26,759 nucleotides of DNA, taken from a virus. The position numbers and the translations under genes were made by a program. The notes beneath the pieces were generated by a model, which was given only the letters and a program-made list of their open reading frames with translations, searched no databases and was not told where the DNA came from. The stretch is from positions 1 through 26,759 of IMG/VR virus record IMGVR_UViG_3300025647_000225. One strand, 5' to 3'. Below are positions 1 through 26,759 of this stretch, piece after piece; within the stretch, counting starts at the first letter, position 1; the number at the start of each line of letters is the position of its first letter.

Positions 1-156
1 CGCACCAGCAGTCGCCCCGTCCTCTACGTTGACGATAGTACGCAGCTGCGATGCACTCAGTAGCTCTGTTGCACCCGTGCCAGCGGATGTCCGCCCGAGA
101 ACGGTATTCTGATCGACCTGCAGGACAGACGAGTATGGTAGTGCGAAAATCCCCAT
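1..156 (-). CDS. Tail fibre-like protein, N-terminal part (runs off window)
   Basis: The reading frame opens with ATG at 156, preceded by an AGGTG ribosome site, and continues past base 1. The visible 52 residues begin MGIFALPYSSVLQV and contain the segment LGRTSAGTGATELL followed by a LRTIVNVEDGA-like stretch. Segments of this kind recur in phage tail fibres and other structural adhesins, and that recalled pattern is the only basis for the call. It follows the 43-aa gene by 7 bases and would be the distal gene of the 3289 operon. The C-terminus lies outside the window, so its length and receptor domain are unknown. Confidence 0.6.
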   Translation of the reverse strand, partial: MGIFALPYSSVLQVDQNTVLGRTSAGTGATELLSASQLRTIVNVEDGATAGA

Positions 157-163
157 TGGACAC

Positions 164-295
164 CTAATCCTTTCCAGCGGTGAACGTCAGATAGTGCAGG
201 TCGCTTTCCATCTGGTTGAGCTTGTCTTCGATACGGTCAAACTGCGTTGGTGGCGGCGATGGTCGCTTCTTCGCCTCAACTGAGGCAGTCAGCAT
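164..295 (-). CDS. Small hypothetical protein, 43 aa
   Basis: A short frame sits between the thioredoxin gene, whose stop is at 301-303, and the fibre-like gene starting at 156. It begins with ATG at 295 and ends with TAG at 164-166. The product is MLTASVEAKK, a proline patch (PSPPPTQ), then a probable amphipathic helix QFDRIEDKLNQMESDLHYL. No clear ribosome site is visible, so it may be translated by coupling from the gene upstream. It may be a small oligomerising or virion-associated protein. I do not recognise the family; the tight fit between two genes is the main support. Confidence 0.55.
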   Translation of the reverse strand: MLTASVEAKKRPSPPPTQFDRIEDKLNQMESDLHYLTFTAGKD

Positions 296-300
296 GTTGG

Positions 301-963
301 TCAGCCGCGACGAATAACCCGCCGCCGAATTGTCCGTGATTGTTTCGATTCGTGATCTGTATCGTGCAGACGAATCAGCTCGTCAATTGTCATCGTTTCG
401 AGCGTTTCCCGGCTGTGGCCATGATTGCCACCACTCAGATGCTGAATCAGATACGACCTTGACGCATTGAAATTCCCGTTGACCGACCACCGCTGCGTCA
501 CCGTTTTCGGAACGTCTGCGGGATCGGTGGCCTGCCCTGAATCAGACCGTTTTTCAATCTCCGCGAGTATCCGACTGGCCGTAACGACACCGACCCATTT
601 CTGCCTCGTCCGCCCATCCAGCACCTGAACCCACTTACCAGCATCATTCCGATAGATGAGCCTCGTGTCTGGGATACTCCTGACTTTTGCTGCTCGTGCT
701 GCTGCTCTGTTTGCGTCAATGTCGATCCGTCGAATCTGGATTCCGTCTGGTAATTTGGCCAGCTCTGAATCCTGTGTCAGGCATGGTCCGCACCACTTCG
801 CAGTGAATTTGACAACACCCCAACGAGAATAATCAACGCCATGATCAGCCGCATCTTCTGCTTCCTCCGCTTGTGCAAATAGCGACCAACCGGAATCCAC
901 CCGGTCATCGCCAAACAACGCCCAGCCATCGACTGGCAGAAATAGAAACAGCCACCACATCAT
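301..963 (-). CDS. Exported thioredoxin-like protein with C-terminal extension
   Basis: The frame could open at 1011, but the better start is ATG at 963. It overlaps the stop of the preceding gene (ATGA) and has AGGA six bases upstream. The 220-aa product begins with a hydrophobic stretch (MMWWLFLFLP), so it is probably exported or membrane-anchored. A thioredoxin fold follows, with the active site W57-C-G-P-C61 and a cis-proline in SIPDT near residue 98. After about residue 140 there is an extension containing SRSYLIQHL, MTIDELIRLHDTDHE and a basic tail, rich in His and acidic residues. Thioredoxins reduce or exchange disulfides. The natural candidates here would be the protease encoded two genes upstream or the Cys-rich virion protein at 19376-21295, which is inference. 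The thioredoxin call is strong; the role of the tail is unknown. Confidence 0.85.
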   Translation of the reverse strand: MMWWLFLFLPVDGWALFGDDRVDSGWSLFAQAEEAEDAADHGVDYSRWGVVKFTAKWCGPCLTQDSELAKLPDGIQIRRIDIDANRAAARAAKVRSIPDTRLIYRNDAGKWVQVLDGRTRQKWVGVVTASRILAEIEKRSDSGQATDPADVPKTVTQRWSVNGNFNASRSYLIQHLSGGNHGHSRETLETMTIDELIRLHDTDHESKQSRTIRRRVIRRG

Positions 964-1172
964 TCCGATTCCTGTTTCGGTGGCTGCTGAAACAACTTCC
1001 GCTCGCCCCACAGTCCACCACCCAACAACGCCGCTATTGTAGCGATGGATTGTGCCTCAGTAATATCGAAATCGCTGGCATTGCTCCACAGCACCACCGT
1101 CACCGCGATAATGCCAACGCAGAATCGGACGCATGCCCATATTGGATGATTCGGATCGGAAGGCAACTGCAT
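960..1172 (-). CDS. Small membrane protein, holin-like candidate, 70 aa
   Basis: The frame is open from 1187, but the proper start is probably ATG at 1172. It overlaps the TAA of the protease gene (TAATG), and GGAGT lies just upstream. The product starts MQLPSDPNHPIWACVRFCVG and has one hydrophobic segment (VGIIAVTVVLW), then a second weaker one (SIATIAALLGGGLWG), and ends in a charged tail (ERKLFQQPPKQESE). Size, two possible membrane segments and position within an envelope-acting operon would fit a holin or small phage membrane protein. No family signature is visible, so holin is only a possibility. Confidence 0.65.
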   Translation of the reverse strand: MQLPSDPNHPIWACVRFCVGIIAVTVVLWSNASDFDITEAQSIATIAALLGGGLWGERKLFQQPPKQESE

Positions 1173-2095
1173 TACCATAGACTCCACTCGATTGACCTGG
1201 CTGCAAATCCGTCGTACCCCGGAACAGCGAACGAATCATTCTGACGCAACATCCGATCGCAGGTAGACGCATCGAGCCACGCACATCCAGTCGGACACGG
1301 ACCACCAGCCTTGTCGGGATTGCTGCCACCGATCCAATCGCCCCAGGATGAATTATCAATGAGCAGTCCCGGACGATCATCATCACGCGACCCGACGAAA
1401 CACATGCAATGTGCCCACCGTCCAGACGCCTTCGTGAATCCGTCACGGTCCCGAGTTCTGCTCAGTCCCTGATTGCTGCACACGGGCACCGCGTACCCAT
1501 TCGCGATCGCGTCCCGAGCTTCCTCAAATGATGTCACCAGGGCGGGCTTTCGACTCACCGGATGTTCGTCTGCGGTCGGTTCCAGTTCATTCGCTGGCAG
1601 CCCTCGGAATCCCCACGATTTAGCACGTTTGCCAGAATACCTCCGCAGGTCGTGACTACCATACTGTTTCCGCAGCAACGTCCCGTGATCGGTCACAGCC
1701 CTCGCGGCCCATGCACCGATACTGCCGTCAGAGTTACCAAGCCTGCCACGACCAACCAGAACACGAGACGTGCCATAGATCCATTCCGTGCAGATTTCAT
1801 TGCCTGGCCATTCCTCAGATTCGCCCCTGACGACGATATCCGCTGCCAGTGTTGCCATGATCCCTTTCGCCCATCCGAATGACACACAATCGCCAATCGT
1901 CTGACGGACCACAGGGTAATACCCTGCCACCTGTTCCAGCAGCTTATCGAGACGGGCAATCTTACCCTCACCAGTCCCAGCAATCGGGCGACCGCATGCC
2001 GTTAATAATGGCATGTCCTGCATCACCCGATCGACTTCTTTCGTCGTCGAATAGTCGCGATCTTCGGGCAGCACATAACCCATTCGATCCGTCAT
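1172..2095 (-). CDS. Papain-like (C1-type) cysteine protease
   Basis: The start is ATG at 2095, overlapping the previous stop (ATGA) and preceded by GGAGG at good spacing. The 307-aa product has the order of motifs expected of a papain fold: a Q65-TIGD-C70 segment (oxyanion Gln and nucleophile), H229 in GRWAHCMC, and N248 in LLIDNSSWGDW followed by the conserved Ser-Trp. No signal peptide is obvious, and the roughly 60 residues before Q65 could be a short pro-region. The neighbours are a secreted proline-rich protein upstream and a membrane protein plus thioredoxin downstream. A role in virion maturation, entry or attack on host surface protein is possible. A thioredoxin could keep the active-site Cys reduced, which is inference. 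Confidence 0.8.
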   Translation of the reverse strand: MTDRMGYVLPEDRDYSTTKEVDRVMQDMPLLTACGRPIAGTGEGKIARLDKLLEQVAGYYPVVRQTIGDCVSFGWAKGIMATLAADIVVRGESEEWPGNEICTEWIYGTSRVLVGRGRLGNSDGSIGAWAARAVTDHGTLLRKQYGSHDLRRYSGKRAKSWGFRGLPANELEPTADEHPVSRKPALVTSFEEARDAIANGYAVPVCSNQGLSRTRDRDGFTKASGRWAHCMCFVGSRDDDRPGLLIDNSSWGDWIGGSNPDKAGGPCPTGCAWLDASTCDRMLRQNDSFAVPGYDGFAARSIEWSLW

Positions 2096-2865
2096 GGCCC
2101 AACCTCCGCCCGAATCTGCTGAACGTCCGTCTTCAGCCCATCCACAGCATCACGCAGCGTTCCGCTTTTCCGCAATGGTGGCAGCAGTGATCGTTTCGGA
2201 ACTTTCGACGCGGCGACCAGTCCCCCGGAAATGTCCAGCAGGCTATCCCGTGCCTGATCCGCCGTCTTCCACGATTTGCCCTGAGCAGCGAACCATTCAG
2301 CGAACGAAAGCCACCGATTGCGAGCCTCATCCGTCGCGAATACCGACTCACGATTCAAATCCCGCAGCTTCGTCTGAATCGCTGACAATGTCGATTCATT
2401 TCGAGCTGTATCCACATTCTTCGCTAGCGTATCCATTTCCTCGGATGTGGCGTCGATCTGTAACACCCGCCGATACGCTTCCTGCCCTAATTCAGGCAGG
2501 TCTGGTTTCGGTGGTTCTGGCTTAGGTGGCTTCGGTGGCGGTTTCGGTGGTTCTGGTTCACCGATCGTTATCTCATGCGTAGCGATCGCAACCTGACTGC
2601 CATCTGCCGTTGCCTTCGAAACAGCCAGCACGAATACATATCTGCCAGCATCACCGCTCGCGAATACGACTTTTCGACCATCCTCAACAGGCAGAAACGC
2701 CTTCGACGAATTGACCAATTGCCACGCCAGATCATCACAGATGGATTTGTCCGCAGACAAAATGATCAGATCACCGGGAGCAGATTCAGACGGACCATCA
2801 ATGACAGCCTCCGCCTGCCCCAGTGCTATCGACGAAAGACACAACCACAAGATCGCAGCACGCAT
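2092..2865 (-). CDS. Secreted proline-rich protein
   Basis: The frame runs from 2880, but ATG at 2865 overlaps the upstream stop (TGATG), has GGAGT eight bases before it, and gives a clean signal peptide (MRAAILWLCLSSIALGQAEA). The 257-aa product continues with a probable beta-rich Ig or PKD-like domain of about 85 residues that ends near HEITIGEP. A Pro-Lys-Glu linker follows (PEPPKPPPKPPKPEPPKP), then a mostly helical C-terminal half. Such a linker often spans cell wall or separates virion domains. I do not recognise a named family. It belongs to the operon driven by the promoter at 3260-3289. Confidence 0.75.
   Translation of the reverse strand: MRAAILWLCLSSIALGQAEAVIDGPSESAPGDLIILSADKSICDDLAWQLVNSSKAFLPVEDGRKVVFASGDAGRYVFVLAVSKATADGSQVAIATHEITIGEPEPPKPPPKPPKPEPPKPDLPELGQEAYRRVLQIDATSEEMDTLAKNVDTARNESTLSAIQTKLRDLNRESVFATDEARNRWLSFAEWFAAQGKSWKTADQARDSLLDISGGLVAASKVPKRSLLPPLRKSGTLRDAVDGLKTDVQQIRAEVGP
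2504..2556 (-). repeat. Short direct repeat encoding the proline-rich linker
   Basis: The 17-base string GGTTTCGGTGGTTCTGG (plus strand) occurs at 2504-2520 and again at 2540-2556, with partial copies between. It encodes the Pro-Lys-rich linker of the secreted protein and probably expands or contracts by slippage. Confidence 0.7.
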
Positions 2866-3224
2866 CAAAACAGACTCCATTCAATGCCATCAGTCTGACC
2901 GTCGAATTCCTGCAACGTCGCCTTGAATTCTTCTGGCGTAGCACCAGTGATCACATCTTCCAATGCCAGACAGCAATCACGGGCTGCATCACTCGGAACA
3001 TCCGGGTGCCGTCGCACCTTCCGACGAATCACGTACCGCTGCACGAATCCCAGATTCTGAGTGCGATTCGTCCCGCAGTCTGCCAGAAAGTCCATCAGAA
3101 CATCAATCAGTGCCGCAACGACTGGTGCCCAAATGCTGCCCACCACATCCAACGAAGGTTGATCAGGCTCGACTCGTTCCAGCAGTGCAGTTTCAACCCG
3201 TCGTGGCAGTTGTTCCAGTGACAT
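2865..3224 (-). CDS. Conserved-looking hypothetical protein, 119 aa
   Basis: First gene after the promoter at 3260-3289. It starts with ATG at 3224, preceded by AGGGGA. The product is soluble and mainly helical. It has a central hydrophobic stretch (SIWAPVVAALIDVLMDFLADCG), too polar at its end to be certain of a membrane span, and a basic segment (YVIRRKVRRHPDVP). It ends IEWSLF. Its 3' end contains the ribosome site of the next gene and overlaps that start by one base, so translation of the two is probably coupled. No function is recognisable. Confidence 0.7.
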   Translation of the reverse strand: MSLEQLPRRVETALLERVEPDQPSLDVVGSIWAPVVAALIDVLMDFLADCGTNRTQNLGFVQRYVIRRKVRRHPDVPSDAARDCCLALEDVITGATPEEFKATLQEFDGQTDGIEWSLF

Positions 3225-3255
3225 ACTTTTCCCCTGTGCGATATGTTGTGTGAAT

Positions 3256-3279
3256 CAGCATTGTCGCCTTGCAATGCTG
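3256..3279 (-). promoter_or_regulatory. Operator-like inverted repeat inside the promoter
   Basis: A perfect 8-base inverted repeat, CAGCATTG-N8-CAATGCTG, lies between the -35 and -10 elements and covers the -10. Half-site spacing of 16 bases suits a dimeric repressor. No repressor gene is identified, though the small ribbon-helix-helix-like protein at 4262-4453 is a candidate. Confidence 0.5.
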
Positions 3280-3289
3280 GTGTTGTCAA
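3260..3289 (-). promoter_or_regulatory. Sigma70-type promoter for the 3224-to-1 operon
   Basis: On the minus strand a perfect -35 TTGACA (3289-3284) is followed after 18 bases by GACAAT (3265-3260, 4 of 6 matches to the -10 consensus). The start point would be near 3253, giving a leader of about 30 nt before the ATG at 3224. Confidence 0.6.
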
Positions 3290-3660
3290 TACGCCCGCAC
3301 TCCACTTTCAATATCAGATGTCAGGACGTACCAACCCCGAATAATCGGAGTTGGCAAAACCTTTCAACACCAGAGAGGCCGTGGAGAGGTCCACCGGGAA
3401 GTGATTTTGATTTCGGTGTTCATCCCGGTTTCACCCGTCACACCGTCCACCACGGAATACCGCAGCCGCCAGCCCGTACGTTGTCACCTGCTGACTATGG
3501 ATACAAGTTGCTGGTCTGTGCGTCGGGAATTCCGCCCGATATTCTTCCACGCTATGGTACCAGCGAATGTGCCTGTCGCCCCGCTGAGAGCTGGCTAGGC
3601 TGCCATGCTGATGTCCCATTTGAAGGACCGACCTGTCAGCTCAGGCTGCGAAACTGGACG
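3290..3660 (-). other. Intergenic region of about 370 bp, structured, no supported gene
   Basis: No convincing gene is visible on either strand. It contains a hairpin at 3331-3354 (CCAAC/GTTGG plus CCGA/TCGG around a 4-base loop). The minus-strand RNA pairs all ten positions, using one U-G wobble, while the plus-strand RNA has a C-A mismatch. A second short hairpin is at 3381-3394. The frame 3483-3364 on the minus strand encodes a fragment resembling part of the neighbouring 75-aa protein. The region may be a long leader, a small RNA or a decayed gene. Confidence 0.4.
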
Positions 3661-3888
3661 CTATTTATTCCAACCAACCATAGATGATCCGGGCTTTCTG
3701 CCCGCAGCTTTCGCCTGACTATCTAATGCGTTTTGAATCAGTTCCGCCCGCTGAATCACTTTCTTGCTCGGCTTCTTTTGCTTGGGCCGAATCGACATTG
3801 AGCAAATGCCATCCACGACGGTGTACCGGAATCGGAACACCTCGCAGTGCTTGCATTTACCGTCAACGATTTCGTGATACTTATTCAT
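3661..3888 (-). CDS. Small Cys-containing protein, 75 aa, behind an attenuator
   Basis: The frame stays open upstream to a TTG at 3939, but that would read through a terminator stem and its T7 tract. ATG at 3888 is therefore the likely start, although no ribosome site precedes it. The product begins MNKYHEIVDGKCKHCEVFRF with a single CxxC, has a FRFRYTVVDGI beta-strand segment, and ends in a basic helical tail. One CxxC alone is only half a zinc site. The gene stands alone, with its own promoter (3987-4014) and a terminator ending seven bases before the ATG, so expression should need read-through. The function is not recognisable. Confidence 0.6.
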   Translation of the reverse strand: MNKYHEIVDGKCKHCEVFRFRYTVVDGICSMSIRPKQKKPSKKVIQRAELIQNALDSQAKAAGRKPGSSMVGWNK

Positions 3889-3980
3889 GGGCACAAAAAA
3901 ACCGACCGAATCTGGAAGCACCCGTGATTCGATCGGCAATCCGCTGAGGCGGAGGTGTTTTGCTTGCGGGTGCTTCCACG
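3889..3980 (-). promoter_or_regulatory. Attenuator-type leader 1: 5' segment complementary to terminator loop
   Basis: The predicted transcript starts near 3980. Its 5' segment TGGAAGCACCCG (3978-3967) is a perfect 12-nt complement of the terminator loop CGGGTGCTTCCA (3924-3913). Pairing of the two crosses the terminator stem topologically, so it should prevent or distort termination. A small extra hairpin (CCGC-TGAG-GCGG, plus strand 3941-3952) lies between. The terminated RNA would be about 86 nt long. Confidence 0.7.
3895..3936 (-). terminator. Intrinsic terminator just before the 3888 start
   Basis: In the minus RNA an 11-bp stem, CCGATCGAATC with GATTCGGTCGG (one G-U wobble), encloses a 13-nt loop and is followed directly by seven T (3901-3895). 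Confidence 0.85.
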
Positions 3981-3986
3981 TCCGAA

Positions 3987-4014
3987 ATCATACGAACGGA
4001 TTCCGCACTGTCAA
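3987..4014 (-). promoter_or_regulatory. Sigma70-type promoter of leader 1
   Basis: A perfect TTGACA (4014-4009), a 16-base spacer and TATGAT (3992-3987, 5 of 6). It begins three bases after the stop of the upstream gene. Confidence 0.75.
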
Positions 4015-4016
4015 CG

Positions 4017-4241
4017 CTAAAACGGCACCTCGCTTGAATCAACCTGAGATTCCTCGCCTGCACTCTGCTGACGGTCCTTCGGCTCGAATGCCATGCTGAA
4101 GAATTTCCCGTACTGCGATTCCTTCACCCATGCGGAAATCCAGAATTCCTTTCCATCAACCGAGCAGTGCCCTTTGAATTCGGGCTGCCGATCGTTTTCG
4201 CGTTTTTTGTTCCGCTCCAATACTCCACTGTTTTCTCTCAT
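4017..4241 (-). CDS. Small conserved phage protein with SSB-like C-terminal tip
   Basis: The start is ATG at 4241 with GAGG six bases upstream. The 74-aa product has a basic N-terminus and then a compact beta-rich domain (QPEFKGHCSVDGKEFWISAW ... GKFFSMAF). This resembles a small domain common on mobile elements in which a short strand set ends in F(W)xxxxFKPKD-type sequence. It ends in an acidic tail QVDSSEVPF. Bacterial SSB ends in an acidic tip ...DIPF that docks replication and repair proteins, and the ending here is similar. A role near single-stranded DNA is inference. It is the last gene of the 4659-4017 set. Confidence 0.65.
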   Translation of the reverse strand: MRENSGVLERNKKRENDRQPEFKGHCSVDGKEFWISAWVKESQYGKFFSMAFEPKDRQQSAGEESQVDSSEVPF

Positions 4242-4257
4242 TTGGTGCCTCTTTGCT
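4236..4257 (-). repeat. 22-bp repeat copy 1: ribosome site and start of the 4241 gene
   Basis: This stretch covers GAGG, the spacer CACCAA and the ATG of the 74-aa gene. It recurs at 4789-4810 with a single base difference. Confidence 0.8.
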
Positions 4258-4261
4258 TAAT

Positions 4262-4453
4262 TTAGTCTTTCCGTTTCTTCGGCCTATTCGCTGCTGGTCG
4301 CTCGGACAATCCCGCTGCCACGTTTTTCGGCAGGTTGTCCCGCATGCAGTTACCAGCCCACTCGGACAGAGTTTGCCCGTTTGCTTTGGCTTGTGACTCA
4401 AACGCAGCCCACCAGTCGGCAGGCTGCGTAATGTTTTTGCGTTCGGTGCTCAC
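4262..4453 (-). CDS. Small ribbon-helix-helix-like protein, 63 aa
   Basis: Starts with GTG at 4453, overlapping the previous stop (GTGA). The product begins MSTERKNITQPADWWAAF and continues with a helix-turn-helix-like stretch AKANGQTLSEWAGNCMRDNL, then a basic tail (RPKKRKD). A short strand followed by a helix, a GQTLSEW-type turn and a second helix is the usual appearance of CopG/Arc ribbon-helix-helix repressors, which bind DNA as dimers and often repress their own operon. The tandem repeats at the 4724-4753 promoter would be a natural target. The family call is moderate and the target is inference. Confidence 0.6.
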   Translation of the reverse strand: MSTERKNITQPADWWAAFESQAKANGQTLSEWAGNCMRDNLPKNVAAGLSERPAANRPKKRKD

Positions 4454-4659
4454 GCTTCCACCTCGACCAGTTCAGCCGCAAACTCGCCGCGGTTACGAAT
4501 ACCGCCATAGCCACGGATGCGATAAATTACATGACCCGCATCCTCCCATTCATCGATCATTGTCCATGCGTTGCGGTCGCCGTCCCATTTCCAGCCGTTA
4601 CTCTTCAGGACGCCCCTGACAACGAATGTGTCACCAGTCAGAACTGCCATTGTTTTCAT
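4450..4659 (-). CDS. Small KWD/W-motif phage protein (DUF5710-like)
   Basis: The frame is open from 4734, but ATG at 4659 has AAAGG at good spacing and agrees with the promoter at 4724-4753, so I take it as the start. The 70-aa product contains GDTFVVRGVLKSNGWKWDGDRNAWT. This matches the widespread small domain whose core is KxxLKxxGxxWDxxxKxW, often fused to primases or topoisomerase-like proteins on phages and plasmids. Its function there is poorly known, possibly nucleic-acid binding. It is the first gene of a three-gene set with the ribbon-helix-helix-like and SSB-tipped proteins. Confidence 0.7.
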   Translation of the reverse strand: MKTMAVLTGDTFVVRGVLKSNGWKWDGDRNAWTMIDEWEDAGHVIYRIRGYGGIRNRGEFAAELVEVEA

Positions 4660-4697
4660 CGTTTCGCCTTTCAGTGTGGTTTGTGTTGCTGACATGC

Positions 4698-4732
4698 CGA
4701 AGTGTACACATAGTATCGGACGAAGTCTACAC
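4698..4732 (-). promoter_or_regulatory. Two near-identical 12-bp direct repeats (operator candidate)
   Basis: On the minus strand GTGTAGACTTCG (4732-4721) and GTGTACACTTCG (4709-4698) match at 11 of 12 positions, start to start 23 bases apart, about two helical turns. The first covers the -10 and the second lies in the early leader. The second copy includes the palindrome GTGTACAC. Confidence 0.55.
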
Positions 4733-4753
4733 ACCGCTGAGCGTTTTAGTCAA
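4724..4753 (-). promoter_or_regulatory. Probable promoter for 4659-4017
   Basis: TTGACT (4753-4748, 5 of 6), an 18-base spacer and TAGACT (4729-4724, 4 of 6). The leader would be about 58 nt to the ATG at 4659. Confidence 0.5.
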
Positions 4754-4775
4754 AAAACGACAACATCTGTCATTT
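4752..4775 (-). terminator. Weak intrinsic terminator after the 4791 gene
   Basis: In the minus RNA TGACA-gatgt-TGTCG forms a 5-bp stem that can be extended by A-U pairs, and it runs into six T (4757-4752). The T tract overlaps the -35 of the next promoter. Confidence 0.5.
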
Positions 4776-4788
4776 CTCTAAATTCCTA

Positions 4789-4810
4789 TCTCATTTGGTA
4801 CCTCTTTGCT
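4789..4810 (-). repeat. 22-bp repeat copy 2, holding an ATG-AGA-TAG minigene
   Basis: 21 of 22 bases match 4236-4257. The copied ribosome site and ATG (4794-4792) lead straight into AGA and TAG, so the start codon directs only a dipeptide. The ATG overlaps the TGA of the 110-aa gene. Confidence 0.75.
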
Positions 4811-5123
4811 CGTTCACCCACTCCGCGATGCGACCTAAACGCTCAGTCGCCTCAGTTAATTCGGCCTGCAATTCACCGACTCTCGAATTGGTCCGCTCTA
4901 ATTCTTCCCGCGTATATTGCAGCTTCAATCGCTGCTTTTTGAGTTCGTCCCAGCAATCACGATTCCCTGCAACTGCCTGATTCATCGTGTGCAACGCACC
5001 GCGAAGCGTCTGCTTCAATTCGTCGAATTGTCTTGACCACCACGCCAGCGTCCACTGATCGGGTTTGTTGGGATCGTTCATTCGATCGTGTAATTGTTCG
5101 CCCAGTGTCTTTTCATCGCTCAT
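4791..5123 (-). CDS. Coiled-coil protein, 110 aa
   Basis: Starts with ATG at 5123, overlapping the helicase stop (ATGA). After an acidic start (MSDEKTLGEQLHDRMND) and a Trp-rich segment (DQWTLAWWSRQFDELKQTL), the second half is a long heptad-like helix (LKKQRLKLQYTREELERTNS ... ELQAELTEATERLGRI). No membrane segment or catalytic motif is visible. It may be an accessory oligomer for the helicase encoded just upstream, but this rests only on the overlap. Confidence 0.7.
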   Translation of the reverse strand: MSDEKTLGEQLHDRMNDPNKPDQWTLAWWSRQFDELKQTLRGALHTMNQAVAGNRDCWDELKKQRLKLQYTREELERTNSRVGELQAELTEATERLGRIAEWVNEQRGTK

Positions 5124-6670
5124 GAGAATTTGCCTCCAAATAGATGCCGCACACGCTGACCGCTGTCCGGATGTCCATATTCAATCATCCGAATCCGCTG
5201 GCCACTGACCTCAATGAATCGTGGTACTCGCATTTTCGTACCCTGTTTTTCGGCCATGCTCCGAGCAATCCCAACCGCCTGACGCCAGGTTCGCCCTGAC
5301 CTGCCTGCCCGGTACAGTGCCTGAATCATAATCTGCTCGCAGGTCTGCTTTTTCTTTTTCGCTGGCTGATTCCGTTTCGTGATCTCGAATAACTCACCGC
5401 CGACGAATTCCAACCCCTGTGATTTCCGCTCTTTCGGTGTCGGTTCATATCCGCAGGAATTGCACCGTCCGCCACGGTACACCGCAGAACAATTCGGGCA
5501 TTCGATCTGTGTTCTGACATTGGAATCCCCCGCGTTTTTCTTCTCAATTTCCAGCGTCCACGGTACCGCATCCTCGAAGAATCCCAGTTCGCGATCATTC
5601 GTCAGATTCCCGCCATGATCCAGCACGATGGCATCCATCACGTCAGGATGTTTCCGCGATGCCCGAGCGATCATCTGCCGCCACCGTGCCCGCGTCCCGA
5701 CCGCAGTACACATCTGGACGCAACTGACACGCGGTATGTCCGTGCCTCGTTCGACAACACCGACATTGCACAGATAATCGATACTGCCCGAATTCAGGCG
5801 ATTATAAAGCGTCTGGCGTTCGTCGTCCTTCGTCAGTCCGTCCACGTATTCCGCTCGAATTCCTGCTGATCTCAGAATCTCCCGAGCCTCCTGAGCATGC
5901 GTCCGACGCGGAAAGAATCCGATTGTTGCCCTGCCTTCCGCGTACCGTTTCCAGTCCCGTACCAGGTCGCCTGCCAGCCCTTCCATTGCTTCGCTGACCG
6001 AATCTTTCGTGAATTCCTTCCCGCGTTTTTTCAGGACATCCAGACGCCCCTGCGTGCAGGAAAAGTACCGATATGACTTCAGGTATCCATTCTCAATCAG
6101 CCACTCTGGAGATTCGCCTGGCACAATCACACGGTATACGTCCGCCAATCCCTTCGCTTCTGGTGTCGCTGTCAGCCCGATCACGAACGGTGGCGAAAGC
6201 CCCAGTGCCTGACGTTTCGCCAGATGTGATTTCAGGAATCGGTGAAACTTGCTGTGATGTGCGTGTGCCTCATCGAAGAATATCAGGTCAAATGTCATCT
6301 CCCATTGATATTCGCCTTCTTCGCAGAACCAACTGAGCAGCGTATCGATTGACGCCACCTGAATCTCCTGATGTGGATTGCAATCTTTACCGGACATCAG
6401 GACCGCATGCGGCAGCTTCGGTGCCTGCTGAAACGAATTCGAAGCATTATCGACCAGTCCGCGACCGAATACAGAAAAGAGTGCATGCCCTGACTGGCTT
6501 TCGTTTCGCTCCTGATTCCGATAGGCCGCGAGAATCCACTTTGCGATCGTGGTTTTCCCGACTCCCGGTTCTGCTTGCAGAATCACGGATCTATGTTGCC
6601 TCAGTGCAGCTCGTACCCGATCGCGGTGAATCTCCTGATGCGGATACAAATTCGGCAATTCAACTTTCAT
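5120..6670 (-). CDS. SF2 DEAH-box helicase with C-terminal zinc ribbon (RadD-like)
   Basis: The start is ATG at 6670, just after the upstream stop. The 516-aa product carries an N-terminal Q-like segment (YPHQEIHRDRV), Walker A GVGKT (36-40), DEAH (133-136), motif III within GLTATP (165-170), a second RecA domain with VVERGTDIPRV, and motif VI-like WRQMIARASR (330-339). A four-cysteine zinc ribbon follows (C391, C394, C403, C406). DEAH helicases of this layout include RadD-type repair helicases and phage replication or recombination helicases that unwind DNA using ATP. A replication role is likely, given its nuclease, ParB-like and annealing-protein neighbours. Confidence 0.9.
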   Translation of the reverse strand: MKVELPNLYPHQEIHRDRVRAALRQHRSVILQAEPGVGKTTIAKWILAAYRNQERNESQSGHALFSVFGRGLVDNASNSFQQAPKLPHAVLMSGKDCNPHQEIQVASIDTLLSWFCEEGEYQWEMTFDLIFFDEAHAHHSKFHRFLKSHLAKRQALGLSPPFVIGLTATPEAKGLADVYRVIVPGESPEWLIENGYLKSYRYFSCTQGRLDVLKKRGKEFTKDSVSEAMEGLAGDLVRDWKRYAEGRATIGFFPRRTHAQEAREILRSAGIRAEYVDGLTKDDERQTLYNRLNSGSIDYLCNVGVVERGTDIPRVSCVQMCTAVGTRARWRQMIARASRKHPDVMDAIVLDHGGNLTNDRELGFFEDAVPWTLEIEKKNAGDSNVRTQIECPNCSAVYRGGRCNSCGYEPTPKERKSQGLEFVGGELFEITKRNQPAKKKKQTCEQIMIQALYRAGRSGRTWRQAVGIARSMAEKQGTKMRVPRFIEVSGQRIRMIEYGHPDSGQRVRHLFGGKFS

Positions 6671-6673
6671 CGC

Positions 6674-7000
6674 TCACCCCAAATCGACATCAATGTGAGC
6701 ACCATCAACCGTGACCACGATGCAATCCTGCCCAGTGACACGAATTCCAGACAGTTCCTCCGCGACTTTTGTGCCGAATACATCCGACACACCGTCGATG
6801 TGAATCTGCCCCCAGCACAGCTTTCTGGTTTTTCCGTACCGCTCGAATTCGCATCCGATGCTGACCATCGAATCGTCGAATCTGTCAAACCATAGCCACA
6901 TCTGCATTTGCACCTTCTCCGTATTTACCTTCTGACCCTCTGCGAATAACGCATCCGCAGCACGCATTCGTTCTCGTTCCAGCCTCTGCCAGTTTGTCAA
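6674..7000 (-). CDS. Hypothetical protein, 108 aa
   Basis: The frame opens with TTG at 7000, overlapping the stop of the previous gene (TTGA), which would be coupled translation. An alternative ATG at 6967 (MRAADALFAEGQKV) gives 97 aa. Neither has a strong ribosome site. The protein has Trp-rich strands (VQMQMWLWFDRFDDSMVSIG) and looks like a small mixed alpha/beta fold ending in VTVDGAHIDVDLG. No family is recognised. It lies directly upstream of the RadD-like helicase. Confidence 0.6.
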   Translation of the reverse strand: MTNWQRLERERMRAADALFAEGQKVNTEKVQMQMWLWFDRFDDSMVSIGCEFERYGKTRKLCWGQIHIDGVSDVFGTKVAEELSGIRVTGQDCIVVTVDGAHIDVDLG

Positions 7001-7404
7001 TTTGTCACATCCATCAGCAGCGTTGCCGCTTTGGTGACGGCCTCGCTCATCGCGTCGAACTCGACTAGATTATTGCATTCCACCTGCTCTGGCTCACCGC
7101 CACCCGACCGAATACTGAACGTCACATCTCCAGTGGCAATCGCTGCTGCAATACATGCAGACACGGTTTTGGCCTCGATCTCACCCGGACACCCGCACAG
7201 GCTCACAATGCCTGTCTTGCTGTGCAATCTGACCACCCATTCGTCACGCCCGTCGTGATGATACGCCACGCGGATTCCGCGTTCATCCAGCAAAGACTGC
7301 GGTCTCGACTGGAGCATCGCAAACTCACCACCGCACGTACATAAATCACCTACGTCGTACGGTTCCGTTTCAACCCTGCTGCACTGCTGGCAGATCAAAT
7401 CCAT
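6997..7404 (-). CDS. Zinc-ribbon hypothetical protein, 135 aa
   Basis: Start ATG at 7404 with AAAGGA upstream. The N-terminus holds a probable zinc ribbon (C5-QQ-C8 ... C22-T-C24-GG). The remainder is a mixed alpha/beta domain with a CGCPGEIEAKTVSACIAAAI segment and a SIRSGGGEPEQVE strand. I do not recognise its function. A nucleic-acid or protein adaptor is plausible for a ribbon of this kind. It overlaps the next gene by TTGA. Confidence 0.65.
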   Translation of the reverse strand: MDLICQQCSRVETEPYDVGDLCTCGGEFAMLQSRPQSLLDERGIRVAYHHDGRDEWVVRLHSKTGIVSLCGCPGEIEAKTVSACIAAAIATGDVTFSIRSGGGEPEQVECNNLVEFDAMSEAVTKAATLLMDVTN

Positions 7405-7420
7405 GATTGTCCTTTCGTTT

Positions 7421-7738
7421 CTATCGAGTCACCCACGTAAAAAGTGCCACGCCCAATCGCGTGCAAGCCTTCTTTGCCCGTTCCAGATACTTCGCTTCGG
7501 TGTCCTTGCCCCTGAGCAGTAGCAGGACCGCTGGCATCGAGCCAGTTTCATTCGCATAGTAGACCGCCTGACCGATCGATTCCGGCCACTTCTTCACCCA
7601 ATCCACCTCTATCGACAGCGTCTCGGTCTGGATGTCAACGCGGCTGCCGCATTCGAGACGGAATTCCGCGATGCCACCCATCCGCTCAGCGAGCCATCGT
7701 GACCATACTGGCTCAGGATCTGTCGGTTTCGGTGTCAT
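7421..7738 (-). CDS. Small PD-(D/E)XK-type nuclease-like protein, 105 aa
   Basis: The frame opens at 7798, but ATG at 7738 overlaps the upstream stop (ATGA) and is preferred. The product contains ECGSRVD35IQTETLSIE44VDWVKKW and then IGQAVYYANETGSMPAVLLLL. A G-x-RVD strand, an I-E-V strand with a following Lys and a GQ-x-x-YYA helix is the usual form of small restriction-like nuclease folds, where D35, E44 and a Lys near 49-50 would bind metal. Such proteins on phages include Holliday-junction or replication-repair nucleases. Activity is inferred from the motif only. Confidence 0.65.
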   Translation of the reverse strand: MTPKPTDPEPVWSRWLAERMGGIAEFRLECGSRVDIQTETLSIEVDWVKKWPESIGQAVYYANETGSMPAVLLLLRGKDTEAKYLERAKKACTRLGVALFTWVTR

Positions 7739-8592
7739 GTCATCCCCATCAGATTCGCGATGATCGCCCGCACACCGTCCAGACTTCGCCTCATCCATGA
7801 TTCGCTGCGAATTTCCTGCAAATCACCGATTGACCGCATCAATGCCTCGGCTGTCTTTTTCGCTCGATTCCGCTCGGTTTTCCAGTCCGTACTGAAATCA
7901 GGCGGAGATTCGACGGATTCCGATTCGTCCGGCTGCTGCGGATCTCCCGCAGTCATTGACGGCATCGATTCACCGCGTCCAGAGGCAGGCTGAGTGCCCC
8001 CGGAAACCGGAACAGAATCGGAATCCTGATCGTCTTCGGAATGTGCAATTTGCACATTTTGTTCAGTAGTTTCAGTGAACACCGAATCGTCTGGTGAATG
8101 TGCAATTTGCACATTTGCTCGTTCATTGCCAGCGTTTTCTGCGGGCTGCGGTTTCCGCTCCGCCACGATGTACGCCACTGTCCGCAGACTCACGCCAGCG
8201 GTTTCCGCGATCTTCTGCTGTGTCCACGTCGACTGATTGTCCAGCAACCACTCCACACATCGACGCTTGTCCGCTCTGGACATCCGCAACCCATGCCGGT
8301 CATTCGCGGTCATCCCGAAGATCAGAGCGTCCGTTCTGGTGCCCTTGTGAATTCGGCAGGGAATCGACGCCCGATTGATCTGAATCGCTGCCATCGTCCG
8401 ATGGAACCCGTCAGCCAGATAGTACCTGCTGCCATCGTGGAATACGTCGATCGGCCCTAGTGGCCAGCCGCTGCCGTTTGCTTCCGCGATCGCATCAGCG
8501 TATTCCGTCACGGTGTCATCACTCAACCCGATTCGGGCTTGTGTCCCTGCATCGGTAGTGATCTCGTCAATTGATAATGTCCGCTCTTTCAT
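7735..8592 (-). CDS. ParB-like protein with HTH and repeated linker
   Basis: Start ATG at 8592, overlapping the MazG stop (TGATG). The 285-aa product begins with a ParB/sulfiredoxin-like domain (TQARIGLSDDTVTEYADAI ... LADGFHRTMAAIQI, the GFHR near residues 62-65). A helix-turn-helix follows (WTQQKIAETAGVSLRTVAYI, 123-142), then a long polar linker and a helical C-terminus. The linker carries NVQIAHS twice (160-166 and 179-185), and the DNA there holds two perfect palindromes. Phage ParB-like proteins may partition, load or regulate, and some are nucleases. There is no ParA in view, so a regulatory or replication role seems likelier than partition. Confidence 0.8.
   Translation of the reverse strand: MKERTLSIDEITTDAGTQARIGLSDDTVTEYADAIAEANGSGWPLGPIDVFHDGSRYYLADGFHRTMAAIQINRASIPCRIHKGTRTDALIFGMTANDRHGLRMSRADKRRCVEWLLDNQSTWTQQKIAETAGVSLRTVAYIVAERKPQPAENAGNERANVQIAHSPDDSVFTETTEQNVQIAHSEDDQDSDSVPVSGGTQPASGRGESMPSMTAGDPQQPDESESVESPPDFSTDWKTERNRAKKTAEALMRSIGDLQEIRSESWMRRSLDGVRAIIANLMGMT
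8040..8115 (-). repeat. Two identical 19-bp palindromes inside the ParB-like gene
   Basis: AATGTGCAATTTGCACATT, with nine-base arms around one central base, occurs at 8040-8058 and 8097-8115. The identity extends to 21 bases in both copies, with centres 57 bases apart. They code for the repeated NVQIAHS but are also near-ideal protein-binding palindromes. Confidence 0.75.
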
Positions 8593-8945
8593 CAGTATAC
8601 CTTTCCGCCGTGTCGTGGTTCACGGTCCCAGTTTGCTGCCATTTTCGCTTTCATCGCACCGACCACATCCAGCCCCATATGCTCTGCGGCATCCAGAATT
8701 CGGATGATGCAATCCGCGAATTCAACTTCCGCATTTCCGAATTCCGGGCAGTGCTTGTCAGGCGGATTCCCTGTGCGGAATGCTTCCAGTGCCTCTGACA
8801 ATTCGGAGTGCATCAACGCGATCAGCTCTGCCGGATTCCGATCGGAGCTGCCGTCGTACCATCCTTTTGCTACTGCACAATCATGGATTTCGGACTGGAT
8901 CGCCCGCAATGGCTCGAATGCGTCCATCTCAACCTGTACTTTCAT
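8592..8945 (-). CDS. mazG: MazG-like nucleotide pyrophosphohydrolase
   Basis: Start ATG at 8945 with AAGGAATTG upstream. The 117-aa product carries the MazG-type metal-binding helices: LIALMHSELSEALEAFR (ExxE) and VEFADCIIRILDAAEHMGLD (ExxD), followed by the characteristic ...N-x-x-R-x-x-RHGGK ending. MazG enzymes hydrolyse NTPs or dNTPs to monophosphates. Phage versions are thought to adjust nucleotide pools or alarmone levels during infection. It lies between the DNA methyltransferase and a ParB-like gene in one early operon. Confidence 0.85.
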   Translation of the reverse strand: MKVQVEMDAFEPLRAIQSEIHDCAVAKGWYDGSSDRNPAELIALMHSELSEALEAFRTGNPPDKHCPEFGNAEVEFADCIIRILDAAEHMGLDVVGAMKAKMAANWDREPRHGGKVY

Positions 8946-8957
8946 CGATTCAATTCC

Positions 8958-9872
8958 TTATTCAAACAGTGTTGGTGCTAATTGTTCCTGCTCTGCTATT
9001 CGCAGGTTTTTCGCTGCCACCTTAAAATACTCCTCTTTCAATTCGAATCCGATGAACTTGCGGCCAATCTTAATTGCACCGACTCCTTCAGATCCAATTC
9101 CAGCAAACGGCGACAATACAACGTCGCCTTCATTGCTCCATAGCTGGCAGCACCTGTGAATCACATCAAGCTGCAACGGGCACACATGCCGTTCATCTTT
9201 CTCTGACCGGCCCTCGGCAGCATTCAGCGTATTTGACTGCCGGATATCCATCCAAACAGGACTAGCGTATCGCTGCCATACATCAATGCTGTAATTTCCA
9301 GTGTGAGAGAATCCGTCACCAGCGAAGAATTCAAACGGTCCTTCTATCGGTTCCGCATTCTTGTCTGGCTTCCGGAATGTGCAAATGTAGTCCGGGATAC
9401 CTTGACGGCTCATTGATGAATCTTTGCACACCTGCTTATGCAGCAGCCCGAGAGCTTTCGTGCGTTGCATGGCCACAACTGGATCTTTCCAGATGCAGAC
9501 CTCAGAATGGTAGATAAACTCCGCTGACTGAAACGCACGTATAATATCGCCTCGAAAGTCCTTGATTCCAATAAAACCATCGTGCGACTTTGAGCTTGGC
9601 ATGTTCATGCAATGCACGCTGCACAGTCTCCCCGGCTTGAGCACTCGATACAGCTCCCGTATCAGGAATCTGAAATGCTCGAAGAATTCATCAGAGCTTT
9701 CGCAATTCCCCATGTCACGTTCGGAATCTGAATAAACGAACAGCGACACAAACGGCGGGGAAAACAATGAATAGCCGATTGATTCATCCGGCAATTCTCT
9801 GATCATCTCGCAGCAGTCCCCATTGTAAAGTTGCCACATCTCGCCATTTTGCTGATTGATTACTTCAGCCAT
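8958..9872 (-). CDS. DNA methyltransferase, N4/N6 type (SPPF motif)
   Basis: Start ATG at 9872, preceded by GGAGG at seven bases and overlapping the helicase gene by 13 bases. The 304-aa product has its catalytic motif SPPF (38-41) near the N-terminus and its AdoMet motif FAGIGS (256-261) followed by GRKFIGFEL near the C-terminus. This is the beta-class motif order of amino-methyltransferases. SPP[FY] is frequent in N4-cytosine enzymes, so m4C is slightly favoured over m6A. A conserved-looking HVCPLQ segment lies at 229-234. No partner endonuclease is present, so protection of phage DNA or regulation is likelier than restriction. Confidence 0.9.
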   Translation of the reverse strand: MAEVINQQNGEMWQLYNGDCCEMIRELPDESIGYSLFSPPFVSLFVYSDSERDMGNCESSDEFFEHFRFLIRELYRVLKPGRLCSVHCMNMPSSKSHDGFIGIKDFRGDIIRAFQSAEFIYHSEVCIWKDPVVAMQRTKALGLLHKQVCKDSSMSRQGIPDYICTFRKPDKNAEPIEGPFEFFAGDGFSHTGNYSIDVWQRYASPVWMDIRQSNTLNAAEGRSEKDERHVCPLQLDVIHRCCQLWSNEGDVVLSPFAGIGSEGVGAIKIGRKFIGFELKEEYFKVAAKNLRIAEQEQLAPTLFE

Positions 9873-11248
9873 TTCGGAACCTCCATCTTTTCTATTGGTC
9901 TGTAGGTTGTTCTGCCGCGGTCCTGTTTCGCACTGAAGTCGCTGCGGCTCATCGCAACTCGCATGCGTTCTTTCATTTCGTCGTGCATTCCTGCCTTCAG
10001 AGACACTGCCTTTGCAATTGCATGCTCCGTGTCAGTCGTCACTGAATAGCAATGCACTGGCCGCGTCTGGCCGAATCGGTAGCATCGACGCACTGCCTGA
10101 TATTTCTGCTCGAAGCTATAGCTAATCGAATGGAACACCATCTGATTACAGTGCTGCCAGTTCATTCCCATGCCGCTGATTGACGGCTTCGTGATGATGA
10201 CTCGTGCTGACCCATCGGAGAATTGATCAAGCCTGCTTTCCTTCTGCTGATCTGACATGCTCCCACGAATCTCGACCGCATCAGGAATCCGATGCACAAG
10301 ATCATCAGATTCGTAGTTTGAGTCACACCACACGATCCACTGATCATCATTTGAATTAACTATCTCTGCGGTCCTGTCAGCCCGAAATGGCGACGTGTAC
10401 CGCTTCTCCTGATGGATGTTTGTCGCACTAATGCCTGAGCAGTCGAACAAAAACCCGTCAGCCACTTTGCCTGGGACATGAACCGTTTCTGTGTGCTCAA
10501 TCAATTCTGGCAATTCATATCCAGAGTCATCACCGCCAATATCTGACGGCATCGAAACACAACATGCCCAATCGCACACCCAATCCCAGAAGGCATCGAT
10601 CGAGTGTCCTTTAAGCCTCCATTTTTGAGTGTTGCCAGAATCGTTTACAAAGTATTTTGACTGCATCTCTTGCTGTGAGCACACGCCAAGGAATTCTGCA
10701 TGTGCCCCCAATTCCATCGTATCATTTGGAGACGGTGTCGCAGTGCATGCCAATCGGTATTTCGCATCCGACCATTCATCAGTAAGCTGCTTCCGAATCT
10801 TTCCAGTCAATCCTTTCAGAATCGACGATTCATCGAGCACAACTCCGGCAAATGTTGATGTGTCGAATTTATCAATCTTCTGATAGTTGACAATCGATAT
10901 GCCGTGCTTCGGTGATTCTGATTGATCATCAGCAACCACAACATCCACCTGTATGCCGAATTTTGCTGCTTCGCGTTTCGTTTGATGCCTGACACCGAGC
11001 GGACATATTAGCATCACACTCCCGCCTGTCTCCGTGCAGACTCTCTCGGCCCATGCCAACTGACACAAAGTCTTTCCGAGTCCGGTGTCGAGGAACAACG
11101 CAGCACGCCCGCGTTTTAGTGCCCACGCAATTACTCTCTGCTGCCACTCAAACGCATTCGGATTCGTAGATGCCGGATCAACATCAAATCCGTAGCTCTT
11201 GCTGGCGAGTCGTTTCGACTGAATGAATTCGTCATATGTTCGCGTCAT
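9860..11248 (-). CDS. SNF2/SF2 helicase paired with the methyltransferase
   Basis: The frame is open from a GTG at 11275 that lies inside the terminator stem, so ATG at 11248 is the likely start. The ribosome site is weak (GGGCTG). The 462-aa product has Walker A TGLGKT (55-60), DESS in place of DEAH (139-142), a TATPSPND motif, and a C-terminal helicase domain with VITKPSISGMGMNWQ and a motif VI-like QAVRRCYRFGQTRP. That FGQ-x-RPV ending is typical of SNF2-related translocases. It overlaps the DNA methyltransferase by 13 bases, a pairing often seen in phages. It has its own promoter and attenuator-type leader. Confidence 0.88.
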   Translation of the reverse strand: MTRTYDEFIQSKRLASKSYGFDVDPASTNPNAFEWQQRVIAWALKRGRAALFLDTGLGKTLCQLAWAERVCTETGGSVMLICPLGVRHQTKREAAKFGIQVDVVVADDQSESPKHGISIVNYQKIDKFDTSTFAGVVLDESSILKGLTGKIRKQLTDEWSDAKYRLACTATPSPNDTMELGAHAEFLGVCSQQEMQSKYFVNDSGNTQKWRLKGHSIDAFWDWVCDWACCVSMPSDIGGDDSGYELPELIEHTETVHVPGKVADGFLFDCSGISATNIHQEKRYTSPFRADRTAEIVNSNDDQWIVWCDSNYESDDLVHRIPDAVEIRGSMSDQQKESRLDQFSDGSARVIITKPSISGMGMNWQHCNQMVFHSISYSFEQKYQAVRRCYRFGQTRPVHCYSVTTDTEHAIAKAVSLKAGMHDEMKERMRVAMSRSDFSAKQDRGRTTYRPIEKMEVPKWLK

Positions 11249-11355
11249 CTGTGCAGCCCATGAAAAAACCCGCACACCACAGGTCAGAGCTGCGATGGCG
11301 GGCTGAATCCGGTTTCCCGGCGATTCCTATTGTCACTCTGGCTCTGACTCAGAGT
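11249..11355 (-). promoter_or_regulatory. Attenuator-type leader 2 with kissing-loop complement
   Basis: The leader begins near 11355. A 5' hairpin (from the inverted repeat 11359-11331) presents loop AGTCAGAGC, of which GTCAGAGC (11348-11341) is a perfect 8-nt complement of GCTCTGAC (11290-11283). Seven of those nt are the terminator loop and one closes its stem. Between the two lies a hairpin with a CCGG-GAAA-CCGG core (plus strand 11305-11326), which is a GNRA-type tetraloop. The terminator then ends 14 nt before the ATG. Confidence 0.65.
11263..11302 (-). terminator. Intrinsic terminator before the SNF2-like helicase gene
   Basis: In the minus RNA CCCGC+CATCGCAG pairs with CTGTGGTG+GCGGG around loop CTCTGAC. 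That is 13 pairs with two G-U wobbles and one bulged U, followed by six T (11268-11263). The wobbles would be A-C mismatches in the opposite strand, which supports this direction. Confidence 0.85.
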
Positions 11356-11359
11356 GACA
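11331..11359 (-). promoter_or_regulatory. 10-bp inverted repeat over the start point (operator or leader hairpin)
   Basis: TGTCACTCTG-N9-CAGAGTGACA is perfect over ten bases. It begins three bases after the -10 and spans the expected start point, so it could bind a repressor. Its downstream part would also fold as the 5' hairpin of leader 2. Confidence 0.6.
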
Positions 11360-11361
11360 GG

Positions 11362-11389
11362 ATTATTGCGGTACAACTCCGCGTGTCAA
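11362..11389 (-). promoter_or_regulatory. Sigma70-type promoter of leader 2
   Basis: TTGACA (11389-11384), a 16-base spacer and AATAAT (11367-11362, 5 of 6). The -35 overlaps the stop of the HNH gene. Confidence 0.75.
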
Positions 11390-11856
11390 GTGTTCAACAG
11401 GTACCTTGTGAATTTCTTCCCGCACACCGTCTCGAATGTCTCATCGTCCACGTATTCCCGTAACCGCAGAATATGCTCGATGTAGTATGCCGCATTCGTT
11501 GTGCCTCCGAATGTCCGATACTCCCTGCTCGCAATCTGATCTGTGAGCCATTCGTGACGCATCGGCAGGTTGAATTCGAGCCACCGCATCCAGCCTGCGG
11601 CACTTTGATGTGGGCTGATGTCTGCATCGAATTGGTGATGATACGAACACAACGCGATCCCGTTTCGCAGTTCATACCGCGTCGATTCGTGCTGCCGTGG
11701 AATCAGGTGATGTGCATCGGTTTTTCCTTTCCCGCAGACCGCACACTGGTAATTCCAGTCGTCCCTGACAGCGAGTGACCAAAGACGATCCGCGAAGTCT
11801 TTCAGGCGACCTTTCGCTGGTACGTTTGCGTTTGTTCGTTTCCGTCGTTTTGCCAT
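11386..11856 (-). CDS. HNH endonuclease
   Basis: Start ATG at 11856, four bases after the previous stop, with AGGCG upstream. The 156-aa product has a basic N-terminus and a classic HNH zinc module: C38-AV-C41, the AHH pair at 48-50, N65 in ELRNGIALC70 and HH at 73-74. Such HNH proteins nick or cut DNA. In phages they act in packaging, recombination (Rap/NinG type) or homing. The setting among recombination genes favours the recombination or Holliday-junction type, which is inference. It ends at a promoter rather than a terminator. Confidence 0.88.
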   Translation of the reverse strand: MAKRRKRTNANVPAKGRLKDFADRLWSLAVRDDWNYQCAVCGKGKTDAHHLIPRQHESTRYELRNGIALCSYHHQFDADISPHQSAAGWMRWLEFNLPMRHEWLTDQIASREYRTFGGTTNAAYYIEHILRLREYVDDETFETVCGKKFTRYLLNT

Positions 11857-11859
11857 TGC

Positions 11860-12357
11860 TTACGCCTGTGCTAGCTTATAGCTCCGCTCCGTGTTGCGGG
11901 CAATGTCACGCATGGCCAGAAAGAATTCCCCAAGCCCACGGATCACAAAGGCCGCCACTGTGGCAACGCAGAAGGAGGCCAGGAAAAAGGCCGATGCCCG
12001 TAAACTGTCATCCATGTAGCACACCACTGCAGCCACACCAAGCGGGACGCCGACCACCAGCATGAATACCCACGATGCCACCCGGTAAATGAACGCAATG
12101 GTTCTGAGTCCAGCGTACTCCTGGACACGCACGTCCCTAATCGGAACGACGGTCGGCGGGTCAGGAACTCGCCGTTGTGGAGGGGCCGAGGGGGCTGTCT
12201 GCCGTCGTTCCGTTATCTGCTCGGTCCAGCGGCGTTCGGATAACGATGGCTGCCGGTGTGCCGACGACTGCTCGGCCACCTTCCGCCGTTGTGCCGCCTT
12301 CCGCCGTCGTTCCGCTGCCCGTCGTTGTTCCGCTGCTTTTCTTTCCATATTCGTCAT
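11860..12357 (-). CDS. Membrane protein with basic coiled N-terminus
   Basis: The frame opens at 12408, but ATG at 12357 (or 12348) sits behind AAAGGACA and is preferred. The product is about 165 aa. It has a highly basic and Ala-rich N-terminal helix (ERKAAEQRRAAERRRKAAQR), a proline-rich linker, then two membrane segments (IAFIYRVASWVFMLVVGVPL and SAFFLASFCVATVAAFVIRG) and a short soluble tail. It may anchor DNA or a replication protein to the membrane. The base composition of the N-terminal part (CCG/GCC-rich plus strand) is unusual for its neighbours. No family is recognised. Confidence 0.7.
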   Translation of the reverse strand: MTNMERKAAEQRRAAERRRKAAQRRKVAEQSSAHRQPSLSERRWTEQITERRQTAPSAPPQRRVPDPPTVVPIRDVRVQEYAGLRTIAFIYRVASWVFMLVVGVPLGVAAVVCYMDDSLRASAFFLASFCVATVAAFVIRGLGEFFLAMRDIARNTERSYKLAQA

Positions 12358-12386
12358 TGTCCTTTCAAGAGTATGTTTGAACCTGT

Positions 12387-13577
12387 TTATACAATCTTCG
12401 TATTCCACGGAACGTCCAAATCAGTCCGCATCTTTACGAGCTGCATCGTCACGTCCGCCTGATCCATAAACGCAATCAGTGACTGACGCTTCTTTTCCGT
12501 CAATCCGCATTCGTCTGTGTCCGCTGCCTGAACAACCGCAGCAACCGTCCCGAATTGCTGAATCAATTCCATCGCACCTTTCGCACCGATTCCCGGTACG
12601 CCTGCAATCCCGTCCACCGAATCACCAGCAATCGCCTGAAACTCAGGCCACTGATCGGGCGTGATCCCCGTGATGTGCGTCGAGTTATACGTGCAGCCTT
12701 CTTCCGTATGCTGTTTCGCCGTCACCCACTTCTCATGCGGTGTCACTTCGCCTGTTGTCTCATCCTCCACCCACTCGACATCAAGCAGCATGTTCACGGT
12801 TCCTGAGAGACACTGCCGAGCGTCCTTGTCCTGTGTTACCAGCGTGACATTCCCGCTGAACTGCTCCGCATAGGATGCCATCACGTCGTCCGCTTCCATG
12901 TGCGGCACAGACACGCACAGATACCCCTTCGCCTGCAACAACTCACGCACGACGGTCAATTGCTGACTGAGTGTTTCGTCTTTCGGTGGTCGTGGCTTGT
13001 ACGGTTTTTCCCAGTCCGCAGTCAACGCCTTTCGGTGGTTGTCAGGAGCATCGAAACAACATACAGCGTCCGTCAATCCCTTGGCCTTGAATCTCTCCAC
13101 CAGACGATCAATCCAATTCGCAACACCGCTGCCAGCTTCCACGCCGGCCCCGCTGTGAAAGAATCGATGGACGTAGTAATTCACATCGAATGCCAGCAAC
13201 CATCGCCCTTTCTCAGTCGATTGCTGCCGCGATTCGTCGCTGGTCAAACCTGCTTCCGTGATCCGATTCAGCCGATCCAGACGATCAGGCTTTGACGCAT
13301 TCTGCATGTACTGCGTGTAGGTCGCTTCGGATTCTCGATCTGATTCGGACGGATAGGCTTTCGCCACACCTTCACATCTGGCAATCAGTCCAGGTGATAC
13401 CCATTCAGGCCATACCTGTTCCGTCATGCGGTGATTCTTAGCATGCCTTGCCAGATCACCGAGCCAAAAATGAATATCCCGCTGCAATGAGCAGAGGTGT
13501 GTTGCCAAGTCCTCGACCTGTTTGGCATCCAGTCCTGTGCAGTCCAGGTGCCTTTTTCGGAATCGATCGTCAGTCAT
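12387..13577 (-). CDS. 5'-3' exonuclease (flap nuclease fold) with extra N-terminal domain
   Basis: Start ATG at 13577, overlapping the previous stop (ATGA). Residues from about 125 onward form a PolA-N/T5-type 5'-3' exonuclease: LLAFD131VNYYVHRFF, a KPYKPRP segment, H227-MEADD231, LVTQD250KD252, and the helix-hairpin-helix-like GDSVDGIAGVPGIGAKGAMEL. The acidic residues would bind two metals to cut flaps and remove RNA primers. Residues 1-120 form a separate helical domain with IHFWLGDLARHAKNH and a WVSPGLIARCEGVAKAYP helix pair. It resembles a phage domain marked by W-x-LGD, and it is absent from ordinary exonucleases of this family. Confidence 0.88.
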   Translation of the reverse strand: MTDDRFRKRHLDCTGLDAKQVEDLATHLCSLQRDIHFWLGDLARHAKNHRMTEQVWPEWVSPGLIARCEGVAKAYPSESDRESEATYTQYMQNASKPDRLDRLNRITEAGLTSDESRQQSTEKGRWLLAFDVNYYVHRFFHSGAGVEAGSGVANWIDRLVERFKAKGLTDAVCCFDAPDNHRKALTADWEKPYKPRPPKDETLSQQLTVVRELLQAKGYLCVSVPHMEADDVMASYAEQFSGNVTLVTQDKDARQCLSGTVNMLLDVEWVEDETTGEVTPHEKWVTAKQHTEEGCTYNSTHITGITPDQWPEFQAIAGDSVDGIAGVPGIGAKGAMELIQQFGTVAAVVQAADTDECGLTEKKRQSLIAFMDQADVTMQLVKMRTDLDVPWNTKIV

Positions 13578-14131
13578 CGTACAGCCTCAAAAGGAACCCC
13601 GGAATCAACGCCCAGTTTCGTCATCATCAAATTGAATGATTCACGTGTCCAGTTGTGCCGGTCATGGTAGTCCGCTTCTTCACCCAACACCGTCCGGCAT
13701 TCATCGTTGAATGACCATCCGATATCTGCCTTGCTCTTACCCTTCAGCACATCCTCGTTCAATTTCCAGTACCGCGTTTTCAACGTGTCCAGTTCGATCT
13801 GCGAAACAACATCGACCATTTCTTCCGCACACGCAATGTCACCTGACGACAGATAACCAGCAAAGGCGAGTGCCCGCCCGACTGCGATCGTTTCCTGCTT
13901 CTCGAATTGCTTCTGCCGTCCGCTCACCTTGTCCATTGAATGTCCGGTGAAAGTGCCCTTCTTCGTGCTGACGGTCGCCGTGAAGATGACCCAACCTTCA
14001 GTGAATTGGCATGATGTGTCAATGCTGCATCCGCTCGGATTATCCTCATGGAATGCTGCGAGCCGTGACGCTACTTTTGCATACTGAATTCCGTTGCCGA
14101 TGCTGATCGTGTCTGTTTTTCGTTCACTCAT
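13574..14131 (-). CDS. Putative single-strand annealing/recombination protein
   Basis: The frame opens at 14155, but ATG at 14131 has GGGGAGA upstream and overlaps the previous gene by eight bases. The 185-aa product contains YAKVASRLAAF, a strand pair (CQFTEGWVIFTATVSTKKGT FTG) and then FEKQETIAVGRALAFAGY ... IACAEEMVD. The combination of Y-x-x-V-x-x-R-x-x-x-F, strands, and E-K-x-E-T-x-A-x-GRALAFAG-EE is what I recall of Rad52/ERF-like phage annealing proteins. These bind ssDNA and pair complementary strands. It lies beside the 5'-3' exonuclease, the usual partner. Confidence 0.6.
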   Translation of the reverse strand: MSERKTDTISIGNGIQYAKVASRLAAFHEDNPSGCSIDTSCQFTEGWVIFTATVSTKKGTFTGHSMDKVSGRQKQFEKQETIAVGRALAFAGYLSSGDIACAEEMVDVVSQIELDTLKTRYWKLNEDVLKGKSKADIGWSFNDECRTVLGEEADYHDRHNWTRESFNLMMTKLGVDSGVPFEAVR

Positions 14132-14342
14132 CGTCGTTATCTCCCCATTCCTCATTCAGCCTGCGATGCACCGCTACAGCTTCAGCCATTCCGTCACGCA
14201 AACCACAAGTATAGCCGAACTGAAACCCAACCCACACAACCGACCGCACACTCAGCAGTGCCTCGCGTTCAGCTTGCGGGAGCTTTGCTAACTCAAGTGC
14301 GAATGTTTCCTGCATCTTCGCCACTATTTCTGATTCATTCAC
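14124..14342 (-). CDS. Hypothetical protein, 72 aa (GTG start)
   Basis: The open frame extends to 14375, but that would begin inside a terminator. GTG at 14342 has GGAGG eight bases upstream. The product is helical (VNESEIVAKMQETFALELA ... REALLSVRSVVWVGFQFGYT) with an acidic end (WGDNDDE). It could be a small regulator or a structural partner of the annealing protein, with which it overlaps by eight bases. No family is recognised. A strong terminator ends 20 nt before this start. Confidence 0.6.
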   Translation of the reverse strand: MNESEIVAKMQETFALELAKLPQAEREALLSVRSVVWVGFQFGYTCGLRDGMAEAVAVHRRLNEEWGDNDDE

Positions 14343-14362
14343 TATATCAACCTCCAGAGAAT

Positions 14363-14407
14363 AAAAAGCGGGCACCCGCAGCGACTACGGAAACCACGGG
14401 CACCCGC
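14363..14407 (-). terminator. Intrinsic terminator after csrA, before the 14342 gene
   Basis: In the minus RNA GCGGGTGCCCG pairs with CGGGTGCCCGC over 11 positions, two being tandem G-U wobbles, around an 18-nt loop. Five T follow (14367-14363). I find no promoter between csrA and this hairpin. Confidence 0.8.
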
Positions 14408-14411
14408 GACC

Positions 14412-14633
14412 TCACCGACTTGACGGCACGTTACCGCCACGATGCTGCCTCGTTGCAGCAACCTCCGCACCGGAGGCAGGGGCCGATGAATCCAGTTCAC
14501 GCCTCAGAATCTTCAGATGACGCGGAGCCTCAATTCCGATTCGGACGCTATGCTGCCGCGTTTCCGTGATCGTGATCACAATGTCATCTCCGATTGCGAT
14601 CTGTTCCAGTTTCTTCCGTGATAACACTAACAT
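14412..14633 (-). CDS. csrA: CsrA-family RNA-binding translational regulator
   Basis: ATG at 14633 with AGGA six bases upstream is the start. The product (73 aa) begins MLVLSRKKLEQIAIGDDIVI, continues TITETRQHSVRIGIEAP, and has the RNA-contacting RREL after LKI near residues 44-48. This closely follows the CsrA consensus, including L4 and the conserved Arg in HRRE-type context. The last 25 residues are a non-conserved tail. CsrA dimers bind GGA in hairpin loops near ribosome sites, blocking or stabilising mRNA. Its own ribosome site (AAAGGA) contains GGA, as do all three attenuator leaders here. It overlaps the zinc-protein gene upstream by seven bases. Confidence 0.92.
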   Translation of the reverse strand: MLVLSRKKLEQIAIGDDIVITITETRQHSVRIGIEAPRHLKILRRELDSSAPASGAEVAATRQHRGGNVPSSR

Positions 14634-14917
14634 CCCGAGTCCTTTCTTTTTTGTTTCATACGCCAATTCCACAGATTAGCTCTGGCTTTCACATGGCATT
14701 CACTACAACGTGACAGCCCGTTTGCACGTTCTGGCATCGGTTTCGCCTGATGGCAATGAATGCAGATGTTTGCTTCGCGAAACAGCTTTCGCTGAATTCG
14801 GTTTTCCTGCCGCCTCAGTTCTAGGCATGGTTCGCATTTGCACCGCCCCCGCCGTGGTGGCATGTCCCCGCAATTTACACACACACCGTCCGCTTTCCGC
14901 CTCTGATATGTATTCAT
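14627..14917 (-). CDS. Double zinc-ribbon protein, 96 aa
   Basis: Start ATG at 14917 with GAGGG upstream. The protein carries two zinc-ribbon-like units: C13-VN-C16 with C26-K-C28-EP-C31, and C52-IH-C55? region ICIHCHQ with C-SE-C in LSRCSECHVKA. Many Arg and Lys residues surround them (RRQENRIQRKLFRE). This is typical of a small DNA- or RNA-binding phage protein. No specific family is assigned. It sits directly before csrA and shares seven bases with it, so the two are likely co-translated. Confidence 0.7.
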   Translation of the reverse strand: MNTYQRRKADGVCVNCGDMPPRRGRCKCEPCLELRRQENRIQRKLFREANICIHCHQAKPMPERANGLSRCSECHVKARANLWNWRMKQKRKDSGC

Positions 14918-14924
14918 ATCGCCC

Positions 14925-15212
14925 TCAATCGATTGAATAGTACCCCGAAAACACTCCCGGCGATTCCTGCTGACACAGCCCGCCGAAACATAGATTCCCG
15001 CCGTCCGCCAGAATCAGGATGTCAGATTCTGACAGATCCAGAGCAGCCTCCCCGATGATTCGAGCGGTGAAATTCGTTCGGCCATCGGTCGGTGCCCAGT
15101 GCCACGCGATCGCCGCATTCAGGTGTTCGATTTCCTGATACCGATCCTGAATTGCTTCCCGCCGTTCCGATTCGTCTGGCGAATAAGCGTACCCCGCAAA
15201 CGCTGCTACCAT
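14925..15212 (-). CDS. Hypothetical protein, 95 aa
   Basis: Start ATG at 15212 with GGAGG eight bases upstream, and overlap with the tiny membrane ORF 15206-15334. The protein has an acidic helical half (YSPDESERREAIQDRYQEIE HLNAAI) and a C-terminal half with ARIIGEAALDLSESDILILA followed by a Gly- and Cys-containing end. No recognised domain. It belongs to the early operon that runs from 16485 to csrA. Confidence 0.65.
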   Translation of the reverse strand: MVAAFAGYAYSPDESERREAIQDRYQEIEHLNAAIAWHWAPTDGRTNFTARIIGEAALDLSESDILILADGGNLCFGGLCQQESPGVFSGYYSID

Positions 15213-15334
15213 TGCTCATCCCTCCGCTCGATTTGCACTGCGACGACCTGAGCGAGTGCCACCAGTCCCGTCACGAGATACGTGACAATTACGCCGACTG
15301 CCACGCCGAATCCAAATCCAATCACTCCGCCCAT
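15206..15334 (-). CDS. Tiny one-span membrane protein, 42 aa
   Basis: ATG at 15334 overlaps the end of the 73-aa gene by 13 bases, and its TAG (15206-15208) falls inside the start of the next gene. The product MGGVIGFGFGVAVGVIVTYL VTGLVALAQVVAVQIERRDEQW has a long Gly/Val-rich membrane helix and a charged end. Exact overlap on both sides and a GGTGA ribosome-like site support it as a real gene. It could be a small membrane toxin-like or superinfection protein, but nothing shows which. Confidence 0.6.
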   Translation of the reverse strand: MGGVIGFGFGVAVGVIVTYLVTGLVALAQVVAVQIERRDEQW

Positions 15335-15543
15335 CGGATCACCGCCTTTCTATGGTTTTCGTCGTCCACTTCGAGATTGTCACTCATGCGGGCAGACAGC
15401 AAACACAGCTTGACGCCTTCGCCCATCGCGTACCCGACTTCATCTGCCGTCATTTCGCCGTGTTCATCAATCAGTTGCTCAATGTCTGCCATGATTGATT
15501 CGGCCCGTTGAATCGGGTCCGGTCGCCAGTCTTCTTTCAGCAT
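15322..15543 (-). CDS. Hypothetical acidic protein, 73 aa
   Basis: Start ATG at 15543 with AAGGAG five bases upstream. The product is acidic and helical (MLKEDWRPDPIQRAESIMAD, then IDEHGEMTADEVGYAMGEGV) and ends ENHRKAVIRWAE. No function is recognised. It is flanked on both sides by tiny membrane ORFs that overlap it, which suggests a small coupled cluster. Confidence 0.65.
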   Translation of the reverse strand: MLKEDWRPDPIQRAESIMADIEQLIDEHGEMTADEVGYAMGEGVKLCLLSARMSDNLEVDDENHRKAVIRWAE

Positions 15544-15620
15544 TTCCGCTCCTTCGCTCCGAGGCTTAAAACGTATATGGCTGTCAGTGCCAGAATCGCG
15601 TCGATGAGTAATTCATTCAT
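15537..15620 (-). CDS. Tiny one-span membrane peptide, 27 aa
   Basis: ATG at 15620 with GGAGT nine bases upstream; TGA at 15537-15539 overlaps the start of the 73-aa gene. The product is MNELLIDAILALTAIYVLSL GAKERKC, a single hydrophobic helix with a basic Cys end. It overlaps the stop of the ParB-like gene. The good ribosome site and overlaps on both sides are the support. Confidence 0.45.
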   Translation of the reverse strand: MNELLIDAILALTAIYVLSLGAKERKC

Positions 15621-16485
15621 TGTTGATTGACTCCATTTTTGCAACCCGTAGCGGTTCAATAGACGTTCGCCGGACACTTCTAATCCTTTTACCTTGAACA
15701 TACATATTGACGCAGGTGAGTGCCCGTTCTGCCAAGTCGGTTATATTCTTCCACCCATTAGGCGAGCTTTGGTTTTTCTTACGTTCAACCAGTTCTGACA
15801 ATGCCTGCACCCCATCCCTAAGTTTGCCTTCCTTCACCCCGGCATCAGTCACGAAGTTATGGAAAAACTCACGCACGATGCTCGTCTCATATCGCTTGTC
15901 ATGAATACAAAGCAACGCCACGCTTATCAGTGCGTTACTGAGCTTCCCTTTTGAAATGTTCCAGCTATCCAACTCAAGCAGTTCATTTTTCCAAATACTG
16001 ATCAGTTCGTAATGGCTGAAATTATGTCCGCCCCACTTGGACGTGGCAAATTTCAATGCGTTACTGATCTGAAGCCGATTCAGTAGAGCTGATTCAAGTC
16101 GGATGTTTTGCTCACGGCATCCACCAAAAAACTTATCTGATGATGTTTCCGCTGCCTGCGAATTATCAAAATGAGTATACAATTCACCGGCTTCACGGAG
16201 ATCGTTTACCTTGTAAAGCATTACCATCATCGTGTTTGACTTTGGACGCTCCAGCTTGTCGACTTTCCACAGCCACGCCCTCGTGTGACCATCCAGCTTG
16301 CATGCCGGTGTCTCACCATCAATCGTCGCTGCGTGAACCACGCGATGCACCGGGCTTAATTCCGAAAGATGCTTTTTCACTGCTGATTTCGCATGTGACT
16401 CTGTGTCTCGCTGCCGTGGATTGTCAGGAACTAAAATCCACTGATCAACAGACATTGGCAGTACGCTAATTGCTTCCATGTTCAC
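15613..16485 (-). CDS. ParB/DGHTR-like regulator at the head of the early operon
   Basis: The frame is open to 16620 through a terminator. The likely start is GTG at 16485 with GGAG eight bases upstream (an ATG follows at 16479), giving 290 aa. The N-terminal third has DNPRQRDTESHAKSAVKKHL, then ACKLDGHTRAWLW and MLYKVNDLREAGELYTHFDN. This is the layout of ParB/sulfiredoxin-like nuclease-fold proteins, with DGHTR in place of G-x-x-R. The rest is helical and basic (RKKNQSSPNGWKNITDLAER; VQGKRIRSVRRTSIE). A DNA-binding or regulatory role is likely. It is the first gene after promoter 16602-16631 and leader 3. Confidence 0.65.
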   Translation of the reverse strand: MNMEAISVLPMSVDQWILVPDNPRQRDTESHAKSAVKKHLSELSPVHRVVHAATIDGETPACKLDGHTRAWLWKVDKLERPKSNTMMVMLYKVNDLREAGELYTHFDNSQAAETSSDKFFGGCREQNIRLESALLNRLQISNALKFATSKWGGHNFSHYELISIWKNELLELDSWNISKGKLSNALISVALLCIHDKRYETSIVREFFHNFVTDAGVKEGKLRDGVQALSELVERKKNQSSPNGWKNITDLAERALTCVNMYVQGKRIRSVRRTSIEPLRVAKMESINNE

Positions 16486-16595
16486 AATGTTTTCTCCACG
16501 AAAAAACCCCTGGCAAATCAGCGAGCTGCACTTCGCGTCATTGTCAGGGGCTGGAGGTTGTTCAACTGTGAGACTTATTGTGCAGCAGTCCCAAC
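16486..16595 (-). promoter_or_regulatory. Attenuator-type leader 3 with loop complement
   Basis: The leader starts near 16595. GCTGCAC (16586-16580), about nine nt from the 5' end, is a perfect 7-nt complement of GTGCAGC (16531-16525) in the 8-nt terminator loop. The T tract ends four bases before the GGAG ribosome site of the 16485 gene. Confidence 0.6.
16501..16550 (-). terminator. Intrinsic terminator before the 16485 gene
   Basis: In the minus RNA CCCCTG pairs with CAGGGG, extended past one A-C mismatch by CAA/TTG. An apical GCGA/TCGC stem closes loop AGTGCAGC. Six T follow (16506-16501). Confidence 0.8.
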
Positions 16596-16601
16596 GCGGA
16601 C

Positions 16602-16631
16602 AGTATTGGCGAAACCGCACGCGAATGTCAA
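16602..16631 (-). promoter_or_regulatory. Sigma70-type promoter of leader 3 and the early operon
   Basis: TTGACA (16631-16626), an 18-base spacer and AATACT (16607-16602, 4 of 6). It lies just downstream of the terminator that ends the structural operon. Confidence 0.6.
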
Positions 16632-16641
16632 CCCCGCAAAT

Positions 16642-16678
16642 AAAAAAAACCGCCCGAGCCTTTAACAGCCCGAACGGT
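16642..16678 (-). terminator. Terminator of the structural/modification operon
   Basis: In the minus RNA ACCGTTCGGGC pairs with GCTCGGGCGGT over 11 positions with three G-U wobbles, around loop TGTTAAAG. The T run that follows spans 16649-16642. It sits 57 bases after the stop of the 16735 gene. Confidence 0.85.
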
Positions 16679-16734
16679 CAGCAGCGACCACCTCCCCTCC
16701 AAACAGGTTACGGCGTCCCGTGTCGCACGCCTAG

Positions 16735-17007
16735 CTACGACGGTCCTGATTCTTTCGTCGATCCCTCGAGGAACCCTTCCAGCCGCTGTAAACGACCATC
16801 TACCGTCCGCAATTCGGCCTGAATTTCTTCCTTGGCCTTTTCGCATTCCGCGTGATGCCGTTTGCAGTCTGCAATTTCAGCAGTCATCTGAATTTCCAGT
16901 GATTCCTGCCGTTTCGTTGACTGCTTCCACAACGCCGCAATCGCCCCTCCTAACGATCCCGCAACGGTGGTTATCACACCTATTGTTGCACCGTCCATAT
17001 TTTCCAT
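16735..17007 (-). CDS. Membrane-anchored coiled-coil protein, 90 aa
   Basis: Start ATG at 17007 or 16998; AGGA lies close upstream. One membrane helix (ATIGVITTVAGSLGGAIAAL W) is followed by a long charged coiled coil (RQESLEIQMTAEIADCKRHH ... EEIQAELRTVDGRLQRLEGF). This shape is common in phage holin-accessory, spanin-like or membrane-linked proteins encoded at the end of structural operons. It precedes the strong terminator at 16642-16678. The 95 bases before it (17008-17102) hold only a short inverted repeat, CACTGA-N11-TCAGTG, and a repeated CGCACTCA; no promoter is clear there. Confidence 0.65.
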   Translation of the reverse strand: MENMDGATIGVITTVAGSLGGAIAALWKQSTKRQESLEIQMTAEIADCKRHHAECEKAKEEIQAELRTVDGRLQRLEGFLEGSTKESGPS

Positions 17008-17102
17008 GTCCTATTTCTCCCCACTGAGTGCGATTTATTCAGTGAGTGCGTTTCACAGTTGACCAGAGATGTAAACCGTTTTTTTATTGTAACAAATTGC
17101 CA

Positions 17103-17621
17103 TCAGGTGAATTGTGCTCTTGTCGTTGTTTTCTCTGCTGCCGATTCAACGTAACTGAACAGGCTCAATGTACGACGTGGCGAATGCGTTTTGTTGACAC
17201 TGTGCAACTGACTGCCTGAAAACATCACCGCCATATTCGCCACTGGTTCAATCACATCACCTGCCACGATCAATTCACCGCCGACACAACCCTCTAAGAA
17301 GTATACCAGACTCCCCGTACGTCTCCATTCCCGATGACCCGCAAATGCTGCGTCCTGATGTTCGCCTAATTCGCAGCCGCTCGGCATAAAATGCAAACCT
17401 GCCCCCACGCACTCCGGATCATAGAATCCATCCGCAGGCGGGCAGCGTATTGCAATCAGGTCAATTGCCATCTGACACGCTGGCGGAAACCTGCTGCGAT
17501 CTTTCGTCGCCAACTTCCCGTTTTCGTATCGGTGCCAATGTTCCCACGATTCATCCGGGAACGTGGCCAAAGCTGCCTGTCGGATGTGGTCCGGTAGTAC
17601 GTCATGGAATTGTTCAAACAT
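17103..17621 (-). CDS. 2-oxoglutarate/Fe(II)-dependent oxygenase
   Basis: The frame opens at 17654, but ATG at 17621 follows GAGG and overlaps the methyltransferase stop. The 172-aa product has the double-stranded beta-helix signature H88-Q-D90 in ELGEHQDAAF, then SLVYFLEGCVGGELIV, and VMFSGSQLH140SV followed by R150 in HSPRRTLSLF. The His/Asp/His set binds iron and the Arg binds 2-oxoglutarate, as in prolyl-4-hydroxylase-like enzymes. Its position after a glycosyltransferase and methyltransferase suggests hydroxylation of a virion protein or of a sugar. The substrate is unknown. Confidence 0.85.
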   Translation of the reverse strand: MFEQFHDVLPDHIRQAALATFPDESWEHWHRYENGKLATKDRSRFPPACQMAIDLIAIRCPPADGFYDPECVGAGLHFMPSGCELGEHQDAAFAGHREWRRTGSLVYFLEGCVGGELIVAGDVIEPVANMAVMFSGSQLHSVNKTHSPRRTLSLFSYVESAAEKTTTRAQFT

Positions 17622-18135
17622 TGGCCTGCACCTCATAATGAAAGACTGTCTCATGTGCTGTTGCAGGTATCCATTTCATTATCTGCTGATCATCTGGAAA
17701 CAAATTGGCAACTCGCGGGCAATCACGCTTGAATTCGTGAATGTGCCACGACGGCTGCAAGTGATAGCGTATCAGCTTCAACCGTCGAGGACCGTGCCAA
17801 AATCTATCAGCGAATACACCATCAGCATCTACCGCCATCAATGCACTGAAACAGTGCTTGTGCTGAAACGTCCACATCACAGGCGACCCCATTGCGGGCA
17901 CCCTGATCTCCACTGATGCCCCGACTTTGCAGATGCGTGCAATCTCGATCAACACGGGCATCGGATCGTTTAGATGTTCGAGGCAGTGACTACTGTATAC
18001 TGCCTCAACTGATTCATCATCGAACGGATACGGAAACACGTCGAGATTGTGCTGGATGTCGCATGAGTCATCCATATCCACATTCAGAAACCCGTCGCCT
18101 TTAGGGAATGGGCCACCGCCGAGTTCGATCTTCAT
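17614..18135 (-). CDS. SAM-dependent methyltransferase (type 11-like)
   Basis: ATG at 18135 overlaps the glycosyltransferase stop (ATGA), with GGAAG upstream, giving 173 aa. The AdoMet-binding motif is MKIELGGGPFPKGDGFLNVD, followed by FPYPFDDESVEAVYSSHCLE HLNDP (a class I beta-4 region) and VEIRVPAMGSP. Proteins of this type (COG4627-like) often lie in polysaccharide or glycosylation loci and methylate sugars or small molecules. Its place between a glycosyltransferase and an oxygenase supports that reading here, but the substrate is unknown. Confidence 0.85.
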   Translation of the reverse strand: MKIELGGGPFPKGDGFLNVDMDDSCDIQHNLDVFPYPFDDESVEAVYSSHCLEHLNDPMPVLIEIARICKVGASVEIRVPAMGSPVMWTFQHKHCFSALMAVDADGVFADRFWHGPRRLKLIRYHLQPSWHIHEFKRDCPRVANLFPDDQQIMKWIPATAHETVFHYEVQANV

Positions 18136-19379
18136 GTTCGTTTCTTCCATTTTTCGAGTTGTTGTCGTGGTTGTTCATTTACGTGATACAAATTGCCGCA
18201 CCGATCACCGAAGATGCAGGCAGACGCCGATAACGGGAAATGATCCCCCGGCCAGCTTTCTGTTCCCCACCATTTCTGGCGGAAGTTCGGCCACCCATTG
18301 CTGCATGTGATCGCGTTCCGGAATGCGTAATACGTCCCGGAATAATGCCAGCGGTGTCGCGTGCCGAGATCCTTCGAGTGTTTCCGAAAGCTACCAACGA
18401 TCGCCGCACCGTTACGCATCTCATCAATCACGCCATCGATGTTGTGGTACACCGTCGAATACATCGCATCAATCCACCACTGAATCGGATCTGACTTGTC
18501 ATAGCCAGTCTGTGATCCCTTCCCGTGCAGACAGAACGTCACGTCATTCGGTCCCGTGTCCAGTGTTGGCAGCATCTGCTGATACGTGGCAACCTCACGC
18601 AATCCCTTCTGATGCTTTCCCTTTGCTCCGTTTTCCGCTGTGAATACTTCCCATCCATCGCCAAACGCTGCCACCGTATCATCCACGGAATAGGTATCGC
18701 GATCATACGCCACACCAAGAATCTTCCGCTTGAATCGATGCAGTTGCGGTTCCATTTTTGCCAGATGTGACCGCCAACCCTCGCCACGAGGATAGACGTG
18801 GAACATCAGCGTCAGTTCCGGCTCCCCGGTAAACGGCAGCGGTTCTTTCGGAATCGTCGGGCTGTGTGACAATGGCGGATATCGTCTCGCACGCTGCGTC
18901 AATTCTCGTGGCGGTCGTGCTTTCCGTTTCTGATTCGCTTCCGCTCTCGCTGTTTCAATCGCTGATGTCAGCAACGCATTCGCCGCCATCTTGCACGCTG
19001 CACGCCCGACCGCTGAATTCACGACCGCTTCACCGATATTCGCGAACGTAACGAGCTGGGCAGCATTCTTCATCATCTTGCTGACGATCAATTCCCGACT
19101 TGCTTCACACCAGTCGCATCCTTCGCGGTCCATCTGTGCTTTCAGATTCTTACATCCGCAACTGCCGGTGCCTTTCAAGCCAGTGATCCACGCGATCTTT
19201 CGAGCCAGTACCGTTCCCGGTTGCTCATTGTGTGCAGGCTGTGACGGTCGCGTGCTGTTGCGGTTCTGCATGAATGCCTCCCGCAGTTTCGGATTCGTCT
19301 GGCATAGGTGCATCGTTTCCGCACTCTTGACGATCGCAGCAGGACATTCGCTGTGATGTTCACACTTGCATAGCTTCAT
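18132..19379 (-). CDS. Glycosyltransferase with Cys-rich N-terminal region
   Basis: Start ATG at 19379, overlapping the previous stop (ATGA). The 415-aa product has an N-terminal Cys cluster (MKLCKCEHHSECPA and further Cys) and a segment GLKGTGSCGCKNLKAQMDREG CDWC, which I recall as a recurring module in planctomycete glycosyltransferases. The C-terminal half (from LTLMFHVYPRGEGWRSHL) carries LHGKGSQTG, WWIDAMYST, HYSGTYYAFRN and ESWPGDHFPL. These resemble glycosyltransferases that decorate surface glycans. It probably adds sugar to a virion protein, perhaps the Cys-rich adhesin encoded just upstream, or to host surface polymer. Both targets are inference. Confidence 0.7.
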   Translation of the reverse strand: MKLCKCEHHSECPAAIVKSAETMHLCQTNPKLREAFMQNRNSTRPSQPAHNEQPGTVLARKIAWITGLKGTGSCGCKNLKAQMDREGCDWCEASRELIVSKMMKNAAQLVTFANIGEAVVNSAVGRAACKMAANALLTSAIETARAEANQKRKARPPRELTQRARRYPPLSHSPTIPKEPLPFTGEPELTLMFHVYPRGEGWRSHLAKMEPQLHRFKRKILGVAYDRDTYSVDDTVAAFGDGWEVFTAENGAKGKHQKGLREVATYQQMLPTLDTGPNDVTFCLHGKGSQTGYDKSDPIQWWIDAMYSTVYHNIDGVIDEMRNGAAIVGSFRKHSKDLGTRHRWHYSGTYYAFRNAITCSNGWPNFRQKWWGTESWPGDHFPLSASACIFGDRCGNLYHVNEQPRQQLEKWKKRT

Positions 19380-21295
19380 GGTGGCAGATCCCCCCCGTCG
19401 CCTGTCATTACCACTTGAATCTCGCCTTCGCAGACTCCAACACAGTCGAAATCAAGTGTCCAAATCACCACGAATGGATCACAGGATATGAAGTCTGCAT
19501 AAGCGTACACTGGGAATGGCCCGGTATTGTTGCAGTTTAGACTCAGCTCATAATCGCCCAGTCCGTTCGCCTGTCCGAGTGCTGGCTGACAGTTGATGCT
19601 GATGTCCAGATTCGCCGCACCGACTGAACCAGATCCCTGCCATTCTGCACACGCATCACCCGCAATCAGCACATCGACGCTACCGCCACACAATAGGACC
19701 GTCGAATTATCCGGGCAGTTTTTCCCGATGGATGCAAAGTCGCAGCACTCAAGCTGTCCCGGTGGTGTCTGGCATGTGCCGCAAATCAGACATTGCAGCG
19801 TGATCGTCAGTGTCGTGTAATCACCCAGATCAATTTCACACGTCACGAATAGCCCGGAATGTGCGTCTGTTATGACTTCGCTGCACTCGTATTCTCCGCC
19901 ACCGTATTCCGTCGCGTTGATCGTCAGCAGGCATTCCGATTCGCCCGTGTACTGGTTTTCCTGATGCGTCAATGTCGCTGTGATATCATAGGTGTCATCG
20001 CTGCATTGAAACGAGCCAGACCAGCGAGCCAACGCCCACCCGAGATCACACGGACCCTCACCGTCCCAGTCCATGATTCCTTGCACAAGGCAATCATCCC
20101 AGATGGCACCCTGCGAATTTCTCGCGATCGTGGCACACAACTGACGGCAGGTACAATCCACGGTCCCGCAGTAGTATTCGGAGCACCCATCGTACTCAGG
20201 ATTCCGACGCCGCAACCGCTGTGGCTTGTACGTCCAGAACGTAAACGTGCCAGAACATTCGTCGTCATACGTTCCGGTCACCACATCTTCAATGGTGCCT
20301 TCGAGATCCTTGCAATCCTGCCCCGTTTCACCGTAGGCCGGACACTGAGGCCAGACTCCGACAATGACGCCATCGATCTCAACGAAAAAATAGCAATTAG
20401 TCCTGACCGCCCAGTACCCGCGAAACGTCGAGCCGTTGATCGTGCCCGTGTACGCCCCTTCCGCATCACTCCACAACGCGAATGAGCTATGGTCCGTTTC
20501 GTAACACTCATGCAGTAGACACAGGCGACACACCGCCGTTTTGCAGCAGTGCAGGTGACTTGTTGACGTGTATCCGTCGCCATCTGTGCCACCGTCCGAA
20601 TTACACAGGGCGTCCAGCACTTCGCGAAAGATCGCCCCGAAGTCCAGCGTCCCGATGAAGTCCCGGAACACTCCACCGCCATTCGTGGCAGCCTGACCGT
20701 AGATCCTGCGAGCTTCAGTTGTGTGACTGTCTGAGCGGAAACCAGACCCGAGATAGATCGTACTGGTGATGATGTCCGACGCAGCCCCATTCGTGGCAGC
20801 TGTTAGGAATTCGTTTTCGTCAGTCGTCGAATATGTGTCATTGTTTCCGCCAGGCAAAAAGTCATCGACGAAGAAAATATACTTCCGCACAGTCGGATCT
20901 GACCGCCATCCGCTCGCTGCAACCGCATCCTCTAAACCGCCATTGATGTCGCGTGCTGTCCCGGTGTTGGTCCCGTCAGATAACCCGTCAATCGTCGTTT
21001 TGAACGCGGTGGCATTGTTCAGGCTGAATGACTGTTCTTCGGTAACCACTCCCAGATAATCGACCACGATCAGGCCAAGTTGGTAGTCCGTCGTGCTGTC
21101 TGCAATGTCATCAGCAAACAGCTTCATTCCGTTTTTCAGGCCGGTATACAATGACGGATCATTGCGACCCACGACAAACATGACATCCAGCTTGTCACAC
21201 GTCGTTTCCGCCGGCACCAGTGCCTGTTCCGGGCAATCGTCTACAATCCGCTCATGGCAGATATTACTGATCGGGCTGCGAATTCGCCCCATCAT
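19376..21295 (-). CDS. Large Cys-rich vWA-like virion protein (adhesin candidate)
   Basis: Start ATG at 21295 (or 21292), overlapping the previous stop, with GAGGTGG upstream. The 639-aa product has a von Willebrand A-like Rossmann domain at about residues 35-235 (LDVMFVVGRNDPSLYTGLKN, ... LGLIVVDYLG ..., KYIFFVDDFLPGG). At the metal site the usual D-x-S-x-S is replaced by VGRNDPS, so the metal-dependent adhesion site is degenerate. From about residue 235 the protein becomes very rich in cysteine: I count about 37 in all, 34 of them after the vWA region. The Cys-rich part is made of short strand repeats (CxxC, CC) typical of disulfide-linked extracellular modules. As the last tail-module gene it is a good receptor-binding candidate. 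Confidence 0.6.
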   Translation of the reverse strand: MMGRIRSPISNICHERIVDDCPEQALVPAETTCDKLDVMFVVGRNDPSLYTGLKNGMKLFADDIADSTTDYQLGLIVVDYLGVVTEEQSFSLNNATAFKTTIDGLSDGTNTGTARDINGGLEDAVAASGWRSDPTVRKYIFFVDDFLPGGNNDTYSTTDENEFLTAATNGAASDIITSTIYLGSGFRSDSHTTEARRIYGQAATNGGGVFRDFIGTLDFGAIFREVLDALCNSDGGTDGDGYTSTSHLHCCKTAVCRLCLLHECYETDHSSFALWSDAEGAYTGTINGSTFRGYWAVRTNCYFFVEIDGVIVGVWPQCPAYGETGQDCKDLEGTIEDVVTGTYDDECSGTFTFWTYKPQRLRRRNPEYDGCSEYYCGTVDCTCRQLCATIARNSQGAIWDDCLVQGIMDWDGEGPCDLGWALARWSGSFQCSDDTYDITATLTHQENQYTGESECLLTINATEYGGGEYECSEVITDAHSGLFVTCEIDLGDYTTLTITLQCLICGTCQTPPGQLECCDFASIGKNCPDNSTVLLCGGSVDVLIAGDACAEWQGSGSVGAANLDISINCQPALGQANGLGDYELSLNCNNTGPFPVYAYADFISCDPFVVIWTLDFDCVGVCEGEIQVVMTGDGGDLPP

Positions 21296-21726
21296 GCCAC
21301 CTCATCGCAGGTCACATTGATGCAGATGTCAATGATGAAATACTTCGATTCGTTCGTATACGGATTGCACGCACGATAGAACTGCACCACAGCCCCCAGC
21401 AACTCCGCTTCGGTATAGCCTGCCATTTTGCCGTTCGTGTCTGGGCATGGATCGTAGATCAGGATCTCGCCTTCGTAGTCTTGATCCGGCAGCGTTTGGC
21501 ATCCGTTGACCCATGTTGTGGCGGCATCTGGATCAACCTTCACGTACCAATCTTCACAGACCGCTTCGACAATGACACCATGCCCGATAATGGCATTTGT
21601 GGCCCCGCTGCCCTTCTTGTGCCATCGGTTCCGCGTCTGCCTCGGATTCCGTTCGCGTCGAATCGTCTCACGAATCACACGGGCAATCTGATCGTACAGC
21701 TCGCGGCTTATCAGTCCGCCTGACAT
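21292..21726 (-). CDS. Hypothetical virion-associated protein, 144 aa
   Basis: Start ATG at 21726, sharing one base with the stop of the upstream gene (TAATG). The protein has a basic helical N-terminus (ISRELYDQIARVIRETIRRE RNPRQTRN), then a beta-rich domain with IIGHGVIVEAVCEDWYVKVD and QDYEGEILIYDPCPDTNG, and ends with several cysteines (ACNPYTNESKYFIIDICINV TC). It lies between a tail protein and the Cys-rich adhesin candidate and may attach the adhesin to the tail. No family is recognised. Confidence 0.65.
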   Translation of the reverse strand: MSGGLISRELYDQIARVIRETIRRERNPRQTRNRWHKKGSGATNAIIGHGVIVEAVCEDWYVKVDPDAATTWVNGCQTLPDQDYEGEILIYDPCPDTNGKMAGYTEAELLGAVVQFYRACNPYTNESKYFIIDICINVTCDEVA

Positions 21727-22586
21727 TACGTGATCCCCGGTAGCGTTGTGAAATCCAGTTGAGGATAGATCGTAAAGTTGCCGAACACCGCCGTTGCAGG
21801 TGACGGATTCAGTAATTGTGCCCCGCTACCGTCCAACAACGCTGGCGTCGTCACTTCCTCGCCATCTTCTGGATTCAGTATCTGTATCAAATTGCCTCGT
21901 GATATTTCACGGAATCCAGCGTCAAGCGGTTTCAATGCCCATCCGTCCTTGTGGATGTGAATCTCGAAGGACACAGGATAAAACGCGGTCCCGTTCCGGT
22001 CTTCACGTTCGCCAATTTCCAACCGCTGAAACTTCGCAAGTCCTGCCGCGATCGCCAGCCCGCCAATCGTAATTGCTCCATTGTTGATTGAATTCTGATA
22101 ACTAAGCACCCACGACGGAACCGATGTCTGATTTGATCGAATCTTAGCTATCAGGTGTGCTGCATCCCTCGTTGGTGTCGGATCGATGAAATAATCACCC
22201 GCACTATTCAGGATCGCGTTGCCACTGGTGTCAGCAAAGATCGCTTCGTCGTAAATCTCTGACGACCATGACACCAACACCTCATCGCTCGCCGGATTGC
22301 TGCTGTCCAGCGTCCGTTTCGATGAATACGTCACGACCACATCCCACGCAAACGGCGTGCTACTTTTCTGCGTGTAGCTGATATCTGTCGCGTAGGCATT
22401 CGACCCAATCGGATCCGGATGTGCAGCACCATAGGCAGGCAGTCCAGTTGCACCTGAAACGGTCCCTTCGCGATCAGTCTTGCTGTCCGTTTCTACCAGC
22501 CAGCCCCGCGTATAGGTCCATTCACCGCCGTTGTATCGAGCGGATCGCCTTTCCCATACTTCTTTTGCACTTCCCACAACTGCCAT
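21726..22586 (-). CDS. Tail-associated protein, 286 aa
   Basis: Start ATG at 22586, overlapping the tape-measure stop (TAATG). The protein is beta-rich with long strand stretches (NGGEWTYTRGWLVETDSKTD; PVSFEIHIHKDGWALKPLDA) and ends NFTIYPQLDFTTLPGIT. A beta-rich protein directly after the tape measure commonly belongs to the tail tip or distal tail. No defined family signature is visible, so only a tail position is asserted. Confidence 0.65.
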   Translation of the reverse strand: MAVVGSAKEVWERRSARYNGGEWTYTRGWLVETDSKTDREGTVSGATGLPAYGAAHPDPIGSNAYATDISYTQKSSTPFAWDVVVTYSSKRTLDSSNPASDEVLVSWSSEIYDEAIFADTSGNAILNSAGDYFIDPTPTRDAAHLIAKIRSNQTSVPSWVLSYQNSINNGAITIGGLAIAAGLAKFQRLEIGEREDRNGTAFYPVSFEIHIHKDGWALKPLDAGFREISRGNLIQILNPEDGEEVTTPALLDGSGAQLLNPSPATAVFGNFTIYPQLDFTTLPGIT

Positions 22587-23914
22587 TACGTTGCCGCTCC
22601 AAATACTTCAATTCGGACTGGTGCTGCCTGAATCGCCTCTTTGATCTCTTTCTGAATCTTTGTCTGTGCTTTAGCCTCTGCTAATTCAGGCGACTTTTCC
22701 CGCTGCATTGCTCTGATAATTGTCTCAAATGCTTCAGCAGATCCCTGTTGCTGTGCTGAGGTGAATCGCTGCTCTTTTCTTATCTGTTTTCCGTCATCTC
22801 CCTTTTCTTTTTGCAATCGTTCCACCTCCGCGAATATCTGACGCAATTGCTCAACGTCCAGCGGATCAACTCCCGCGTCAAGCATCTTCTGGAGTTTCAG
22901 ACTCGTTTCAGTAGCTTCGCCTCGCAGTATCTTGAGGCGGTCCTCCATCTCTTCCAATGTTGCAGCAAATCCACCGTCCCCACGTTTAATCTCTATGCCA
23001 ATATCTGCTACATCCAATTGACGCTGCTTACGTCTCTGCAAATCTCCCTTTCTTGCTTCATCTTCCCATTGCTTCAACAGCTTCGGATCGATCTTTCCAG
23101 CTTCACCTGTGAACTCCTGCATCAATGCAATTGCTCTTTCTGTCACATCTGCCACCTTAGTGATCGCCGGAAGCAGCCAATCCTGCATGGCAATTGCAAT
23201 TGACTCAATTGCGGGTGCCGTTTGGATTGCGAATTCTTGCCATAGACCAACAAACACTTTCGACAGTCGATTCATGGCATCATTTGCAGCTTCAACTCTG
23301 GCTAATTCTTCGCGTGTGTGCGTCAGATTCAGCCGTTCTGCTTCCGCCTGAAATGCTGCCAGACCATCCTTCCCATCATCCAGCATGCTAATGATGTCAG
23401 CCCCGGATCGTCCGAATAGATCCATCGCAATTCTGACACGTTCCGCAGGACGCTCGACACCCTTAAACGCCTCCGCGATCTCCGCCAATGCCAAGTCAGG
23501 TGACATTCGCGAAAGTTCCTCGGCACTTAATCCGAGTTCATCCAGTGCGTCTTTCCCCGGACCGACTCCAGTGAGTGCCTCACCGATGTTTCGCGTCATC
23601 ATTCGCAAAGCCGTTGCACCGGATTCGATGCTCAATCCGCTTTGCTCAAATGCCAGATTCAGACCTGCCAGCTTTTCCGTCGCGATGCCGAGCCTGTCCG
23701 ACATTTTGGCGATCTTGTCCAGTTCACCGAACTGCTGTGCAGTCTTGTACGCAGCCGCACCGATCGCAGCAATGCCCGCAGCTACGCCGATTTTCAGCAG
23801 CTTAGTCGCAGCCTCCGAAAAGACGGCCATTTCACGCTTGCCATCCTTCATACCCGCCTTGAATTTGCGAGTGTCTGCATTCAGGTGGACTACTAAATCA
23901 CCGATACTGGGCAT
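22586..23914 (-). CDS. Tail tape measure protein (short)
   Basis: Start ATG at 23914, four bases after the end of the chaperone gene. The 442-aa product begins MPSIGDLVVHLNADTRKFKAGM, a common tape-measure opening (LxxDxxxFxxGM). It has a hydrophobic Ala-rich segment (LLKIGVAAGIAAIGAAAY), SDRLGIATEKLAGLNLAFEQ and RMAMDLFGRSGADI-type sequence, a second hydrophobic helix (IAIAMQDWLLPAITK), and a long charged helical region. Tape measures set tail length and channel DNA. At roughly 0.15 nm per residue this would give a tail of about 65 nm. The position right after the G/GT chaperones is decisive. Confidence 0.88.
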   Translation of the reverse strand: MPSIGDLVVHLNADTRKFKAGMKDGKREMAVFSEAATKLLKIGVAAGIAAIGAAAYKTAQQFGELDKIAKMSDRLGIATEKLAGLNLAFEQSGLSIESGATALRMMTRNIGEALTGVGPGKDALDELGLSAEELSRMSPDLALAEIAEAFKGVERPAERVRIAMDLFGRSGADIISMLDDGKDGLAAFQAEAERLNLTHTREELARVEAANDAMNRLSKVFVGLWQEFAIQTAPAIESIAIAMQDWLLPAITKVADVTERAIALMQEFTGEAGKIDPKLLKQWEDEARKGDLQRRKQRQLDVADIGIEIKRGDGGFAATLEEMEDRLKILRGEATETSLKLQKMLDAGVDPLDVEQLRQIFAEVERLQKEKGDDGKQIRKEQRFTSAQQQGSAEAFETIIRAMQREKSPELAEAKAQTKIQKEIKEAIQAAPVRIEVFGAAT

Positions 23915-23918
23915 TGGT

Positions 23919-24589
23919 TCATTTCAGTTTCAGGCCACGTTGCTTGATATACGCCTTGCCAGCACTCGTACCGACCTTCTGCTTCTTTTTCTTCATCCAC
24001 GGCATAAACGAATCAACATCCAACTGATCCTGAGCCATGTAATTCGACAACAACCACGCCATCAGCCCGAGCATGTCCGTTTGATGGTCAATCGGTTGGA
24101 TCTCATCGTATTGCTCCCATTCGTCGAATTGCTGAACCGTCATCCGTTCCAGCATCCCGTCAACATCAACCGTTCCCTCCACGTGATGTGCCAGCTTGTA
24201 CGCTAAGAATCTCCGCCTGTTGTTTCTGAGTCGTTTCCCAACGACTTCGAATTCAGATCACCCTCGTTGAGTGCATCTGCCGCGTCATTCAACCGATTCA
24301 CGACGATTGCAGGCCACTGTTTCACAGTCTCCAAATCATCCAGGCTGAAAATCGGCTGCCCTGATTCATCGACCATGCAAAATATGATGTACCGCTCTTT
24401 CAGTTCTCCGAGCTTGCCTGCGTCCTTCTCGAATTTCGAGTTGAGCATAGACATTCGAAATTCAGACCATTCCTTCGCGGTCAACTGCCTGACATAAACG
24501 GAAACGCCATCACCGAATTCAGGCAATGGCACCTCCTGACGTTTCAGCGTCACACCGCTCCGCAACAGCTCCGCACTTGCGATCGTCAT
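23919..24589 (-). CDS. Tail assembly chaperone GT, -1 frameshift product (223 aa)
   Basis: The downstream frame (stop at 23919-23921) has no good start of its own. It is open back to 24257 and therefore overlaps the end of the upstream frame. A -1 shift at G-GGA-AAC (24239-24233) joins residues 1-119 of the G-like protein to 104 new residues that begin RLRNNRRRFLAYKLAHHV. The added part has an EGTVDVDGMLERMTVQQFDE WEQYDEI segment, the typical T-domain helix pattern. In lambda-like tails G and GT coat the tape measure and recruit tube subunits before being released. Length and placement fit exactly. Confidence 0.85.
24203..24589 (-). CDS. Tail assembly chaperone G-like protein, 128 aa
   Basis: Start ATG at 24589, overlapping the previous stop (ATGA). 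The protein has EVPLPEFGDGVSVYVRQLTA KEWSEFRMSMLN, then FCMVDESGQPIFSLDDLETV and a C-terminal helix LNRLNDAADALNEGD-type segment ending SLGNDSETTGGDS. Acidic small proteins with a FxDGxxVxVRxLTAxE opening are usual gpG-like chaperones. This is the product of normal termination; the frameshifted longer form is entered separately. Confidence 0.85.
   Translation of the reverse strand: MTIASAELLRSGVTLKRQEVPLPEFGDGVSVYVRQLTAKEWSEFRMSMLNSKFEKDAGKLGELKERYIIFCMVDESGQPIFSLDDLETVKQWPAIVVNRLNDAADALNEGDLNSKSLGNDSETTGGDS
24233..24239 (-). promoter_or_regulatory. Slippery heptamer GGGAAAC for -1 frameshifting
   Basis: In the zero frame it reads TT-G GGA AAC GAC, which matches X-XXY-YYZ. Lambda uses GGGAAAG at the same gene. 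The zero-frame stop TAG lies about 28 bases further on. Confidence 0.85.
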
Positions 24590-24957
24590 TCGTTGTCTTC
24601 CTCCGTGTCATCTTCCAGTGATTCGTCCCAGTTCGGACCCTTGATGTACGATCCATCCTCGTTGTATCCCTTGATTTTCTCATCGAAAAACAACTGATAG
24701 TCATCTGGATGGATTCCGTGCCTGACCGCTTCATTCGATCGTTGAGCCGCCGTCTGCTCGCGGGATGACATTCCAGCCGCCAGCACACATTCATCGTCCG
24801 CTGGCTTCGCTGTTCCCATCCTCACGAGCATGTAGGCTTTCGGATGTTCCTCAATCGTGCCTGCTGGCCAGTACCGATTTCCATCCCGCTCGATTAGACG
24901 CTCGTCCTCGATCCAATCTCGTGGCTCGTGAACGTCGAATAGATACTCAGCTTTCAT
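24586..24957 (-). CDS. Hypothetical tail-module protein, 123 aa
   Basis: Start ATG at 24957, sharing one base with the stop of the tail tube gene (TAATG). The protein has YLFDVHEPRDWIEDERLIER, a GNRYWPAGTIEEHPKAYMLV RMGTA segment and a strongly acidic C-terminus (ESLEDDTEEDNE). A gene of this size between the tube and the chaperones is usual in siphoviruses. I do not recognise its family. Confidence 0.6.
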   Translation of the reverse strand: MKAEYLFDVHEPRDWIEDERLIERDGNRYWPAGTIEEHPKAYMLVRMGTAKPADDECVLAAGMSSREQTAAQRSNEAVRHGIHPDDYQLFFDEKIKGYNEDGSYIKGPNWDESLEDDTEEDNE

Positions 24958-25373
24958 TATGTCGAGTATTCCAGAAGTTGATTCAGTTTCAGAGACACAT
25001 CCGCTGTCAGCCCGTTATTCATGGCCCCGGTGATGTCCATTCCGACACCTGCCGAATCGAATGTTGATGTTGTTGTTCCAGCATCCACGAACACAATCGA
25101 CCAGGCACACGTCGCGGGAGTCGTGATCAGATCAGTGATCGCCTGATGACCAGCGAGATTCGGATCGTAAAAAAGCGAGAAGTCAAACGTGCCGCCTTCA
25201 CTGTATCCAGTCGGTGCGTATTCCTTCCCCGCTCCAGTCGTGTCCAGTGTCGTCGCGTCGTATGTTTCCGACTCCGCACCCGACTGGCTGAATTCAATGA
25301 TCTGTGCCACTGGTGTCAGTGTTGTGGTGATCGTCTGGTTGATCACCGTTCCCTTTGTAATGACCTTTGCCAT
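24957..25373 (-). CDS. Major tail tube protein
   Basis: Start ATG at 25373. The 138-aa product is beta-rich, with QIIEFSQSGAESETYDATTL DTTGAGKEYAPTGYSEGGTF then DFSLFYDPNLAGHQAITDLI and a closing strand pair. The order E-S-E-x-Y-D-A-T-x-x-D-T, G-Y-x-E-x-G-x-F, and Y-D-P-N is the usual form of phage tail tube proteins, which stack as hexameric rings to form the DNA channel. It lies between the tail terminator and the chaperones as expected. Confidence 0.85.
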   Translation of the reverse strand: MAKVITKGTVINQTITTTLTPVAQIIEFSQSGAESETYDATTLDTTGAGKEYAPTGYSEGGTFDFSLFYDPNLAGHQAITDLITTPATCAWSIVFVDAGTTTSTFDSAGVGMDITGAMNNGLTADVSLKLNQLLEYST

Positions 25374-25383
25374 CGATTCACTC

Positions 25384-25785
25384 CTATGCTGGTTCGTACT
25401 GGATTGTCACATCCAGCAACGTCGTATGGATTCCACCGTCAGAACCGTCTGCCGGTGGCTCGTAATCAGTGCTTTCGTCGTTCATCAGAACAGCCTTAAT
25501 CGTCTGGCTGCCTGCTGCCCCCGTGTAATCATCCAGAAACACCCGCACCGCGTTTCCGATATCCTCCGCCGTTGTACTTAATGCAGCTTTGCAATCGATG
25601 TCGAAATCAACCGCCCTCAGTGAACCAGTGCCATCCAGTGACAGAAACTCATCCGATCCCATTTGCGTTATCACGATGTAAGGCAATGCCGCTTTCTGCG
25701 GAGCTTTGCCGATGTAAACACGCGATCCAACGTACGTTGAAATCGTGCCTTCATTCTTCAGAACTGAAACAAGTCCGCCTCTCAC
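25384..25785 (-). CDS. Tail terminator/completion protein (DUF3168-like)
   Basis: Starts with GTG at 25785, overlapping the previous stop (GTGA). The 133-aa product has TISTYVGSRVYIGKAPQKAA LPYIVITQMG, then RAVDFDIDCKAALSTTAEDI GNAVR and LLDVTIQYEP. A V-G-x-R-I-Y-x-x-x-A-P-Q-x-x-x-x-PY-I opening, an A-E-x-I-x-x-A-V-R helix and a final D-x-x-I-x-Y-E strand are characteristic of DUF3168 proteins. These cap the tail tube and join it to the head. Confidence 0.85.
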   Translation of the reverse strand: MRGGLVSVLKNEGTISTYVGSRVYIGKAPQKAALPYIVITQMGSDEFLSLDGTGSLRAVDFDIDCKAALSTTAEDIGNAVRVFLDDYTGAAGSQTIKAVLMNDESTDYEPPADGSDGGIHTTLLDVTIQYEPA

Positions 25786-26276
25786 AGTTTGAATGCCTCT
25801 TTTCTGATACCGTCAGCGAATGCCTTTGTGACCGCTTGTCTAATTTCTGACTTCGACGAATTCATTCCTCGTTTCGCCAAGCCCGGCCATTTCGGTTTCA
25901 TCCGCCTTGTCCCCGTGATAAACCAGTGCAGATTGTTCGGAGCAATACCTGTACCACGCTTCCCTGCCGACCTTCGCTTCTCTTTCTGCTTGATGCCCCA
26001 CTCTTTGAGCTTGGCTCGTTTCTTGCCTACTTTTGAGCCAACCTTGCCAACCTTCTGGCCGTAGGTGTCCGATTTACGTGATCGGTCTACCTTAAAACTC
26101 CATCCAATCGCCTTCCGTGCCTCTTTGTACTTGGATGGAATCTCTGCCTTGATCCCTTTCACCGCAGCCTGCAATCCCTTACGCACCGCTGCCGTGGCAA
26201 CTTTCTTCTGCACCTTTTCTGTCAGCTTTTCAATGTTCCGATCCAGCTCTTTTATTCCCGTCACGTAAACCGTCAT
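25782..26276 (-). CDS. HK97 gp10-like head-tail/tail completion protein
   Basis: Start ATG at 26276, overlapping the adaptor stop (ATGA). The 164-aa protein is very basic. It begins with GIKELDRNIEKLTEKVQKKV ATAAVRKGLQAAVKGIKAE, the typical opening of HK97 gp10 family proteins, and has a WFITGTRRMKPKWPGLAKRG segment and an AVTKAFADGI helix near the end. The family links connector to tail and helps complete the tail. The unusually Lys/Arg-rich centre (GKVGSKVGKKRAKLKEWGIK) is a local insertion compared with the usual length. Confidence 0.85.
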   Translation of the reverse strand: MTVYVTGIKELDRNIEKLTEKVQKKVATAAVRKGLQAAVKGIKAEIPSKYKEARKAIGWSFKVDRSRKSDTYGQKVGKVGSKVGKKRAKLKEWGIKQKEKRRSAGKRGTGIAPNNLHWFITGTRRMKPKWPGLAKRGMNSSKSEIRQAVTKAFADGIRKEAFKL

Positions 26277-26617
26277 TGGACTCGCCGTTTCGTCTGAATC
26301 TCGATGACCTCATGAGCCAGATCGACATCAATCACAGCGAGAATCTCATACGTCACATCCTCGCTGACCAATTGCATATCAGGTGTCGCAGCCGCTAGCG
26401 TTTTCGTCCACTGCACCCGCCAGACGTGGTCAACGTCCGCATTGACTTGATCGACTTTCCAGAATTCCCTGCCTCCCTTGCTCTTAACAGTGGCATACGC
26501 ATTTGCATACGTCGTCCAATTCGAAGCAGACGTGATGTCAATGTGTCCGTGATCATCCGCAGTCCCCGTCAGTTGCTGAATCACAACCCGCTTATTGTAT
26601 TCGCTCGCACATCTCAT
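26273..26617 (-). CDS. Phage head-tail adaptor
   Basis: The frame opens at 26716, but ATG at 26617 overlaps the TAA of the upstream gene (TAATG) and is the likely start, giving 114 aa. The product has MRCASEYNKRVVIQQLTGTA DDHGHID, then ASNWTTYANAYATVKSKGGR EFWKVDQ, WRVQWTKTLAA and a closing YEILAVIDVDLAHEVIEIQT KRR. The I-Q-x-L-T-x-x-x-D-x-x-G and W-x-x-x-x-x-x-A-x-x-x-x-x-x-G-x-E pattern is that of the Phage_H_T_join family of ring-forming adaptors. Confidence 0.85.
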   Translation of the reverse strand: MRCASEYNKRVVIQQLTGTADDHGHIDITSASNWTTYANAYATVKSKGGREFWKVDQVNADVDHVWRVQWTKTLAAATPDMQLVSEDVTYEILAVIDVDLAHEVIEIQTKRRVQ

Positions 26618-26759
26618 TAGATCGGTGCTCCGATGCCCGTCCACGCCAGATGATTCACCAGGTTCTGATACTTCAGGTGATCCCCGTCGCAGCTTCCCCA
26701 GTGCATTCTGCACCATTCCACAATCGCCAGCTTTGCTTCGACAGGAACTGACGTTGCGT
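26617..26759 (-). CDS. Head-tail connector (gp6-like), C-terminal part
   Basis: A frame runs in from the right edge and stops at TAA 26619-26617. The visible C-terminal 46 residues include SVPVEAKLAIVEWCRMHWGS and QNLVNHLAWTGIGAPI. A helix of form VPxxxKxAIxxxxxxW close to the C-terminus, followed by a L-x-x-x-x-W segment, is usual for gp6-like connectors, which are encoded just before the adaptor. The start lies outside the window. Confidence 0.55.
   Translation of the reverse strand, partial: ATSVPVEAKLAIVEWCRMHWGSCDGDHLKYQNLVNHLAWTGIGAPI

Follow-up and report, generated by a model that had tools for sequence, protein, structure and literature searches.

Does the terminator that precedes a phage gene pair, through its loop, with the beginning of its own leader RNA, and does this pairing control transcription into the gene? 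The question is raised by a stretch of 26,759 nucleotides (virus record IMGVR_UViG_3300025647_000225; hereafter the window), for which the original prediction had claimed three units of promoter, leader and terminator, before the starts at 3888, 11248 and 16485, with a terminator loop matching the 5' segment of the leader. This arrangement could be confirmed from the sequence, with complements of 12, 8 and 7 nt, respectively. All three leaders lie on the minus strand, follow a TTGACA promoter located immediately after the preceding gene or terminator, are about 90-110 nt long and carry an intrinsic terminator whose T run stops just short of the start codon.

In leader 1, a consensus scan places the promoter TTGACA-N16-TATGAT (11/12 matches) at 3987 to 4014, and sequence and folding place the hairpin GTGG-AAGCAC-CCGC (3966 to 3979) at the RNA 5' terminus. 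The pairing segment TGGAAGCACCCG (3978-3967), likewise assigned by sequence and folding, is a perfect 12-nt complement of CGGGTGCTTCCA (3924-3913), which lies inside the 13-nt loop ACGGGTGCTTCCA (3925-3913) of the terminator (3901 to 3937, -20.1 kcal/mol); the complementarity runs on into the stem of the 5' hairpin. The terminator ends in a T7 tract (3901-3895), followed by GTGCCC and the ATG at 3888. The gene behind it (3661 to 3888, minus strand, with an in-frame GTG at 3894) encodes a product of 75 amino acids without a match in Pfam or PHROG.

Leader 2 has the promoter TTGACA-N16-AATAAT at 11362 to 11389 (consensus scan) and the 5' hairpin TGTCACTCTG-AGTCAGAGC-CAGAGTGACA at 11331 to 11359 (sequence and folding). 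Its pairing segment GTCAGAGC (11348-11341) is complementary over 8 nt to the segment GCTCTGAC (11290-11283) of the terminator loop, the terminator spanning 11268 to 11303 (-21.7 kcal/mol) with the loop CTCTGAC at 11289-11283. Downstream lies a gene for an SF2/SNF2-type DNA helicase (9860 to 11248, minus strand; Pfam Helicase_C and SNF2-rel_dom, phrog_62). Leader 3 combines the promoter TTGACA-N18-AATACT (16602 to 16631; consensus scan) with the 5' hairpin TGGGACT-GCTGCACAATA-AGTCTCA (16569 to 16593; sequence and folding), whose segment GCTGCAC (16586-16580) is complementary over 7 nt to GTGCAGC (16531-16525) in the apical loop AGTGCAGC (16532-16525) of a two-tier terminator (16506 to 16551, -19.4 kcal/mol, with a 4x4 internal loop UGAC/UGAU). 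The gene behind this leader (15613 to 16485, minus strand, with an in-frame GTG at 16491) belongs to phrog_2615, a family of unknown function.

The 5' hairpin of each window leader starts within a few nt of the predicted transcription start, and the pairing segment is its apical loop in all three cases. The description of this segment as a free 5' end therefore had to be revised: with a hairpin loop as the pairing partner, the RNA can end up as a kissing complex, in place of a free end bound to the terminator loop. When the 5' part of each window leader was shuffled 20,000 times with dinucleotides preserved, the observed complement length was reached in 1, 167 and 589 shuffles for leaders 1, 2 and 3, respectively (product about 2.5e-8). 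From this we conclude that the complementarity of leader 1 is remarkable by itself, and that leaders 2 and 3 (p about 0.008 and about 0.03) are each only suggestive by themselves. The latter values speak for chance complementarity, an explanation that is refuted for the class by the recurrence, controls and covariation described below, and to which we assign next to no probability.

Elsewhere in the window, the other strong terminator preceding a promoter (16679-16648) has no complementary 5' loop partner. A strong hairpin, GCGGGTGCCCG...CGGGTGCCCGC followed by TTTTT (14407-14368, minus strand, -27 kcal/mol), is likewise without a loop partner. A further TTGACA promoter (3289-3260, minus strand) has no leader terminator, and its -10 box is flanked by an 8-bp inverted repeat, CAGCATTG/CAATGCTG, which is likely to be an operator.

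The design is not confined to one phage. The plan of promoter, 5' hairpin, terminator with complementary loop and ATG was found in about 50 leaders of related phage contigs, with differing loop sequences. For this catalogue, a complement of at least 6 nt and a same-strand gene downstream were required, and related sequences in it are not independent. The relatives were gathered via the helicase behind leader 2, with other genes also used as queries, and many of the recurrences precede the same helicase gene. Intrinsic terminators were located with a scanner that also tests whether a hairpin further upstream has a loop complementary to that of the terminator; reversed, complemented and direct versions of the loops served as controls. 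A complement of at least 7 nt was present in 37 of the 220 terminators ending up to 45 nt before an open reading frame, compared to 0, 0 and 2 of 220 in the respective controls. Terminators located elsewhere showed little excess (17 of 602, compared to 7, 7 and 14 of 602).

The recurrences extend to a distant, A+T-rich relative without a TTGACA promoter (L014, helicase 43% identical), which has the device twice, once at the same position before the helicase gene. They also include cultured phages, namely Flavobacterium phage FCV-1, before gp61 in a region common to 65 Flavobacterium phage records, and the Cellulophaga phages phi10:1 and phi19:1, before gp024 or its homologue. Two contigs with genes related to those of the window and with TTGACA promoters, L120 and L124, have one leader each, the complement in L124 being 14 nt long; the rest of the L120, L123, L124 and L334 records held no additional case. 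No convincing case was seen in the whole or partial records of S-LBS1, EBPR podovirus 2, Leeuwenhoekiella phage Arctus_1 and Flavobacterium phage morran9-1, nor in the Firmicutes prophage loci examined, and no near DNA match to the window was found among GenBank phages. Two kissing hairpin-terminator units, L143 872-902 (Hallella bergensis) and L201 247-271, have no start of an open reading frame up to 80 nt downstream and are possibly stand-alone small RNAs.

The anatomy of an attenuator, i.e. a promoter, a leader and an intrinsic terminator ending just before the gene, is present in the catalogued leaders. Every one of them reads into a same-strand gene, as the entry condition demands, with a median of 16 nt from the end of the terminator stem to the start codon. 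In 34 of 49 leaders, the hairpin is preceded within 32 nt by a TAnnTTTG box of the Bacteroidota type, mostly at a distance of 3-9 nt, so that the hairpin comes to lie at the 5' end of the RNA. The distance between the 5' hairpin and the terminator loop is 39 ± 5 nt. Spacer and terminator length are negatively correlated (Spearman -0.51), short terminators going with long spacers. An ATG is found in the 5' part of only 20 of 49 leaders, so that a leader peptide as the general mechanism is unlikely.

The downstream genes encode, among others, SF2 helicases, DUF3987 and primase-polymerase proteins, replication-initiator-like proteins and DUF6291 proteins, and many are homing endonuclease genes of the HNH/NUMOD4 or GIY-YIG type. 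The latter are strikingly frequent behind kissing leaders (L038 40457-41146, L041, L045, L120, L212, L285, L290 and L294), and the leader may travel with such genes or restrain them. A second conserved element, about AATAGTTTAT-GGTATCTTAAAACC and capable of folding into a small hairpin, lies between terminator and start codon in L331 (phi10:1, 10338-10380) and after the terminator in L294, L301 and L321.

Two-tier terminators, counted by eye, are common (L288, L293, L300, L281, L294, L053, L038, L285, L229, L290 and leader 3 of the window, 16551-16506). An internal loop recurs in them, a few pairs beneath the kissing loop, and the types seen are UGAA/GGAU, UGAU/UGAU (tandem G-A) and AGUA/GAA (loop-E-like).

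Such recurrent motifs could be protein sites, which would fit antitermination by a phage or host protein that recognizes the two hairpins in complex, in the manner of nut or put sites. However, the motifs are of several types and leaders 1 and 2 of the window are without them, and we regard this explanation as improbable.

The only close copies of the three window leaders are identical to them, so that the evidence for covariation comes from relatives. In an alignment of the leaders preceding one replication-gene family (A2), 95.8% of the cells of the loop-loop helix are paired and five of the eight pairs are altered on both sides. The four-helix structure of this alignment is paired to 94%, compared to 34-46% with the partners slid, and none of 500 shuffles reached any of its measures. 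Read by eye, the pairing is present in all independent leaders that have a terminator before the A2 replication gene. The leaders L314 and L319, which are 92% identical, differ by two double-compensated loop pairs (GGTCAGA/TCTGACC and CGTGAGA/TCTCACG), and two pairs of the terminator stem are also compensated. We searched the relatives for a loss of complementarity despite a kept gene and terminator and saw the opposite, complementarity being kept while the sequence changes; the co-varying 5' segments and loops that were to be sought in related genomes were found as compensatory changes in both loops. Thus, the claim that the repeated architecture is functional receives strong support, since it recurs in relatives, its loops covary and the controls are near zero. 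As judged from this comparative evidence, the loop-loop element is almost certainly real and under selection as a class.

The same data bear on a reading at the DNA level, according to which the inverted repeats are repressor operators flanking the start site. In each leader, one copy indeed lies near the predicted start site. However, the sequence varies at nearly every site (48 distinct versions among 50) and the copies sit in apical RNA loops; we rejected this reading on account of the sequence diversity and the covariation of stems and loops, and consider it extremely improbable.

Next, we considered how the two loops could act on termination. In the catalogue, the contiguous loop-to-loop complement is 6-9 nt long, in agreement with the roughly 5-9 Watson-Crick pairs expected of kissing-loop pairing. 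When the RNA was cut before the 3' arm of the terminator, the long-range helix was the minimum-energy fold in 42 of 50 leaders, and in the full-length RNA it was so in none of the 50, the terminator being formed in 49 (both counts describe leaders that had been chosen for their complementarity). As it is never the minimum-energy fold of the finished RNA, a simple nested antiterminator was rejected for that state. Since the nascent RNA prefers the long-range helix and the finished RNA prefers the terminator, the helix most likely serves as a transient antiterminator. According to a rough length estimate, a kissing complex is geometrically compatible with the whole terminator in 46 of 49 leaders; with the whole terminator formed, the spacer is estimated to be tight in 11 of 49 leaders and too short in three of these, and by the same kind of estimate the contact is always possible while only the upper terminator hairpin has formed. 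Since kissing complex and terminator are mostly compatible in the finished RNA, the pairing might just as well have no effect on termination or enhance it.

In an explanation without a switch, the loop-loop contact would protect the terminated RNA or the 5' end of the mRNA, or strengthen the terminator, as part of a stable 5' module. That the geometry of most leaders permits kissing while both stems stay intact, that the loop sizes fit known kissing complexes and that many terminators have structured tandem-GA or loop-E-like internal loops would agree with such a module, which nevertheless leaves unexplained why these terminators sit almost only directly between promoter and gene. We consider it unlikely, if slightly less so than control by an antitermination protein.

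Overall, the explanation that we favour, with somewhat more confidence than doubt, is a kissing-loop attenuator in which loop pairing allows read-through and the terminator closes when the 5' loop is occupied. Each element would be a self-contained transcription attenuator on its own promoter. The first nucleotides of the leader RNA would fold into a hairpin with a loop of 6-12 nt; some 40 nt further on, an intrinsic terminator would begin to emerge with its 5' arm and its loop, the latter being exactly complementary to the first loop. Before the 3' arm of the terminator exists, both loop sequences would pair as a kissing or long-range helix, which would hold open or strain the terminator, so that a fraction of the polymerases would read into the gene. 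With the 5' loop occupied by something else, the terminator would close and an RNA of about 85-95 nt would be released ahead of the start codon. The best reading of the element is thus that of a loop-loop (kissing) transcription attenuator for early genes, i.e. genes for helicases, primases, replication proteins and homing endonucleases, with start sites, termination and read-through being predicted from sequence. The loop-loop element is likely to control termination ahead of the gene that follows. In which direction it acts, and on what trigger, we infer: from the nascent folds together with the length estimates, we prefer a model in which pairing counteracts termination and occupation of the 5' loop switches the gene off, and our confidence that pairing prevents termination by default is moderate.

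The pairing segments comprise 48 distinct sequences among 50 and have a G+C content of 58%; in nine genomes with at least two leaders, the match between cognate loops spans 6-9 nt and that between non-cognate loops no more than 4 nt. Purely intramolecular pairing would not need such orthogonality within a genome, which together with the diversity between phages speaks for a rival explanation, self-antisense control of copy number or immunity. Here, the terminated RNA of about 90 nt would accumulate with gene dosage and act in trans, kissing the 5' hairpin (or the terminator loop) of nascent leaders and thereby forcing termination. Loop differences among leaders and phages would then have the cause that they have in plasmid incompatibility groups. 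The downstream genes, largely replication genes and homing endonucleases, are plausible targets of a dosage feedback, and short spacers make the cis complex tight after closure of the terminator, which would leave the loops free. P4 immunity is a precedent. Another is IsrK of Gifsy-1, a terminated leader RNA whose target in trans is the read-through transcript of the same leader (PMC4825925). On the other hand, intramolecular pairing should outcompete pairing in trans in most leaders, and the loop diversity could be drift with compensation. We therefore consider such control possible but doubtful. Equally tentative is its extension, by which the terminated transcript would be its own antisense regulator across a widespread class of phage leaders, whose orthogonal loops would serve to gauge genome dosage (or to label superinfection groups) and to silence replication and homing endonuclease genes via a dedicated terminator, without a protein or an antisense gene.

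If the kissing-loop attenuator holds true, the early genes of many phages would be equipped with a compact, recurring RNA switch that consists of just a 5' hairpin plus a terminator and could be re-programmed by exchanging two loops. It makes directly testable whether co-transcriptional loop-loop pairing to a terminator can set read-through, and the leaders would be a source of natural orthogonal attenuators, with cultured examples in FCV-1, phi10:1 and phi19:1. The search of Rfam 15 gave no match to the window at E ≤ 1 and none in five related loci at the gathering score. A limited search of the open-access literature, with subscription papers and preprints outside its reach, returned no description of phage kissing-terminator leaders, and no Flavobacterium phage transcriptomes were found. 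The kissing-loop leader appears to be a kind of built-in RNA on/off switch that has not been described before.

No defining test assigns the element to any of the known systems with which we compared it. The plasmid antisense attenuators and copy control systems (pT181 and pIP501; ColE1 RNAI/RNAII and R1 CopA/CopT) share with the phage leaders loop-loop contacts of 6-8 nt, specificity groups and a conditional terminator before a replication gene. Their partner loop resides on a separate antisense RNA, whereas both partners of the phage leaders are on the same sense transcript. An attenuator of the pT181/pIP501 type is defined by a countertranscript promoter located within the leader or shortly after it, and an antisense promoter, searched for as the TAnnTTTG type only, was found in just 3 of 49 leaders. 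The immunity RNAs P4 CI and P1 c4 also derive from phage leader RNAs with self-complementary segments and premature termination ahead of replication genes, but they are processed RNAs acting in trans, with no contact of a 5' hairpin to a terminator loop that is repeated per operon. HK022 put and lambda nut are phage RNA elements just after the promoter that alter termination as well. However, put is a fixed sequence that modifies RNA polymerase for many downstream terminators, whereas each phage leader pairs with one dedicated terminator. The conserved sequence or structure by which put and nut are recognized has no counterpart in 48 distinct pairing segments among 50 and no Rfam match.

The prophage leader of Gifsy-1 IsrK resembles the phage leaders in its prophage promoter, its short terminator-ended RNA and the read-through mRNA of the downstream gene, but short IsrK acts in trans on translation and the word "kissing" is absent from the paper (PMC4825925). 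The nearest described mechanism is that of the cobalamin riboswitch env8, in which the L5-L13 kissing loop brings an aptamer loop into contact with the hairpin loop of the expression platform (PMC10907184). As proposed for the phage leaders, regulation is in cis and runs through a kissing contact between a leader hairpin loop and the loop of the expression-platform hairpin, but the riboswitch platform holds the ribosome site and the contact needs a ligand-binding aptamer (PMC10907184). In the phage leaders, by contrast, no aptamer is visible, the platform is an intrinsic terminator, and the loops are arbitrary in sequence but complementary to each other.

Follow-up and report, generated by a model that had tools for sequence, protein, structure and literature searches.

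In uncultured bacterial viruses, short leaders ahead of several operons carry a 5′-terminal hairpin whose loop is complementary to the apical loop of a predicted intrinsic terminator just before the gene start. Judging from the sequences compared here, it is very likely that this loop-terminator complementarity is conserved. I propose as a reasonably probable reading that the leaders are promoter-proximal phage transcription attenuators, in which the terminator is tethered to the 5′-terminal hairpin by a loop-loop kiss. The leader would thus probably switch reading of the operon on or off.

The window, that is, the whole stretch of DNA analysed, is a 26,759-base virus record with phage tail genes on the right, replication-type genes on the left, and its main genes on the minus strand. 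Ahead of a helicase-methyltransferase operon lies the leader C2 (11389-11263, minus strand), in which a promoter, a 5′ hairpin (H1), a middle hairpin, a terminator, and a U-run follow one another within about 125 bases, with the helicase start behind them (Table 1). A sequence-only reading had described this leader, and its coordinates for the inverted repeat, the loops, the middle hairpin, and the terminator all check on the minus strand. It had also claimed that the 5′ loop perfectly complements the terminator loop plus one base, which is exact: GTCAGAGC in the leader is the perfect complement of GCTCTGAC. Its argument for the minus-strand RNA holds too, as the U-G and G-U pairs of the terminator become A-C mismatches on the plus strand.

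Table 1. Positions of the leader cassettes and associated genes in the window.
Feature	Position	Strand	Remark
C1 cassette	4014-3895	minus	
C1 promoter TTGACA-16-TATGAT	4014-3987	minus	promoter score
C1 5′ segment TGGAAGCACCCG	3967-3978	minus	includes AAGCAC, loop of a 4-bp hairpin
C1 middle hairpin CCGC-CTCA-GCGG	3941-3952	minus	
C1 terminator (predicted)	3901-3937	minus	loop includes CGGGTGCTTCCA (3924-3913), 12-nt complement of TGGAAGCACCCG
Small ORF behind C1	3661-3888	minus	
C2 -35 TTGACA	11389-11384	minus	promoter score
C2 -10 AATAAT	11367-11362	minus	16 nt from -35; promoter score
C2 inverted repeat = 5′ hairpin H1, TGTCACTCTG-AGTCAGAGC-CAGAGTGACA	11359-11331	minus	10-nt arms
C2 H1 loop AGTCAGAGC	11349-11341	minus	
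C2 kissing sequence GTCAGAGC inside H1	11348-11341	minus	
C2 middle hairpin CCGG-GAAA-CCGG	11320-11309	minus	same hairpin in G005a, known before the pattern scans
C2 intrinsic terminator stem-loop (predicted)	11303-11268	minus	
C2 terminator loop CTCTGAC, 7 nt	11289-11283	minus	
C2 terminator loop plus one closing base, GCTCTGAC	11290-11283	minus	complement of 11348-11341
C2 U-run TTTTTT	11268-11263	minus	
SNF2-type helicase, first gene behind C2	9860-11248	minus	
N6/N4 DNA methyltransferase, second gene behind C2	8958-9872	minus	
C3 cassette	16631-16501	minus	
C3 promoter TTGACA-18-AATACT	16631-16602	minus	promoter score
C3 5′ hairpin GGGACT-GCTGCACAATA-AGTCTC, loop GCTGCACAATA	16570-16592	minus	
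C3 terminator, loop AGTGCAGC (predicted)	16506-16551	minus	7-nt complement of the 5′ hairpin
C3 terminator-loop GTGCAGC	16531-16525	minus	complements GCTGCAC (16586-16580)
phrog_2615-type gene behind C3	15613-16485	minus	
CsrA homolog (RNA-binding regulator)	14412-14633	minus	Pfam E 4.8e-21

The C2 promoter, TTGACA-16-AATAAT, matches at 11 of 12 positions and is the joint best of the 18 scored in the window. From the spacing to the -10 element, transcription probably starts near 11355. Thus, the outer three or four pairs of the repeat probably lie upstream of the transcript, and the RNA hairpin H1 keeps about six pairs and the whole loop. The stretch 11389-11263 was predicted to fold at -54.4 kcal/mol, against -37.1 for shuffled sequences (z -4.2), and beats 200 of 200 dinucleotide shuffles. 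As for chance, the upstream 100 nucleotides hold a complement of at least 8 nt in 0.1% of shuffles, or in 0.3% and 1.4% under two alternative definitions of a match. The C2 leader was found unchanged in three further contigs, with 850 surrounding bases identical, and these contigs are therefore uninformative on constraint.

The inverted repeat spans the predicted start and had also been suggested to be an operator; on a pure operator reading, a phage repressor would bind over +1 and the loop complementarity would be accidental. The arms are indeed long and perfect, lie over the start, and reach upstream of the predicted +1. On the other hand, the window contains no second copy of the repeat, its half-site occurs 27 times where 27.2 are expected, the palindromes of H1 in other cassettes are unrelated in sequence, and the complementarity recurs with different sequences across cassettes and phages. 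The lack of a second site, the lack of a half-site excess, and the recurrent complementarity led me to reject the operator reading of the repeat, which is highly improbable, while at C2 alone the repeat may still have a DNA-binding role.

Other repeat-bearing sites were seen in the window. A promoter, TTGACA-18-GACAAT (3289-3260, minus strand), has its spacer and -10 under an inverted repeat, CAGCATTG-N8-CAATGCTG; it resembles a repressor site and has no terminator behind it. Two copies of a 31-nt repeat with the palindrome ATGTGCAATTTGCACAT (8029-8059 and 8086-8116, 57 nt apart) lie inside a ParB-like ORF (7735-8592) and are possible binding sites.

The window carries three cassettes, C1, C2, and C3, which have one layout and unrelated sequences. 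The other clear minus-strand terminators stand at gene ends (16678-16649 and 14407-14367); the match to their own loop never exceeds 4 nt, and no promoter-like site scoring at least 9 was found ahead of them. In the window, the promoter-proximal terminators of C1-C3 thus have a loop match, whereas these two gene-end terminators do not. Eleven further cassettes were found on other uncultured phage contigs, some of which (G001, G002, and G005) encode relatives of an exonuclease or of the C3 gene. In total, 14 cassettes with 13 distinct loop pairs were tabulated. Because two more cassettes in the window and 11 elsewhere repeat the layout with different sequences, the complementarity at C2 is not a matter of chance. 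The kissing proposed by the sequence-only reading is therefore strongly supported as a conserved sequence feature, recurring with other loops in C1, C3, other phages, and the leaders of helicase operons. Its picture of a compact leader, with a small hairpin separating the two loops, applies to C2 and recurs in part of the other cassettes.

The longest complements are those of G002a (14 nt), G001a (13 nt), G005b (11 nt as read from the sequence, 8 nt in the terminator scan), and G005a (9 nt); the last has a C2-type middle hairpin and the two 7-nt loops ATGCAAG and CTTGCAT. Weaker candidates, G001b, G002b, and G002c, have 6-nt matches only (p 0.28 for G002b), and G001c has an 8-nt match read by eye; these four were left out of the table of 14 and of the counts.

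I also scanned viral contigs for a promoter -35 followed at fixed distances by CCGGGAAACCGG and a T-run, leaving the loops unconstrained. The first scan gave 23 contigs, the three contigs that bear C2 itself being represented by the window. Thirteen of them have a strong terminator, and in all 13 (seven distinct leaders) the loops are complementary over 7-9 nt, while the 10 contigs without a strong terminator have no match longer than 4 nt. A later scan added seven contigs, among which only L111 has a strong terminator, with a 7-nt kiss and GGAA replacing GAAA. Together, the scans yielded eight distinct phage leaders with strong terminators, eight of eight kissing; C2 had seeded the pattern and G005a was known beforehand, so that six are new and blind to the loops. 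In 84,980 bacterial and archaeal genomes, a slightly stricter pattern gave 26 matches, four of them with strong terminators and none with a loop match above 4 nt. Duplicate rows had been removed from the pattern set (L053, L059, L064, and L070) and from the terminator comparison described below (G017).

How specific is the pairing? Among the 14 cassettes, the mean longest match of the terminator loop is 7.9 nt to its own leader and 4.1 nt to the leaders of others, and none of 200,000 random reassignments equalled the observed sum. For the eight CCGG-class leaders, an exact permutation found only two of 40,320 arrangements equal to the observed one, namely the true pairing and the swap of two leaders that share a loop. 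Nine of the 182 off-diagonal cells reach 7 nt; two come from the loop common to G013 and G015a, and all the others stem from the G001a loop and its match to CCGGGAAA in the middle hairpin. Over the seven positions of the 13 distinct loop pairs, three or four types of Watson-Crick pair occur at each position, and 91 of 91 cells are paired with no G-U; since the loop words were chosen as perfect 7-nt matches, this is so by construction and the permutation is the fair test. A MAFFT alignment of seven leaders aligned the stems poorly, and pairs were therefore counted by script. At the sequence level, these 13 pairs from 14 cassettes have the features of a kissing loop, namely two hairpins whose complementary loops are preserved by compensatory change.

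When all terminators of the scanned contigs were considered, a kiss of at least 6 nt was found in 20 of 121, compared with 3.4 expected from swapped upstream regions (both counts include repeats of one site). None of the 137 terminators in the controls, which were other helicase contigs, named phages, and bacterial loci, has a kiss of at least 7 nt, a contrast that is partly circular because the set of leader phages was defined partly by kissing leaders. Apart from C2 as the seed of the pattern, neither the pattern-retrieved set nor the permutation tests depend on the kiss. In the leader phages, seven of 18 promoter-proximal terminators scored no kiss: G002a, G001c, and five apparent chance promoter matches. 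G002a did so because its predicted apical loop differs from the complementary loop. Loops longer than 16 nt were dropped from the terminator scans as a rule against odd folds.

The geometry is also regular. H1 starts at or near the predicted transcript start, loop 1 starts 38-48 nt from TTGAC, and the loops lie 40-60 nt apart in the 14 cassettes. The distance from the end of loop 2 to the U-run is 11-18 nt in 11 of the 14 and 23-24 nt in two, and was misread in one (G015a, with TTTT in the stem). Before loop penalties, duplexes of 6 and 7 bp between the loops were calculated at roughly -6 to -11 kcal/mol. The DNA itself shows which parts are present, how they are ordered and spaced, that the loops are complementary, that this complementarity survives sequence change, and that it is used at several operons.

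From this arrangement, I infer kiss formation, terminator function, the direction of control, and its trigger. Transcription would begin beside H1, and the polymerase would, in many cases after passing a small stable hairpin, run into the intrinsic terminator that directly precedes the gene start. Judging from the known size of an elongation complex, loop 2 would just have emerged from the polymerase at the U-run, and H1 would by then have been ready for a while. H1 would already be folded when the terminator loop, usually of 7 nt, exits RNA polymerase, and could dock on this complementary loop in a kiss of some 7 bp. If H1 can dock in this way, the fate of the terminator would depend on H1 being free. 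Terminated transcripts would be RNAs of about 90 nt, and read-through transcripts would express the operon. Neither stem has to open for a closed 7-bp kiss. I lean slightly towards docking that hinders termination because expression of the genes requires the polymerase to get beyond a strong terminator; docking that promotes termination may be nearly as likely.

Among the observations that count against the attenuator, the -10 elements are weak in several leaders, and the complements of G001a, G002a, and C1 (12-14 nt) are beyond the capacity of a closed kiss. As such complements cannot form fully while the terminator is closed, these leaders may act as duplex switches or have another geometry. 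Might all the leaders work like this, the 5′ segment pairing fully with the terminator loop region and breaking the terminator as a classical antiterminator does, with the 7-nt loops as the nucleus only? Besides the complements of 12 nt (C1), 14 nt (G002a), 13 nt (G001a), and 11 nt (G005b), the closeness of the two C1 states (-32.6 and -30.3 kcal/mol, within 2.3 kcal/mol) speaks for it. However, the match ends at or near the loop in most leaders, nested pairing in C2 is far worse than the terminator plus H1 (-26.7 vs. -39.0), and G002a also favors the terminator (-40.0 vs. -33.4). I consider such a duplex somewhat unlikely as the general mode.

The genes behind the leaders are diverse. Homologous helicase genes are preceded by the leader in the window, G016, G013, and G005, each time with a different loop pair; in the last three, the helicase may be separated from the leader by one or two small ORFs. 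Compared with the window, the helicase and methyltransferase are 44.5% and 65% identical in G016, and 39% and 41% in G013; in G005, the helicase is 37% identical and the methyltransferase (41.5%) is placed behind a second leader. In G015, homologous genes are present, but the leader stands after them. Other leaders precede a DnaB-like helicase as the second ORF (L111), an initiator and a primase (G015b), or a ParB-like gene (G002a). This variety suggests that the leader is a promoter module, not part of one gene. The closest helicase relatives by protein in IMG/VR, L005 (51%) and L006 (50%), have no such leader directly upstream, and thus the leader is not tied to the helicase gene. Five named phages with a related helicase have no promoter-proximal terminator by the criteria used.

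The predicted parts follow the layout of an attenuator: a promoter, a short leader, an intrinsic terminator, and a gene start. In most cassettes, an ORF starts within about 6-30 nt of the terminator, and in many a Shine-Dalgarno-like UGGAG lies close behind the U-run. It could be argued that the RNA itself is the product, a stable small RNA of about 90 nt terminated at the U-run, with its ends tied by the kiss and read-through incidental; a promoter, a 5′-terminal hairpin, and a terminator make a complete small-RNA gene, and C2 folds well. The position of the ORF start and of UGGAG is instead the anatomy of a cis element and favors cis control by read-through. In addition, no common trans target is visible, because the loops differ among cassettes of one phage. 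The leader as a small-RNA product is therefore quite improbable.

Some observations on gene starts and short ORFs may be added. A 22-nt segment around an ATG is repeated with one change in the window (4236-4257 and 4789-4810), like a copied gene start. A promoter, TTGAC-N19-TAGACT, is common to the window (4753-4724, minus strand) and its relative L031 (15535-15564 and 17504-17533), in which it leads to long leaders with a short ORF running through the terminator. Such short ORFs across leader terminators, read by eye near 15612 and 17579 of L031 and near 18666 of L030, start alike (ATGACTACAATC, ATGAATCACAATTC, and ATGACGTACAATTC), and translation-coupled attenuation is possible there.

The window also encodes a CsrA homolog. 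In a family search, CsrA turned up in each of the nine leader contigs longer than 10 kb (G000, G001, G002, G005, and G013-G017; G015 and G017, both counted, carry identical leaders), in neither short leader contig (G018 and L111), and in one of 11 other records without leaders (G003). This co-occurrence and the layout common to several operons per phage would suit antitermination read by a protein: H1 or the middle GNRA hairpin would serve, like a nut site, to load a phage factor that lets the polymerase pass, possibly the CsrA homolog, and the kiss would shape the site. However, no enrichment of GGA motifs was found in the leaders (30 against 26.7 expected; 222 of 1000 shuffles had as many), and the middle hairpin varies, with CUCA in C1, UUCG in G015b, and none seen in C3, G005b, and G002a. 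Moreover, the relatedness of the phages confounds the association and may explain it. A protein-read site is thus unlikely, and the link between CsrA and the leaders is tentative.

If the leaders are attenuators with a kissing terminator, what would be new? Attenuators usually switch via two competing stems, whereas in these leaders the loop of the terminator itself has its counterpart in a separate hairpin, and the terminator loop is usually considered of little importance for termination. If docking alters termination, it would be a new RNA-only way to gate an intrinsic terminator, with a freely rewritable 7-nt address, and the natural set of loop pairs would be a ready collection of candidate orthogonal switches. 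A bolder and rather doubtful idea is a new regulatory RNA class with orthogonal kissing terminators on several operons, in which the released leader of about 90 nt competes for H1 on nascent leaders from the same promoter. If such feedback is true, each operon would sense its own transcript or the genome dosage, and related phages might be immune to or exclude one another according to their loops, much as incompatibility is set by loops in ColE1 plasmids. The loops of ColE1 RNAI and RNAII are also 7 nt.

Among known families, Rfam 15 at the curated gathering cut-offs gave no match in the window, L052, L054, L057, L061, L066, and L067; at a lax threshold, matches were at chance level only. I know of no system in which a terminator loop kisses the first hairpin of its leader, and a search of titles and abstract openings found no description of a 5′ hairpin kissing its own terminator loop. 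In pT181-type attenuation, contact between loops settles whether the terminator of a leader forms, as proposed here, but an antisense RNA is needed and the kissing loop is not the terminator loop. ANTAR-responsive leaders have two hexaloop hairpins with conserved loop residues; the present loops are mostly of 7 nt and nearly all different. A lambda nut site consists of boxA and a boxB pentaloop hairpin; the CCGG-class leaders have a GNRA tetraloop hairpin, which the other cassettes lack.

The IsrK model (RF01394) scored 9.7 bits (E 6.7) on the window, with a cut-off of 50 bits. According to passages of PMC4825925, IsrK of the Gifsy-1 prophage has a promoter, a short RNA, and a terminator, part of its transcripts are read through into the phage operon, and translation of the read-through form is affected in trans by the short form. 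IsrK shares with the kissing leaders a prophage promoter with a short RNA and a terminator, and pairing of the leader within the same transcript family; the passages describe no kiss between a 5′ loop and a terminator loop, and "kissing" occurs 0 times in them (PMC4825925). The P4 CI RNA with its seqA-seqC immunity is likewise a phage leader in which pairing within the leader region controls premature termination; as the passages have it, a processed RNA pairs with two flanking sequences, without a terminator-loop kiss at several operons (PMC4825925). The put RNA of HK022 likewise is structured, immediately follows an early phage promoter, and affects termination, but the passages describe two stem-loops that have no terminator as partner and modify the polymerase for distant terminators, in copies similar in sequence (PMC9378689). 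The contact of put is with the beta′ zinc-binding domain. The kissing leaders are set apart from put, since they would pair with the adjacent terminator and their loops vary freely, with one repeat. In ColE1, short complementary hairpin loops of RNAI and RNAII start the pairing, and the loop sequence sets specificity; these are, in the passages at hand, two antisense RNAs acting in trans in replication control (PMC9458437), whereas in the leaders a single transcript carries both loops, one of them that of a terminator. To some degree, the leader may thus resemble an attenuator whose loop contact is of the ColE1 kind.
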